Source: Rhodoferax sp. TS-BS-61-7 (GTDB taxonomy: Bacteria; Pseudomonadota; Gammaproteobacteria; Burkholderiales; Burkholderiaceae_C). From it: 64,000 nt of DNA. The stretch lies in NCBI RefSeq assembly GCF_002943465.1, contig NZ_PTQY01000004.1, forward strand, positions 124,001 to 188,000, written 5' to 3'. Below the pieces are notes generated by a model. That model did not search any database and was not told where the DNA came from. It worked only from the letters and a program-made list of their open reading frames with translations. The translations under genes and the position numbers were made by a program. Every line of letters starts with the position of its first letter. The first letter of the stretch is position 1. Of the stretch, positions 1-64,000 are shown piece by piece.

Positions 1-1
1 G

Positions 2-958
2 GTGCACGGCGATGTGCGACGCATCAACGTGGAGCCGCTGGACCACAAGCAGGTGCACGCCATGGTGTACGACATCATGAACGACACGCAGCGCAAGATG
101 TACGAGGAGTTTCTGGAGATCGACTTCTCGTTCGAGATCGATGGCCTGGCCCGCTTCCGCGTCAACGCCTTCAACCACAACCGCGGCGCGGGTGCAGTGT
201 TCCGAACCATTCCAAGCAAAATCCTCTCGCTGGAGCAGCTCAACGCCCCCAAGATTTTTGCCGACCTGGCGCTCAAGCCCCGGGGCATGGTGCTGGTAAC
301 CGGCCCCACAGGCTCGGGCAAGTCCACCACGCTGGCGGCCATGGTCAACTACCTGAATGAAACCGAGTTTGGCCACATCCTGACGGTGGAAGACCCGATT
401 GAGTTTGTGCATGAGTCCAAGAAATGCCTGGTCAACCAGCGCGAGGTGGGCCCGCACACGCTGAGCTTTGCCGCCGCACTGCGCTCTGCACTGCGCGAAG
501 ACCCGGACTGCATCTTGGTTGGCGAAATGCGCGATCTGGAAACCATCCGCCTGGCCATGACGGCCGCAGAAACCGGACACCTGGTGTTCGGCACCCTGCA
601 CACGTCCAGCGCCGCCAAAACCATCGACCGGATCATTGACGTGTTCCCGGCGGACGAAAAAGAAATGGTGCGGGCCATGTTGTCCGAGTCGCTGCAAGCG
701 GTGATCTCGCAGACCTTGTGCAAAACCAAGGATGGCCAGGGCCGCGTGGCCGCCCACGAGATCATGCTGGGCACCAGCGCGATCCGCAACCTGATCCGCG
801 AGGCCAAGGTGGCGCAGATGTACTCCTCCATCCAGACCGGCAATAGCGTGGGCATGCAAACGCTGGACCAGAACCTGACCGACCTGGTAAAGCGCAACAT
901 CATCAGCCCCGCAGAAGCCCGCGGCAAAGCCAAAATCCCAGAGAACTTCCCGGGGTAG
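2..958 (+). CDS. pilT: Type IV pilus retraction ATPase PilT (5' partial)
   Basis: PilT is the hexameric cytoplasmic ATPase that depolymerises type IV pili and powers twitching. The visible 318 residues carry the Walker A motif GPTGSGKSTT (fragment residues 101-110), an Asp box (LTVEDPIEF), Walker B (CILVGEMRD), a His box (GTLHTSSAAKTIDRI) and the AIRNLIRE motif near the C-terminus, which is characteristic of PilT rather than PilU. Full-length PilT is about 345 residues with Walker A near residue 130, so roughly 29 N-terminal residues lie upstream of the window. The GTG at position 2 is just an in-frame codon. The paralogue pilU follows 155 bp downstream on the same strand, the usual arrangement. 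Confidence 0.95.
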   Translation: MHGDVRRINVEPLDHKQVHAMVYDIMNDTQRKMYEEFLEIDFSFEIDGLARFRVNAFNHNRGAGAVFRTIPSKILSLEQLNAPKIFADLALKPRGMVLVTGPTGSGKSTTLAAMVNYLNETEFGHILTVEDPIEFVHESKKCLVNQREVGPHTLSFAAALRSALREDPDCILVGEMRDLETIRLAMTAAETGHLVFGTLHTSSAAKTIDRIIDVFPADEKEMVRAMLSESLQAVISQTLCKTKDGQGRVAAHEIMLGTSAIRNLIREAKVAQMYSSIQTGNSVGMQTLDQNLTDLVKRNIISPAEARGKAKIPENFPG

Positions 959-961
959 CTG

Positions 962-1080
962 TGGAACACCCCCCGGCTTGCTCACTGCGTGTAGCCGCTT
1001 TCCCCCTTGCAGGGGGCAATGCCAGCGGCCCGGCACAGCCGGATCCGCGGCATTTCTGGTCTATGGGAACCTCGCGTTCC
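962..1080. repeat. Structured pilT-pilU spacer, possible Comamonadaceae intergenic repeat
   Basis: The spacer contains a CCCCC-TTGCA-GGGGG hairpin (1003-1017) and a GCCCGGC/GCCGG-type stem near 1028-1050. I recall similar blocks between genes in Comamonadaceae, but only one copy is visible here. There is no T-tract after the hairpin, so it is probably not an intrinsic terminator. Confidence 0.3.
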
Positions 1081-1113
1081 TCTGCGTCGACTTAAAGAAA
1101 GGTAGGTGTTCTT

Positions 1114-2250
1114 ATGGAACGCGATCAGGCAACAAAATTTATCAACGACTTGCTCAAGCTGATGGTCAGCCGCAATGGCAGCGACTTGTTCATCACCGCC
1201 GAGTTTCCGCCCGCCATCAAGGTGGACGGCAAGATCACCAAGGTCTCGCCCCAACCGCTGAACTCAGCCCACACCATGGCGCTGGCACGCTCCATCATGA
1301 ACGACAAGCAGGTGGCCGAGTTTGAGCGCACCAAGGAGAGCAACTTTGCCATTGCTCCCGCGGGCATTGGCCGCTTCCGCGCCAACGCGTTTATCCAGCA
1401 GGGCAAGGTCGGGCTGGTGCTGCGGGTGATTCCACAGGTGTTGCCCACCATCGACGGACTGGGCGTGCCCCAGGTACTCAAGGAAGTGGTGATGTCCAAA
1501 CGCGGGCTGACCATCATGGTTGGTGCTACGGGCTCGGGCAAGTCGACCACGCTGGCAGCCATGGTGGACTGGCGCAACGAAAAATCCTTTGGCCATATCA
1601 TCACCATTGAAGACCCGGTGGAGTTTGTGCATGCGCACAAAAACTGCGTGGTGACGCAACGCGAAGTGGGACTGGACACCGACAGCTGGGAAGCGGCACT
1701 GAAAAACACGCTGCGCCAGGCGCCCGATGTGATTTTGATGGGTGAGATCCGTGACCGCGAGACCATGGAACATGCCGTGGCTTTTGCCGAAACCGGCCAC
1801 CTGTGCCTGGCCACCCTGCACGCCAACAGCGCCAACCAGGCGTTGGACCGCATCATCAACTTCTTCCCCGAAGAGCGGCGCAGCCAGCTGCTGATGGACC
1901 TGTCGCTGAACCTCAAGGCTCTGGTTTCGCAGCGCCTGATTCCCAAGCAGGACGGCAAGGGCCGCGTCGCTGCCGTGGAGATCATGATCAACTCACCGCT
2001 GATCTCTGACCTGATCTTCAAGGGCGAAGTGTCCGAGGTAAAAGAGATCATGAAAAAGAGCCGCCAGGCCGGCATGCAGACCTTCGACCAGGCGCTGTTT
2101 GACCTTTACGAAGGCAACGCCATCACCTACGAAGATGCGCTACGCAACGCCGATTCGCTGAACGACCTGCGCCTGCAAATCAAGCTCAACAGTGCACGCG
2201 GCAAGTCCACCGACCTGTCCGCCGGTACCGAGAATTTCGCGATCATGTGA
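1114..2250 (+). CDS. pilU: Type IV pilus ATPase PilU
   Basis: PilU is the PilT-paralogous ATPase that supports PilT-dependent retraction. The 378-residue protein has Walker A GATGSGKSTT, an Asp box (ITIEDPVEF), Walker B (VILMGEIRD) and a His box (CLATLHANSANQALDRI). The C-terminus is longer than that of PilT and lacks AIRNLIRE, both typical of PilU. The ATG is preceded by AAAGAAAGGTAGG, a good ribosome binding site. It probably shares a transcript with pilT. Confidence 0.95.
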   Translation: MERDQATKFINDLLKLMVSRNGSDLFITAEFPPAIKVDGKITKVSPQPLNSAHTMALARSIMNDKQVAEFERTKESNFAIAPAGIGRFRANAFIQQGKVGLVLRVIPQVLPTIDGLGVPQVLKEVVMSKRGLTIMVGATGSGKSTTLAAMVDWRNEKSFGHIITIEDPVEFVHAHKNCVVTQREVGLDTDSWEAALKNTLRQAPDVILMGEIRDRETMEHAVAFAETGHLCLATLHANSANQALDRIINFFPEERRSQLLMDLSLNLKALVSQRLIPKQDGKGRVAAVEIMINSPLISDLIFKGEVSEVKEIMKKSRQAGMQTFDQALFDLYEGNAITYEDALRNADSLNDLRLQIKLNSARGKSTDLSAGTENFAIM

Positions 2251-2254
2251 GACC

Positions 2255-2297
2255 TTGGGGTCAGACCACTCGCGAAAGCGATGTGCTCTGACCCCAA
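2255..2297 (+). terminator. REP-like hairpin after pilU
   Basis: Perfect 11-bp arms TTGGGGTCAGA (2255-2265) and TCTGACCCCAA (2287-2297) enclose a smaller TCGC-GAAA-GCGA hairpin (2270-2281). It lies 4 bases after the pilU stop. There is no T-tract, so it may be a REP-type 3' end or stabilising element rather than a classical terminator. The GGGGTCAGA arm resembles the GGGACAGA arm of the hairpin between atpD and atpC. Confidence 0.5.
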
Positions 2298-2314
2298 CTG
2301 ATTAACACTCCCCC

Positions 2315-3241
2315 ATGCCCAACATCAACGACAAAACCTACGAACCCTCACCCGCTTACTCCGTCGCCTTTCTGGGCCTGGGCGTCATGGGCTACCCCAT
2401 GGCCGGGCACCTGGCCCGCGCCGGCCACCAGGTCACGGTGTACAACCGGACCGCTACGAAATCTATAGCTTGGTGCGCAGAATTTTCGGGGGCTAGCAGC
2501 CAATTGGGCATCCATGCCCACGCAGCCACACCACACCAGGCAGTGCAGCAGGCCGACATCGTGTTTTGCTGCGTAGGCAATGACGCGGATTTGCGCAGCG
2601 TGACCCTGGGGGCCGACGGTGCCTTTGCCGGCATGAAGCCAGGCGCCATTTTTGTGGACCACACCACAGCGTCTGCCGATATCGCGCGCGAACTCAGCGC
2701 GGCAGCGGCGACCAAAGGCTTGCAGTTCATCGACGCGCCGGTGTCCGGCGGCCAGGCCGGTGCACAAAACGGCCTGCTGACCGTGATGTGTGGGGGTGAT
2801 GCCAATGCATTTGAAACCGTCAAACCGGTGGCCATGGCGTTCTCACGCGCCTTCACGCTGCTGGGTGACAGCGGCGCCGGTCAACTCGCCAAGATGGTGA
2901 ACCAGATTTGTATTGCCGGGCTGGTGCAAGGTCTGAGTGAAGCGATTGCCTTTGGCCAAAAAGCAGGACTGGACATGAACCAGGTGCTGGACGTGATTGG
3001 CAAGGGTGCGGCGCAGAGCTGGCAGATGGACAACCGTGGCAAGACCATGGTGGCCGACAAGTTTGACTTCGGTTTTGCGGTGGACTGGATGCGCAAAGAC
3101 CTGGGCCTGGTGCTGGACGAGGCCAAACGCAACGGTGCCCGCTTGCCGGTGACGGCGCTCGTAGACCAGTTTTATGCCGATGTTCAACAAATGGGCGGCC
3201 AGCGCTGGGACACCAGCAGCCTCATCAAGCGCTTGAAATAA
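2315..3241 (+). CDS. NAD(P)-dependent beta-hydroxyacid dehydrogenase (3-hydroxyisobutyrate dehydrogenase family)
   Basis: This 308-residue enzyme belongs to the 3-hydroxyisobutyrate/tartronate-semialdehyde reductase family, which oxidises 3-hydroxyacids or reduces the matching semialdehydes. Visible signatures are the Rossmann motif GLGVMGYPMA (residues 21-30), the substrate loop DAPVSGGQAGAQNG, and the catalytic-lysine segment GAGQLAKMVNQ. Its substrate cannot be deduced and the neighbours do not help. Residues about 47-63 are encoded by a degenerate copy of the dispersed repeat described at 2454-2501, which has stayed in frame. It converges on the dolP-like gene across a bidirectional terminator. 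Confidence 0.85.
   Translation: MPNINDKTYEPSPAYSVAFLGLGVMGYPMAGHLARAGHQVTVYNRTATKSIAWCAEFSGASSQLGIHAHAATPHQAVQQADIVFCCVGNDADLRSVTLGADGAFAGMKPGAIFVDHTTASADIARELSAAAATKGLQFIDAPVSGGQAGAQNGLLTVMCGGDANAFETVKPVAMAFSRAFTLLGDSGAGQLAKMVNQICIAGLVQGLSEAIAFGQKAGLDMNQVLDVIGKGAAQSWQMDNRGKTMVADKFDFGFAVDWMRKDLGLVLDEAKRNGARLPVTALVDQFYADVQQMGGQRWDTSSLIKRLK
2454..2501 (+). repeat. Dispersed repeat copy E, inside a coding sequence
   Basis: The sequence (GAAATCTATAGCTTGGTGCG then a GGGGGCTAGC block) matches the family seen at five other places. Ungapped against copy F (24159-24207), about 34 of 50 positions agree by eye. It lies wholly within the dehydrogenase gene and keeps the frame open. Confidence 0.65.
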
Positions 3242-3283
3242 GGTCCCCACGCTCCGCCGCTATGCGGGTCGCTGCCCCAAAAC

Positions 3284-3310
3284 AAAAACGGCCCTGAGTG
3301 GGTCGTTTTT
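3284..3310. terminator. Bidirectional intrinsic terminator between convergent genes
   Basis: The stem AAAAACGGCCC / GGGTCGTTTTT (one G-T wobble) has a 5-nt TGAGT loop, with T-runs on both strands (TTTTTTT rightward, TTTTTGTTTT leftward). It lies between the dehydrogenase stop (3241) and the dolP stop (3311). The upstream stretch 3245-3280 (CGCTCCGCCGC...GCGGGTCGCTG) also resembles a recurrent Comamonadaceae intergenic motif. Confidence 0.8.
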
Positions 3311-4596
<1,286 letters not shown>

Positions 4597-4986
4597 TCAG
4601 GATGCGTCAAACGCCGCTTGCAGCCATTCGACCTGTTCCCCGTCCAGCACCACCACGTCGAAACGGCAGGGCGGCAGCCGTGACAAACGCAACAGGTAGT
4701 GCTGTGCCGCAAACACAATGCGGCGCTGCTTGACCGCGCCCACACTGGCGGCACCACCGCCATGGCTGCTGGAGGCCCGTTTGCGCACCTCGACAAACAC
4801 CAGCGTGCCATCGGGTGCGCGCATGATCAGGTCGATTTCGCCACCACCCCGTCCGGGGGTTCGATAATTGCGGGTGACCAGCACCAACCCCTGCCTTTGC
4901 AAATAACGCAGAGCGGCATCTTCTCCCGCGTCCCCCAGCTGTTTGGTGGTGGCGCTTCGTGCTGGTCGTGTTGGAAAGAACCCCAT
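4597..4986 (-). CDS. YraN family protein (UPF0102, putative endonuclease-fold)
   Basis: This 129-residue protein is of the YraN/UPF0102 family, which has a restriction-endonuclease-like fold and unknown role. Visible motifs are GDAGEDAALRYLQRQG, the acidic GGGEIDLIM, and the FVEVRKR motif; the D...EVR pattern mirrors the Holliday-junction resolvase/nuclease core. The frame stays open far upstream, but conserved sequence begins at MGFFPT, so the start is placed at 4986, directly abutting the rsmI start. The leader on this strand has only a weak Shine-Dalgarno sequence. It is probably the first gene of the yraN-SIS-BON operon. Confidence 0.85.
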   Translation of the reverse strand: MGFFPTRPARSATTKQLGDAGEDAALRYLQRQGLVLVTRNYRTPGRGGGEIDLIMRAPDGTLVFVEVRKRASSSHGGGAASVGAVKQRRIVFAAQHYLLRLSRLPPCRFDVVVLDGEQVEWLQAAFDAS

Positions 4987-5898
4987 ATGAGTGCGTCTTT
5001 TATCTCTGCCCTGTCCGCTGCCAAAGAGGCCGCCGGTGCGCAGCATTATCCGCAGGGCGCGTTGTACCTGGTAGCCACCCCCATTGGCAACCTGGCCGAC
5101 ATCAGCCTGCGCGCGCTGCATGTGCTGGCGCTGGCCGACACCATTGCCTGCGAAGACACACGCCATACCCAGCAAATGCTGCGCGCCTACGGCATCGACA
5201 AATCCTCCGGCCAGCTGCTGGCCGTGCACCAGCACAACGAGGCCCAGGCGGCGGAAGGGGTGGTGGCACGCCTGCGCCAAGACCAGCGTGTGGCCTATGT
5301 GAGCGATGCCGGCACACCCGGTATTAGCGACCCCGGCGCGCGACTGGTGACCCAGGTGCGCGCCGCCGGCCTGCGCAGCATTCCCCTGCCCGGCGCCAGC
5401 AGTGTGACCACGGCCTTGTGCGCGGCAGGTTTGGCCGAAGGTGGTGATGGCCACAGCGGTTTTGTGTTCCGGGGGTTTCTGTCCTCCAAGGCCACTGAGC
5501 GTGCCCATGAAGTGCAGCTCCTGGCGGAAGAACGCCGCGCCGTCGTGTTGCTGGAAGCGCCCCACCGCATTGAGGCGTTGGCCCTGGCGCTAGCGCCGCT
5601 GGACACGCGCCTGGTGACCATCGGTCGTGAACTGACCAAGCAATTTGAAGACATTGCCACGGTGGCGGCCAACGATTTCACCGCCTGGTTGGCGGCCGAT
5701 GCAAACCGGCTGCGCGGGGAATTTGCGCTGGTAATTCACCCTGCCCCTGCAAGTGCCGCCCAGGCGCCAGACGACCGGGTGCTCAAGCTGCTGTTGGAAG
5801 AACTACCACTGAAAACGGCCGTCAAGCTGGCCGCTGACATCACGGGCGAGGCACGCAACGCGCTCTACGAGCGGGCCCTGGCCCTGAAGCAGGGCTAA
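4987..5898 (+). CDS. rsmI: 16S rRNA (cytidine1402-2'-O)-methyltransferase RsmI
   Basis: RsmI 2'-O-methylates C1402 in the decoding centre of 16S rRNA using SAM. The 303-residue protein has the tetrapyrrole-methylase-like fold: ATPIGNLADISLRAL near the N-terminus, DAGTPGISDPG, and PGASSVTTAL. The ATG is preceded by GGAAAG about 8 nt upstream, which lies inside the divergent yraN coding sequence. The two start codons form the palindrome CATATG with no bases between them. Confidence 0.95.
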   Translation: MSASFISALSAAKEAAGAQHYPQGALYLVATPIGNLADISLRALHVLALADTIACEDTRHTQQMLRAYGIDKSSGQLLAVHQHNEAQAAEGVVARLRQDQRVAYVSDAGTPGISDPGARLVTQVRAAGLRSIPLPGASSVTTALCAAGLAEGGDGHSGFVFRGFLSSKATERAHEVQLLAEERRAVVLLEAPHRIEALALALAPLDTRLVTIGRELTKQFEDIATVAANDFTAWLAADANRLRGEFALVIHPAPASAAQAPDDRVLKLLLEELPLKTAVKLAADITGEARNALYERALALKQG

Positions 5899-5904
5899 AA
5901 AGCG

Positions 5905-6537
5905 TTAGGCCTGCTGCCAGGCCTGCACGTAGGCGCGGCCGCGGGTCAGCACATCGGCCGCGGACGTACCGGGCGCAAACAGCTGGCTGCCAATACCAAA
6001 GCCGGTAGCCCCGGCCTTTTTCCAAGGGCCCATGCTTTCAGGCGTGATTCCACCCACGGGCCACAAGTCGGTACCGGCGGGCAGCACCGACTTCAGCGCC
6101 TTGATGCCGCCATGGCCCACCATATCGGCAGGGAACAGCTTGAGTGCATGGGCGCCCGCTTGCAGGGCCGCAAAGGCTTCGGTAGGCGTGGCCACACCGG
6201 GCGCGGTCAGCATGCCCAGTTCCACCGCGCGGCGGATCACGGCCACATCGCAGTTGGGTGACACCATGAGGCGGCCACCGGCAGCGTGCACGGCCTCCAC
6301 GTCCGCCACGGTCAGCATGGTGCCGCCCCCCACAATCGCGTCGGCCGGCAGGGTACGGGCCAGCGTGGCAATACATTCCAGCGCGCCGGGGCGGTTCAGC
6401 GGCACTTCCAGCGTGCGAAACCCGCTCGCGACCAAGGCCTCGCCCACGGCCTGTGCCTCGGCGGGCAACAGCCCGCGCAAGATGGCCACCAAAGGGGTGC
6501 GGCGCGCACGCGCCAGCAGTTCCAGCGAATCGCTCAT
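5905..6537 (-). CDS. dgoA: 2-dehydro-3-deoxy-6-phosphogalactonate aldolase
   Basis: This class I aldolase cleaves 2-keto-3-deoxy-6-phosphogalactonate (or the gluconate epimer) to pyruvate and glyceraldehyde-3-phosphate. The 210-residue protein has FRTLEVPLNRPG (catalytic Glu region), GGGTML, and the Schiff-base lysine in ALKLFPADM. Its start overlaps the stop of the kinase gene by 4 bases, and a KDGal kinase beside it points to the galactonate rather than the gluconate substrate. Confidence 0.88.
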   Translation of the reverse strand: MSDSLELLARARRTPLVAILRGLLPAEAQAVGEALVASGFRTLEVPLNRPGALECIATLARTLPADAIVGGGTMLTVADVEAVHAAGGRLMVSPNCDVAVIRRAVELGMLTAPGVATPTEAFAALQAGAHALKLFPADMVGHGGIKALKSVLPAGTDLWPVGGITPESMGPWKKAGATGFGIGSQLFAPGTSAADVLTRGRAYVQAWQQA

Positions 6538-7475
6538 AGGGGTTTCCAGTTCTGTTGGATGTGGTGGACAGCCGCCACAAAGGCAGCCTTGGCATCGAGG
6601 ATGTCAAACGACAGGCCCAGGTGTTGGGCCGCGGTTTGGTAGTGGGCCGCCAACTGCGGCGAGCCCAGCAGCTTGAACGTACCCTGGGGGCCCGTGCCCG
6701 CATGGCCCTGCAGCACGTCTTTGAGTTCGGTGCCAATCAACAGGCCGCTCAGGTACGCGGTGGTGCTGGAGGCAGGCATGTCCTTGCAGACCACACGCGC
6801 CCGGACGCTGAAAATCTGGTGGCTCAGCGCATGGTGGCCTGCGGCCTTCACGCCATCGGCAAAGGCGGTCTTGTCCCACACGCGAATCGCGCCACCAGCC
6901 GCCGCGGCCACGGTGCCATGTTTGCTGAGCAAGTCGAACAATTCACCGGTCATATAGGTGCGCAGTTGCACCACGCGACCTTCGTATAACTCCACCCATT
7001 TGCTGTGGGTGCCGGGCAGCACAAACCAGCCACTGCGGTGGCCCAGGGCCCAGGCGCCCAGCAGCTGGGTTTCTTCCCCGCGCATTACATCGGGTACGCC
7101 CTGCGCATTGCGCACGCGGTAGCCCGGAATGATGATGGCTGACACGCCGGGCGCCGCATCGGGCACCCGCATGGCATGGGCGGCCAGGTCTTGCACCGGC
7201 ACACTGCTGTCGACATAGGGCACCTCGTGCCAGCCCAGCGCGCTGCCCACCATGCCGGCCAGCACTACGCCCGTGCCTTGCACGTCCAGCGCCTGCAAGC
7301 CGGCATCCAGCGCGGCGGGAAAGCGGTCTTTGCAGGCCAGGGCGCCGTCGGAATCGGAGATTTCACGCGTGAGCAGGCCATCGCCCGTGATGGCATAGGC
7401 GCGGCGGTGGGTGGTACCCCAGTCCACACCGACAATCGACACAGCAGGGTTGGCGACCATATTTTTGGAATTCAC
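6534..7475 (-). CDS. dgoK: 2-dehydro-3-deoxygalactonokinase
   Basis: DgoK phosphorylates 2-keto-3-deoxygalactonate before aldol cleavage. The 313-residue protein starts with the ASKHA-type phosphate loop VGVDWGTTHRRAYAI and carries GEETQLLGAW and LPGTHSKWVEL, typical of the family. It is first in a two-gene operon with dgoA. The 74-bp divergent spacer to the FadR-type regulator contains a candidate operator. Confidence 0.9.
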   Translation of the reverse strand: MNSKNMVANPAVSIVGVDWGTTHRRAYAITGDGLLTREISDSDGALACKDRFPAALDAGLQALDVQGTGVVLAGMVGSALGWHEVPYVDSSVPVQDLAAHAMRVPDAAPGVSAIIIPGYRVRNAQGVPDVMRGEETQLLGAWALGHRSGWFVLPGTHSKWVELYEGRVVQLRTYMTGELFDLLSKHGTVAAAAGGAIRVWDKTAFADGVKAAGHHALSHQIFSVRARVVCKDMPASSTTAYLSGLLIGTELKDVLQGHAGTGPQGTFKLLGSPQLAAHYQTAAQHLGLSFDILDAKAAFVAAVHHIQQNWKPL

Positions 7476-7490
7476 AGTAGATGTTCAGGC

Positions 7491-7518
7491 AAATTTAAAC
7501 ATATGATGATTAAACCCG
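7491..7518. promoter_or_regulatory. Candidate operator 1 of the dgo locus
   Basis: The spacer between dgoK and the regulator contains TTTAAACATATGATGATTAA, with TTTAAAC and TTAAAC flanking TATGATGATT. A near-identical TATGATGATTTAAAC lies upstream of the SDR gene (8301-8328). Two matching sites on either side of the regulator gene suggest that it binds both. This is inferred from sequence only. Confidence 0.55.
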
Positions 7519-7549
7519 ATTTTGTCGCAAAACACCTTCGCCCTGCCCC

Positions 7550-8284
7550 ATGAAGCCCTCCGTACCCCCTAACCACGCCACCTATGCCGGGCGCAACCTG
7601 CATGGCCAGGTGGTGAACGAGTTGGGGCGCCGGGTGGTCGGCGGCATCTATGCGGCCGGTGCCTTGCTGCCAAACGAGGACCAGCTCTGCGCCGAACTGG
7701 CGGTCAGCCGCACTGCGCTACGCGAGGCCATCAAGGTGCTGGCGGCCAAAGGCCTGCTGGAGCCGCGCCCGCGCATTGGCACGCGCGTGCGCCCCACCGA
7801 ACAATGGAACCTGCTGGACCCCGACATCCTGGCCTGGCGCTGCGCCACGGGTGCGGATGCCGAGTTTTTGCAGCACCTGACCGAGCTGCGCGAAATCATC
7901 GAGCCCTCGGCGGCCGCCCTAGCCGCCACCAGCCATAAGCCTGAGCAGCTGGCCGACATTGCGCGCGCGCTGGACGCCATGCAGGCAGCCCACCACATTA
8001 GCGAATGGGTGCAGGCCGACCTGGCCTTCCACACCGCCGTGCTCAAGGCCACCAACAACCCGCTGCTCATGCCACTGGCCGCCATCATCGGCAGCGCATT
8101 GGAGTCGCTGCTGGCCGTGAGCGCCCGCACCTCCGAGAACTTCAAACAGGCCCTGCCCGACCACCAAAAGGTGTTTGAAGCCATCCAGGCGCGTGACGCC
8201 CAGAGTGCGCTGCACCGGATGGCGGGCCTGCTGTCAGACACCCGATCGCTGATGAAACGGGCGGTGATTCCACCGTCCGGGTGA
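7550..8284 (+). CDS. FadR-type GntR transcriptional regulator (DgoR-like)
   Basis: This 244-residue regulator has an N-terminal winged helix (GGIYAAGALLPNEDQLCAEL, then SRTALREAIKVLAAKGLLE) and a C-terminal helical FCD effector domain (residues about 95-230) with the conserved FHTAV metal-site motif. It is divergent from dgoK-dgoA and precedes the sugar-dehydrogenase gene. By location it probably represses the pathway and responds to galactonate or a pathway intermediate, as DgoR does in E. coli. Confidence 0.85.
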   Translation: MKPSVPPNHATYAGRNLHGQVVNELGRRVVGGIYAAGALLPNEDQLCAELAVSRTALREAIKVLAAKGLLEPRPRIGTRVRPTEQWNLLDPDILAWRCATGADAEFLQHLTELREIIEPSAAALAATSHKPEQLADIARALDAMQAAHHISEWVQADLAFHTAVLKATNNPLLMPLAAIIGSALESLLAVSARTSENFKQALPDHQKVFEAIQARDAQSALHRMAGLLSDTRSLMKRAVIPPSG

Positions 8285-8300
8285 TTTTTTCCGGATGCAG

Positions 8301-8328
8301 TTTATTTGTATGATGATTTAAACATTCC
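8301..8328. promoter_or_regulatory. Candidate operator 2 of the dgo locus
   Basis: TTGTATGATGATTTAAACAT lies in the 77-bp spacer between the regulator and the SDR gene and shares TATGATGATT-(T)AAAC with the 7491-7518 site. TACAAT (8332-8337) downstream could be a -10 element, but no convincing -35 at normal spacing was found. Confidence 0.55.
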
Positions 8329-8361
8329 CATTACAATTTGCCGGCAACTCTCCACCCTCCT

Positions 8362-9141
8362 ATGCAAACCCCTTCCCTTTCCACCTTTGCCAAGTACCCC
8401 AGCTTGGCCGGGCGCACGGTCTTTGTCACCGGTGGCAGCTCCGGCATTGGCGCAGACATCGTGATCGCTTACGCCCGCCAAGGCGCCCAAGTCGCCTTCA
8501 CGGGCCGCAACGCCGAATCGGCCGCGCAGGTCATCGAAGCCGCGTCCGCGTTCGGACCCACGCCACTGTTTTTGCAGAGTGATGCGGCCGATGTGGCGGC
8601 ACTGAAGGCCGCCATTGCCACCACCGCGGAGCGCTTTGGCGACATTAGCGTGCTGGTGAACAACGTGGCCAATGACCAGCGCCACGACCTGGCCGATGTG
8701 ACTCCTGACGACTTTGACTGGCGTGTGGCCATCAATCTGCGCCCTGCCTTCTTTGCAGCGCAGTCCGTGGTGGAGGGCATGAAACGCCTGGGCGGTGGTT
8801 CCATCGTCAACCTGGGCTCCATCAGCTGGATGATCAAGGGCGCGGGCTACCCCGTGTACGCCACCTGCAAGTCGGCTACCGTGGGCCTGTCCCGCAGCCT
8901 GGCACGTGACCTGGGCAAGCTCAATATCCGCGTGAACACCCTGTCACCCGGCTGGATCATGACCGAGAAACAACTCACCATGTGGGTGGACGAGGCCGGT
9001 GAAAAAGCCATGGACGAGAACCAGTGCCTACCCGGCCGCATTGTGGGCAGCGACGTGGCCAATATGGCCCTGTTCCTGTCGGCCGACGACAGCCGCATGG
9101 TAACGGCGCAAGACTTTGTGGTGGACGCCGGATGGACCTGA
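8362..9141 (+). CDS. SDR-family sugar dehydrogenase (probable galactose/aldose 1-dehydrogenase)
   Basis: This classical short-chain dehydrogenase has TGGSSGIGADI (cofactor loop), NNVAN, the catalytic Ser of LGSISW, YPVYATCKSA (Tyr-x3-Lys) and the C-terminal DAGWT. Length is 259 residues from the ATG at 8362; an upstream TTG at 8338 lies within the operator spacer and is less likely. With a lactonase gene overlapping its 3' end and KDGal genes nearby, oxidation of an aldose such as D-galactose to its lactone is the likely role. The substrate is an inference. Confidence 0.8.
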   Translation: MQTPSLSTFAKYPSLAGRTVFVTGGSSGIGADIVIAYARQGAQVAFTGRNAESAAQVIEAASAFGPTPLFLQSDAADVAALKAAIATTAERFGDISVLVNNVANDQRHDLADVTPDDFDWRVAINLRPAFFAAQSVVEGMKRLGGGSIVNLGSISWMIKGAGYPVYATCKSATVGLSRSLARDLGKLNIRVNTLSPGWIMTEKQLTMWVDEAGEKAMDENQCLPGRIVGSDVANMALFLSADDSRMVTAQDFVVDAGWT

Positions 9142-10019
9142 ACATGCCCCCCATTCGCACCGTCTGGCCTGCGGAACTGCTGCTGGGCGAGGGCCCGCTG
9201 TGGCACGCCGCCAGCGACCGTTTCTTCTTCGTTGACATCCACGGCAAGGCCCTGCACGCTTGGACACCGGCCACGGACACGCGCCAAAGCTGGGCCATGC
9301 CCGAGCGCATTTGCTGGCTGGTACCGCGCGCCGATGGCGATGGTTTCATGGCCGGCCTGCAGTCGGGCTTTGTGCGCCTTTGGCTGGAGCCGGAGCTGCG
9401 CATCGAACCCATGGGCACGCCCCACCCCGGTGAACCACTGGTGCGCCTGAACGACGGCAAGGCCGATTGCCATGGCCGCATCTGGGCCGGCTCCATGCGC
9501 AACGACGAACCTGGTTTGCGCCAGGGCCGCCTGGCCCAGCTCGCACCGTCGGGGGAAATCAGCGTGGTCGAAAGCGGCATCTACATCGCCAACGGCCCGG
9601 CCATCGCACACGACGGTAGTTGGATGCTGCACACCGACTCGTTCCTGGATACCGTCTACCGCTACGACCTGTCGCCCCAAGGCGTGCTGTCCGGCAAGAC
9701 GGTGTGGAACAAGTTTGGCGGTGAAGAGGGCACGCCGGATGGCATGACGCTGGACCGCGATGGCAATGTGTGGGTGGCGTTTTGGGGTGGCAGCTGCATA
9801 CGGCAGTTCGCACCGCAAGGCACCTTGCTGCGCACCATCCCTCTGCCCGCGCCGCAGATCACCAGCATGGCCTTTGGTGGCAAAAACCTGGACCTGCTGC
9901 TGGTCACCAGCGCCCGTGTGGGCCTGGACGGTGCCACGCTGGAGCGTTATCCGCTGGCCGGTAGCATTTTTGTCTTGGAGCCCGGCGTGCAAGGCGTCTT
10001 GCCCTGCACCTTTGGTTAG
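9132..10019 (+). CDS. SMP-30/gluconolactonase-family sugar lactonase
   Basis: This 295-residue six-bladed beta-propeller hydrolase shows LLGEGPLWH (metal-ligand Glu), RLNDGKADCHGRIWAGSM, and GTPDGMTLDRDGNVWVAFW, the metal-binding Asn/Asp signatures of the SMP-30 family. It would hydrolyse the aldonolactone made by the SDR enzyme. It overlaps that gene by 10 bases; an alternative ATG at 9144 would remove the overlap. It ends 8 bp before the stop of the opposing MATE gene. Confidence 0.85.
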   Translation: MDLNMPPIRTVWPAELLLGEGPLWHAASDRFFFVDIHGKALHAWTPATDTRQSWAMPERICWLVPRADGDGFMAGLQSGFVRLWLEPELRIEPMGTPHPGEPLVRLNDGKADCHGRIWAGSMRNDEPGLRQGRLAQLAPSGEISVVESGIYIANGPAIAHDGSWMLHTDSFLDTVYRYDLSPQGVLSGKTVWNKFGGEEGTPDGMTLDRDGNVWVAFWGGSCIRQFAPQGTLLRTIPLPAPQITSMAFGGKNLDLLLVTSARVGLDGATLERYPLAGSIFVLEPGVQGVLPCTFG

Positions 10020-10027
10020 GTCGTCGC

Positions 10028-11407
10028 TTACTCGCCGGCGCGCAAGCGTCTACGGCTGTCGCGCGCGTTGGGCAACCAACCGCGCCACAGCCAGCGAGCC
10101 AAGAGCAACAAGCCACGAATCCATTCGTCAATGGCGTAAGCCATCCAGATGCCAGGCAGGCCAAACAGACGGCCCAGCCAGAACGACCCCACGCCCAGCA
10201 CCAACACCAGCGAGGCCACGCTGGAGGCCGCGGGGTAAATCGCGTCGCCCGTCGCCCGCAGGGCCCCGTTCAAGATCAGGTTGAATACGCGCCCGGTTTC
10301 CAAGACCAATGAAATCCACAACAGAGTCTGGGCGGCCTGAATCACCGCCGGGTCTTTGGTAAACATGCGCATCAGCCAAGGGGCGCCCAGCGCAGCCAGC
10401 AGTGCCAGCGACCCCGAGGCCAGCAGCCCATTGCGCACCGCCTTGCGCACCAGGCCGTTGGCCACACGCAAGTCGCCCGCGCCCACCAGCCGGCCCACCA
10501 TGATCTCGCAGGCCCACCCAATAGCCATGCTGGTCAGCAGCACATACTTGAGCAGTTGCAGGGTGTAAGAGTGGGTGGCCAGTGCCGTCACACCCAAGCG
10601 AGCCGTGGCCGCCACCGACACCATGAAGGCGCCGCGGTACGCTACCTCGACTCCAGCGCCGGGCAAGCCCACGCGCAGCACCGGCCCCAGGTCTTTCCAG
10701 CTCGCCGCCCACCAATCGCGCCCTTGCGGCACCAGATGCATGCGGATGCGCCAGAACCACAAATGCATCACCAGCCCCAGTGCGCGGCTGACCAGCATGG
10801 CAATTGCGTAGCCCTCCAATCCCATGCCGTCCCACTCGCCCCAGCCGCGCATCAACACGGCGGCCAACAGCAAGTGACTGCTGTGCATGACGATCATGAC
10901 CTTGAGGGAGTCGCGCGAGAAAAGATGGGCACGTAGCACGGAGGCCATGCTCAGGTTGTAGGCCTCCAGCATCAGTGCAGGCGCAAACCACTGCAAAAAC
11001 GGTGCGGCCAGTGCCACGATCGCCTCGGGCGCATTGAGCCAGTCCAGCACCAGATCATTGCCTGCCACTACCGTACAGACCACCAGAACACCCGCCCAGG
11101 TGCTGGCCCCCAGGGCCAGCAAGGCAGCCCGCCGCGAGGCGGCATGCTGCCCACCGCCCAGGTACTGGGTCACCACCACGCCCAGGCCAATCGCCAGCAC
11201 ACGGAACACCACAAACAGGGTTTCCAGAATCTGGTTCACCAAGCCAAACGCGCCGGCAGCGGCATCCGAGGTCTGCGAGGCCAACCACAAGCCCCCCATG
11301 GCCACACTCATGCCCAGTAAAAACTCGCCCAGCAAGGGGCCGGCAATGGTGTTGAGACGCGGGCGAGTGACGGGAGGCATCAGGGGAATTTCAGGGGGGA
11401 GCGGCAC
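10028..11407 (-). CDS. MATE-family efflux transporter
   Basis: This is a 459-residue membrane protein with about 12 hydrophobic segments and the two-fold MATE architecture (first half NTIAGPLLGEFLLGMSVA...QILETLFVVFRVLAIGLGV; second half VGLPGAGVEVAYRG). MATE proteins export cationic drugs or metabolites using H+ or Na+ gradients. The gene begins 33 bp after aglA on the same strand and may be cotranscribed with the agl operon, but nothing shows its substrate. Confidence 0.85.
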   Translation of the reverse strand: MPLPPEIPLMPPVTRPRLNTIAGPLLGEFLLGMSVAMGGLWLASQTSDAAAGAFGLVNQILETLFVVFRVLAIGLGVVVTQYLGGGQHAASRRAALLALGASTWAGVLVVCTVVAGNDLVLDWLNAPEAIVALAAPFLQWFAPALMLEAYNLSMASVLRAHLFSRDSLKVMIVMHSSHLLLAAVLMRGWGEWDGMGLEGYAIAMLVSRALGLVMHLWFWRIRMHLVPQGRDWWAASWKDLGPVLRVGLPGAGVEVAYRGAFMVSVAATARLGVTALATHSYTLQLLKYVLLTSMAIGWACEIMVGRLVGAGDLRVANGLVRKAVRNGLLASGSLALLAALGAPWLMRMFTKDPAVIQAAQTLLWISLVLETGRVFNLILNGALRATGDAIYPAASSVASLVLVLGVGSFWLGRLFGLPGIWMAYAIDEWIRGLLLLARWLWRGWLPNARDSRRRLRAGE

Positions 11408-11440
11408 GGTCCAAATGGTGCCAGCCCCTGAGCGTACAGC

Positions 11441-13093
<1,653 letters not shown>

Positions 13094-13117
13094 ACAGAAA
13101 ACGAAAAGTGAAGAAGA

Positions 13118-14290
13118 TTATTTGACAGAACCGGACAGCAAACCGCGCACAAAAAATCGCTGCAGCGAGAAGAACACCGCCACCGGCACGGCAATGGACA
13201 CAAAGGCGCTGGCGGTCAGGATTTCCCAGCTTTCGCCGCGCGAACCCAACAGATCGTTGAGCTTGATGGTCAGCACGATCTGGTCGGGCGCCTTGCCCAG
13301 GAAAACCAGGGCGATCAAAAAGTCATTCCACACCCAGAGGAACTGGAAGATGGCAAAGCTGGCCAGCGCGGGAATCGACAGCGGCAGCACGATGCCTATG
13401 AAAATCTGGAAGTGCGAAGCCCCGTCCATGCGCGCGCTCTCGATGATGTCGCGGGGGAGCGAGGCGATGTAGTTGCGCAGCAGATAGATGGCCAGTGGCA
13501 AGCCAAAGGCCGAATGCGCCAGCCACACCCCCAGGTATGACTTGGACTCCATGCCAAAGGTTTCGCCCAATTGGTTGTACAGGCGCAGCAGCGGAATCAA
13601 CGACATCTGCAGCGGCACCACCAGCAGGCCCACCACCACCACAAACAACCACTTGCGCCCTGGAAACTCCATCCAGCTGAACGCGTACGCCGCAAAGGCC
13701 GCAATCAGGATGGGAATGAAAGTGGCGGGGATCGTGACCTTGAAGGTGTTGAGAAAGGCCTGGCCCACGCCTTCGGAGGCCACCACCTTTTCGTAGTTCT
13801 GCGTCAGAAACACGGGGGGAGACTCGGCCACGTAGAACACCCGAATGCCACGGTCCTTGTCGTACGGCGCATTGAGCTCCAAGCGGTAGGCCCCATCGGC
13901 CGCCACGGTTAGCGTGCCGTCGGGTTTGCCGTCTTCTTCGTCAAACACCTGACCATCCCCCACCTCGGCCACGGTGCCCACGGCAAACTCTTTGGGGTTG
14001 GACGACTTGAGCGAAAACTGCTTGATGCGCACGGCCGATTGCTCGCCCAGGAGCCGTCCCTGGATGACGGTCTTGTCGCCATCCTGCACCGCGCTTTGGC
14101 CACCACCGGTGCGGCGCATGTCGGCACGGGTTTGAGTGGACAGCGAGGTCCACCAGCCGCTGGACACCAGTTGCTGCTTGTCGCGAAAGCTGGAGACGAA
14201 CAGGCCGAAGGTGGGCAGCACCCACACCAGCACGATAGCCAGCAGCAAAGCCTGGGCGGCCAGCGATGGCAGGCTGAAGTATTTTTTCAT
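13118..14290 (-). CDS. aglG: Alpha-glucoside ABC transporter permease AglG
   Basis: This MalG-type inner-membrane permease has 390 residues, about 100 more than MalG. The extra sequence (about residues 45-150) is polar and lies between TM1 and the permease core, so it is predicted periplasmic; AglG proteins characteristically carry such an extension. The EAA loop ([22 protein letters not shown]) for contact with the ATPase is clear. It overlaps aglF by 4 bases. Confidence 0.88.
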
Positions 14291-15291
14291 CGTTGTGCCT
14301 CCTCGGTACGGAACCGGCGGATGTTGAATGCCATGACGGGAATGACGGCGAACATGAGCACCATGGCCAGCGTGGAGCTGCGCCCGTAATCACCACCGCC
14401 GCGGAACATCCAGTCGTACATCAGGTTGGCCAACACGCTGGTGTCCCACTGGCCACCGGTCATGGCCATCACGATGTCAAACACCTTGAGCACGGTGATG
14501 GTGATGGTGGTCCACACCACCAGCACGGTGGACATGACCTGCGGCACCATGATTTCAAAGAAGATCTGCAATTCGCTGGCACCATCGATGCGCGCCGCTT
14601 CAATCGTTTCGTGTGGCACACCGCGCAGCGCGGCAGACAAAATGACCATGGCAAAACCGGTCTGGATCCAGATCAGGATGGCCATGAGGAAGAAGTTGTT
14701 CCAGAACGGCACCGTGACCCAGGCCTGGGGCTCAAAACCCATGCCCATCACCATGGCGTTCAAGATACCAATCTGCTCGGCATCGGGGCCACGGAAGTCG
14801 TAGACAAACTTCCAGATCACACTAGCCCCCACAAAACTGATGGCCATGGGCATGAACACCATGGACTTGGCAAAACCGCCCCACCAGACGCGGTCAGCCA
14901 ACACCGCCACGATCAGACCCAGTGCGGTAGCCGCCGCCGGCACCACCAGCAGCCACATGAAGTTGTTGCGGATGGTGATCAAAAAATTCTGGTCGACCAA
15001 CACCCATTGGTAATTGGCCCAACCGACAAACTGCTCACCCGTCGCGTCGAAGAAGCTCAGGCGAAAGGTTTCGAACAGCGGGTAGAGCAGGTACATGCCC
15101 AGCAGAAACAGCGCCGGTGCCAGGAACAACCAGGGCCGCACGCTGGCGCGAACCCGCTCGCGCCCACTCTTGCTGCCAATGGGCAGGTGGACAATTTTGT
15201 CGAGCAAGAAATTGGAGCCGGCAAAGTACAGCAGGCAAAACGCAATGCTGACCACCACCGCAGTCAGGGTCTGGAGGATTTGATCGGTCAT
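14287..15291 (-). CDS. aglF: Alpha-glucoside ABC transporter permease AglF
   Basis: This is a 334-residue MalF-type permease with about 7 hydrophobic segments and the EAA loop ([22 protein letters not shown]). It pairs with AglG to form the channel. The N-terminus ([18 protein letters not shown]) is an additional membrane helix seen in AglF proteins. It lies between aglE and aglG in the operon. Confidence 0.9.
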
Positions 15292-15405
15292 GGGACGCGC
15301 TCTGGTACGTTGCGTGAAGAAGAGTTCGACAGGGATTCAAAAGGGCCGGCAGCCCGCAAGCCGCCGGCCGGAAGACGCGCACCACTGCGCGGTCAGAGGA
15401 GATAC

Positions 15406-16707
15406 TTACTTGATAGCGTCCCAGCTCTTCTGGATTTCGTCTGCCACGGCTTGGGCCGACTGACCACCAGAGTAGTTGACCATGCCCTTCCAGAAGCTGC
15501 CCGCACCCACGGCGCCAGGCATCAGGTCGGAACCGTCAAAGCGGAAGGTCGTGGCGTTTTGCAAAATCTCGCCCTGCTTCTTCAGCGACGCAGTCTTGTA
15601 CTTGGCCAGGTCTACACCCTTGTGCGGGGTCAGGAAGCCGCCTTCGGCCATCCAGATTTCATGCGACTGGGGATGCTGCAGGTACTCCATGAAGGCACGG
15701 GCGCCCTTGCTGTCCTTGGTGATGGTCAGGATGGTGCCGCCGCCCAGAACCGGGTTGCCCAGCTTCTTGCTGGCAAAGGACGGGAAGTAGAAGAAGTCGG
15801 CTTCGTCGGCCTTGCCGTCAGGGAAGAAGGCGGGAATGAAGGAAGCTTGACGGTGCATGTAGCACTTGGGAGGCGAACCGAACAGACCCTTGGGGCTGTC
15901 CTTGAAGCTCACGGTGGCCACGGCCTTGGCGCCGCCGTCCACATAGGCGTCGTTCTTGGCAAACCAGCCGTAGGCCTCAATGGCTTCCACCACTCGTTTG
16001 TCGTTGAACTTGACTTTGTTGCTGACCCAGCCGTCGTACACCTCGGGGGTCTGGGTGCGCAACATCATGTCCTCCACCCAGTCGGTGGCGGGCCAGCCGG
16101 TGGCAGCGTCCGAGCCCAGGCCGATACACCAGGGCTTGCCGCCGTCAGCGGCAATTTTCTTGGTCAGGGCCTGCAGGTCTTCCATGGACTTGGGTACTTT
16201 GTAGCCCTTTTCCTTGAAGTTCTCAGGCAGGTACCAGACCAGGCTCTTCACGTTCACGTTGTAGAACATGCCGTAGAACTCTTTTTTGCCAGCCTTGTTG
16301 GCGTAGGTGCCCAGGTCGGCCCAGGAGCTGCCAGCGGCGTAGTTCTTCTTCACCCACTCTTGTGCCTTGGGGCCCAGGGGTTTCAGGCCGTCGATGGCGG
16401 CCATGTTGGCGGCCAGACCCGGCTGGGGGAACACCGAGATGTTGGACGGCGAGCCGGCCTTGATGTCGATCACGATTTGCTGCTCGGAGCTTTGCGAACA
16501 GGAATGTTTCACGGTTGCGCCGGTGGCTTTCTCAAAATTGGCCACCACCTTTTTGAACATGCCTTCTTCGGCACCGGTCCAAGGGCAAGTCACGGTGATG
16601 ACTTCACCCTTCAGGTCCGGGCCCTTGTAGTCTGCAGCCAGTGCCGGATTTACCAGCGCGCCCAATGCCAAAGCCGAAGCCCCGGCGATCATGGATTTCT
16701 TGAACAT
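15406..16707 (-). CDS. aglE: Alpha-glucoside ABC transporter substrate-binding protein AglE
   Basis: This 433-residue periplasmic binding protein (cluster B, MalE-like) has a Sec signal (ALALGALVNPALA, cleavage near residue 24). The mature part begins with KGEVITVTCPWTGAEE and contains GWPATDWVEDMML. It delivers trehalose/maltose/sucrose-type alpha-glucosides to AglFG. Spacers of 66 bp (to aglK) and 114 bp (to aglF) flank it; a binding-protein gene in an ABC operon is often more highly expressed. Confidence 0.9.
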   Translation of the reverse strand: MFKKSMIAGASALALGALVNPALAADYKGPDLKGEVITVTCPWTGAEEGMFKKVVANFEKATGATVKHSCSQSSEQQIVIDIKAGSPSNISVFPQPGLAANMAAIDGLKPLGPKAQEWVKKNYAAGSSWADLGTYANKAGKKEFYGMFYNVNVKSLVWYLPENFKEKGYKVPKSMEDLQALTKKIAADGGKPWCIGLGSDAATGWPATDWVEDMMLRTQTPEVYDGWVSNKVKFNDKRVVEAIEAYGWFAKNDAYVDGGAKAVATVSFKDSPKGLFGSPPKCYMHRQASFIPAFFPDGKADEADFFYFPSFASKKLGNPVLGGGTILTITKDSKGARAFMEYLQHPQSHEIWMAEGGFLTPHKGVDLAKYKTASLKKQGEILQNATTFRFDGSDLMPGAVGAGSFWKGMVNYSGGQSAQAVADEIQKSWDAIK

Positions 16708-16773
16708 CGTCTCTCTCCTCTTGTTGTGCCGCGGCCCATCCGCAACACGTAAAAAAATGAATCCCTCAGCGCG

Positions 16774-17784
16774 TCAGTCGACGCGTTTGCCTTCGGCGTT
16801 GAAGCGGTACAGGTGCTCGGGCACAAAGCCCAGCTCAATCGGCTTGCCGGGCTCCAGCCCCAGCGTGCCATCCATACGCGCGGTGATGTCGCCAAACGCC
16901 CCGGCGCTGACATAGGCAAAGGTCTCGTTGCCCAGTTGTTCGGAATGTTTGAGCGTGCCCTGGATGGGGCCGCCGGCTTGCACCTTGAGGTGCTCCGGGC
17001 GCAAACCAATCGTGGCCACGTTGTGCCGGGCCGCAATGTCGCCGCCCAAAAAGTTCATTTGGGGGGAGCCAATAAACCCCGCCACAAACATGCTGGCGGG
17101 CTTGTTGTACAGCTCCAGCGGACGGCCGACCTGCTCGACCCGACCTTTGTTGAGCACCACAATCTTGTCGGCCAATGTCATGGCCTCGACCTGGTCGTGG
17201 GTCACATAGACCATGGTGGCACCCAGGCGGCGGTGCAGCGTGGCCAGCTCCACGCGCATCTTGGTGCGCAGGGCAGCATCCAGGTTGGACAGCGGCTCGT
17301 CAAACAAAAACACCTTGGGGTCGCGCACGATGGCCCGGCCAATCGCTACGCGCTGGCGCTGGCCGCCTGACAGGGCTTTGGGCAAGCGGTCCAGGTACTC
17401 GGTGAGCTGCAGGATCTCGGAGGCTTCGCGCACGCGGCGCTCAATCTCGGCCTTGGGCGTCTTGGCTATCTTGAGGGCGAAAGCCATGTTGTCGTAGACG
17501 GTCTTGTGCGGGTACAGCGCGTAACTCTGGAACACCATGGCCACGCCGCGTTCGGACGGGCCAAGCTCGTTGACACGTACGCCGCCGATGTTGAGGTCGC
17601 CGCCGGAAATCTCTTCCAGGCCCGCAATCATGCGCAACAAGGTGGTTTTGCCACAGCCGGACGGCCCCACAAACACGGTGAACTCACCGGGTTCGATGTC
17701 CAGATCGATGCCATGGATGACATCGGCCTTGCCGTAGTTTTTGACGATTCCGCGCAAACGGACATCGGACTGACTCATATGCAT
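16774..17784 (-). CDS. aglK: Alpha-glucoside ABC transporter ATPase AglK (MalK/UgpC family)
   Basis: This 336-residue ATPase has Walker A GPSGCGKTTLLRM, the signature LSGGQRQRVAIGRA, Walker B KVFLFDEPLSNLD, an H-loop (VTHDQVEA) and a C-terminal TOBE/MalK regulatory domain from about residue 235. It energises AglEFG. Here it is first in the operon, unlike the S. meliloti order aglEFGAK. The 191-bp region upstream holds two palindromic operator candidates. No LacI-type aglR gene is in the window. Confidence 0.92.
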   Translation of the reverse strand: MHMSQSDVRLRGIVKNYGKADVIHGIDLDIEPGEFTVFVGPSGCGKTTLLRMIAGLEEISGGDLNIGGVRVNELGPSERGVAMVFQSYALYPHKTVYDNMAFALKIAKTPKAEIERRVREASEILQLTEYLDRLPKALSGGQRQRVAIGRAIVRDPKVFLFDEPLSNLDAALRTKMRVELATLHRRLGATMVYVTHDQVEAMTLADKIVVLNKGRVEQVGRPLELYNKPASMFVAGFIGSPQMNFLGGDIAARHNVATIGLRPEHLKVQAGGPIQGTLKHSEQLGNETFAYVSAGAFGDITARMDGTLGLEPGKPIELGFVPEHLYRFNAEGKRVD

Positions 17785-17827
17785 GCTCCTGACGGTTGGA
17801 CAGCGGTGCCTCCGCTACGACCCAAAA

Positions 17828-17842
17828 TGTAACCAGATTACA
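17828..17842. promoter_or_regulatory. Candidate operator upstream of the agl operon (site 1)
   Basis: TGTAACCAGATTACA is an inverted repeat with 7-bp half sites (one mismatch) 44 bp upstream of the aglK start. It is a plausible repressor site for a sugar-responsive regulator encoded elsewhere. Confidence 0.45.
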
Positions 17843-17893
17843 CGCCACACAACTCAGGGAAAACCCTCAAAAATCAGCTTCAAAAGCAAATTT

Positions 17894-17907
17894 CAAAACC
17901 GATTTTG
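17894..17907. promoter_or_regulatory. Candidate operator upstream of the agl operon (site 2)
   Basis: CAAAACCGATTTTG is a palindrome (6 of 7 bases per half) with a central CG, the typical form of LacI/AglR-family operators. It lies 66 bp from site 1 centre to centre. The leftward strand here also reads TTGAAA, a possible -35 hexamer overlapping the site. Confidence 0.45.
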
Positions 17908-17975
17908 TCCAATGGAGATAAAAAACCAGACATGCATCATTTTTGGGCACCTCAGGTAATGCGGTTACAGAAAGG

Positions 17976-18281
17976 TTACAGCGGCAAGGCCCAAGCCAGC
18001 AGCTCGGCCAGGCGGCACACCACCCACTGCGCCTCGGCCGGCGTGACCACCGCTGCCTCGCCCAGCAGCCCCTGGTGGACACGCGACAACACGTCCGACT
18101 CGGTGATTCCGAGGCTGAACTCCATGTCGCGTGCGGTGGTGGTGAGCAGGTTGGCCAGGTCTTCGCACAGCTCGTAGCGCTGCACCACCTCTGGCCAGGG
18201 TGTGTGCAGGCGGTTGCGCCGGGTGTCGGTGTACAGGGCCAGAAAACTCTGCGGAATCTCGATCTGGTAGTCATCCGACAT
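17976..18281 (-). CDS. Conserved hypothetical protein, small alpha-helical
   Basis: This is a 101-residue acidic, mostly helical protein starting MSDDYQIEIPQSFLALY, with no signal peptide or membrane segment. I recognise close relatives in Comamonadaceae, often labelled an ATPase with chaperone activity, but no P-loop or other nucleotide-binding motif is visible, so I do not adopt that label. It lies between the helicase gene and the agl promoter; the dispersed repeat lies just upstream of it. Confidence 0.7.
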   Translation of the reverse strand: MSDDYQIEIPQSFLALYTDTRRNRLHTPWPEVVQRYELCEDLANLLTTTARDMEFSLGITESDVLSRVHQGLLGEAAVVTPAEAQWVVCRLAELLAWALPL

Positions 18282-18310
18282 GGGATAGCCCCTTATTTAC
18301 ATGCCAAACA

Positions 18311-18363
18311 GGGCTCTAGCCCCCGTGGATATTGCGCGAGCAGCTACTAAATGAATAGCATTT
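18311..18363 (-). repeat. Dispersed repeat copy A
   Basis: Read leftward it gives TTTAGTAGCTGCTCGCGCAA followed by TATCCACGGGGGCTAGAGCCC, close to the family consensus. It fills the spacer between the helicase and the 101-residue gene, and its left edge overlaps the TAA stop of the helicase gene (18362-18364). It contains the short inverted repeat GCTAT/GTAGC. Confidence 0.8.
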
Positions 18364-19600
18364 ATGCCAAGGGTGGCAGCAGTCCCGCCGCGCGCAGCTT
18401 GTCTTTTTTGCTGGGGCGGTGGCCCTTGATGCCGCCACCCAGCGTGGCCACCGGCGCGGTGGCCGCGGGCGCAAAACCCGTCACCTGCTCGCGTGCAATG
18501 CTGATGCGGTGGCGCTTTTCGATCAGGCGGAAGTGCGCCTCCATGTCGGCCGTGACAAAACTCACCGCCAGGCCGCTGGCGCCGGCGCGTGCGGTGCGGC
18601 CGATGCGGTGGGTGTAGTCAGTGGCAGAGCGCGGCAGGTCAAAGTTCACCACCACCGGCAGATCGCTGATGTCGATGCCACGTGCCGCCACATCGGTGGC
18701 CACCACCACCCCAATGGCCGAGGCCTTGAAGTCCATCAGCACCTGGGTGCGTTTGCCCTGGCTCAACTGGGCGTGGAAGGGCTCGGCCAGCAGGCCGGCG
18801 CGGCGCAGTTTGTCAGCCACCATCTCGGCGGCATATTTGGTGGCCACAAACACCAGCACCCGGCTCCAGCCCTGCTCGGCAATCAGGTGGCGCAGCAGCT
18901 GGGTGCGCTGGCTGGCATCCACCTGGATGGCACGCTGGGCAATGTCGGGCTGCTCGCCCTCCTCGGCCACCACATTCACCTCCACCGGGCTGTGCAGGCT
19001 GGCCTGTGCCATGGCGCGCACCGCGGCCGGAAAGGTGGCCGAGTACAGCAGGCTCTGGTGGCGTGCGGGCAGCAGGCTGCGAATGCGGTCCAGCTCCTGC
19101 GCGAAACCCAGGTCCAGCAGGCGGTCGGCCTCGTCCAGCACCAGGGTCTGCACCCCGCCCAGGTTCAACGCGCGGTGGTCCACCACGTCGAGCAAACGGC
19201 CCGGCGTGGCCACCACGATGTCGGTGCCGCCGCGCAGGCCCATGAGCTGCGGGTTGATGGAGACGCCACCAAACAGCACCGTCACCCGGGCCGCCTGGCC
19301 CGCGTGTTGGGCCAGGGTGCGCAATGTGTCGCCGACCTGGGTGGCCAGCTCACGTGTGGGCACCACCACCAGCGCGGTGGCCTGGCGGGGCTTGTGTGGT
19401 GTGCGGCTGGCCAGTTGCGCCAACAGCACCATGGCGTAGGCGGCGGTTTTGCCAGAGCCGGTTTGTGCACAGGCCAGCACGTCTTGCCCGCCCAGGGCCA
19501 CGGGCACGGTTTGGGCTTGCACGGGCGTGGGCAAGACAAAGCCCTGCAGCACCATGGCGTGCGCCAGTGCGGGGGAAATACCGAGGTCGGAAAAGGGCAT
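18362..19600 (-). CDS. DEAD-box ATP-dependent RNA helicase (RhlE-like)
   Basis: The 412-residue helicase has the full motif set: Q-motif (LPTPVQAQTVP), I AQTGSGKT, Ia PTRELA, II DEAD, III SAT, V TDVAARGID and VI HRIGRTARAG, with a short basic tail (KGHRPSKKDK). It unwinds RNA duplexes in ribosome assembly or mRNA turnover. The frame is open upstream to 19957, but homology begins at MPFSDLGISPALAH, so 19600 is chosen as the start. The last codons touch the dispersed repeat. Confidence 0.9.
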   Translation of the reverse strand: MPFSDLGISPALAHAMVLQGFVLPTPVQAQTVPVALGGQDVLACAQTGSGKTAAYAMVLLAQLASRTPHKPRQATALVVVPTRELATQVGDTLRTLAQHAGQAARVTVLFGGVSINPQLMGLRGGTDIVVATPGRLLDVVDHRALNLGGVQTLVLDEADRLLDLGFAQELDRIRSLLPARHQSLLYSATFPAAVRAMAQASLHSPVEVNVVAEEGEQPDIAQRAIQVDASQRTQLLRHLIAEQGWSRVLVFVATKYAAEMVADKLRRAGLLAEPFHAQLSQGKRTQVLMDFKASAIGVVVATDVAARGIDISDLPVVVNFDLPRSATDYTHRIGRTARAGASGLAVSFVTADMEAHFRLIEKRHRISIAREQVTGFAPAATAPVATLGGGIKGHRPSKKDKLRAAGLLPPLA

Positions 19601-19742
19601 GGGGTGGGGAAGGTAAAGGGGAAAACCGGCAAGGCGGGCCCTGCAGCAAACCGGGCCGGCAACCCGAATCCGTCCGCTGCGTGCGGGTGTGCGGTGCATT
19701 TTAGGTTGCCTGCGCCTGCGCGCGCTTAAAAAACACGGCGCC

Positions 19743-20549
19743 CTACAACAGCGGGCGCAACTCGCGCGCCGCGTCCAGCAGCACCGGCAGCAGCTCGCTC
19801 TGCAGAGCCTGTGGCGTCCAGCGGTGCGGTGCGGCCACCACATTGAGTGCGGCCACCGTATTTCCCTGTGCATTGCGCAGCGGCACCGCCAGGGCCAGTA
19901 CGCCCAGTTCGTGTTCTTCGCTGGCCAGGTAGAAGTCTTGCCGCCGCGCCGCGTCAATGCTCTGGCGCAGGGCCTTGGTGTCGGTCACGGTGTGGGCGGT
20001 CAGGCGCCGCAGGGGCTGCGCCTTGATCCAGGCGGCAAGCTGCGGCTTGGGCAGGGCCGCCAGCAGCAGGCGCCCGGTGGAGGTGGCGTGTGCGGGCAGG
20101 CGCGCCCCCAGGTGCAGACCATAGGCCAGCACCTGGGCCTTGCCCGAGGGTGAGCTGCGCCAGTCGTTGCCACTGCGGGCCACGATCACCACCTCATGCC
20201 CGTCCAGCACCACGGCCGAAAACGACTCCTGCGTTTGCGCCGCCAGCCGGTTCAGCGTGGGCTGCAGCACCCGCGGCATACGCGCCGAGGCCAGGTAGCT
20301 GCCCGAAAAACGCAACACCTTGCTGGACAGCCAGTAATAACTGCCATCGGTTTCAAGGTAGCCCAGATAAGCCAGCGTGAGCAGGTGGCGGCGGGCGGCG
20401 GCACGTGTGATGCCAGCACGCTGGGCCGCCAGCGTGGCGTTGAGGCGCTGGCGTTCGGTGTCAAAACTCTCTAGCACGGCCAAACCTTTGGCCATGCCGG
20501 CTATCAGGTCGGCCTTGGCAATGCCGGGGTGCGGGTCGCTCGGAATCAT
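19743..20549 (-). CDS. IclR-family regulator of pobA (PobR/PcaR-like)
   Basis: The 268-residue protein has an N-terminal HTH of the IclR type (LNATLAAQRAGITRAAARRHL) followed by the effector-binding domain (about residues 95-260). The opening KGLAVLESFDTERQRLNATL is typical of the PobR/PcaU/PcaR subgroup that senses 4-hydroxybenzoate or protocatechuate. It is divergent from pobA, and a three-repeat operator lies between them. It is most likely the activator of pobA. Confidence 0.85.
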   Translation of the reverse strand: MIPSDPHPGIAKADLIAGMAKGLAVLESFDTERQRLNATLAAQRAGITRAAARRHLLTLAYLGYLETDGSYYWLSSKVLRFSGSYLASARMPRVLQPTLNRLAAQTQESFSAVVLDGHEVVIVARSGNDWRSSPSGKAQVLAYGLHLGARLPAHATSTGRLLLAALPKPQLAAWIKAQPLRRLTAHTVTDTKALRQSIDAARRQDFYLASEEHELGVLALAVPLRNAQGNTVAALNVVAAPHRWTPQALQSELLPVLLDAARELRPLL

Positions 20550-20568
20550 GGTGGGCTTTCAAACGATG

Positions 20569-20607
20569 TTGCGCGATTATCGCGCAAGCACTCCAATCAC
20601 CGCGCAA
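20569..20607. promoter_or_regulatory. Three-repeat IclR-type operator between regulator and pobA
   Basis: A perfect palindrome TTGCGCGA-TTA-TCGCGCAA (20569-20587) is followed by a third copy CCGCGCAA (20600-20607), 20 bp from the second repeat. This palindrome plus direct repeat matches the layout known for PcaU and PobR of Acinetobacter. A weak -35/-10 pair for pobA (TTGGCG 20623-20628, TAAGCT 20647-20652, 18-bp spacer) lies just downstream, suitable for activation. Confidence 0.7.
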
Positions 20608-20672
20608 TGGGCGCATGTGCGGTTGGCGCAAACCAGGGGGCAGACCTAAGCTAAGTCCATTCCCTCCACTGA

Positions 20673-21854
<1,182 letters not shown>

Positions 21855-21860
21855 GGGGGA

Positions 21861-21936
21861 TGGTGCGGCTGGCGGGGATCGAACCCACGACCCTTGGCTT
21901 CGGAGGCCAATACTCTATCCACTGAGCTACAGCCGC
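21861..21936 (-). tRNA. tRNA-Arg (anticodon CCG)
   Basis: The leftward strand gives a 76-nt cloverleaf: acceptor stem GCGGCTG/CAGCCGC, D-arm starting TAGCTCAGT, anticodon arm TTGGC-CTCCGAA-GCCAA (CCG, reading CGG Arg codons), T-arm GTGGGTTCGATCCC, discriminator A and an encoded CCA. It lies 6 bp after pobA. TACAAT at 21953-21958 on this strand is a possible -10. Confidence 0.95.
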
Positions 21937-21982
21937 GTCCAGAAGAGTGGGCATTGTAGGTGTTTTCACAGAGGGTGCCCGT

Positions 21983-21988
21983 TATAAT
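21983..21988 (+). promoter_or_regulatory. Candidate -10 element for the cytochrome c gene
   Basis: A perfect TATAAT lies 41 bp upstream of the cytochrome start, in the divergent spacer with the tRNA. No good -35 is seen at 16-18 bp (TGTTTT at best). Confidence 0.45.
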
Positions 21989-22029
21989 CCCGAGCTGTTT
22001 CGAAGCCCCCGACATTTTTGAGGATACCC

Positions 22030-22560
22030 ATGAGCGACAACAGCCACGCCACTGCGCACGATGAGGCCCACACTGGTCCCATCAAGACTCCCAAGCAATT
22101 GCTGCTGGCGGCTTTTTTCTCTTTTGTGATCCCCATCTTCGTGATCATTGGTTTGGTGTACTACGTGACGTCGGACAACAAACCGGCTGCGGGCACCGTG
22201 AACATGGAGAAGTCCACCGCCGAACGCCTGCAGAAAGTCGGCATGGTCGAAATCCGCGATGCCAACCGCGAAATGAAAACCGGCGAGCAGGTCTTCACGG
22301 CCCAGTGCGCGGCCTGCCACGGCGCAGGTTTGGCCGGCGCCCCCAAGTTTGGTGATGCAGGTGCCTGGGGTGCCCGTATCAAGACCGGTTTTGATGCCTT
22401 GCTGAACTCCGCCCTCAAGGGCAAGGGTGCCATGGGTGCCCAAGGCGGCGGTGACCTGGACGACTTTGAAATTGCACGCGCCGTGGTCTACATGGTCAAC
22501 GGCAGCGGCGGCAAGTTTGCGGAACCCAAAAAGGCGGCTGCGCCCGAAGCGGCCAAATAA
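22030..22560 (+). CDS. Membrane-anchored c-type cytochrome (cytochrome c5-like)
   Basis: This 176-residue protein has one N-terminal membrane helix (LLLAAFFSFVIPIFVIIGLVYY written in part; residues about 24-46), then a monohaem domain with CAACH and a downstream Met-containing loop (KGKGAMGAQGG) as probable sixth ligand. An Ala/Lys-rich tail follows. It is probably a periplasm-facing electron carrier in respiration. The start is the ATG at 22030; an upstream TTG is not supported. Confidence 0.85.
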   Translation: MSDNSHATAHDEAHTGPIKTPKQLLLAAFFSFVIPIFVIIGLVYYVTSDNKPAAGTVNMEKSTAERLQKVGMVEIRDANREMKTGEQVFTAQCAACHGAGLAGAPKFGDAGAWGARIKTGFDALLNSALKGKGAMGAQGGGDLDDFEIARAVVYMVNGSGGKFAEPKKAAAPEAAK

Positions 22561-22573
22561 GCCCACCACCCAC

Positions 22574-22592
22574 GGCAGACACAACGTCTGCC
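22574..22592. repeat. Inverted repeat between convergent genes
   Basis: GGCAGAC-ACAAC-GTCTGCC is a perfect 7-bp stem with a 5-nt loop just after the cytochrome stop. There is no T-tract on either side, so terminator function is uncertain. It abuts the dispersed repeat. Confidence 0.5.
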
Positions 22593-22635
22593 CCCCGTGG
22601 ATATTGCGCAAACAGCTATTGATTAGATAGCAAAT
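22591..22635 (-). repeat. Dispersed repeat copy B, overlapping a gene's 3' end
   Basis: Leftward: TTTGCTATCTAATCAATAGC, TGTTTGCGCAATATCCACGG. The last five codons and the TAG stop of the 183-residue hypothetical gene (22616-22635) are repeat sequence. Confidence 0.8.
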
Positions 22636-23167
22636 GGGTTTGCGCCTGTGGGCTCAGGGCGTACCCAAACCGCTGCGGCAGGTCGACCCGGCGCACCGCG
22701 TCCAGCGGCCACAGGCCCTGCTCCAGCACCTGTGCCGCACGCCCGGTGTCCTGCGTATGGACCAGGCCCACACCCAGGTCGGTGACGAGGTAGAGCCAAC
22801 CGTCTTCGTCCAGCAGCGCCTCTTGCACCTGCACCGTCGCGCCCGTGTGGGCTGCCACCGCACCATCGTCGGCCACACGCCAGACCCAGGGCGTGGCCTC
22901 CAGTTCCACAAACACACGCTGCGGGCCGTTCTGAAAAAACCAGCGCCCGCTGGCGTCGGCCGCGTAGTTGCGCTGGATGAAGTCGATCAGTTTCTCGTGC
23001 TGCAGGCGGCTGCCCTTGGCGCCGGGGCGGCCACTGGCAAACGCGCCCTGCGCCTGGGCCGCATCGTCGCGCATGAACCATTGGCCACGTGCGTCCAACC
23101 CGAGCCAGCCATAACAGTCCGGCACGTTGGGCCACTTGGCCATGGCTTGTTTGACGATATCGTCCAT
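22616..23167 (-). CDS. Conserved hypothetical protein (183 aa)
   Basis: I do not recognise a domain with certainty. The protein is soluble, starts MDDIVKQAMAKWPNVPDCYGW, and is rich in Trp and acidic residues, with segments such as LDARGQWFMRDD and GRWFFQNGPQRVFVELEATP that suggest beta-strand structure. Similar proteins occur in Comamonadaceae. Its C-terminal LLSNQ and stop codon come from a dispersed repeat, so the ancestral C-terminus may have differed. It follows the YheT-like gene at 9 bp and is probably cotranscribed with it. Confidence 0.65.
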   Translation of the reverse strand: MDDIVKQAMAKWPNVPDCYGWLGLDARGQWFMRDDAAQAQGAFASGRPGAKGSRLQHEKLIDFIQRNYAADASGRWFFQNGPQRVFVELEATPWVWRVADDGAVAAHTGATVQVQEALLDEDGWLYLVTDLGVGLVHTQDTGRAAQVLEQGLWPLDAVRRVDLPQRFGYALSPQAQTHLLSNQ

Positions 23168-23176
23168 GCGTACCCT

Positions 23177-24172
23177 TCAAGCCAAGTGCCGGGCCAGCCA
23201 GCCGCCCACGGCATCGGGCATGGTGCGGACATGGCCCGGCACCGGCCCGTGCGGAAAACCCACATGGCCGCCATGCGCGGGCTGCCACAGGGTCACGTGT
23301 GCGCCCACCTCGCCCTGCGAGGGCAGGCACCAGGCGGGTACAAAGGGGTCGTTGCGTGCGTTGACCACCAGCGCTGGCACGCGGATGGCGGCCAGGTGTG
23401 GTTTGGCCGACGCGCGGGCCCAGTAGTCCTCGGTGCTTTTGAAGCCATGCAGCGGCGCAGTGAAGATATTGTCGAACTCGTACAGGTCACGCGCGGCCTT
23501 GAGCGCCGCACCGTCGAACAGGCCCGGGTGCTGCTCTAGCTTGCGCAGCGCCTTAGGCACCATGGTGTTGAGGAACATGCGCGTGTAAACCAGCCGGTTG
23601 AAGCCACGGCCAATCGCGTAACCACCCGCAGCCAGGTCGATGGGCGAACACACGGCCGCCACCCCCTGCACCACCTGCGCAGCGCTGTCGCCCATCTCCT
23701 GCGCCCAGCGCAGCAGGGCATTGCCCCCCAGCGACACCCCTACCGCAATGATGGTGCCACGGTGCTTCGCGCGGAACTGCTGCAGTATCCAGCCGATCTC
23801 GGCAAAGTCGCCCGAGTGGTAGGCACGCGGTGCGTGGTTCAGCTCGCCGCTGCAACCACGGAAATGGGGTACGGCGTAGGCCATGCCGCGAGTGTGGGCA
23901 AAGTCGGCAAAGGCTTCGGCATAGTGGCTGCGGGAGCTGCCTTCCAGGCCGTGGAACAGCACCAGCAAGGGGCGCTCCTCCTTGAGCGACGTCGACGGCG
24001 GCGGAGCGTGGGGGCTAGTCAGCCAGTCCACGTCCACAAAATCCGCGTCAGGCGTAGCCCAGCGTTCGCGCCGGTACTGTGGGTGCGGGCCGAACACGCG
24101 GCGCGAGTACAACGCCGGCCAGATGGTCTGCAGGTTGCCACCGGGCAACCAGCGGGGCGCTACATAATTCAT
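23177..24172 (-). CDS. YheT-family alpha/beta hydrolase
   Basis: The 331-residue hydrolase shows LLVLFHGLEGSSRSHYAEAF (oxyanion region), HFRGCSGELN, the nucleophile elbow GVSLGGNALL, NARNDPFVP (Asp) and a C-terminal HGGHVGF (His), giving a Ser-Asp-His triad. The natural substrate is unknown; the family includes medium-chain esterases. The start at 24172 (MNYVAPRWLPGGNLQ) fits relatives, but that ATG lies within the dispersed repeat. An alternative TTG at 24220 overlaps the upstream stop (TTGA) with AGGTG 5 nt before it and would add 16 residues. Confidence 0.85.
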   Translation of the reverse strand: MNYVAPRWLPGGNLQTIWPALYSRRVFGPHPQYRRERWATPDADFVDVDWLTSPHAPPPSTSLKEERPLLVLFHGLEGSSRSHYAEAFADFAHTRGMAYAVPHFRGCSGELNHAPRAYHSGDFAEIGWILQQFRAKHRGTIIAVGVSLGGNALLRWAQEMGDSAAQVVQGVAAVCSPIDLAAGGYAIGRGFNRLVYTRMFLNTMVPKALRKLEQHPGLFDGAALKAARDLYEFDNIFTAPLHGFKSTEDYWARASAKPHLAAIRVPALVVNARNDPFVPAWCLPSQGEVGAHVTLWQPAHGGHVGFPHGPVPGHVRTMPDAVGGWLARHLA

Positions 24173-24207
24173 AGCTGCTTGCGAAGATTCCACGCGGGCT
24201 AGTGGCA
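24159..24207 (+). repeat. Dispersed repeat copy F, at a gene start
   Basis: Rightward: TAATTCATAGCTGCTTGCGA, then AGATTCCACGCGGGCTAGTGG. It spans the predicted start codon of the YheT-like gene and the spacer to the NTF2-like gene. Confidence 0.7.
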
Positions 24208-24216
24208 CTTTTTGCT

Positions 24217-24672
24217 TCAATGCAGCACCTGGGGCGTCTGCTGGGTGTGGGCCACATCTTCGGCCGTGCCGGGGCTGGCGTGGTGCACCACCAGGCGCCA
24301 GCCTTGCGGGGTCTTGTGGTACACGTTGGTGGCCAACACATGGGCCTTGGCCGGGCCTTCGGGGGTCATCACCTCCACCCGCTCCAGCACATGGTGCACC
24401 GCGCTGGCCAGCGAGTCGACGCGCCGAATTTGCTCGGCCTGCACATGCACCGCACCGCCGTGCGCAAACAGCGCATCAAACGCGGCGCGGATGGCGCCCA
24501 TGCCCACCACACGCGGGCCGCCGGGGTGGATGCAGGCAATCTCGTCCTCATCGGCCCAGCAGGCCATGAGCTTTTCGATGTCGCCGGTCTGCAGCGCCTC
24601 GTAAAACGCGGCTTCGACTTCGTCGGGGGTGCCGCCCAAGGCGGCATGCAGTGTGGCTTTGTGTCGGGGCAT
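24217..24672 (-). CDS. NTF2/SnoaL-like domain protein
   Basis: This is a 151-residue cone-shaped-fold protein with the SnoaL/DUF4440 pattern: EVEAAFYEALQTGDIEKLMACWADEDE, HPGGPRVVGMGAIRAAFDAL and a C-terminal GWRLVVHHASPG. The function is unknown; the family includes ketosteroid-isomerase-like proteins and stress-associated proteins. GGGAGAG about 8 nt upstream of the ATG fixes the start. Confidence 0.8.
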   Translation of the reverse strand: MPRHKATLHAALGGTPDEVEAAFYEALQTGDIEKLMACWADEDEIACIHPGGPRVVGMGAIRAAFDALFAHGGAVHVQAEQIRRVDSLASAVHHVLERVEVMTPEGPAKAHVLATNVYHKTPQGWRLVVHHASPGTAEDVAHTQQTPQVLH

Positions 24673-24691
24673 GGCGCAATTCTCTCCCAAC

Positions 24692-25432
24692 TCAGGGGGC
24701 GAGCCAGGCGCGTACGGTCTCTTGCACCGTGGCCTCGCGGGTGCGGCGCGCCAGTTCGGGTGGGGCAATGTGCACACCGGGCGGCATGGCACGCAAGGCC
24801 TCATCCACCAGCGCAGCCAGGTCTGCCGCGCGCGGCGGCATTTCGTTGCTGGGCACCATGTAGGCAAAGATGGACAGCATGCGGTGGGCCAGCCACTCCA
24901 GCACATTGGCATGTGGGGGCGCCTGGGGCGTGACGGCGGGGCGCACCAGCAGCAGGCGCTGAAAACCCATGCTGGCCACGGCGTGTTCGTCCAGGTTGGC
25001 CAAGCCCGCTTTCAGGGCCTGCGGCAGGCGGCCCTGTTCATGCGGCACCACCACGGCCAGGGTGTGCACACCACAACGCAGCATCCAGGCGGCCAGTGCG
25101 GGCAACTGCGCGGGTTGTGGCGTCCACAAGGCGCGCTCACGGTCGTTGTACAGATTGGGCGCGTCAAACACGATGACGCCCACCGTGGCGGGCTGCAGTG
25201 GCCAGGCGCTGGGGTCGTCCGAGGGCACACGGACCATTTCGACCCGGTCCAGCGCAGGGGTCATGTCCTCCTGCGCCAGCACCCGCAGCTGGCGGTAGTG
25301 GTGGCCGCCGACCAGGCGCCGCAGCACCTCGGCCCCCAGCGTGCCTGCGGCTCCCGCGATCAACGCCACGGGCAGGGGTGCTGGGGGCGCGGGGCCGCGC
25401 TGGGCGGCTTGCAGGGCGTTGAGTAGGGTCAT
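24692..25432 (-). CDS. NAD(P)-binding Rossmann-like protein, function unknown
   Basis: The 246-residue protein opens with VALIAGAAGTLGAEVLRRLVGG, an epimerase/SDR-type dinucleotide loop (G-x2-G-x-L-G), but the usual YxxxK catalytic pair is not evident. It is therefore probably a divergent atypical SDR. The start at 25432 (MTLLNALQAAQRG) is the first ATG close to conserved sequence and has no clear Shine-Dalgarno. It ends 19 bp before the NTF2-like gene and probably forms an operon with it, the hydrolase and the 183-residue gene. Confidence 0.65.
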   Translation of the reverse strand: MTLLNALQAAQRGPAPPAPLPVALIAGAAGTLGAEVLRRLVGGHHYRQLRVLAQEDMTPALDRVEMVRVPSDDPSAWPLQPATVGVIVFDAPNLYNDRERALWTPQPAQLPALAAWMLRCGVHTLAVVVPHEQGRLPQALKAGLANLDEHAVASMGFQRLLLVRPAVTPQAPPHANVLEWLAHRMLSIFAYMVPSNEMPPRAADLAALVDEALRAMPPGVHIAPPELARRTREATVQETVRAWLAP

Positions 25433-25457
25433 GGTGGTGCAGGTGGGTGGCGCTCTA

Positions 25458-25487
25458 TATAGTACGGGCTGTTGCATTAGCAGGAGG
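25458..25487 (+). promoter_or_regulatory. lemA -10 element and strong ribosome binding site
   Basis: TATAGT (25458-25463) is a near-consensus -10, and AGGAGG (25482-25487) is a perfect Shine-Dalgarno 5 nt before the lemA ATG. No clear -35 was found. Confidence 0.5.
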
Positions 25488-25492
25488 TTCCC

Positions 25493-26101
25493 ATGCGTTT
25501 GTCTTCTTTTCGGCCCTGGGCGTGGTTGGTGGCGGCTTTGACCACTGCGCTGTTGAGCGGTTGTGGCTACAACGACTTTCAGCGCCTGGACGAGCAAACC
25601 AAGGCCGCGTGGAGCGAGGTGCTGAACCAGTACCAGCGCCGTGCCGACCTGGTGCCCAACATCGTGGCCACCGTCAAAGGCGAGGCCGCGTTTGAGCAGG
25701 AGACGCTGACCAAGGTGATTGAGGCGCGGGCCAAGGCCACATCGATCCAGGTGACACCGGAGACGCTGAACAACCCCGAGGCGTTTTCCAAGTTCCAGGC
25801 CGCACAAGGCGAGTTGGGCAGTGCGTTAAGCCGCCTGATGGTGGTCAGCGAGCAGTACCCCAACCTGAAAGCCAACCAAGGCTTTAGCGACCTGCGGGTG
25901 CAGCTCGAAGGCACCGAAAACCGCATCACCGTGGCGCGCAACCGCTACATCCAGGCGGTGCAGGAGTACAACGTGCTGGCGCGCAGCTTCCCCAGCAACC
26001 TGACGGCCATGGTGTTTAGCTACGCACCCAAACCTGCGTTTGCGGTGCAGAACGAAGCGGCCATCAGTGCACCACCGGTGGTGGACTTCAATAAGAAGTA
26101 A
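25493..26101 (+). CDS. lemA: LemA-family lipoprotein
   Basis: The 202-residue protein has a lipoprotein signal ending LLSGC (Cys24), then the LemA helical domain with DEQTKAAWSEVLNQYQRRADLVPN and LKANQGFSDLRVQLEGTENR. The function is unknown, but linkage with TPM-domain genes, as here, is widely conserved. It is first of three closely spaced genes. Confidence 0.92.
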   Translation: MRLSSFRPWAWLVAALTTALLSGCGYNDFQRLDEQTKAAWSEVLNQYQRRADLVPNIVATVKGEAAFEQETLTKVIEARAKATSIQVTPETLNNPEAFSKFQAAQGELGSALSRLMVVSEQYPNLKANQGFSDLRVQLEGTENRITVARNRYIQAVQEYNVLARSFPSNLTAMVFSYAPKPAFAVQNEAAISAPPVVDFNKK

Positions 26102-26107
26102 GCCCGC

Positions 26108-27013
26108 ATGCACTTGTTGCTTCGTTGGCGCCAGGGCTGGGTGCTGTGGCTGGTTGGGTTCTTCGCCTTGGCGGTATGCGCGTCTGTCTTGCACGCGCAA
26201 GACCTTCAACCCGTCCCCGCGCTGAGCAGCCATGTCATCGACACCACAGCCACGCTGAGCACCGCGCAGCAGCAGGCGCTGGACAGCAAACTGGTGGCCT
26301 TTGAAGCGGCCACCGGCGCCCAGGTGGTGTTGCTGATGGTGCCGACCACGGCCCCCGAAGACATAACCAGCTACGCCAACCGCGTGGGAAACAGTTGGAA
26401 GATTGGCCGCAAGGACGTAGGCGACGGCCTGATCCTGCTGATCGCCAAAAACGACCGCAAACTACGCATCGAAGTGGCCAAGACGCTGGAAGGTGCCATC
26501 CCCGACCTGATGGCCAAACGCGTGATTGACCAGGCCATTGCGCCCCGCCTGAAAGAAGGCGACTTTGCCGGGGGCATTGACGCCGGGCTGGAGCAAATCA
26601 TGGGGCTGATCCGCGGCGAGGCCTTGCCGGAGCCACAAGCAGCCCACACCGGGTCACAAGCCGGCTTCCAGTGGATGGACTTGGCGGTGTTTTTGTTTTT
26701 TGCGGTGGCGGTGGGTGGCAGCATGGTGCGCCGCGTGCTGGGCACCAAACTGGGGTCACTGGTCACTGGCGGCATCGCCGGTGGCTTGGTGTTGTTTGTC
26801 ACCAGCAGCATGCTTTTGGCGGGCCTGGCTGCCGTGGTCGCCCTTATTTTTACCTTGTTAAGCAGCCTCAACAAATACGGCTCCAACCGACATAACACGG
26901 CCTGGGGTGGCACAAGCTCCGGTGGTGGTTGGAGTTCGGGGTCCGGCGGCGGGGGATTCAGTTCGGGCGGTGGCGGCAATTTTGGAGGCGGTGGTGCCTC
27001 GGGAGGCTGGTGA
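26108..27013 (+). CDS. TPM-domain membrane protein (YgcG family)
   Basis: The 301-residue protein has a signal segment (to about residue 35), an extracytoplasmic TPM domain (about 40-175; HVIDTTATLSTAQQQALDSK, GDGLILLIAKNDRKLRIEV), two membrane segments (about 193-250) and a Gly/Ser-rich tail ending GGGGASGGW. The low-complexity tail is normal for this family. It lies 6 bp after lemA; the pair is thought to act together at the membrane. Confidence 0.88.
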   Translation: MHLLLRWRQGWVLWLVGFFALAVCASVLHAQDLQPVPALSSHVIDTTATLSTAQQQALDSKLVAFEAATGAQVVLLMVPTTAPEDITSYANRVGNSWKIGRKDVGDGLILLIAKNDRKLRIEVAKTLEGAIPDLMAKRVIDQAIAPRLKEGDFAGGIDAGLEQIMGLIRGEALPEPQAAHTGSQAGFQWMDLAVFLFFAVAVGGSMVRRVLGTKLGSLVTGGIAGGLVLFVTSSMLLAGLAAVVALIFTLLSSLNKYGSNRHNTAWGGTSSGGGWSSGSGGGGFSSGGGGNFGGGGASGGW

Positions 27014-27528
27014 TGTTGTCTCGTTTGCAGCGCCTTTTTAAACACCGCTGGATGGAAGACGCTGACCGCGTGTTGTCTGCCGATGTGCTGCAGCGCCTGC
27101 AAGCCCGTGTTGTCGCCAGCGAGGCACAGCACAGTGGAGAAATCCGCATCTGCGTGGAGGCTGGCTTGCCCAACAGCTACCTGCTGCGCCCCGACAACAC
27201 CCCCACCCTCTTGCGCCAGCGCGCGCTGGCCCAGTTTGGCCGCCTGCGCGTATGGGACACCGAAGACAACAATGGTGTGTTGATTTACCTGTGCCTGGCC
27301 GAGCGCGCCATCGAGCTGGTGGCCGACCGTGGCGTGGACCGTGTGGTACCCACGGACCAATGGCAAGGCGTGGTGCAGCAGCTGGCGACAGCGCTGCGTG
27401 CGGGCCAGTACGAACAGGGCTTGGCCCAGTCCATCGACGCGATGTGCGCCGTGCTGACGCAACATTTCGCACTCCAGCCTGGGCAGCACAACCCCAACGA
27501 ACTGCCGGACGCCCCCGTCCTGTCATAA
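27013..27528 (+). CDS. Cytoplasmic TPM-domain protein
   Basis: The 171-residue protein has a single TPM-like domain (HSGEIRICVEAGLP, DNNGVLIYLCLAERAIELVADRGVD) and no signal peptide or clear membrane helix. The start at 27013 overlaps the stop of the preceding TPM gene (TGATG), indicating coupling. It is the third gene of the lemA cluster. Confidence 0.85.
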   Translation: MLSRLQRLFKHRWMEDADRVLSADVLQRLQARVVASEAQHSGEIRICVEAGLPNSYLLRPDNTPTLLRQRALAQFGRLRVWDTEDNNGVLIYLCLAERAIELVADRGVDRVVPTDQWQGVVQQLATALRAGQYEQGLAQSIDAMCAVLTQHFALQPGQHNPNELPDAPVLS

Positions 27529-27547
27529 GCCGGCCCAGAAACGACAA

Positions 27548-27575
27548 AACCGCCCGAAGGCGGTTGTGTCAGGGC
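27548..27575 (-). terminator. Intrinsic terminator of the ATP synthase operon
   Basis: The stem AACCGCC (27548-27554) / GGCGGTT (27559-27565) has a tetraloop, and in the leftward direction is followed by TTTTGTCG. It lies 25 bp after the atpC stop and may also stop lemA-operon transcripts. Confidence 0.75.
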
Positions 27576-27589
27576 AAGCGCAGGGCGCT

Positions 27590-28006
27590 TTATTTCTTGC
27601 GCAGGAACTTGCGTGCTGCCGTGATCTCGGCCGCCATCATGGCGATCTCAGACTGGATCTTCGCAATGTCGATCTCGTTCTTGGCGTTTTTCAACGCCTC
27701 TTCGGCCGCGGCCTTGGCTGCGTTGGCTTTCTCTTCGTCCAGGTCCTTGCCGCGGATGGCCGTGTCAGACAACACGGTCACGCAGTGGGGCTGTACTTCC
27801 AGAATTCCACCGGCCACGAACACAAACTCTTCGCTGCCATCGGCCTTTTCAATGCGCACCGAGCCAGGCTTGATGCGCGTGATCAGGGGCGTGTGGCGGG
27901 GCTTGATGCCCAGCTCGCCAGCCTCACCGGGAAGCGCCACGAAGACGGCTTCACCGGAGAAGATGGACTCTTCTGCACTGACCACATCAACATGAATAGT
28001 GTTCAT
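27590..28006 (-). CDS. atpC: ATP synthase F1 epsilon subunit
   Basis: Epsilon is the central-stalk subunit that couples rotation and inhibits ATP hydrolysis. The 138-residue protein has the N-terminal beta-sandwich ([29 protein letters not shown]) and a C-terminal helical hairpin rich in Ala/Lys. It is last in the operon, separated from atpD by a 51-bp spacer that contains a hairpin. Confidence 0.97.
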
Positions 28007-28024
28007 CTTTTTCCTAATCAGTTG

Positions 28025-28048
28025 GGGACAGAGCTAAAGATCTGTCCC
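28025..28048 (-). repeat. REP-like hairpin between atpD and atpC
   Basis: GGGACAGA (28025-28032) and TCTGTCCC (28041-28048) form a perfect 8-bp stem with an 8-nt loop. The arm resembles the GGGGTCAGA arm after pilU. In this position it could modulate atpC expression or mRNA decay. Confidence 0.6.
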
Positions 28049-28057
28049 ACAAAGTCA

Positions 28058-29485
<1,428 letters not shown>

Positions 29486-30370
29486 TTAGCCGCTGATGGC
29501 AGCTGCACCGGACACGATTTCAGACAGCTCTTTGGTAATTGCAGCCTGACGGGTCTTGTTGTAAACGAGCTTGAGCTCGGCAATGACGTTACCGGCATTG
29601 TCTGTGGCGGCCTTCATGGCCACCATGCGTGCAGCGTGTTCAGACGCCATGTTTTCGGCCAACGCCTGGAACACCAGAGCCTCTACATAACGCACGAGCA
29701 ACTCGTCGATGACGGTTTGCGCGTCCGGCTCGTAGATGTAATCCCAAGCGTGGCTGCCACCATCGGCCTTACTGTCGGCTGCCATTTGGTCCGCAGACAG
29801 TGGCAGCAATTGCTCAACCACCGGGTCCTGCTTCATGGTGCTGACAAACTTGTTGTAGCAGACATGCACCGCACTGATCTCACCCGCCACATACGCGTCG
29901 ATCAACACCTTGACAGGCCCAATGAGCTTGTCGAGGTGAGGACGGTCGCCCAGGTGGGTGACGTGGGAAACGACTTGCGCGCCCACACGGTTCAAGAAGC
30001 CCAGACCCTTGCTACCGATGGCAACCGCCTTTGCGGTCTTGCCGGCAGCCTGCGTATCACGCAGTTTGCCGGTGACCTGGCGCAGCAGGTTGGTATTGAG
30101 ACCGCCACACAGGCCCTTGTCCGTGGTCACCACAATCAGACCCACCGCTTTCGCGTCGTTGGTCTTCATGAAGCTGTGCACGTACTCAGGGTTGGCCTGT
30201 CCCAGATTCGTCGCAATGTCCCGGATCTTCGTGCTGTAAGGCCGGGCAGCGCGCATACGCTCCTGCGCCTTGCGCATCTTGGAGACCGAGATCATTTCCA
30301 TGGCCTTGGTGATCTTCTTGGTGTTTTCCACCGATTTGATCTTGGTGCGTAGTTCCTTACCTGCTGCCAT
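29486..30370 (-). CDS. atpG: ATP synthase F1 gamma subunit
   Basis: Gamma is the rotating coiled-coil shaft of F1. The 294-residue protein has conserved N-terminal ([24 protein letters not shown]) and C-terminal ([19 protein letters not shown]) helices. The start is the ATG at 30370 rather than the TTG one codon upstream. Confidence 0.97.
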
Positions 30371-30397
30371 CAATGGCTCCTTGTGATCAGGTGGAAA

Positions 30398-31951
30398 TCA
30401 AGCAAAGGTTTTCTTGAACGCGGCCACAGCAGCAGTCAATTCAGCCTCGGCATCCTTGTCCAGTGCCTTGGTGTCTTCCACCTTGGCCAACAGGGCTGCG
30501 TGCTTGTCCTTGAGGTAGGCATGAAGGCCGTGCTCGAAAGCCAGGATCTTCTTGACTTCCACGTCGTCCATGAAGCCCTTGTTCACTGCGAACAGCGAGG
30601 CGCTCATGATGCTGATGGACTGGGGGCTGTACTGCTTTTGCTTGAGCAACTCGGTCACGCGGGCACCGCGGTCCAGCTGCTTGCGGGTGGCTTCGTCCAG
30701 GTCGGAAGCGAACTGCGCGAACGCAGCCAGTTCACGGTACTGGGCCAAGTCGTTGCGGATACCGCCGGACTGGCCCTTGACCACTTTGGTCTGCGCAGCA
30801 GAACCCACGCGGGACACCGAGATACCAGCGTTAATCGCAGGACGAACGCCAGCGTTGAACAACGAGGTTTCCAGGAAGATCTGGCCGTCAGTGATCGAGA
30901 TCACGTTGGTAGGCACGAACGCGGACACGTCACCGGCTTGGGTTTCAATGATAGGCAGAGCGGTCAAAGAACCGGTCTTGCCCTTCACGGCGCCCTTGGT
31001 GAAGGCTTCCACGTACTCGGCGTTCACGCGGGCTGCGCGTTCCAGCAGACGGCTGTGGAGATAAAACACGTCGCCGGGGTAGGCTTCGCGACCGGGTGGA
31101 CGGCGCAGCAGCAGGGACACTTGGCGGTAGGCCACGGCTTGTTTGGACAGGTCGTCATACACGATCAGGGCGTCTTCGCCGCGGTCGCGGAAGTACTCAC
31201 CCATGGTGCAACCGGAGTACGCAGACACGTACTGCATGGCAGCCGATTCAGAGGCGGAAGCAGCCACCACAATGGTGTATTCCATGGCGCCAGCTTGTTC
31301 CAGCGCGCGCACCACGTTTTTGATCGAAGAAGCCTTTTGGCCGATCGCAACGTAGACGCAGGTCATGTTCTGACCCTTCTGGTTGATGATGGCGTCGATG
31401 GCCACGGCGGTTTTGCCGGTCTGGCGGTCGCCAATGATCAATTCGCGCTGGCCGCGGCCGACGGGAACCATGGAGTCGATGGACTTCAGGCCGGTCTGCA
31501 TGGGCTGATCCACGGATTTACGGGCGATCACACCAGGTGCCACCTTTTCAATCACGTCGGTCATTTTAGCGTTGATGGGGCCTTTGCCGTCGATGGGCTG
31601 ACCCAGGGCGTTGACCACGCGGCCTTTGAGCTCGGGGCCCACGGGCACTTCCAGAATGCGGCCGGTGCACTTGACCGTGTCGCCTTCGGAGATGTGCTCG
31701 TACTCACCCAAGATCACGGAACCGACCGAGTCACGCTCAAGGTTCAGTGCCAGACCATAGGTGGGCAGGCCGTCGGAGCCAGCGGGGAATTCCAGCATTT
31801 CGCCTTGCATCACGTCAGACAGACCGTGGATGCGGCAGATACCGTCCGTCACCGACACCACGGTGCCTTGGTTACGGATGTCAGTGCTGGCGGACAGGCC
31901 GTCGATACGGCTCTTGATCAATTCAGAAATTTCTGCGGGATTGAGTTGCAT
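30398..31951 (-). CDS. atpA: ATP synthase F1 alpha subunit
   Basis: This is the non-catalytic nucleotide-binding subunit with regulatory sites. The 517-residue protein has P-loop GDRQTGKT and the arginine-finger region [17 protein letters not shown]. Normal length, in the canonical position between atpH and atpG. Confidence 0.98.
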
Positions 31952-32001
31952 GACTCTTTCCTTCTTTCTTTAGTTGGGCTTCACAACAAGGGGCTTGCGC
32001 C

Positions 32002-32532
32002 TCAAGCAGTGAGAGCCACTTTCATTTGTTCCAGACGGGCCTTGACGGAGGTGTCAAGCACTTCGTCACCCACCACCACGCGAATACCGCCGATCAGATC
32101 GGCGTCGAGCGCAACGGACACATTGAGCTTGCGGCCAAAACGCTTTTCGAGCGAAGCAGCCACATCCTTCAGCGCTTGCGCGTCAATCGGAAAGGCGCTG
32201 TACACCACAGCATCAGAGAGTCCACTTTGCGCATTTTTCAGCGCGCGGAACTGGGCTGCAATTTCAGGCAGGGCTTCCAGGCGGCCGTTGTCAATCACGG
32301 TGCGCAGAAAGTTCTTGCCTTGCTCCGACAGCGCAGCCTTGATCACGCCAGTAACCAAGTCGTAGACCTGGGCTTGGGTGATTTGGGGGTTGCTGGCAAA
32401 CTGCTGCAATTGGCCGTCTTGGGCAATTGCAGCCAGCTCGTCCAGCCACCCGGCTGCACCGTTCAAGTCCGCTTTGGCGGCCTGGAACAGGGCTTCGGCG
32501 TAAGGCCTGGCAATGGTGGCAAGTTCAGCCAT
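32002..32532 (-). CDS. atpH: ATP synthase F1 delta subunit
   Basis: Delta links F1 to the peripheral stalk. The 176-residue protein begins [19 protein letters not shown] and has the conserved C-terminal strand region ([22 protein letters not shown]). Confidence 0.96.
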
Positions 32533-32541
32533 GGTCTTCCC

Positions 32542-33012
32542 TTACAGCTCAGTCTTCAGACGAGACAGCAAGTCGGCATGCACACCGGCATTGACTTCCT
32601 TGCGCAGGATCTGCTCAGCACCTTTGACGGCGAGGGCGGCGACCTGTTCGCGCAATGCTTCACGGGCCTTCACGGACTGCTGCTCGGCTTCTGCCTTGGC
32701 AGCCGCAATGATGCGGTTGCCTTCTTCGGTTGCGCGGGCCTTGGCTTCTTCCACAATGGCCTGTCCACGACGCTCGGCATCAGCCAAGCGACCTGCGGTT
32801 TCATTCTTGGAAGTAGCCAGTTCGGCTTCCACGCGCTTGTTGGCAGACGCCAGTTCGGCCTTGGCCTTGTCGGCGGCGGCAAGGCCGTCGGCGATCTTCT
32901 GTGCCCGCTCGTCCAGCGCTTTCGTGATCGGGGGCCACACGAATTTCATCGTGAACCACACCAGGATCGCAAAAACGATAGCCTGCAGGAACAGGGTTGC
33001 GTTGATGTTCAC
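32542..33012 (-). CDS. atpF: ATP synthase Fo b subunit
   Basis: This is the peripheral-stalk subunit. The 156-residue protein has one N-terminal membrane helix ([20 protein letters not shown]) followed by a long Ala/Glu/Lys-rich coiled coil. Confidence 0.96.
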
Positions 33013-33047
33013 GGTTTGATTCCTTCTCTAACGTGAAGGGCCGTTGA

Positions 33048-33305
<258 letters not shown>

Positions 33306-33356
33306 CTAAAAGTTAGTGGAAAAAGAAAAACGAAAACAAAAAACGAAACAGTTACA

Positions 33357-34235
33357 TCAATGTGCGTCGTGCGCTTGACCGGTGTAGATCAGCGTCAACA
33401 TCATAAAGATGAAGGCTTGCAAAGTGATCACCAGAATGTGGAACAGGGTCCACACGGTTCCGGCGATGACATGGCCAACAGCCAAGCCAACACCTGTTGC
33501 GGACAGTGCCCAGCCCCCGCCCATCAGAGCGATCAACATAAACACCAACTCACCTGCAAACATATTGCCAAACAACCGCATGCCGTGGGAGACGGTCTTG
33601 GCAAGGTATTCAATCATCTGCATCAGGAAGTTCACAGGGTACAGGGCCCAGTGGTCACCAAACGGTGCAGCAATCAGTTCATGCGCCCAGCCGCCCAAAC
33701 CTTTGATCTTGATGCTGTAGAACACACAGATCAACAGCACCGAGCAAGACAGGCCCAAGGTGGTGGAAAGGTCAGCAGTCGGCACTACACGCATGTAGTC
33801 TTTGAAACCCATGGCAGGGCCGGCGGTGTGCCAGATCTGTGGAATCAGGTCCACAGGCAACATGTCCATGGCGTTCATCAGGAAAATCCAGACAAACACG
33901 GTCAGTGCCAAGGGGGAAATCAGCTTGCGGCTCTTGGCGTTGTGGATCACACCCTTGGCCTGGTTTTCCACCATCTCGGACAAAATTTCCACGGCAGCCT
34001 GGAAGCGGCCGGGCACGCCGGAGGTGGCTTTGCGTGCGGCGCTCCACAGCACAAAACAACCAATCACACCCAAAATCACCGAGAACAGCACCGAGTCAAA
34101 ATTGAACAGGCTGAAATCAACAATACTGGTTTGCTTCACGCTCTGGAAGGAAAAATCCTTCTGCAGGTGTTGCAAGTGGTGCTGGATGTATTCACCAGCG
34201 GAGGGGGCATGTGTTCCAGTGTTTTCTACAGACAT
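33357..34235 (-). CDS. atpB: ATP synthase Fo a subunit
   Basis: This is the stator subunit with the proton half-channels. The 292-residue, multi-helix protein carries the essential arginine in the helix HGMRLFGNMFAGELVF. It follows atpI by 13 bp. Confidence 0.97.
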   Translation of the reverse strand: MSVENTGTHAPSAGEYIQHHLQHLQKDFSFQSVKQTSIVDFSLFNFDSVLFSVILGVIGCFVLWSAARKATSGVPGRFQAAVEILSEMVENQAKGVIHNAKSRKLISPLALTVFVWIFLMNAMDMLPVDLIPQIWHTAGPAMGFKDYMRVVPTADLSTTLGLSCSVLLICVFYSIKIKGLGGWAHELIAAPFGDHWALYPVNFLMQMIEYLAKTVSHGMRLFGNMFAGELVFMLIALMGGGWALSATGVGLAVGHVIAGTVWTLFHILVITLQAFIFMMLTLIYTGQAHDAH

Positions 34236-34248
34236 AGGTCACCAAATA

Positions 34249-34749
34249 TCAATTCGAACCGTTGAGACTTCGGCGTCGCGAGTGCAACCACGCGGCCACC
34301 CAATACACCTTCATCGTCACCACAAAGCCGGCCACCAGGGCCAACCAGCTGAGCGGCGAGACCACCTTGGGTGCCGCCAACAACATGGCAACCGTCAAGG
34401 CAACTTTCACCGACTCCCAAATCACAAACCCCAGCATGGCTGCTCCAGGCTGAGCCACTGCACGCTGACGCTGCAGCCCCCGCACCATCAGTGCCGCGGG
34501 GAAAACCACCGCCAGGGCGCCGTAGGCTGCAGAAATGCCTGCCACTTTGCCAGCCCATACACCCGCAACCAGGGCCAACACCACGCCAGCGACCAATTGC
34601 CACACAATGACCCACCAGGGGGAAATTGCGGGATGGGCGCTGCGCCACTGCCGGGCTTCTTCTGCCGTCATGGGCTTGAACTCTGCATCAAAGACCCCAT
34701 CTGGGTTCTCTGCGTCAGTGGGCGAATAAGGCTGAGGCGCGATTGTCAT
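34249..34749 (-). CDS. atpI: ATP synthase assembly protein AtpI
   Basis: The 166-residue protein has four predicted membrane helices after a polar N-terminus of about 40 residues. AtpI aids c-ring assembly and Mg2+ supply. The N-terminal extension (TDAENPDGVFDAEFKPMTAE) is common in betaproteobacteria. First gene of the operon. Confidence 0.9.
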   Translation of the reverse strand: MTIAPQPYSPTDAENPDGVFDAEFKPMTAEEARQWRSAHPAISPWWVIVWQLVAGVVLALVAGVWAGKVAGISAAYGALAVVFPAALMVRGLQRQRAVAQPGAAMLGFVIWESVKVALTVAMLLAAPKVVSPLSWLALVAGFVVTMKVYWVAAWLHSRRRSLNGSN

Positions 34750-34799
34750 GAATGAAAATTACGCTCAGGTTACTGCCGGTGTTCAATGCACAGCCTACG

Positions 34800-34827
34800 A
34801 TTATACGTAGAAACCCGGCACTGCCTA
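34800..34827 (-). promoter_or_regulatory. Candidate sigma-70 promoter of the atp operon
   Basis: Leftward strand: -35 TAGGCA (34822-34827, 4 of 6), 16-bp spacer, perfect -10 TATAAT (34800-34805), 51 bp upstream of the atpI start. Confidence 0.6.
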
Positions 34828-34908
34828 GCACTTCCCGCTTTGGGTGCACGCCTTGGCTACCCCACAGCGATAATTGGAGGCAGCATTCCCTCTCCAGAAG
34901 ACAACCGT

Positions 34909-35187
34909 ATGACCACCCCCACCCCGCCGGCTGAATCGCTGATCGAGTACCCCTCACAGTTCCCCATCAAGGTCATGGGCCACAAGGTGGATGGACTGGT
35001 GCACGCAATCTCGGTGATTGCCAAACAGTTCGACCCGGCGTTTGACGCCTCCACCATCGAACTGCGTGAAAGCAAAGGTGGCAACTACCTGGGCGTGACC
35101 ATCACCATCACCGCCACCAGCCGCGAACAGCTCGACGAGCTGTACCGCACGCTGAGCACCCACCCGATGGTGAAAGTCGTGCTGTAA
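34909..35187 (+). CDS. DUF493 family protein (YbeD-like)
   Basis: The 92-residue ACT-like-fold protein carries IEYPSQFPIKVMG and the C-terminal YRTLSTHPMVKVVL. YbeD-type proteins are usually linked to lipB-lipA, as here, and a role in lipoate metabolism has been suggested but not shown. It lies 3 bp before lipB. Confidence 0.9.
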   Translation: MTTPTPPAESLIEYPSQFPIKVMGHKVDGLVHAISVIAKQFDPAFDASTIELRESKGGNYLGVTITITATSREQLDELYRTLSTHPMVKVVL

Positions 35188-35190
35188 ACC

Positions 35191-35895
35191 GTGGAGATAG
35201 ACCGCGCCACCCTGGGCCGCGTGGACTACCTGCCCACGTATGCGGCCATGCAGGCATTTACCAATGAAAGAGCCGTTGGGCCCTCGTCCACTGCGCGTGA
35301 CCAGCTATGGATTTGTGAGCACCCGCCAGTCTTCACCCAGGGCCTGGCGGGCAAGTCGGAACACATCTTTAACCCTGCAGACATTCCCGTGGTGGCCACC
35401 AACCGCGGCGGCCAGGTGACCTACCACGGCCCTGGCCAGGTGGTCGGCTATCCGCTGATCGACCTCAAACGCGCGGGCTACTTCGTCAAGGAATACGTCT
35501 ACCGTATCGAAGAGGCCGTCATTAAAACCTTGGCGCACTTCGGCGTGACGGGTCACCGCGTGGCCGGTGCACCCGGCATCTACGTGCGGCTGGACGACCC
35601 AACGGGCCACACCCCATTGGCCCAGCGGCCCCAGAACGGTGCAGTTGGCAACGCCGACCCCGATTTCACCGGGCTGGGCAAGATTGCCGCCCTGGGCATC
35701 AAGGTCAGCCGCAATTGCACCTACCACGGTGTGGCGCTGAATGTGGCCATGGACCTTGAACCCTTCTCGCGTATCAACCCCTGCGGCTACGCCCGGCTGC
35801 AAACTGTGGACCTTTCTACAATCGGGGTCTCTGTTGGCTGGGCTGATGCCGCCGACGTGTTGGGCCACAAGCTCGCAACCTACCTGGCGCCCTGA
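35191..35895 (+). CDS. lipB: Octanoyltransferase LipB
   Basis: LipB moves octanoyl from acyl-ACP to lipoyl domains. The 234-residue protein begins at GTG and has the signature [19 protein letters not shown], with [24 protein letters not shown] containing the catalytic Lys; the catalytic Cys lies in [15 protein letters not shown] short insertion around residues 135-150 (after [10 protein letters not shown]) is tolerated in this family. Confidence 0.96.
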
Positions 35896-35910
35896 CCGCG
35901 CCCCCGCCCC

Positions 35911-36933
35911 ATGAGCCATAGCGAAGACACCACCCTCCAAACTCCGGCCAACGCTACTGTGCGTGACGTGCAGTCGCTGGACACCTACAAGGCCACCGAC
36001 AAACAAAAGGCTGCGGCCAAGCTGTCGCGCATTCCGGTCAAGGTGGTGCAGGGCGAAGTGCTCAAAAAGCCGGACTGGATTCGCGTCAAAGCCGGCAGCC
36101 CCAGCACCCGCTTCTACGAAATCAAGGACGTGCTGCGCGCCAACAAGCTGGTGACGGTGTGTGAAGAAGCCAGTTGCCCCAACATCGGCGAATGTTTTGG
36201 CAAGGGCACGGCCACCTTCATGATCATGGGTGACAAGTGCACACGCCGCTGCCCGTTTTGCGACGTGGGCCACGGCCGTCCCGACCCGCTGGACGTGAAC
36301 GAGCCCGACAACCTGGCCAAGACCATTGCCCAGCTCAAGCTCAACTACGTGGTCATCACCAGCGTGGACCGGGATGATTTGCGCGACGGCGGCGCCGGCC
36401 ACTTTGTGGAATGCATCCGCAAGACGCGCGAACTCTCGCCCAAGACCCAGATCGAGGTGCTGGTGCCCGACTTCCGGGGCCGCGACGATCGTGCACTGGA
36501 AATCCTGAAGGCCGCACCGCCTGACGTGATGAACCACAACCTGGAAACCATCCCCCGCCTCTACAAGGAAGCGCGCCCGGGATCGGACTACCAGTTCAGC
36601 CTGAACCTGCTGAAGAAGTTCAAGGCCCTGTTCCCCGATGTACCCACCAAGAGCGGCCTGATGGTGGGCCTGGGCGAGACCGACGAAGAGATTCTGGACA
36701 CCATGCGCGACATGCGCGCCCACAACATCGAGATGCTGACCATCGGCCAGTACCTCGCGCCCAGCACCAGCCACCTGCCGGTTCGACGTTATGTGCACCC
36801 CGACACCTTCAAGATGTTCGAGGAAGAGGCCTACAAGATGGGCTTCAAACACGCCGCCGTGGGCGCCATGGTCCGCTCCAGCTACCACGCTGATGTGCAA
36901 GCCGGCCACGCAATGAATACCCCAGCGGCCTGA
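35911..36933 (+). CDS. lipA: Lipoyl synthase LipA
   Basis: This radical-SAM enzyme inserts two sulfurs into octanoyl groups. The 340-residue protein has the auxiliary cluster motif [12 protein letters not shown] and the SAM cluster motif CTRRCPFC, with the C-terminal [10 protein letters not shown] carrying the conserved RSSY motif. It follows lipB by 15 bp. Confidence 0.97.
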
Positions 36934-36936
36934 ACA

Positions 36937-36999
36937 CGCAAATTGCTATCAATTAAGTAGCTGCTAGCGCACATCTGATGTGGGCTAGCAGCTATTTTT
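36937..36999. repeat. Dispersed repeat copy C forming a terminator hairpin
   Basis: AATTGCTATCAATTAAGTAG then CTGCTAGCGCA match the family consensus. This copy contains perfect 11-bp arms TAGCTGCTAGC (36958-36968) and GCTAGCAGCTA (36984-36994), an inner CACAT/ATGTG stem, and TTTTT after it. It lies between the convergent lipA and 37003 genes and probably acts as an intrinsic terminator for lipA. Confidence 0.85.
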
Positions 37000-37002
37000 G
37001 CG

Positions 37003-37479
37003 TCAAGGCTTGGCGTAGCCGCCCTCGACCCACGCCGACGCACTGGCTCGGTTCAGCTTGAACCCTGGCGAGACCCGCACCTGCGCCAGCAAGTCATCCC
37101 CCGCATCCCGGGCACTGAGCATCGCGCTCGGGTTGTCTTCGTCCGGTTCAATGTCCAGAAACACCGTGACCCGCCCTTGGGCAGCCCCGACCTCGATACT
37201 TTGATGCAGGCTGGCATGTAATTGTTGCTCGCTGCGGCGCACAAACTCCCGGGCGGTTTTCACCAGCGTCAGGAAAGCACTCTGGTCCAGCGGCTTGGGG
37301 TTCTTTTTGTCGCGCCCCATGGTCCAGGGGCCCACCAGTGCCGGCTCGGAGGCGCCATCGGCCGTCATCGCCACCGCCCAGCCATCGTCGTCTTCATTCT
37401 TCACCACGCGGGCCGTCCAGCCGTCGCTGATCCACAGGCGCGGCTCCTGGGTTTTCATGTCGGATTCGTTCAAGTTCAT
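37003..37479 (-). CDS. Conserved hypothetical protein (158 aa)
   Basis: This is a soluble, mixed alpha/beta protein with WISDGWTARVVKNEDDDGWAV, GPWTMGRDKKNPKPLD and a C-terminal ASAWVEGGYAKP. I recall relatives in Comamonadaceae without known function. The frame is open to 37686 but similarity seems to begin near MKTQEPRLW, so the start is either 37479 (chosen) or 37458; neither has a clear Shine-Dalgarno. Confidence 0.65.
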   Translation of the reverse strand: MNLNESDMKTQEPRLWISDGWTARVVKNEDDDGWAVAMTADGASEPALVGPWTMGRDKKNPKPLDQSAFLTLVKTAREFVRRSEQQLHASLHQSIEVGAAQGRVTVFLDIEPDEDNPSAMLSARDAGDDLLAQVRVSPGFKLNRASASAWVEGGYAKP

Positions 37480-37684
37480 GGCGTGGAGTATGCAGTGATA
37501 CGGACTTGCGCTTTGCGCAGCACACCCACGATGGTGCACCGCCGCAATGCGCCATTTTGGACACGCGCACGACAAAAGTGCGATGTCGGATTTGGACAAA
37601 TGCCCGTCTTTCAAGCGCAAGGTTTTATTGACCTGAAGCAAAACAATAGCGCCAAGACAGTTTCCCTGGACCACCACACACTCC

Positions 37685-38944
37685 ATGCGCGGCCAACACT
37701 ACTCCCTCTGGAGCCTGCTCAAGCACGGTTTCAAAAACCACACCACCTGGGAACCCGCTTGGGAACGGGTGGCCTTGAAGCCTGCGTATGACGTGGTCAT
37801 CGTAGGCGGCGGCGGGCATGGCCTGGCGACGGCCTACTACCTCGCCAAGAACCATCCCGGCATTGGCAAAATCGCCGTGCTGGAAAAAGGCTACCTGGGC
37901 GGCGGCAACACGGCCCGCAACACCACCATCGTGCGCTCCAACTACCTGTGGGACGAATCCGCAGCCATCTACGAGCATTCGCTGAAGCTGTGGGAAAGCC
38001 TGACCGAAGACCTGAACTTCAACGTCATGTTCAGCCAGCGCGGTGTGTTCAACCTGGGCCACACCCTGCAAGACATGCGCGACATCGAACGCCGCGTGAA
38101 CGCCAACGCGCTGCAGGGCATTGACGCCCATGTGCTCAATGCCAAAGAAGTGCAGGAGAAAATTCCCCAGCTTGACTGCAGCGCCAGCCGCCGATACCCC
38201 GTGCTGGGCGCCAGCTGGCAACCCCGCGCCGGCGTGGCCCACCACGATGCCGTGGCCCGCGGCTTTGCCCGCGCCGCCAGCCGCCTGGGTGTGGACCTGA
38301 TTGAAGGCTGCGAAGTCAGCGGCATGGACATCGAGGCCGGCCAGATCCGCGGCCTGCAAACCAACCTGGGTTATGTGAAGGCAGGTCGCGTGGGCTGCGT
38401 GGCCGCAGGCCACTCCTCAGTGCTGGCCAAGATGGCCGGGCTGCGCATGCCGCTGGAGAGCCACCCGCTGCAAGCCTTTGTGTCCGAATCCATGCAGCGC
38501 GTGATTGACACCGTCATCATGTCCAACGCCGTGCACGGCTACCTGAGCCAGTCCGACAAGGGTGAGCTGGTCATCGGCGCCGGCATCGACAGCTACCTGG
38601 GTTACGGCCAGCGCGGCAGCCCGCACATCATCGAGCACACCGCGGCGGCCATCATTGAAATGTTCCCCCAGTTCTCCCGCGTGCGCATGAACCGCCAGTG
38701 GGGCGGCATCGTGGACGTCACGCCCGACGCCTGCCCGATCATTTCGACCACTGCAGTGCAAGGCCTGTTCTTCAACTGCGGCTGGGGCACCGGTGGCTTC
38801 AAGGCCACACCCGGCTCCGGCCATGTGTTCGCCGACATGCTGGCCCAGGGTGAGGCCAATGCGCTCTCCAAAGCCTTCTCGGTGGACCGCTTCCACACCG
38901 GCCACCTCATTGACGAACACGGCGCAGCCGGCGTTGCCCACTAA
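37685..38944 (+). CDS. soxB: Sarcosine oxidase beta subunit
   Basis: This is the catalytic flavin subunit of the heterotetrameric oxidase that demethylates sarcosine to glycine, making 5,10-methylene-THF and H2O2. The 419-residue protein has the dinucleotide motif [19 protein letters not shown] (about residues 37-55) and the [15 protein letters not shown]-terminal flavin motif. The N-terminal [19 protein letters not shown] is standard. It is first in soxBDAG; the 205-bp leader (37480-37684) is the presumed promoter region, with no motif I can assign. Confidence 0.95.
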
Positions 38945-38958
38945 TCCTCAGGACCACC

Positions 38959-39267
38959 ATGTTTCTAATGCATTGCCCCCACTGCGGCGAATTGCGGGAC
39001 GAAGAAGAGTTCAGCTACGCCGGTGAAGCCTATATCCCCCGCCCCGCCCAACCCGAAGCGGTGGACGACACCACCTGGGGCGACTACGTGTTCTTCCGCA
39101 AAAACCCCAAAGGCTGGTTCTGGGAGCAGTGGCAACACACGGCCGCCTGCCGCAAGGTGCTGGCCGTCAAGCGCAACACCGCCACCTACGAAATTGCTGG
39201 CACCTGGACCCTGGCCGAGGCCAAGCCCCTGTACTTGGCCGACCTGGAACGCGAGGTGAAGGCATGA
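38959..39267 (+). CDS. soxD: Sarcosine oxidase delta subunit
   Basis: This is the small zinc-binding structural subunit. The 102-residue protein has Cys6 and Cys9 (CPHC), His60 and Cys64, the expected zinc ligands of the family. Its stop overlaps the soxA start (ATGA). Confidence 0.95.
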   Translation: MFLMHCPHCGELRDEEEFSYAGEAYIPRPAQPEAVDDTTWGDYVFFRKNPKGWFWEQWQHTAACRKVLAVKRNTATYEIAGTWTLAEAKPLYLADLEREVKA

Positions 39268-42266
39268 GCGGCACCCGCGTCTCCCTGGCTGGCACGCGCA
39301 TCGACGCCGCGCAGACCCTCCGCTTCAGCTTCAACGGCCGCGACTACACCGGCCACCCCGGCGACACCCTCGCATCCGCCCTGCTCGCCAACGGCGTGCG
39401 CCGCATGGCGCGCAGCTTCAAGTACGGCCGGCCCCGTGGCATCATCGGTGCCGGCGCCGAAGAGCCCAACGCCCTGGTGCAACTGGGCACCGGCGCCCTC
39501 ACCGTGCCCAACATCAAGGCCACCCAGGCCGAGCTGTACGACGGGCTGGTGGCCAACCCCACCTCGGGCTGGCCCTCGCTGGACTTCGACCTGAAATCGG
39601 TGCTGGGCCAGGGCTCGCGTTTTATGCCCGCCGGCTTTTACAGCAAAACCTTCAAGTGGCCCCGTAAGCTCTGGCCGCTGTATGAAACCGTGATCCGCAA
39701 GTTCGCAGGCTTCGGCAGCGCACCGACCGAGGCCGACCCTGAACGCTACGACCACCTGCACCACCATGTGGATGTGCTGGTGGTGGGTGGCGGTGCCTGC
39801 GGCCTGCTCGCCGCCTTGCAAGCCGGTCAGGCCGGACTCAAAACCCTGCTGCTCGATGAGCAAAATGAACTGGGCGGCTGGCTGCTGTCTGACACCACCG
39901 CACAGATTGACGGACGCAACAGCGAAGCCTATATCCGCTCGGTGCAGGCCGCGTTGCAGGACATGCCGCATGTGACGGTACTGACCCGCACCACCGCATT
40001 TGGTATGTACGAACAAAACCTGGTGCAGGCCGTGGAACTGGTGCAAGACCATCTGGCCCCCACGCAGCGCAATGCGGACATGCCCCGCCACCGGTTGCAC
40101 AAGATCCGCGCCCACCACGTGGTGCTGGCCACCGGCGCCATCGAGCGCCCCTTGGTGTTCGGCAACAACGACTTGCCCGGCGTGATGACGGTGTCCGCCG
40201 GCCAAACCTTCCTGCAACGCTACGGCGTGTTGGTGGGCAAAAGCATCGTGCTGTGCGGCACCAGCGACCTGGTGCATGACGCGGCGGAACTGCTGGCCAG
40301 CGCCGGTGCCAAGGTCACGGTGGCCGACGTGCGCCATGGCGCCAAGGCCCGCAGCCCGCGCTACACCGTGATGGCCGGTTACGGCATTGCCGAAGCCTTG
40401 GGCCGCGGCGAAGTAGCCCGCGTGCGCCTGGTGCCCCTGCATGCCGAGCGCGACGAAGCCACCGGCCCCGGCACCACGCTGGTCTGCGATGCCGTGCTCA
40501 GCTCTGGTGGCCTCTCGCCCACGGTGCATCTGTTCTGCCACGACGGCGGCCGCCCCGTGTGGGACGAATCCGTAGCCGCCTTTGTGGTGCCGCGCACCGG
40601 CCGCAAAGGTGTAGCCTGTGTGGGTGCTGTTACCGGCACCTTCGAGTTGGCCGAGGCCTTGGCCCAAACCACCCAGGCCATGCAAAGTGTGCTGGCCACA
40701 CTGGGCAAGCCCGCCACCTTGACCGTACCTGCCTGTCCCAGCCCCCTGCGCATGGCGGCCCGCCCCATGTTCCGCCTGCCCGATGGCAAGGCAGAAGGCG
40801 CCGGCGCCAAGGCCTTTGTGGACTACCAGAACGACGTCAGCGCAGCCGACATTGAACTGGCCGTGCGCGAGAACTACCACTCCATCGAACACGTCAAGCG
40901 CTACACCGCGCTGGGCTTTGGTACCGACCAGGGCAAGCTCTCCAACGTGAACGGTTTTGTCATCACGGCACGCGCGCTCAAGCGTCCTGTGTCCGAGGTC
41001 GGCACTACCACCTACCGCCCCGCCTACACCCCCGTAAGCTTGGGTGCCCTGGCCGGCACCATGCGCGAAGAGTGTTTTGACCCCAGTCGCTATACCGCCA
41101 TCCATGCATCACACGTGGCGCGCCAGGCTGCCCTGGAGCCCGTGGGCCAATGGCTGCGCCCCTGGTACTTCCCCAAGCCCGGCGAAGACATGCACGCCGC
41201 GGTCAACCGCGAATGCCTGGCCGCCCGCAACGGCGTGGCGGTGATGGATGCCTCCACCCTGGGCAAGATCCAGATCGACGGGCCGGATGCACGCGAATTT
41301 CTGAACCGCATCTATTCCAACGCCTGGAGCCAGCTGGCCGTGGGCAAATGCCGTTACGGCCTGATGCTGGATGAAAACGGCATGGTGATGGACGACGGCG
41401 TGACCGCCTGCATCGAACAAAACCAGTTCTACATGACCACCACCACGGGCGGTGCCGCCCGCGTGCTGAACTGGCTGGAGCGCTGGCACCAGACCGAATG
41501 GCCAGACCTCAAGGTGTGGATGACTTCGGTCACCGACCACTGGTCCACCGTGGCCCTGGTGGGGCCCAAGGCCCGCGCCGTGCTGGCCAAGCTGTGCCCG
41601 GACATCGACCTGTCGCCCGAGAACTTCAAGTTCATGGACTGGCGTGCTGGCACGGTCTGTGGTCTGCCCGCCCGCGTGTTCCGCATCAGCTTCTCCGGCG
41701 AAGTGTCTTACGAGCTGAACGTCGAGTCCGGCTACGGCCAGGCCCTGTGGGAGGCCGTGATGGCCGCGGGTGCCGAGTTCGACATCACCCCCTACGGCAC
41801 CGAGACCATGCACGTGCTGCGCGCCGAGAAGGGTTTCATCATCGTGGGCCAGGACACCGATGGCTCCATGAGCCCGCTGGACCTGGACATGGCCTGGGCC
41901 GTGGGCATGAAGAAGCCCTTCAGTTTCCTGGGCAAGCGCTCGCTGGCGCGCAGCGACACAGCGCGTGCCGGGCGCAAACAACTGGTCGGCCTGCTGCCGG
42001 AGGACCCCAGCGCCGTCCTGATCGAGGGCGCACAAATCATGGAAAGCGCCGTGGTGCAGCCCGGTGCCAACAACCGGATGCTGGGCCATGTGACCTCCAG
42101 CTACTACAGCGCCTTCCTGGGCCGCTCCATCGCCATGGCGGTGGTGGCCGGTGGGCTGGAGCGCAAAGACCAGACCCTCCACGTGCACGCCCACGGCAAG
42201 GTCACCCCGGTCAAGGTGTCGGGCAGCGTATTTGTGGATGTGAAAGGTGATCGCCAAAATGTCTAA
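39264..42266 (+). CDS. soxA: Sarcosine oxidase alpha subunit
   Basis: This is the large subunit, which oxidises NAD-linked and folate-linked intermediates. The 1000-residue protein has an N-terminal ferredoxin-like domain (GHPGDTLASALLANGV), a Rossmann domain (VDVLVVGGGACGLLAALQAGQ, near residue 170), and a C-terminal GcvT-type folate-binding aminomethyltransferase domain from about residue 620 (GVAVMDASTLGKIQIDGPDA). The folate domain captures the methyl carbon. Family length and order are normal. Confidence 0.95.
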   Translation: MSGTRVSLAGTRIDAAQTLRFSFNGRDYTGHPGDTLASALLANGVRRMARSFKYGRPRGIIGAGAEEPNALVQLGTGALTVPNIKATQAELYDGLVANPTSGWPSLDFDLKSVLGQGSRFMPAGFYSKTFKWPRKLWPLYETVIRKFAGFGSAPTEADPERYDHLHHHVDVLVVGGGACGLLAALQAGQAGLKTLLLDEQNELGGWLLSDTTAQIDGRNSEAYIRSVQAALQDMPHVTVLTRTTAFGMYEQNLVQAVELVQDHLAPTQRNADMPRHRLHKIRAHHVVLATGAIERPLVFGNNDLPGVMTVSAGQTFLQRYGVLVGKSIVLCGTSDLVHDAAELLASAGAKVTVADVRHGAKARSPRYTVMAGYGIAEALGRGEVARVRLVPLHAERDEATGPGTTLVCDAVLSSGGLSPTVHLFCHDGGRPVWDESVAAFVVPRTGRKGVACVGAVTGTFELAEALAQTTQAMQSVLATLGKPATLTVPACPSPLRMAARPMFRLPDGKAEGAGAKAFVDYQNDVSAADIELAVRENYHSIEHVKRYTALGFGTDQGKLSNVNGFVITARALKRPVSEVGTTTYRPAYTPVSLGALAGTMREECFDPSRYTAIHASHVARQAALEPVGQWLRPWYFPKPGEDMHAAVNRECLAARNGVAVMDASTLGKIQIDGPDAREFLNRIYSNAWSQLAVGKCRYGLMLDENGMVMDDGVTACIEQNQFYMTTTTGGAARVLNWLERWHQTEWPDLKVWMTSVTDHWSTVALVGPKARAVLAKLCPDIDLSPENFKFMDWRAGTVCGLPARVFRISFSGEVSYELNVESGYGQALWEAVMAAGAEFDITPYGTETMHVLRAEKGFIIVGQDTDGSMSPLDLDMAWAVGMKKPFSFLGKRSLARSDTARAGRKQLVGLLPEDPSAVLIEGAQIMESAVVQPGANNRMLGHVTSSYYSAFLGRSIAMAVVAGGLERKDQTLHVHAHGKVTPVKVSGSVFVDVKGDRQNV

Positions 42267-42900
42267 GCCCACCCTGCAATCCCCGCTGCACGCCTTCGGG
42301 CTCGATGCGCAGGCGGTGCCCCCTTCGGCCTTGAACCGCGTGGTCTTCAGTGAGCTGCCCCACCTGGGCTACATCGTGTTGCGCGGCAAAGCCGATGACA
42401 GCGCGTTCATGCAGGGCGTGGCCTCCGTACTCGGCCACAGCCTGCCGGTGCAGCCACGCCAGGTGCTGCAGGTCGCCGCGGGGGCGGTGCTCTGGCTATC
42501 GCCCGACGAGTGGCTGTTGGTCTGCCCCCGCAGCCAGCGCGACGCCGTGTTGGCCGCACTGACAGTAGCGCTGAAAGGCCTGTTCGCCCAGGTGGTGGAC
42601 AACAGCGGTGGCTTTACCACGCTGCGCCTGGCAGGCCGCGAGCACCTGGCCTTGCTGCGCCAGCTCGGCCCGTACGACTTTGAAAGCCAGGCTGTCGGCA
42701 CGCTGGCCAGCACCGTGATGTCCAAGACCTCGGTCACCGTGGTGCGCACCGATGCCACCGGCGTGCTGTTGGTGTTCCGCCGCAGCTTTGCGGACTACCT
42801 GTGGCGCCTGATCGAGCGCACGGCCAAGCCCTACCACCCCTGCATCGCCACGCCGGCCGCGGTGGCCGATCCGGTGTTCACCCCCCTGCTTACCGCATAA
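42259..42900 (+). CDS. soxG: Sarcosine oxidase gamma subunit
   Basis: This is the small scaffold subunit with a GcvT-like fold. The 213-residue protein carries WLSPDEWLLVCP and a C-terminal FADYLWRLIERT. The ATG at 42259 overlaps the soxA stop by 8 bases; a GTG at 42247 is possible. It ends 15 bp before glyA. Confidence 0.92.
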   Translation: MSKPTLQSPLHAFGLDAQAVPPSALNRVVFSELPHLGYIVLRGKADDSAFMQGVASVLGHSLPVQPRQVLQVAAGAVLWLSPDEWLLVCPRSQRDAVLAALTVALKGLFAQVVDNSGGFTTLRLAGREHLALLRQLGPYDFESQAVGTLASTVMSKTSVTVVRTDATGVLLVFRRSFADYLWRLIERTAKPYHPCIATPAAVADPVFTPLLTA

Positions 42901-42915
42901 GAACGAGACACACCC

Positions 42916-44184
42916 ATGAACCACTTTTTCTCCACCGGTGTGGCAGAGGCAGACCCTGCCGTCTCCGCCGCCATGGACCACGAACTGCAACGCCAGCGTG
43001 ACCAGATCGAACTCATCGCCTCCGAGAACATCGTTTCCCAGGCCGTGCTCGAAGCCCAAGGCTCGGTGCTTACCAACAAATACGCCGAGGGTTACCCCGG
43101 CAAACGTTACTACGGTGGCTGTGAGCATGTCGATGTGGTGGAGACCCTGGCCATTGAGCGCCTGTGCAAACTGTTCGGCTCGGAATTTGCCAATGTGCAA
43201 CCCCATTCGGGCGCACAAGCCAACACCGCCGTGATGCTGGCCCTGCTGCAGCCCGGCGACACCGTGCTGGGCATGGCCCTGTCCGCTGGCGGCCACCTGA
43301 CCCATGGTGCCAAACCGGCCCTCTCCGGCAAATGGTTCAAGGCCGTGCAGTACGGCGTGCGCCGTGAAGACTCGCTGATCGACTACGACGAAGTCGAAGC
43401 CCTGGCGGTCGAACACAAACCCAAACTCATCATCGCCGGCTTCTCGGCCTACCCCCGCACCATCGACTGGGCCCGTTTCCGCGCGATTGCCGACAAGGTG
43501 GGCGCGCTGCTCATGGTGGACATGGCCCACGTGGCCGGTCTGGTCGCCACCGGCGTCTACCCCAGCCCGGTGCCCCATGCCCATGTCACCACCTCCACCA
43601 CCCACAAAACCCTGCGCGGGCCGCGCGGCGGTGTGATCCTGACCAATGTCGCCGAGATCGCCAAGAAGATCAATTCCGCCGTATTCCCCGGCGCCCAGGG
43701 TGGCCCGCTGATGCATGTGATTGCCGCCAAGGCCGTGGCCTTTGGCGAGGCGCTGCAACCCAGCTTCAAGGCCTACACGCAACAAGTCGTGGCCAACGCC
43801 AAGGCCCTGGGCGCAGTACTCAAAGCCGGTGGCCTGGACCTGGTGACCGGCGGTACCGACAACCACCTGCTGCTGGTCGATCTGCGTCCCCTGGGCCTGA
43901 AGGGCAACACCACCGAAGTGGCACTGGAACGTGCCGGCATCACCTGCAACAAAAACGGTATTCCGTTTGACGACGAAAAGCCCACCGTCACCTCCGGCAT
44001 CCGCGTCGGCACCGCTGCGGGTACTACGCGTGGTTTCGGCGTGGCCGAGTTTGAAGAAGTCGGCCGGCTGATGCTGGAAGTTTTCAACAGCCTGAAAACC
44101 AAGCCCGAAGGCGACGCCGCCCTGGAGGCCTCGGTCTATGCCCGCGTCAAAGCGCTGACGGCCCGTTTCCCTCTGTACGCATAA
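42916..44184 (+). CDS. glyA: Serine hydroxymethyltransferase
   Basis: This PLP enzyme joins glycine and 5,10-methylene-THF to make serine. The 422-residue protein has the PLP-lysine motif [13 protein letters not shown] (as STTHKTLRG) and the N-terminal [14 protein letters not shown]. Directly after sox, it would combine both products of sarcosine oxidation. As the housekeeping glyA is usually elsewhere, this may be a second, pathway-dedicated copy. Confidence 0.95.
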
Positions 44185-44196
44185 AGGACACACACC

Positions 44197-45168
44197 ATGA
44201 GCAATCTGCACCAAGACTCCATCGTCATCGATGGCCTCATCATTGCCAAGCTGGACCGCAGTGTCTTTGAGGACATGAAAAAAGGCGGCCTGGCCGCCGC
44301 CAACTGCACCGTCTCCGTGTGGGAGGACTTTCCAAAGACGGTCGACAACATCGCCCAGCTCAAACAGCTGATCCGCGACAACAGCGACCTCGTGACCCTG
44401 GCGCGCAACACGGCTGACATCGTCCAAGCGAAAGCCGATGGCAAAACCGGCATCGTCCTGGGCTTCCAGAACGCCCATGCCTTTGAGGACAACCTCGGCT
44501 ACATCGAGGCCTTCCACGACATGGGGGTGCGCGTGGTCCAGCTTTGCTACAACACGCAGAACCTTGTGGGCACCGGTTGTTATGAGCGCGATGGCGGACT
44601 GTCCGGCTACGGCCGCGAAGTGATCGCAGAGATGAACCGTGTGGGCATCATGGTCGACCTGTCGCACGTGGGCAGCAAGACCTCGGAAGAAGCGATCCTG
44701 GCCTCCACCAAACCCGTTGCCTACACCCACTGCCTACCCCTGGGCCTGAAAGATCACCCGCGCAACAAGAGTGACGCAGAGCTGAAATTCATCGCCGACC
44801 ACGGTGGTTTCATCGGCGTGACCATGTTCTCGCCCTTCCTCAAGCGCGGCAATGAGTCGACCGTGCACGACTACGTCGAGGCGATCGACTATGTCATCAA
44901 CATCGTGGGCGAAGACTGTGTGGGCCTGGGCTCCGACTTCACCCAAGGCCACGGCCATGAATTCTTCGACATGCTGACGCATGACAAAGGCCGCTGGCGC
45001 CGTCTGACCAACTTCGGCCCGGTGATCAACCCCGAAGGCATTCGCACCATCGGCGACTTCCCCAACCTGACCACCACGATGCAGCAATCCGGCTGGTCCG
45101 ACACGCGCATCACCAAGGTGCTGGGTGCCAACTGGATGAAGTTCTTCGACCAAGTCTGGGGCAGCTAA
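44197..45168 (+). CDS. M19 (renal dipeptidase)-like protein of the betaine cluster
   Basis: The 323-residue TIM-barrel protein resembles peptidase family M19. It keeps the second-half His motifs (DLSHVGSKT, AYTHCLPLGL) and GLGSDFTQGHG, but the N-terminal zinc motif HxD of M19 is absent: the equivalent place reads VIDGLIIAKLDR. The same type of gene sits next to dgcAB in Pseudomonas (PA5396 by my recollection). It may not be a classical dipeptidase; no function is proven. Confidence 0.8.
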   Translation: MSNLHQDSIVIDGLIIAKLDRSVFEDMKKGGLAAANCTVSVWEDFPKTVDNIAQLKQLIRDNSDLVTLARNTADIVQAKADGKTGIVLGFQNAHAFEDNLGYIEAFHDMGVRVVQLCYNTQNLVGTGCYERDGGLSGYGREVIAEMNRVGIMVDLSHVGSKTSEEAILASTKPVAYTHCLPLGLKDHPRNKSDAELKFIADHGGFIGVTMFSPFLKRGNESTVHDYVEAIDYVINIVGEDCVGLGSDFTQGHGHEFFDMLTHDKGRWRRLTNFGPVINPEGIRTIGDFPNLTTTMQQSGWSDTRITKVLGANWMKFFDQVWGS

Positions 45169-45247
45169 GCCCGGCAACCACCCCGACAAACCGATCTCTC
45201 GTTCCGCTTCCGTTCTTCCCATCCACCCCCACCAGGAGTTAGCTGTT

Positions 45248-46120
45248 ATGACCGTATCGTTCTCCCACCGCAAGCGACGTGCCTTCCTCACCCAGACCCT
45301 GGGCCTGTCCGCCCTGGCCATGTCCGGCACCGCCGCCCTCGCACAGGCCAAGCCCACGCTGAAGATCGGCTTTGTGGATGGCTGGTCCGACAGTGTGGCC
45401 ACGACCCACCTGGCTGCCGCCATCATGCGCAGCAAGCTCAATGTGAATGTGGAGCTGGTGCCCCTGGCGGCCGGCATCATGTGGCAGGGCGTGGCCCGTG
45501 GCGATATCGACATGACACTCTCCGCCTGGTTGCCCGTTACCCACGAGGCCTACCTGACCAGCTTCAAGGACAAGGTGCAGATCGTCGGCGCCAACTACCC
45601 CGGCGCCAAGATCGGCCTGATTGTTCCCGACTACGTCAAGGCCACCAGCCTGGCCGACCTCAACACCCACCGCGCCGACTTTGACAACCGCATCGTCGGC
45701 ATCGACGCCGGCGCCGGTGTGATGAAGAAGACCGAAGAAGCCATCAAGGCCTATGGCCTGGAGATGCGCCTGCAGCCCAGCTCCGGCCCCGCCATGGCCG
45801 CCGAACTGGACCGCGCCTACCGCGCCAAGAAGTCCATTGCCGTGACCGGCTGGATTCCACACTGGATGTTTGCCAAGTACAAGCTGCGTTTCCTGGCCGA
45901 CCCCAAGACCATCTACGGCGCCGAAGAGCATGTGGACAGCGTCATCAACCCCGGCCTGAACAGCAAGGCGCCTGCAGTGGTGGCCTTCCTGAAGAAGTTC
46001 TCCTGGAAGCCCGAAGAAATCGGTGCCGTGATGCTGGCCGTCGAAGGTGGTGCCAAACCGGCCGAAGCCGCTGACAAGTGGATGAACGACAACGCAGCCC
46101 GCGTCTCCAGCTGGCTGTAA
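45248..46120 (+). CDS. Glycine-betaine-type ABC substrate-binding protein (OpuAC family)
   Basis: The 290-residue periplasmic protein has a twin-arginine-like signal (RKRRAFLTQ, then LSALAMSGTAALAQA, cleavage near residue 34). Trp-containing motifs (VDGWSDS, SAWLP, TGWIPHW) are typical of quaternary-amine binding pockets. AGGAG precedes the ATG. It probably feeds ProVW encoded at 55-57 kb. Betaine, carnitine or choline are possible ligands. Confidence 0.88.
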   Translation: MTVSFSHRKRRAFLTQTLGLSALAMSGTAALAQAKPTLKIGFVDGWSDSVATTHLAAAIMRSKLNVNVELVPLAAGIMWQGVARGDIDMTLSAWLPVTHEAYLTSFKDKVQIVGANYPGAKIGLIVPDYVKATSLADLNTHRADFDNRIVGIDAGAGVMKKTEEAIKAYGLEMRLQPSSGPAMAAELDRAYRAKKSIAVTGWIPHWMFAKYKLRFLADPKTIYGAEEHVDSVINPGLNSKAPAVVAFLKKFSWKPEEIGAVMLAVEGGAKPAEAADKWMNDNAARVSSWL

Positions 46121-46144
46121 GTACTGAGCGACCGAGGTAAGACC

Positions 46145-46678
46145 ATGCACCCCCAACTCCCCATTGACGTTCACGCAGACACCGGCGTCTGGACCACCGA
46201 CGGCTTGCCGATGATTTATGTGCCCCGGCACTTCTTCGTCAACAACCATGTGGAAACCGAGGCCGTGGTGGGTCGGGAGGTGTATGCGCCTGCGCTGTAC
46301 AAAGCCGGCTACCGCTCGGCCTACTTCTGGTGCCAGAAGGAAGCCGCCACCCATGGCCTGTCCGGCATGGCGGTGTATGAGCACTACCTCAAGCGCCTGT
46401 CCCAGCGCGGCTGGGGCCTGTTCTCCTTCTCCTCGGCAGACGCCACCACAGGCCACGCCACGGTCAAGCTGGAACACTCGGTGTTTGTGCTGGCCCAGGG
46501 CATCGCCGGGGTGCCAGTCAACCACAGCAAGGTCTGCTATCTGTTTGCCGGTTGGTTCTCGGGTGCCATGGACTGGGTGCTGGAAACCAGCGGCTCCACC
46601 ATCCGCACCACTAGCGAAGAAACCCAATGCGCTGCCGAAGGCCATACGCACTGCATCTTCACCGTTCGCCCCCTGTAA
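46145..46678 (+). CDS. DUF5943-like protein (V4R-type domain) of the dgc cluster
   Basis: The 177-residue protein has no signal peptide. It contains HFFVNNHVETEAVVG and a C-terminal CAAEGHTHCIFTVRP with paired Cys/His, the pattern of the 4-vinyl-reductase (V4R) small-molecule-binding domain. A similar gene lies immediately before dgcA in Pseudomonas (PA5397 by recollection). Possibly a ligand or metal sensor, or an accessory to demethylation; unproven. Confidence 0.7.
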   Translation: MHPQLPIDVHADTGVWTTDGLPMIYVPRHFFVNNHVETEAVVGREVYAPALYKAGYRSAYFWCQKEAATHGLSGMAVYEHYLKRLSQRGWGLFSFSSADATTGHATVKLEHSVFVLAQGIAGVPVNHSKVCYLFAGWFSGAMDWVLETSGSTIRTTSEETQCAAEGHTHCIFTVRPL

Positions 46679-46702
46679 CCCCACCCAGCCAGGCACCCCG
46701 CC

Positions 46703-48763
46703 ATGCGTTACCCGCACTTGTTTGAGCCCATCCGTCTGAACCAGGTTCTGGTGCGCAACCGCATCGTCAGCACCGCGCATGCCGAGGTGTATGCCGAAGG
46801 CGGCCATGCGTCGGAGCGCTACATCCGCTACTACGAAGAAAAAGCCAAGGGCGGCGTCGGCCTGGCCATCTGCGGTGGCTCCAGCCCCGTGTCGCGCGAC
46901 AGCCCCTGGTCGTGGTGGAGTTCCATCAACCTGGCCAACAGCTCGGTGGTGGACTCCCTGGCCAAGCTGGCGGAAACCATGCACAAACATGGCGCCAAGA
47001 TCATGATCCAAGCCACCCACATGGGTCGGCGCAACGCCTGGCATGGCTTTGACTGGCCGCACCTGGTCAGCCCCTCGGGTATCCGCGAGCCGGTGCACCG
47101 CGGCAATGCCAAAACCATCGAGATCGAAGAGATCCGCCGCATCGTGGCCGACTACGGCCGTGCCGCCAAGCGCGTGAAAGACGCCGGCTTGGACGGCATT
47201 GAGATTTCTGCTGCCCACCAGCAGCTGATCGACCAGTTCTGGAGCCCCCGCGTCAACCACCGCACCGACGAGTACGGCGGCAGCCTGGAAAACCGCATGC
47301 GCTTTGGCATGGAGGTGCTGCTGTCCATTCGCGAACAGGTAGGGGCCGACTTCTGCGTGGGCATGCGCATGTGCGGCGACGAATTCCATGAAGACGGCAT
47401 CAGCCACGACATGGCCAAGGACATTGCCCAGGGCATGAGCGAGTCCGGCCTGATCGACTTTCTGAGTGTGGTCGGCTCTGGTGCCGACACGCACAACACC
47501 CTGGCCAACTGCATGCCACCGATGGCGCTGCCGCCCGAACCCTTTGTGCACCTGGCCGCCGGCATCAAGTCGGTGTCCAAAGTGCCGGTCATGCATGCCC
47601 AAAGCATCCGTGATGCGTCGCAGGCCGAGCGCATCCTGGCCACCGGTATGGTGGACATGGTGGGCATGACCCGCGCGCAAATTGCCGACCCGCACATGGT
47701 CATCAAGATCCGCGACGGCAAAGAAGACCAGATCAAACAATGTGTGGGCGCGAACTACTGCATCGACCGCCAGTACAACGGTCTGGACGTGCTGTGCGTG
47801 CAAAACGCCGCCACCAGCCGCGAGCAGACCATGCCCCATGTGATCGCCAAGACCACCGGCCCACGCCGCAAGGTGGTGGTGGTAGGCGCCGGCCCGGCCG
47901 GACTGGAAGCGGCCCGCGTGGCGCGCGAGCGCGGCCACGACGTGGTGCTATTCGAGAAGAACCCGCTGGTGGGTGGGCAGGTCAACCTGGCCGCCAAGCC
48001 ACCCAAGCGCGAACAGATGGCCGGCATCATCCGCTGGTTTGACATGGAGACCGTGCGTTTGGGCGTGGACCGCCGACTGGGTGTGGCGGCCACGGCCGAA
48101 ATGATCCAGGCCGAAGCCCCCGACATCGTGGTGCTGGCCACGGGCGGCGTGCCCCACACCGGGCAAACGCCAGCCTGGGGCGCGGCCGAGGGCCTGTGCG
48201 TGAGCGGCTGGGACATCCTGAGTGGCGCCGTGCAACCCGGCGAGAACGTGCTGGTGTACGACAGCATCAGCACCCACGCCGGCACCGGTGTGGCCGACTT
48301 CATTGCCGCACGCGGCAAGCAGGTCGAGATCGTCACCCCCGATGTGAAAGTGGCCGACGACACCGGCGGCACCACCTTCCCCATCTTCTACCGCCAGCTC
48401 TATGCCAACGGCGTCATCCAGACGCCCAACCACTGGTTGGAAAAGGTGTACCGCGAAGGCGACAAACTGATTGCGGTGCTGAAGAACGAGTACACCGAAG
48501 TGCTGGAAGAGCGCGCCGTGGACCAGGTGGTGGTGGAAAACGGCATCCTGCCGAACGACGGCCTGTACTGGCAGCTCAAACCCCTGTCGCTCAACAAGGG
48601 GCAGACCGACCTGGACGCACTGTTCGACGCCCTGCCCCAACCGGCATTGAGCCAACCCATCGGCAACGGCCAGTTCCTGCTGTACCGCGTAGGCGACTGC
48701 ATTTCGATGCACAACATCCACGCCGCCATTTACGACGCGCTGCGTCTGTGCAAGGACTTCTGA
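46703..48763 (+). CDS. dgcA: Dimethylglycine demethylase subunit DgcA
   Basis: DgcA with DgcB oxidises N,N-dimethylglycine to sarcosine. The 686-residue protein has an N-terminal old-yellow-enzyme TIM barrel with FMN (residues about 1-340) and a C-terminal FAD/NAD Rossmann pair (VVVVGAGPAGLEAARVARE, near 390), as in trimethylamine dehydrogenase. The Fe-S motif reads C347-x2-A350-x2-C353-x11-C365: the second of four expected Cys is Ala, so a normal 4Fe-4S cluster is doubtful. I believe DgcA orthologues share this change. Confidence 0.9.
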   Translation: MRYPHLFEPIRLNQVLVRNRIVSTAHAEVYAEGGHASERYIRYYEEKAKGGVGLAICGGSSPVSRDSPWSWWSSINLANSSVVDSLAKLAETMHKHGAKIMIQATHMGRRNAWHGFDWPHLVSPSGIREPVHRGNAKTIEIEEIRRIVADYGRAAKRVKDAGLDGIEISAAHQQLIDQFWSPRVNHRTDEYGGSLENRMRFGMEVLLSIREQVGADFCVGMRMCGDEFHEDGISHDMAKDIAQGMSESGLIDFLSVVGSGADTHNTLANCMPPMALPPEPFVHLAAGIKSVSKVPVMHAQSIRDASQAERILATGMVDMVGMTRAQIADPHMVIKIRDGKEDQIKQCVGANYCIDRQYNGLDVLCVQNAATSREQTMPHVIAKTTGPRRKVVVVGAGPAGLEAARVARERGHDVVLFEKNPLVGGQVNLAAKPPKREQMAGIIRWFDMETVRLGVDRRLGVAATAEMIQAEAPDIVVLATGGVPHTGQTPAWGAAEGLCVSGWDILSGAVQPGENVLVYDSISTHAGTGVADFIAARGKQVEIVTPDVKVADDTGGTTFPIFYRQLYANGVIQTPNHWLEKVYREGDKLIAVLKNEYTEVLEERAVDQVVVENGILPNDGLYWQLKPLSLNKGQTDLDALFDALPQPALSQPIGNGQFLLYRVGDCISMHNIHAAIYDALRLCKDF

Positions 48764-48764
48764 G

Positions 48765-50657
48765 ATGCTGCCCCAGCTCGTCAGCACGGTTTTCTGGCTT
48801 GCGGTCCTGGCGCTGGGCTGGGGCCTGGCGCGCCGCGCACTTGTATGGAAAAAGGGCCGCAAGCCCCCGGTGGATATGCGCGGGCTGCTACAAATTCCGA
48901 AGCGTTATTTTGTCGACCTGCACGATGTGGTGGCCCGTGAACCCTTCGTCGCCCGAGCCCACGTAGGGGTGGCCGGCGGCGCCATCCTCGCGCTGGCACT
49001 CATCGCTTTGAACTACGGCCTGGGCCTGTACCTGCGGGTGCTGGATGCAGCACTGCTGTTCGCCGGTGTGCTGATGGTGGCCGGCGCCAGCGCCATGGCC
49101 TGGCGCCGCCGCGCAGCACCGGCCCGCCTCTCGCGCGGCCCCTGGAGCCGCCTGCCATTCAGCTTGCTGCTGTTTGCTCTGGCCGTCAGCCTTACCTCCG
49201 CCGTGGCCCTCACCGGCACCGCACTCGCCCCGTGGCTGGCTGGCCTCATCAGCCTGGCGTTTGCTGCAGGCGCTGCGGAGCTGGCACTGGGCATCGGCCT
49301 GGGCGGCCCCATGAAACATGCGGTGGCCGGCTTGCTGCACCTGGGCTTGCACCCACGGCCCGAACGCTTTGGCACACCGGCTGAAAAGCGCTTTGCCACC
49401 GCCCTGCGCCCGCTCACCTTGACGGCCGATGACATGGGCGTGGGCAAGCCCGCCGACTTTGCCTGGAACAAGCTGCTGTCGTTTGATGCCTGCGTGCAGT
49501 GCGGCAAGTGCGAGGCCGCCTGCCCGGCCTTCGCGGCGGGCCAGCCCCTGAACCCCAAGAAGCTGATCCAGGACCTGGTGGTGGGCATGAGTGGCAGCAC
49601 CGACGCAGCCTATGCCGGCAGCCCCTACCCCGGCCAACCCGTCGGCCAGCATGGTGGCGCACCCCAGCTGCCCATCGTGGGTGGCCTGATCAGCAGCGAC
49701 ACCCTGTGGTCCTGCACCACCTGCCGCGCCTGTGTGCAGGAATGCCCCATGCTGATCGAGCATGTGGACAGCATCGTTGACATGCGCCGCCACCTGACCC
49801 TGGTGGGCGGTGTGGTGCCCAACAAGGGCAACGAAGCGCTGGACAACCTGCGCGACACCGACACCGTGGGTGGCTTCCCTCTGAGCGCCCGCCACCACTG
49901 GGCGGCAGACCTCAACGTGCCGGTGCTGGCCGCTGGTGAATCGACCGACTGGCTGGTGCTGGTGGGTGAAGGCGGCTTTGACATGCGTTATCAGCGTACT
50001 TTGCGTGCCTTCATCAAGACGCTGCAAAAGGCCGGCCTGAAGATCGCCCTGCTGGGCGCCGCAGAAACTGACGGGGGCGACCTGGCCCGCCGCCTGGGCG
50101 ACGAGGCAGGCTTCCAACGCTTGGCACGGCAGCTCATGGCCACCTTGCAGGCGCGCAGCTTCAAAGGCATCGTCACCGCAGACCCGCACCTATTCCACCT
50201 GCTCAAGAACGAATACCCCGCACTGGGTGGCCACTTCACGGTACTGCACCACACCCAACTGCTGGCCGAGCTGATGGCCCAGGGCAGCCTGAAAGCCACC
50301 CGCAGCGCCGGCGTGGACAGCCTGACCTACCACGACCCCTGCTACCTGGGCCGCTATGGCCAAGAGGTGGACGCCCCCCGCGCCGTGCTCAAGGGCATTG
50401 GCATCAAGGTGGTGGAAATGGAACGCCATGGGGTACGCGGCCGCTGCTGCGGCGGCGGCGGCGGTGCGCCGTTCACTGACATTCCTGGCAGCACCCGCAT
50501 TCCCGACATCCGCATGGCAGACGCAAAAGCCACCGGCGCAGCCGTGGTGGCCGTGGCCTGCCCGCAATGCACCGCCATGCTCGAAGGCGTGGTGGGCCCA
50601 CGCCCCGAAGTGCGCGACATTGCCGAACTCGTGGCCCACGCTGTGGAGGCCGTATGA
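48765..50657 (+). CDS. dgcB: Dimethylglycine demethylase subunit DgcB (membrane Fe-S protein)
   Basis: The 630-residue protein has N-terminal membrane segments (first at about residues 5-22, several to about 190), two 4Fe-4S motifs (Cys243/246/249/253 in CVQCGKCEAACP; from Cys317 in CTTCRACVQECP) and CCG-type motifs of the heterodisulfide-reductase family (HDPCYLGRY, RGRCCGGGGGAPF). It probably passes electrons from DgcA and ETF to the quinone pool. Its stop overlaps the next start by ATGA-type overlap. Confidence 0.92.
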   Translation: MLPQLVSTVFWLAVLALGWGLARRALVWKKGRKPPVDMRGLLQIPKRYFVDLHDVVAREPFVARAHVGVAGGAILALALIALNYGLGLYLRVLDAALLFAGVLMVAGASAMAWRRRAAPARLSRGPWSRLPFSLLLFALAVSLTSAVALTGTALAPWLAGLISLAFAAGAAELALGIGLGGPMKHAVAGLLHLGLHPRPERFGTPAEKRFATALRPLTLTADDMGVGKPADFAWNKLLSFDACVQCGKCEAACPAFAAGQPLNPKKLIQDLVVGMSGSTDAAYAGSPYPGQPVGQHGGAPQLPIVGGLISSDTLWSCTTCRACVQECPMLIEHVDSIVDMRRHLTLVGGVVPNKGNEALDNLRDTDTVGGFPLSARHHWAADLNVPVLAAGESTDWLVLVGEGGFDMRYQRTLRAFIKTLQKAGLKIALLGAAETDGGDLARRLGDEAGFQRLARQLMATLQARSFKGIVTADPHLFHLLKNEYPALGGHFTVLHHTQLLAELMAQGSLKATRSAGVDSLTYHDPCYLGRYGQEVDAPRAVLKGIGIKVVEMERHGVRGRCCGGGGGAPFTDIPGSTRIPDIRMADAKATGAAVVAVACPQCTAMLEGVVGPRPEVRDIAELVAHAVEAV

Positions 50658-51766
50658 ACACCGCAGCACCTGCGCAAGCCATACGCCGGGTAGACCCACG
50701 CCGCCCCGCCATCATCACGCCCCAGGGGCTGCGCCGCATTGTGCTGGGCAGTACCGAAGGCGAGCGCGGTGCCGCGCGCCTGCACGCCGCGCACGACGCC
50801 CCCAAGCCCGTGCGCAGCCAGGGCCCGTTCAACCATGCCCACGTGGTGGTCACCCACACCGAACGCGGCGCCCTGGGCGATGGCGCGCGCCAAGCCCTGG
50901 CCGCCGCCGCCATCCTGGCCGATGCCGCCACCGAAGTGGTGCTGCTGGCCCTGGGCCCCTGCAAAGACGATGCGGCGGCGTTGGGTGCCGACCGCGTGCT
51001 CTGCGCAACAGACTTTGACGCCAGCTACTACCAGCCCGAGGCCGCGGTCGCCTGGCTGCAGGCGCTGCATACGCAGATGGCGGTGCGCCACTGGTTTTTT
51101 GCCGACCACACCGCCGATGGCGAGCTAGGCCGCCGCTTCGCCACCGCCAGTGGCTTGCCCGCCAGTTGCGGTGTGGCAGAGATCAACGCACGCGAGACGC
51201 GCACGCCAGCCAGCCCTACCCACGACTTCGTGCAGCCCCACACGGCCGTCCTGCTGCTGGGCAAGGGAACCGCGTCAACCCAGCTGCCATTTGTCGGTCT
51301 GGGCCAGGCGGCGACAGCCCCGGCATGGGTGAACGTGCCCCACCCCCAAGTCGAAGACCTGGGCGTGCAGGCCGGCGACCCCCAGTCGCTGGCGCTGGAA
51401 GAAGCGGACTTCATTGCCGCAGCCGGCAACGGTGTGCAGAACGTGGCCCTGTTCCACGACCTGGCCCGCAGCCTGGGTGCGGCCGTAGGCGCATCGCGTG
51501 TGGCGGTGGACGATGGCCGCTTCACCCGCGCACAGCAGGTAGGGGCCACCGGCAAAACGGTGACGGCATCAACCTACCTCGCGCTGGGTATTTCGGGGGC
51601 GGTACAACACTTGCAAGGCATCAAGGATTGCCGCCATGTGATTGCCGTAAACACCGATGCCTCCGCCCCCATGACCAAACGCGCCGACCTCACCTTGGTT
51701 GAAGACAGCGCCGCGCTGATGCAGGCCCTGCTGCAACTGGTGCGCCAAGGCAAGGAGCCCACATGA
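50654..51766 (+). CDS. ETF alpha-subunit-like protein of the dgc cluster
   Basis: The 370-residue FAD-binding electron-transfer flavoprotein alpha-type protein has an N-terminal extension of about 60 residues; the conserved C-terminal domain contains VGATGKTVTASTYLALGISGAVQHLQGI and VNTDASAPM. It lies directly after dgcB with a 4-base overlap, so it probably carries electrons from dimethylglycine demethylation. It is distinct from the housekeeping EtfA, as in the Pseudomonas PA5400 arrangement. Confidence 0.88.
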   Translation: MNTAAPAQAIRRVDPRRPAIITPQGLRRIVLGSTEGERGAARLHAAHDAPKPVRSQGPFNHAHVVVTHTERGALGDGARQALAAAAILADAATEVVLLALGPCKDDAAALGADRVLCATDFDASYYQPEAAVAWLQALHTQMAVRHWFFADHTADGELGRRFATASGLPASCGVAEINARETRTPASPTHDFVQPHTAVLLLGKGTASTQLPFVGLGQAATAPAWVNVPHPQVEDLGVQAGDPQSLALEEADFIAAAGNGVQNVALFHDLARSLGAAVGASRVAVDDGRFTRAQQVGATGKTVTASTYLALGISGAVQHLQGIKDCRHVIAVNTDASAPMTKRADLTLVEDSAALMQALLQLVRQGKEPT

Positions 51767-52515
51767 GCCGCATGACCGTGTTGGTGGCTGCCCGACAGCA
51801 CCCCGTGAGTGGCAAGCCCACCCGCAGCCCGGCCGATGCCAAGGCTGTTGCCGTGGCGCTGGCCGTGCCAGGGGGTGATGTGCAACTGCTCAGTGCAGGC
51901 GCCCTGGGGGACGACGTGGCCCGGGACTACCTGGCCCAAGGCGCACGCTCCATCGAAGTGATCACTACGGACGCCGACGTGTGCGCAAGCTTGCTGCGAC
52001 CGCTGAAAGAAGTGCTGTGGATTCTGACCGGTACCCGCAGCGCCGAAGAAGCGGGCGGCAACCTGTTGCCTTTCCAGCTGGGCGCCGCCTTGGGCCGCCC
52101 GGTCGTCACCCAGGTGGTGGCGATAGAAGACCATGGCGCGCACTGGATCGTGACCCAGGCCCTGCCCAAAGGGGCGCGCCGTCGCTTAAAGGTCACCGCC
52201 CCTGCGGTGCTGGCCATCAGCGAGGCAGCACCGGCCACCGTGCGCTACGCCTTGGCAGACAAAACAGCGGGCCGTATTTTCCGAACCGGTGCAGCCGCAC
52301 CCGCAGAGGCTTCCACCCATGCCAGCACGCTGGTGCCCCGCAGCAAACGCCGCGCCGTGTTGCAAGCCAAGGTGGCGCAAAGCGGCCATGCCCGCATGCT
52401 GGGCGCGATCGATTCGCCCGCGGGCGGTGGCACCGTGGTCAGCGCCGGCACAGCCGAACAGAAGGCGCAGGTCCTGCTGGACTACCTGCGTCGCCATGCA
52501 CTCGTCAATTTCTAG
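51763..52515 (+). CDS. ETF beta-subunit-like protein of the dgc cluster
   Basis: The 250-residue protein has the ETF beta fold: SPADAKAVAVALAV, EVLWILTGTRSAEEAGGNLLPFQLGAALGRP and VTAPAVLAISEAAP. It overlaps the alpha-like gene by 4 bases and forms a heterodimer with it by inference. The C-terminal portion (KRRAVLQAKV...VVSAGTAEQK) is divergent from standard EtfB. Confidence 0.85.
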   Translation: MSRMTVLVAARQHPVSGKPTRSPADAKAVAVALAVPGGDVQLLSAGALGDDVARDYLAQGARSIEVITTDADVCASLLRPLKEVLWILTGTRSAEEAGGNLLPFQLGAALGRPVVTQVVAIEDHGAHWIVTQALPKGARRRLKVTAPAVLAISEAAPATVRYALADKTAGRIFRTGAAAPAEASTHASTLVPRSKRRAVLQAKVAQSGHARMLGAIDSPAGGGTVVSAGTAEQKAQVLLDYLRRHALVNF

Positions 52516-52536
52516 GGAAGGTACAAGAGGTACACC

Positions 52537-53793
52537 ATGCACACCACCATTTCCGCACACACCCTGTTGACCCGCGAGTTGCTGGCGCGCCGCCGCCCCG
52601 GCTACAGCCTGGAGGCGCCGTTCTACCTGAGCGAGTCCATCCTCGCGGCCGACATGGAACACATCTTTGGCAAGCACTGGATCTTTGTGGCCGTCGAGCC
52701 GCAGATTGCCGAAGCGGGCGACTACATCACGGTGGACTTTGGCAACAACTCCATCCTCATCGTGCGCGACGACGACATGCAGGTCAAAGCCTTCCACAAC
52801 GTCTGCCGCCACCGCGGCTCGCGCCTGTGCGCCAGCCACCGCGGCTCGGTGGGCAACATCGTCTGCCCCTACCACCAGTGGACTTATGACCTGACTGGCA
52901 AGCTGATCCACGCCAAACACATGGGGGAGGACTTCGACCCCTCCGGCTCCGGCCTCAAGGCCGTGCATGTGCGCAGCCTGGGCGGGCTGATCTTCATCTG
53001 CCTGGCCGAGCACCCACCCGAAGACTTCGACCAGATGGCCGCGGAGATGACGCCCTACATCGCCCCCCACCGCCTGGCCGATTGCAAGGTAGCGGCGCAG
53101 GTCGACATCATCGAAGACTGCAACTGGAAACTCACCATGGAAAACAACCGGGAGTGTTACCACTGCGTGAGCAACCACCCGGAGCTGACCATTTCCCTCT
53201 ACGAATACGGCTTTGGCTACCAACCCGACGAACAGAACGCTGCGGGCCTGCAACGCTTCAAGGACGTGACGGCCGCCAACCATGCGCGCTGGGAAAGCAT
53301 GGGCCTGCCCTCAGCCGAAATCGACACCCTGGACGACCGCATCACCGGCTTTCGCACGCAGCGCCTGCCGATTGACCGCACGGGCCAGTCGCAGACCATG
53401 AACACCGAAGTCGCGTCCAAAAAACTGCTGGCCGATTTTGTGGACCCGGCGCTGGGGGGCCTGTCGTTTTGGACCCAGCCGAACTCCTGGCACCACTTCA
53501 TGAGCGACCACATCGTGAGCTTCTCGGTATTGCCGATCTCGGCCGGCAAGACGCTGGTGCGCACCACCTGGTGTGTGCACAAGGATGCCGTGGAGGGCGT
53601 GGATTACACCGTAGACAACCTCACCGCCGTGTGGAATGCTACGAACGCGCAGGACCGCCGCCTGGTGGAAGAGTCGCAGATCGGTGTCGCCAACGGTGCG
53701 TACGAGCCTGGCCCCTACTCGCCCTTCACCGAAGGGCTGGTCGAGAAGTTCTGCAACTGGTACGTGGGCCGCATGCGCGAGCTGACGCGCTGA
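52537..53793 (+). CDS. gbcA: Glycine betaine monooxygenase, Rieske oxygenase subunit
   Basis: GbcA removes one methyl of betaine as formaldehyde, giving dimethylglycine. The 418-residue protein has the Rieske motif Cys90-x-His92-x17-Cys110-x2-His113 (CRHRGSRLC ... CPYHQW), and the mononuclear iron site region ENNRECYHCVSNHPEL. AAGAGGTA precedes the ATG. The reductase partner follows by 45 bp. Confidence 0.93.
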   Translation: MHTTISAHTLLTRELLARRRPGYSLEAPFYLSESILAADMEHIFGKHWIFVAVEPQIAEAGDYITVDFGNNSILIVRDDDMQVKAFHNVCRHRGSRLCASHRGSVGNIVCPYHQWTYDLTGKLIHAKHMGEDFDPSGSGLKAVHVRSLGGLIFICLAEHPPEDFDQMAAEMTPYIAPHRLADCKVAAQVDIIEDCNWKLTMENNRECYHCVSNHPELTISLYEYGFGYQPDEQNAAGLQRFKDVTAANHARWESMGLPSAEIDTLDDRITGFRTQRLPIDRTGQSQTMNTEVASKKLLADFVDPALGGLSFWTQPNSWHHFMSDHIVSFSVLPISAGKTLVRTTWCVHKDAVEGVDYTVDNLTAVWNATNAQDRRLVEESQIGVANGAYEPGPYSPFTEGLVEKFCNWYVGRMRELTR

Positions 53794-53838
53794 TCCCCGC
53801 GCCCTTTCTTTCACTGACCGATTGCCCGACACCACCGC

Positions 53839-54942
53839 ATGAGCTTTCCCGCCCACTTGCCTGACTTTGCCGGCACGCCCTCCCAGCCCTGGTCTGCGGA
53901 CCGGGACGAAACCCTGCGCTGCATCCACATCCGCCAGGAAACGCACGACGTCAAAACCTTTGTGCTGGCGGCCGATGCACCGCGCAGCTTCCGCTACCTG
54001 CCGGGCCAGTTCATCACCCTGGAGCTGGAGATAGCAGGGCAGAAAATCAACCGCTGCTACACCCTGTCGTCGTCGCCCACGCGGCCCGACGTGGTCAGCA
54101 TCACGGTCAAGCGCGTGCCCGGCGGTGTGGTGTCCAACTGGCTGCATGAGCACCTGCGCGTGGGCATGGCACTGGGCGTGATGGGCCCGTCTGGCGACTT
54201 CAGCTGCTTCGTTCAACCAGCCAAACACTACCTGCTGATGTCGGGCGGCAGCGGTGTCACCCCGCTGATGTCCATGGCACGTGCACTGCACGACTTGGGC
54301 AGTGATGCCGACGTGGTGTTTGTGCACTGCGCACGCACCCCGGCCGATGTGTTGTTTGCCGAAGAACTGGCCCTGATGGCGCGCAACATGCCGAAGTTCC
54401 GCGTGGCCATCGTGTGTGAGCAACACACTGCGGGCAGCAGCTACGCGGGCCACCTGGGCCGCATGGATGCCGCACGCCTGGCGCACATTGCGCCCGACTT
54501 CATGCAGCGAGATGTCTACACCTGCGGGCCGGCACCATTCATGGGCGCCGTGCGCACCTTGCTGGACCAGGCGGGTTTTGACATGGCGCGTTACCGCCAG
54601 GAAAGTTTTTCGTTTGAAGAAACCGTGGCACCGGCAGCGCCCACCACGGGACCTGCACCCGCCGCAGCCGGTGGTGCAGTGCTGCACACCATCACTCTGA
54701 AGAAAACTGCACAGAGTTTTAGCTGCGCAGAAGACCAGACCATTTTGCAAGCCGCCTTTGCGGCCGGTGTGCGCTTGCCCTCCTCCTGCAGCAGCGGTGC
54801 CTGCGGCACTTGCAAGTCGCTGAGCCTGTCCGGCAAGGTGCAAATGCAACACGCGGGCGGCATTCGCCAACGCGAAATCGACCAAGGCTGGATGCTGCCC
54901 TGCTGCTCCAAGCCCTTGAGCGACGTGGCGCTGGACCGCTGA
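53839..54942 (+). CDS. gbcB: Glycine betaine monooxygenase, reductase subunit
   Basis: The 367-residue protein transfers electrons from NAD(P)H to GbcA. It has an FAD domain (residues about 20-130, CYTLSSSPT), an NAD domain (MSGGSGVTPLMSMARAL) and a C-terminal plant-type 2Fe-2S ferredoxin domain with Cys317, Cys322, Cys325 and Cys355 or Cys356 (CSSGACGTC). This oxygenase-reductase pairing matches Pseudomonas GbcAB. Confidence 0.93.
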   Translation: MSFPAHLPDFAGTPSQPWSADRDETLRCIHIRQETHDVKTFVLAADAPRSFRYLPGQFITLELEIAGQKINRCYTLSSSPTRPDVVSITVKRVPGGVVSNWLHEHLRVGMALGVMGPSGDFSCFVQPAKHYLLMSGGSGVTPLMSMARALHDLGSDADVVFVHCARTPADVLFAEELALMARNMPKFRVAIVCEQHTAGSSYAGHLGRMDAARLAHIAPDFMQRDVYTCGPAPFMGAVRTLLDQAGFDMARYRQESFSFEETVAPAAPTTGPAPAAAGGAVLHTITLKKTAQSFSCAEDQTILQAAFAAGVRLPSSCSSGACGTCKSLSLSGKVQMQHAGGIRQREIDQGWMLPCCSKPLSDVALDR

Positions 54943-54949
54943 CCCCTCA

Positions 54950-54997
54950 GGAGTGCATGTTCAGCCCCCCATGAAGCGCCCCATGCACTCCCTTTTT
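54950..54997 (+). terminator. Intrinsic terminator between gbcB and proV
   Basis: Perfect 10-bp arms GGAGTGCATG (54950-54959) and CATGCACTCC (54982-54991) with a 22-nt loop are followed by CTTTTTG. It splits the betaine cluster into at least two transcription units. The rest of the 210-bp spacer (to 55152) holds the presumed proVW promoter, unassigned. Confidence 0.75.
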
Positions 54998-55152
54998 GTC
55001 GCCGCATTTTCCGCACCCTGCGGGGCGCGAAAGCCTTGCTGCGCGCGGCTTGGCGCACGAAAAACAAACCCCAAAACTAGCCCCAACTGGCTCGCCCCTT
55101 GCTTACACCACAAGCGCTTTTTGTCATCCCGCGATGAACTTTGGAGACCTCC

Positions 55153-56190
55153 ATGTCGGATCTGAAAATCAGTGTCAAAAACCTCTACAAAATCTTCGGC
55201 AACAACACGGCTGCAGCGCAGAACATGTTGAACGAAGGTTTCAGCAAGGATGAGGTGTTTGCCAAGACCGGGCATGTGGTCGGCGTCAACCGCGTCAGCT
55301 TCGATGTCAACCAGGGCGAGATTTATGTGCTCATGGGGCTATCGGGTTCCGGCAAGTCCACGTTGATCCGGCTGATCAACCGCCTGGTCGAACCCACCGA
55401 CGGCATGATCATCATTGACGACCAGAACATCGCCAAACTGCCACAGCCCGAGCTCGTCAAATGGCGGCGCAAACGGGTGGCCATGGTGTTCCAGTCGTTT
55501 GCCCTGATGCCGCACCGCAGCGTGCTGGACAACGCCGCCTTCGGCTTGGAGATGGCCGGCACCGACCGCAAGGAACGCGAAAAACGCGCCATGGAGGTGC
55601 TGGCCCAGGTGGGCCTGCACACCTATGCCGCCAAGTACCCGCACCAGCTCTCGGGCGGCATGCAGCAGCGCGTCGGCCTGGCCCGCGCACTGGCGGTGGA
55701 CCCTGACATTCTGTTGATGGACGAAGCCTTCTCGGCATTGGACCCGCTCAAGCGCGTGGAGATGCAGACCCTGATGCTGGAGCTGCAACGCGTGCAAAAA
55801 CGCACCATCCTGTTTGTCTCGCACGACCTCGAAGAGGCCCTGCGCATTGGCAACCGCATCGCCATCATGGAAGGCGGCCAGCTGGTGCAGGAGGGCACGG
55901 CGCACCAGATCATTACGCAGCCGGCCAACGACTATGTGCGCAAGTTTTTTGAGGGCGTCGACACCTCGCGCTACCTGACCGCAGCCGACCTGCTCGACAG
56001 CAGCCTCAACGGCCACTCGTACCACGGCGGGCCACGCCTGGCCTGGTCCACCCCCTTGCCAGACGCCATGAAGATCGTCATGGGTCTGGACGAACCCGTG
56101 GGCGTGTTTGACGCCGCGGACCACTTACTCGGCTGCATCTCTGCACGCAGCCTGCTTGTCAAAATGTCCCAGGAAGCCCGCCATGTCTGA
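55153..56190 (+). CDS. proV: Quaternary-amine ABC transporter ATPase (ProV family)
   Basis: The 345-residue ATPase has Walker A GLSGSGKSTLIRLI, the signature LSGGMQQRVGLARAL, Walker B ILLMDEAFSALD and an H-loop VSHDLEEA. The N-terminal AAQNMLNEGFSKDEVFAKTG extension is typical of ProV/OpuAA. The C-terminal CBS-like part is short (ends near VFDAADHLLGCISARSLL). GGAGACC precedes the ATG. Confidence 0.93.
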   Translation: MSDLKISVKNLYKIFGNNTAAAQNMLNEGFSKDEVFAKTGHVVGVNRVSFDVNQGEIYVLMGLSGSGKSTLIRLINRLVEPTDGMIIIDDQNIAKLPQPELVKWRRKRVAMVFQSFALMPHRSVLDNAAFGLEMAGTDRKEREKRAMEVLAQVGLHTYAAKYPHQLSGGMQQRVGLARALAVDPDILLMDEAFSALDPLKRVEMQTLMLELQRVQKRTILFVSHDLEEALRIGNRIAIMEGGQLVQEGTAHQIITQPANDYVRKFFEGVDTSRYLTAADLLDSSLNGHSYHGGPRLAWSTPLPDAMKIVMGLDEPVGVFDAADHLLGCISARSLLVKMSQEARHV

Positions 56191-57055
56191 TCTCTTGACC
56201 ACAGTGACCGAAGCCTCCCACAACATGCTGCCGCTGGGGCAGTGGGTGAATGCCGGTGTGAAAGTGCTGCTCGATAACGGTGCATCGGTGTTCGATTCCG
56301 TGGGTGTGGTGGTGGAAGGTTTTGCCCAGTCCATCGAGCAGGGTTTGCTGGCGATTCCCTTCTGGCTGGTCATCGCCGTGGCCACCTATGTGGGTTTCAA
56401 GCGGCTGGGCTGGGCCTTTGGCCTGTTTGTTGCTTTGGCTTTGATGCTGATTGTGGTGACCGGCTTCTGGCCCCAGACCATGGTGACCCTGGCGCTGACC
56501 CTGTCCGCCACCCTGATCAGCTTGCTGTTTGGCATTCCACTGGGCATCTGGTGTGCCCGCAACAACCATGTCAACGCCAGCGTTCGCCCTGTTTTGGACT
56601 TCATGCAAACCATGCCCGCCTTTGTGTACCTGATTCCCGCCGCCATGCTGTTCGGGCTGGGCCGCGTGCCGGGCACGATTGCGACCGTGATCTTCGCCAT
56701 GCCGCCCGTGGTGCGCCTGACCAGCCTGGGTATCCGCCAGGTGAGTTCGGAGCAGGTCGAGGCCGGCAATGCCTTCGGCTGCACCTCGGCCCAGCTGCTG
56801 TTCAAGGTGCAACTGCCCATCGCCATGCCGACCATCATGGCCGGTGTGAACCAGACCATCATGATGGCGCTGTCCATGGTGATCATTGCCTCCATGGTGG
56901 GGGCTGGCGGGCTGGGCAACGACGTACTGGCCAGCATCCAGCGCCTGGACATTGGCTTAGGGTTTGAGAGTGGTCTTGCTGTCGTTTTGCTGGCTATTAT
57001 TCTGGACCGCATCACCGAGAGCTTCGGTGTGGCCCGCCAGAGCCACGACAGCTGA
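56183..57055 (+). CDS. proW: Quaternary-amine ABC transporter permease (ProW family)
   Basis: The 290-residue inner-membrane permease has about 6 membrane helices and the conserved stretch PVLDFMQTMPAFVYLIPAAM; the EAA-type motif is EQVEAGNAFGCTSAQLLFKV. The start overlaps the proV stop by 8 bases. The transporter has no adjacent ProX; the two OpuAC-type proteins in the cluster are the likely partners. Confidence 0.93.
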   Translation: MSDLLTTVTEASHNMLPLGQWVNAGVKVLLDNGASVFDSVGVVVEGFAQSIEQGLLAIPFWLVIAVATYVGFKRLGWAFGLFVALALMLIVVTGFWPQTMVTLALTLSATLISLLFGIPLGIWCARNNHVNASVRPVLDFMQTMPAFVYLIPAAMLFGLGRVPGTIATVIFAMPPVVRLTSLGIRQVSSEQVEAGNAFGCTSAQLLFKVQLPIAMPTIMAGVNQTIMMALSMVIIASMVGAGGLGNDVLASIQRLDIGLGFESGLAVVLLAIILDRITESFGVARQSHDS

Positions 57056-57084
57056 GAACAAAAAAAGCGGATCAGGAGCAACAC

Positions 57085-58170
57085 GTGCAACGGACTTCCC
57101 AGGACATCAACTCGGCCGCCGCTTATGGTGCGAATGAATCGCGCACCGATGGCACGCCCACGCACGTCGGCTTCATCCTGATGCCGGACTACTCGATGAT
57201 CGCGTTTGCCAACGCCATCGAAACCCTGCGCATGGCCAACTACATCAGCCGCAGCACGTTGTACCGCTGGTCAGTGGTCAGCACCGACCAGGCCGGCGCC
57301 GTGGCCAGCAACGGCTTGTGTATGGCCTCGTCCTGTGGCGCAGACGCGCTGCAGGGCTGCGACATGGTGTTTGTGTGCGGCGGTGTCAACATCCGCGCCA
57401 ACACCGACGACAAGATCCGCCAGCTGCTGCACCAGTGTGCCGCCAGCGGTGTGGCCATGGGTTCCTTGTGCACCGGCTCGTTTGCACTGGCCAGTGCCGG
57501 TTTGCTGGACGGCTACAAGTGCGCCATCCACTGGGAAAACCTGGCCGCCATCAGCGAAGAATTTCCCCGCGTGCAGTTCTCCACCGAAGTGTTTGTGCTG
57601 GACCGCGACCGCTACACCTGTTCGGGGGGCACCGCGCCCCTGCACCTGATGTTGCACCTGGTGCGCGCGCACCACGGTGCCAAGCTGGTGATGGACATCT
57701 CCGAGCAGTTCATTGTGGAACGCCTGCGCGCCAGCAACGACCGGCAACGTATTCCCCAGCCCGAATGCATAGGCCCGGGTTACCAGCACCTGACCGAGGC
57801 CGCCGAGATCATGGCGGCCAACATCGAAGAGCCGCTGCCACTGGCCGAGCTGGCCGCCGTGATCCACGTGTCGCTGCGCCAGCTGGAGCGGCTGTTCCAC
57901 CGCTACTTCAGCATGAACCCGGCGCAGTACTACATGAACCTGCGCCTGCGCCGCGCGCAGGAGTTGTTGACGCACAGCAGCATGCCGGTGATGCAGGTCA
58001 CCGTGGCCTGCGGCTTCCAGTCGGCCTCGCATTTCTGCAAGGCCTACCGCAGCCTGTTCGGCCATTCCCCCAGCGAAGAACGCCGCAACCAGGCGGCCGC
58101 CCCCGAGGCCCGCACCACCCCCAGCCGCCGGGCCAGCCCCCGCCGCTTCGAAGCCAGCGCCCACGCCTGA
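57085..58170 (+). CDS. gbdR: AraC-family regulator with GATase1-like domain (GbdR)
   Basis: The 361-residue protein has an N-terminal DJ-1/PfpI-like sensing domain (about residues 20-190, VGFILMPDYSMIAFANAIE) and a C-terminal AraC HTH (about 235-335, PLAELAAVIHVSLRQLERLFHRYF). In Pseudomonas GbdR senses betaine and dimethylglycine and activates gbcAB, dgcAB, sox and transport genes. The start is GTG with AGGAG upstream. It lies centrally between the uptake genes and betBA. Confidence 0.9.
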   Translation: MQRTSQDINSAAAYGANESRTDGTPTHVGFILMPDYSMIAFANAIETLRMANYISRSTLYRWSVVSTDQAGAVASNGLCMASSCGADALQGCDMVFVCGGVNIRANTDDKIRQLLHQCAASGVAMGSLCTGSFALASAGLLDGYKCAIHWENLAAISEEFPRVQFSTEVFVLDRDRYTCSGGTAPLHLMLHLVRAHHGAKLVMDISEQFIVERLRASNDRQRIPQPECIGPGYQHLTEAAEIMAANIEEPLPLAELAAVIHVSLRQLERLFHRYFSMNPAQYYMNLRLRRAQELLTHSSMPVMQVTVACGFQSASHFCKAYRSLFGHSPSEERRNQAAAPEARTTPSRRASPRRFEASAHA

Positions 58171-58222
58171 GGTCGGCGCCATCCGGCACAACGCCCGCAA
58201 GGGGCAGGTGTTTTCACGCCCG

Positions 58223-58270
58223 CTTAATTGCTATTTATTTAATAGCTGTTTGCGCAATATCCATGGGGCT
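58223..58270 (+). repeat. Dispersed repeat copy D
   Basis: TAATTGCTATTTATTTAATA, then GCTGTTTGCGCAATATCCATGG. Shows the internal inverted repeat GCTATT/AATAGC. It lies in the 254-bp spacer after gbdR; the rest of that spacer (58271-58424) is the presumed promoter region of the next gene, without recognisable motifs. Confidence 0.85.
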
Positions 58271-58424
58271 CAACGGCACATTCTGCCTAAATTTGTGCAT
58301 TCCCCACCCATGCCGTTCTGGAGCAATTTCACGTCGTTCTGAGCAAAGTTAGACACCGCCAAGCTGCCAAAGTCGCAGGGCGTTTAGTTCGACACTCCCC
58401 CACCTCACACGATTGGAACTGGTC

Positions 58425-59366
58425 ATGAAACTCACCGTCTCGATGCTGGCTTGCGCAGCCGCTGTACTCTCCCTCACCGTGCCCCTGGCCCACGCCGAAG
58501 ACGCCAGCTGCAAACCCGTGCGTTTTGCCGATGTGGGCTGGAGCGATATCGCCGCCACCACCGGCCTGGCCTCGGTGGTGCTGGAAGGCCTGGGCTACAA
58601 GCCCACGGTGACCATCGCGTCAGTGCCCATCACCTTCGCAGGCATCAAGTCCAAGCAGATCGACGCCTTCCTGGGTTACTGGAACCCCAGCATGACGCCC
58701 ATGATCGAGCCCTTCGTCAAGGCTGGCCAGATCAAGGTGCTGGACCAGCCCAACCTGGTGGGCGCCAAGTACACCCTGGCCGTGCCCGCCAGCCTGTACG
58801 ACAAGGGCCTGAAAACCTTTGCCGATATCTCCAAGTTTGAAAAAGAACTCGGCGGCAAGATCTACGGCATTGAGCCCGGCAACGATGGCAATGCCCTGAT
58901 CATCGACATGATCAAGAAAAACGACTTCAACCTCAAGGGTTTCAAGATCGTGGAATCGTCCGAGGCCGGCATGCTGGCCGAGGTGATGCGCTCGGGCAAA
59001 AGCGGCAAACCCATCGTTTTCCTGGGCTGGGAACCGCACCCCATGAACGTGCAGGTCAAGATGAAATACCTGGAAGGTGGCGATGCCGTGTTTGGCCCCA
59101 ACCTGGGCGAAGCCAAGGTGTTCACCGCCATCCCGCCAGCCTACGAGACCCGCTGCCCCAACGTGGCGACCTTGCTGAAAAACCTGCAGTTCACCACCGA
59201 CATGGAAAACAGCGTGATGCTCTCCATCATGGACAAGGCCAAACCCAACAAAGCGGCCAAGGACTACCTGAAGAAGAACCCTGCCGTGCTGGACACATGG
59301 CTGAAGGGCGTGAAGACCTTCGACGGCAAAGAGGGCTTGCCTGCGGTGTTGGCCACGTTGAAGTGA
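58425..59366 (+). CDS. Choline/glycine-betaine ABC substrate-binding protein (ChoX-like)
   Basis: The 313-residue precursor has a Sec signal (MLACAAAVLSLTVPLAHA, cleavage near residue 24). Trp/Tyr motifs VGWSDIAATTG, LGYWNPSMTP and GWEPHPMNVQ match choline-binding ChoX proteins. It is the second OpuAC-type protein of the cluster; being next to betBA, choline is the likely ligand. ATG at 58425 chosen over an upstream TTG. Confidence 0.88.
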   Translation: MKLTVSMLACAAAVLSLTVPLAHAEDASCKPVRFADVGWSDIAATTGLASVVLEGLGYKPTVTIASVPITFAGIKSKQIDAFLGYWNPSMTPMIEPFVKAGQIKVLDQPNLVGAKYTLAVPASLYDKGLKTFADISKFEKELGGKIYGIEPGNDGNALIIDMIKKNDFNLKGFKIVESSEAGMLAEVMRSGKSGKPIVFLGWEPHPMNVQVKMKYLEGGDAVFGPNLGEAKVFTAIPPAYETRCPNVATLLKNLQFTTDMENSVMLSIMDKAKPNKAAKDYLKKNPAVLDTWLKGVKTFDGKEGLPAVLATLK

Positions 59367-59376
59367 GCGCCGCTGC

Positions 59377-60237
59377 ATGAGCCTGGACACCGCCACCCAC
59401 TACTGCCTGAACCTGGCCTGTGGCAGCGCCCGCGGCCAGGTGGCCGCCATTTCGAACCTGTTGAACGAACATGGCGCCTACATCGAGCAGTTCTCCGTGT
59501 TTGACGACCACACCACGGAGCGGTTTTTTGTGCGCGGTGTGTTCAGTCTGCGCAGCCCGGTGCAGGTGCTGGAACATGCCCTCACGGCGCTGGCCAGCAC
59601 CTTCCCCGATGCGCAGTGGAAGGTGCACGACCTGGCCGTGCCTACCAAAGTGGTCATCATGGTGTCCAAGTTCGACCACTGCCTGCGCGAGCTGATTGCG
59701 CAATGGCGACGCGGCGAACTCAGCATGGACATCGTGGCCGTGGCGAGCAACCATGCCGACCTGGCCAGCATCGCCCAGGCCGAGGGCCTGCCGTTTCACC
59801 ACCTGCCCATCAGCGCCGACACCAAGCCGCAGCAAGAGGCGCAGCTGGAAAACATCATCACCGAAAGTGGCGCCGAATTCGTGGTGCTGGCCCGTTACAT
59901 GCAGGTGCTCAGCGAAGACCTGTGCCACCGCCTGCATGGCCGTGTCATCAACATCCACCACTCCTTCCTGCCCGGTTTCAAGGGCGGCAAACCTTACCAA
60001 CAGGCCTTCGAGCGTGGCGTCAAACTCATTGGCGCCACGGCCCACTTTGCCACCACCGATCTGGACGAGGGTCCTATCATCGAACAATCCGTCGAACGCG
60101 TAGACCATGCAGACACCCCCCAGAACCTGGCCCAGGCCGGTAGGCTGGTAGAGAGCTTGGTGCTCTCGCGTGCCATGCGTTTTGTGCTGGACCGGCGTGT
60201 GTTCATCAACGGCAAAAAAACGGTGGTGCTGCGCTGA
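59377..60237 (+). CDS. purU: Formyltetrahydrofolate deformylase
   Basis: PurU hydrolyses 10-formyl-THF to THF and formate. The 286-residue protein has an N-terminal ACT domain (LNLACGSARGQVAAISNLL) and a formyltransferase-type catalytic domain with INIHHSFLPGFKG and TTDLDEGPIIEQ. In this cluster it would recycle folate loaded with C1 units from methyl groups. It lies 10 bp after the ChoX-like gene. Confidence 0.94.
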   Translation: MSLDTATHYCLNLACGSARGQVAAISNLLNEHGAYIEQFSVFDDHTTERFFVRGVFSLRSPVQVLEHALTALASTFPDAQWKVHDLAVPTKVVIMVSKFDHCLRELIAQWRRGELSMDIVAVASNHADLASIAQAEGLPFHHLPISADTKPQQEAQLENIITESGAEFVVLARYMQVLSEDLCHRLHGRVINIHHSFLPGFKGGKPYQQAFERGVKLIGATAHFATTDLDEGPIIEQSVERVDHADTPQNLAQAGRLVESLVLSRAMRFVLDRRVFINGKKTVVLR

Positions 60238-60258
60238 GCCACACCCCAAAGGACACTT

Positions 60259-61719
<1,461 letters not shown>

Positions 61720-61738
61720 CCCTTCGCCACGCCTTGCC

Positions 61739-63409
61739 ATGCGCACAGAAACTTTTGACTACATCATCGTGGGCGCCGGTTCTGCCGGCTGTGTGCTGGC
61801 CAACCGCCTGACCGAGGACCCCGAGGTGTCGGTGCTGCTGCTCGAAGCCGGCCCCGGCGACAAAAGCATCTTCATCCACATGCCTTCGGCCTTTGCCTAC
61901 CCGCTGGCCAACGACAAGTACAACTGGTACTACCACTCCGAGCCCGAGCCCTTCATGAACCACCGCGCCATGTACTGCCCGCGCGGGCGGGTGCTGGGCG
62001 GCTCGTCCTCTATCAACGGCATGGTCTACATCCGCGGCCACGCCATGGACTACGAGGGCTGGGCGTCCTACGCCGGACTGGAGAACTGGTCGTATGCCGA
62101 CTGCCTGCCCTACTTCCGCAAGGCCGAAACACGGGCCAAAGGCGGCGACGACTACCGGGGCGACAGCGGCCCCCTGCATGTGTCCACGGGCGCCTGCAAA
62201 AACCCACTCTACAACGCCTTCATTGAGGCCGGCCAGCAGGCTGGTTATGCGCGCACCGAAGACATGAACGGCTACCGCCAGGAAGGCCTGGGCCCCATGG
62301 ATATGACAGTGCACAAGGGCCGCCGCTGGAGCACCGCCATGGCCTACCTGCGCCCGGCCCTCACACGCCCCAACCTGCAGGTGCGCACCCGCGCGCTGGT
62401 GGCCCGTGTGAGCTTTGCGCCCGACACCAGCCCGCCCCAAGCCACAGGGGTGGAGGTGGTCAATGGCCACCGCACCGACCACATCCAGGCCCGCCGCGAG
62501 GTGATTTTGTGCGGCGGTGCCATCAACTCGCCGCAGTTGCTGCAGCTCTCCGGCATTGGCAACCCCGATGCCTTGCGCGGGCTAGGCATCCGTGTGGTGG
62601 CCCCGCTGCGCGGCGTAGGTGAGAACCTGCAGGACCATCTGGAAACCTATGTGCAGTACGCCTGCAAAGAGCCCATCACGCTGTACAGCGCGATGAACCC
62701 GATCGCCAAGGTGAAGATCGGCCTGGAGTGGATGCTCAAGGGCACGGGCCTGGGGGCGACCAACCATTTTGAATCGGGCGGTTTTATCCGCAGCGAGGCC
62801 GGTGTGCAGCACCCGGACCTGCAGTACCACTTCCTGCCCATGGCGATCAGTTACGACGGCAGTGCGCCAGCCAGCTTCCACGGCTTCCAGGCGCATGTGG
62901 GCCCCATGCGCCCGACCAGCCGGGGCTCCGTCAAGATCAAAAGCGTCAGCCCCAAGGAGGCGCCGCGCATTCTGTTCAATTACATGGCCACCGAGCAGGA
63001 CCGCAAGGAGATGCGGGCCGGTGTCCGCCTGACCCGTGAAATTTTCCGCCAACAGGCCTTTGACCGCTTTCGGGGTGACGCTGTGTCACCCAAGGACAAT
63101 GTGCAAACCGACGCAGAGATTGACGCCCACATCCGCGAACATGCCGAAAGCGCGCTGCACCCCTCCTGCACCTGCCGCATGGGCAGCGACGAGATGGCCG
63201 TGACCGACGGCAGCGGCCGCGTGCATGGGGTTGCCGGCCTGCGGGTGGTGGACGCGTCCATCATGCCCGACGTGGTGAGTGGCAACCTGAATGCGCCCAC
63301 CATCATGCTGGCCGAAAAAATGGCCGACACCATCCGCAACAAAACAGCCCTGCCCAGGTCCAGCGCGCCGTTTTTTATCCACCCTTCATACGAAACGCAA
63401 CAACGCTGA
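61739..63409 (+). CDS. betA: Choline dehydrogenase
   Basis: This membrane-associated FAD enzyme oxidises choline to betaine aldehyde. The 556-residue GMC-family protein has the FAD motif IIVGAGSAGCVLANRLTE, the GMC signature GRVLGGSSSINGMVYIRGH and the active-site histidine in LHPSCTCRMG. The frame is open upstream to 61589, but GMC homology starts at MRTETFDYIIVG (61739). Confidence 0.95.
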   Translation: MRTETFDYIIVGAGSAGCVLANRLTEDPEVSVLLLEAGPGDKSIFIHMPSAFAYPLANDKYNWYYHSEPEPFMNHRAMYCPRGRVLGGSSSINGMVYIRGHAMDYEGWASYAGLENWSYADCLPYFRKAETRAKGGDDYRGDSGPLHVSTGACKNPLYNAFIEAGQQAGYARTEDMNGYRQEGLGPMDMTVHKGRRWSTAMAYLRPALTRPNLQVRTRALVARVSFAPDTSPPQATGVEVVNGHRTDHIQARREVILCGGAINSPQLLQLSGIGNPDALRGLGIRVVAPLRGVGENLQDHLETYVQYACKEPITLYSAMNPIAKVKIGLEWMLKGTGLGATNHFESGGFIRSEAGVQHPDLQYHFLPMAISYDGSAPASFHGFQAHVGPMRPTSRGSVKIKSVSPKEAPRILFNYMATEQDRKEMRAGVRLTREIFRQQAFDRFRGDAVSPKDNVQTDAEIDAHIREHAESALHPSCTCRMGSDEMAVTDGSGRVHGVAGLRVVDASIMPDVVSGNLNAPTIMLAEKMADTIRNKTALPRSSAPFFIHPSYETQQR

Positions 63410-63508
63410 AGCGAACGGAAGCGCAAGTAAAAGAAAACCGTCATTTTCTAGTTCAGTTGCGACACATGCAATTGCGCCAAAGGGCGGTTCAGGGGGAAGA
63501 TGCTAAGG

Positions 63509-63553
63509 CCGTCATGCATCCGTCACAGGACTGTCATTCGGGCTTTGAATACT
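63509..63553 (+). promoter_or_regulatory. Candidate tandem PhoB box and promoter of the terminal binding-protein gene
   Basis: Three 7-bp direct repeats CCGTCAT (63509-63515), CCGTCAC (63520-63526) and CTGTCAT (63531-63537) are each separated by 4 bp, the exact Pho-box geometry (two CTGTCAT repeats, 4-bp gap). The hexamer AATACT (63548-63553, 4 of 6 of TATAAT) begins 10 bp after the last repeat, as in PhoB-activated promoters that lack a good -35. The 4-bp spacers (GCAT, AGGA) are less AT-rich than usual. Confidence 0.7.
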
Positions 63554-63582
63554 GGTGACGCTTTCTTTTCATAGGGAACTTT

Positions 63583-64000
63583 ATGTCTACACGTTTTTCT
63601 GTTCGCCCCGCGCTGAGCGCCTTGACCACGGCCGTTCTGGCCGTTTGCGCAGCACCTTCTGCCCACGCCCAATCCGCTGAATTGATTGCGGCAGCCAAGG
63701 CCGAAGGCCAGCTGACAGTGATCGCCCTGGCGCGCAACTGGTGCGGCTACGGCCCCATCATTGATGCGTTCAAGGCCAAGTACGGCATCAAGGTCAACGA
63801 ACTGAACCCCGATGCCAGCTCCGGGGATGAAATCGAAGCCATCAAAGCCAACAAAGACAACAAAGGCCCGCAAGCCCCGGACACGATTGACGTGGGCCTG
63901 TCCTTCGGTCCGGCCGCCAAGGCCGCCGGCCTGATCCAGCCCTACAAGGTTTCCACTTGGTCCACCATTCCCGATTCCGCCAAGGACCCCGAGGGTTACT
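63583..64000 (+). CDS. ABC transporter substrate-binding protein (family 1), 3' partial
   Basis: 139 residues are visible before the window ends with the frame open. A signal peptide (ALTTAVLAVCAAPSAHAQ, cleavage near residue 31) precedes SAELIAAAKAEGQLTVIALA, typical of AfuA/PotD-type solute-binding proteins. AGGGAA lies about 6 nt before the ATG. The family includes binders of iron, polyamines, phosphonates and sugar phosphates; the Pho-box-like promoter favours a phosphorus compound. It is a separate transcription unit from betA. Confidence 0.85.
   Translation, partial: MSTRFSVRPALSALTTAVLAVCAAPSAHAQSAELIAAAKAEGQLTVIALARNWCGYGPIIDAFKAKYGIKVNELNPDASSGDEIEAIKANKDNKGPQAPDTIDVGLSFGPAAKAAGLIQPYKVSTWSTIPDSAKDPEGY

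Follow-up and report, generated by a model that had tools for sequence, protein, structure and literature searches.

A dispersed, dialect-forming DNA motif of about 60 bp has a coding copy in a dehydrogenase gene of Rhodoferax sp. TS-BS-61-7

How a dispersed repeat comes to sit within a protein-coding gene is a question raised by a dehydrogenase gene near the start of the stretch of DNA analysed here, a 64,000-nucleotide segment of contig NZ_PTQY01000004.1 of Rhodoferax sp. TS-BS-61-7 that we refer to as the window. The gene and the element inside it are the following.

2315-3241, plus strand: beta-hydroxyacid dehydrogenase gene, 308 amino acids, with NAD_binding_2 and NAD_binding_11 domains (from Pfam and PDB homologues); host of the repeat copy.
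2452-2512, plus strand: coding repeat copy in the dehydrogenase gene (from nhmmer profile scores and synonymous recodings).

The product belongs to the 3-hydroxyisobutyrate/tartronate-semialdehyde dehydrogenase superfamily (PF03446 plus PF14833), and every score that it obtained against NCBIfam equivalogs fell below cut-off. An earlier note made from the DNA letters of the window had placed the copy at 2454-2501, encoding about 17 residues just after the cofactor-binding motif (VYNRTATKS region). This position stands, but the extent is now 2452-2512, which corresponds to codons 47-66 or about 20 residues (ATKSIAWCAEFSGASSQLGI) C-terminal to VYNRT.

The repeat family came to notice through copies between genes, at 18297, 22587 and 58229. 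BLAST with an intergenic copy gave 30 copies, from which a first profile was built. Against this profile of 66 positions the dehydrogenase copy aligns ungapped at 19.4 bits (nhmmer, E=3.4e-5). When a profile of 68 sampled copies is used the score is 31.7 bits, and with the 44 of these that are not inside genes it is 21.1 bits (E=1e-5); the dehydrogenase copy was left out of both profiles, whose members were collected with an iterated profile in which it had at one time been present. When the site was recoded synonymously by codon usage with the protein kept, the maximum over 20,000 recodings was 11.0 bits with the first profile and 10.9 bits with the intergenic profile. As none of the recodings reached the observed score, the likeness of this site to the family is a DNA-level one and not a by-product of the protein. 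The profile match and the recodings together uphold the claim that a member of a dispersed family lies in frame inside this gene, and the site is confirmed as a degenerate member of a family of about 60-66 bp.

One alternative is chance, in which the resemblance to the repeat is an accident of writing KSIAWCAEF in ordinary codons. The copy is indeed weak: when the site is searched with plain BLAST in its genome at E<=0.001, it recovers just itself, so that the copy is recognisable to a profile only. Against chance stand the recodings, the lack of any match of at least 10 bits in the reversed DNA of a 464-kb sample of the genome, the agreement of the copy with the genome's dialect (described below) and its codon usage. 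Specifically, ATA encodes the isoleucine in 25 of the 28 orthologues that have the protein motif K[SA]I[AS][WF], and this is a rare codon that makes up 59 of 1325 isoleucine codons across 154 dehydrogenase genes, those 25 included. The earlier note had also considered that orthologues in distant families might have the same DNA pattern through conserved protein sequence. The 15 orthologues examined from other families (L202-L216) are all without it; like many orthologues within the family, they have at the copy site a type, AAKAEAWVAEFGG, with GC-rich codons. Chance similarity arising from the protein is thus not indicated, and we regard this reading as very improbable.

The 464-kb sample, which comprises the first 200 kb of contig C1, the first 200 kb of contig C8 and the window, contains 67 copies of at least 10 bits with the first profile, or about 144 per Mb, and by extrapolation there are roughly 600 copies per genome. 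This density rests on the sample because a covariance model (R1) scored 150 of 2198 own-genome candidates; run over 12 genomes at E<=1e-9, the model was too strict for counting (3 matches in genome G007 and none in the other 11). Seven window copies are above the inclusion threshold, where the earlier note had counted six members of what is indeed a real family, and two of the seven lie in coding sequence, at 2452-2512 (plus strand) and 48841-48904 (minus strand). Besides the dehydrogenase copy, the window copies are the following, with their retention in two relatives (G007 and G034) and in a set of eight relatives where available.

18297-18360, minus strand: intergenic copy, top score in the window, 66.5 bits; place and orientation shared with G007 and G034; 6 of 8 relatives.
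22587-22633, minus strand: copy overlapping the 3' end of predicted gene 22616-23167 (minus strand), 51.3 bits; kept in G007 and G034; 4 of 8 relatives.
24158-24220, plus strand: copy at the predicted start of gene 23177-24220 (minus strand), 42.5 bits, 50.1 with a later profile; kept in G007 and G034; 7 of 8 relatives.
36944-37006, plus strand: intergenic copy, 26.2 bits, 43.3 with a later profile; place and orientation kept in G007 and G034.
48841-48904, minus strand: antisense coding copy in the DUF3483/Fe-S gene 48765-50657 (plus strand; PF11982), about codons 26-46, 17.5 bits.
58229-58291, plus strand: intergenic copy, 59.8 bits; outside the mapped stretches of the relatives.

The start of gene 23177-24220 may be misplaced. 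The copy at 48841-48904 scores 17.0 bits with the copies not inside genes, which is the fair figure, and 35.0 bits with an all-copy profile that contains it, and none of 4000 recodings of this site scores as high. It sits within the conserved DUF3483 domain of the Fe-S protein.

The earlier note had held protein-internal repeats to be uncommon and had proposed a count of coding against intergenic copies. In the sample, predicted genes contain 23 copies, as compared with 27 located between genes and 17 that overlap a gene edge, so that in-gene copies are not uncommon in this genome; since the sample genes were called by a codon-usage script, some in-gene calls near gene starts (24158, and 22138 on contig C1) may be wrong. 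Copies outside genes cluster near stop codons, and within 60 bases of a 3' end there are 24 in the same and 19 in the opposite orientation to the gene. Only one of 42 classified copies lies between divergent genes, as compared with 32 divergent regions among 199 intergenic regions of at least 40 bases. No strand bias is evident among the copies, and their spacing is more even than random on contig C1 (P=0.027) and not significantly so on C8 (P=0.16). Inside genes, 13 copies are sense and 10 antisense, with one frame per orientation used by 9 of the 13 and 8 of the 10, respectively; read off the sequence, these preferred frames are those in which the family consensus has few or no stops.

The conserved positions of the motif are spread over about 60 bases. 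A search of the window at Rfam gathering scores returned a tRNA and no other family, and RNA structure was rejected as the unifying feature given a weak consensus fold (3 pairs, -1.26 kcal/mol). This fold also bears on the alternative of a codon or RNA effect, in which a rare-codon stretch is kept for translation pausing or RNA structure and the repeat likeness is secondary. Such an effect would fit the conserved rare ATA codon and the composition of the copies, whose GC content is 47% as against 62% for the sample, but besides the weak fold the presence of in-gene copies in both orientations argues against it, and we consider it improbable.

The excess of DNA-level likeness extends to the in-gene copies as a whole. 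When 359 predicted genes were recoded 40 times, the mean number of matches was 0.95 at 10 bits or more, as compared with 23 observed, and 0.2 as compared with 20 at 15 bits or more. Site by site, none of 4000 recodings matched for 21 of the 23 in-gene copies, and 3 and 2 of 4000 matched for the other two. The similarity thus goes beyond what the proteins require.

We compared 10 of the 23 in-gene copies, located in 9 proteins, with solved homologues. At five of them there is no indel at the copy (ManC against 2cu2, the second ProA copy, IcmF, PurK and ProRS); for ManC, comparison with 2x5s and 2qh5 gives gaps of 2-3 residues at the copy's end. The other five show a gain of residues at the copy, amounting to 3 in ArgF, 6 in LeuRS, 9 in the dehydrogenase, 14 in the first ProA copy and 19 in UvrA. 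The first ProA copy and the UvrA copy look like insertions, and the extra ProA segment is present in 11 of 30 loci, with profile scores of 2.4 to 53 bits, and absent from 19. Note that proA (L237; contig C1, 99753-101201) has two copies, one with the 14 extra residues and one on a native segment. The alignments with solved homologues show copies apparently lying on native segments of the same length in other enzymes, and copies so placed cannot be unit insertions.

PurK is a case in point. Its length over the stretch is equal in 29 of 30 loci. The codons TCN-ATA-GC occur in 12 of the 30, our genome included, and the others use GC-rich codons for the same or similar residues. Carriers and non-carriers of TCN-ATA-GC show both synonymous and nonsynonymous differences, and NLPLALVDR of our genome is nearer to the repeat-encoded peptide than is NVPEALAER of genome G014. 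Both modes, insertion and same-length change, thereby appear to be represented among the in-gene copies, and for several coding copies we favour motif-directed substitution over the pasting in of a unit. No flanking word duplication was found at the copies, where the mean longest shared word was 3.41 as compared with 3.63 in controls.

For the dehydrogenase itself, 154 orthologues were aligned and a gene tree was built from them without the repeat region. The core AAATCN-RTAGC is present in 32 of the 154, in 14 of 98 genus codes, and requires at least 17 changes on the tree, a patchy history that we count against change in place. Among orthologues of the shortest class (41 codons) the core is found in none of 46, as compared with 32 of 108 longer ones, so that length and core are not independent and an indel may have brought in part of the motif. 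Within the length class of the window gene (49 codons), the core is present in 17 of 45 orthologues and absent from 28. Over its first dozen codons the copy can be aligned to the outgroups without a gap, ATKSIAWCAEF standing against the AAKAEAWVAEF type of order-level outgroups, with just 4-8 codons extra, and the second half of the copy falls where the loop is longer. In the comparison with 3w6u, a distant solved homologue, 9 residues are gained and the aligner's gap lies inside the copy. The nearest relatives examined already carry the copy in some degree, and its origin was not caught among them.

These alignments bear on the two routes that the earlier note had considered most directly, in-frame insertion of the element or replacement of native sequence as a block. 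Neither is borne out for the whole unit, given the gap-free first dozen codons, the mere 4-8 extra codons and the 28 orthologues of the same length that lack the core; a partial old insertion at the second-half end of the copy is possible, in keeping with the shortest class. A related alternative is that a small mobile repeat (REP- or MITE-like) inserted long ago, lengthened the loop by a few codons and then eroded under protein selection. The missing core in the shortest class and the residues added in ProA and UvrA speak for such an event, but the gap-free alignment with the order-level outgroup type, the five other in-gene copies on indel-free segments and the lack of a target duplication signal speak against it, and in view also of the conservation and transposase evidence given below we judge it unlikely, though the most credible of the alternatives.

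The note's third route, in which the family began as coding sequence, can be considered in the same alignment. Descent of the repeats from the dehydrogenase segment would sit well with how widespread the core is in the gene (the 14 genus codes above), but the family consensus lacks the AAA, TGG and GAA-TT codons (Lys, Trp and Glu-Phe) that the gene has kept, and outgroups use GC-rich codons at the site. Because the consensus is without these codons, an origin from the coding sequence is unlikely in general, and we give this particular descent the least credence of all.

We next consider the conservation of the copies. All five mappable window copies, that of the dehydrogenase included, keep their place (within 150 bases) and orientation in both G007 and G034, with 69-82% DNA identity in the mapped segments; the copies at 48838 and 58229 are outside the mapping. 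At the 36944 site G034 has an additional, weaker overlapping match on the opposite strand. The counts listed above for eight relatives (sites 24158, 22587 and 18297) were obtained with the own-genome profile at 12 bits; none of these three sites has a copy in every relative, which we count against evolution in place. Such stable places in two relatives are a further point against an old mobile insertion.

Each of the three genomes (our own, G007 and G034) has a distinct family consensus. Copies of the relatives were counted with genome-specific profiles, for which reversed controls gave 0, 0 and 1 match. One base, chosen after inspecting the five mapped sites, distinguishes GGGC(T)AG in our genome from GCGC(T)AG in G007 and G034. 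Among intergenic and edge copies our genome has G in 33 and C in 5 (45 copies, 7 with another base or none), and the relatives have G in 5 and C in 42 (49 copies, 2 unscored; Fisher 5e-13). The in-gene copies follow suit, with G in 16 and C in 5 in our genome (26 copies, 5 other or unscored) as compared with G in 4 and C in 18 in the relatives (23 copies, 1 other; Fisher 2e-4), the 5 and the 4 being exceptions to the dialect; these counts are not fully independent, since some of the relatives' copies are orthologous to window copies. In the dehydrogenase, our genome has GGG-GCT-AGC where G007 and G034 have GGC-GCC-AGC, GGG and GGC both encoding glycine. GGG accounts for 1058 of our genome's 10,430 glycine codons, so general codon bias is no explanation of the dialect base. 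Alanine codons vary likewise, with GCC in our PurK and GCG in that of G007 and G034, and GCC in our ProA and GCG in that of G034. When each of the three dehydrogenase copies was scored with the profiles of all three genomes, the dialects did not separate (own-copy scores of 40.0, 37.5 and 39.5), a comparison that is uninformative because each profile contains its own genome's copy. Overall, places and orientations are largely conserved, and coding copies tend to follow genome-specific dialects at synonymous positions; dialect differences at orthologous sites again tell against an old insertion.

The explanation that we consider probable is that the dehydrogenase site evolved in place under a force linked to recognition, either selection or molecular drive. 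The copy would represent, in coding sequence, a DNA motif of about 60 bp that occurs genome-wide. The copy itself would have arisen mostly through base substitutions and small indels in a native loop already tolerant of change, and it would have been pulled toward the dialect common to the genome's other copies. A cellular factor is presumed to recognise the motif, and the copies may be maintained by selection or by molecular drive (biased uptake and recombination), as has been proposed for DNA uptake sequences. The stable places, the dialects shared by intergenic and coding copies, the presence of both orientations and the coding copies that appear to have formed in place all fit a recognised motif kept by such a force. 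If this is true, a DNA-level force has changed amino acids of several enzymes, PurK and the dehydrogenase among them, a conclusion that would bear on how dispersed repeats come to sit in protein genes and would give a defined target for finding the recogniser protein. More tentatively, and with less than even confidence, we propose a new type of recognition system in the Comamonadaceae with a long, dialect-forming motif in roughly 600 copies, in which drive rewrites codons and amino acids of housekeeping enzymes in place as the dialect shifts genome-wide in concert.

DNA uptake sequences are the nearest parallel, as they also occur within genes and also form dialects; here the comparison is made from sequence alone. 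Like the DUS of Neisseriaceae and the USS of Pasteurellaceae, the family has hundreds of copies in both orientations in coding and intergenic DNA, with coding copies in preferred frames. Dialects between relatives are described for DUS in the part of the literature available to us (PMC3630211), and here they are seen at conserved sites in two relatives only. In contrast, the family lacks a short core of some 10 bases, its length of about 60 bp exceeds what would be expected of an uptake sequence, and it is under-represented in coding DNA; the DUS is given as 10 nucleotides in the accessible text of one study (PMC2397512). According to the same text, uptake sequences are conserved and kept by mutation-selection balance or drive, and in Neisseria many new ones arise by recombination and not by point mutation (PMC2397512). 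As far as that text goes, such an origin differs from our in-place reading of PurK and counts against it. The gene for the competence channel, comEC (L347; contig C3, around 18 kb), has in-gene copies at 1819-1883 and 2907-2971, of 46.3 and 36.5 bits and in opposite orientations. ComEC is common, and neither its presence nor its two copies is proof of an uptake role. Our literature searches found neither the motif letters of the family nor a paper combining 'DNA uptake sequence' with Comamonadaceae.

REP/BIME repeats, which are associated with RAYT transposases, are short, dispersed and found near gene 3' ends in both orientations. The copies described here resemble them in all of these respects, but the family is without a strong consensus hairpin and has many in-gene copies, some on native segments. 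Our genome contains one Y1_Tnp gene (1171-1953, minus strand, in L091), which we take to be TnpA-REP/RAYT, and a 35.8-bit copy at 1122-1175 overlaps its 3' end. No further copy of at least 8 bits is present in this 3.3-kb locus, so that the gene is flanked on its 3' side only. Although the transposase gene and its overlapping copy lend something to the old insertion, a single copy on one side counts against it, and mobilisation by RAYT was rejected, the family being commonly located at gene 3' ends anyway.

Two further repeat classes can be compared on the available portions of the papers describing them. Rickettsia palindromic elements share with the family the in-frame translation of repeat DNA within unrelated genes, but they are insertions of about 150 bp (PMC10969869), whereas five of the 10 compared family copies add no residues. 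The betaproteobacterial repeat element (BRE) is also dispersed in Comamonadaceae with some copies in coding sequences (PMC3110155); it is about 90 bp long, 69% GC in Bordetella, forms tandem arrays and has 4 copies in Rhodoferax ferrireducens. By this partial description the present family would appear to be distinct, at 47% GC and an extrapolated 600 or so copies per genome.

Beyond the closest relatives, 80 named loci around the dehydrogenase gene (1.28 Mb) contain 51 copies, with none in the reversed control. Copies occur in loci assigned to Rhodoferax, Polaromonas, Acidovorax, Simplicispira, Diaphorobacter and Giesbergeria, and further ones fall into two unspecific bins or into loci that carry no label. 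No copies were found in the small samples labelled Ramlibacter, Variovorax, Hydrogenophaga, Limnohabitans, Achromobacter and nine other genera. This survey covers one to seven loci per labelled genus, with 36 of the 80 loci unlabelled, and used one profile trained on three Rhodoferax-group genomes. The Diaphorobacter nitroreducens locus (L394) has another dialect, with an internal GCGCTT...AAGCGC palindrome, and its dehydrogenase copy has TGC-GCT and not TGC-GCA.

Anonymous motif pairs reported from other genomes can be compared with these copies. In the part of that report available to us (PMC5217627), Acidovorax ebreus TPSY has 114 copies of GCTTAT(N)5AAGCG, Polaromonas naphthalenivorans CJ2 has 125 copies of ATAGCT(N)22CAAAAG, 18 of them in genes, and Rhodoferax ferrireducens T118 is the genome with the most motif pairs (140). 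As described there, the motifs are mainly intergenic and near genes, with the ebreus copies rarely between divergent genes, as in our family; unlike our family, they are given in that part as separate motifs, with no dialects, reading frames or orthologous sites. GCTTAT(N)5AAGCG occurs 3 times in the Diaphorobacter locus, all 3 in 3 of its 5 family copies; the consensus of the window genome does not contain it, and the comparison runs through Diaphorobacter. The exact Polaromonas pattern is present in none of 451 loci, which do not include P. naphthalenivorans CJ2, so that the Polaromonas link rests on ATAGCT alone. The analysis links a motif listed anonymously for a single genus with a family that has related dialects elsewhere.

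Finally, a long GGGGTCAGA...TCTGACCCC inverted repeat lies at 2255-2300 of the window, between the dehydrogenase gene and an upstream ATPase gene that is presumably PilT/PilU-like, and it may be a terminator or another repeat.
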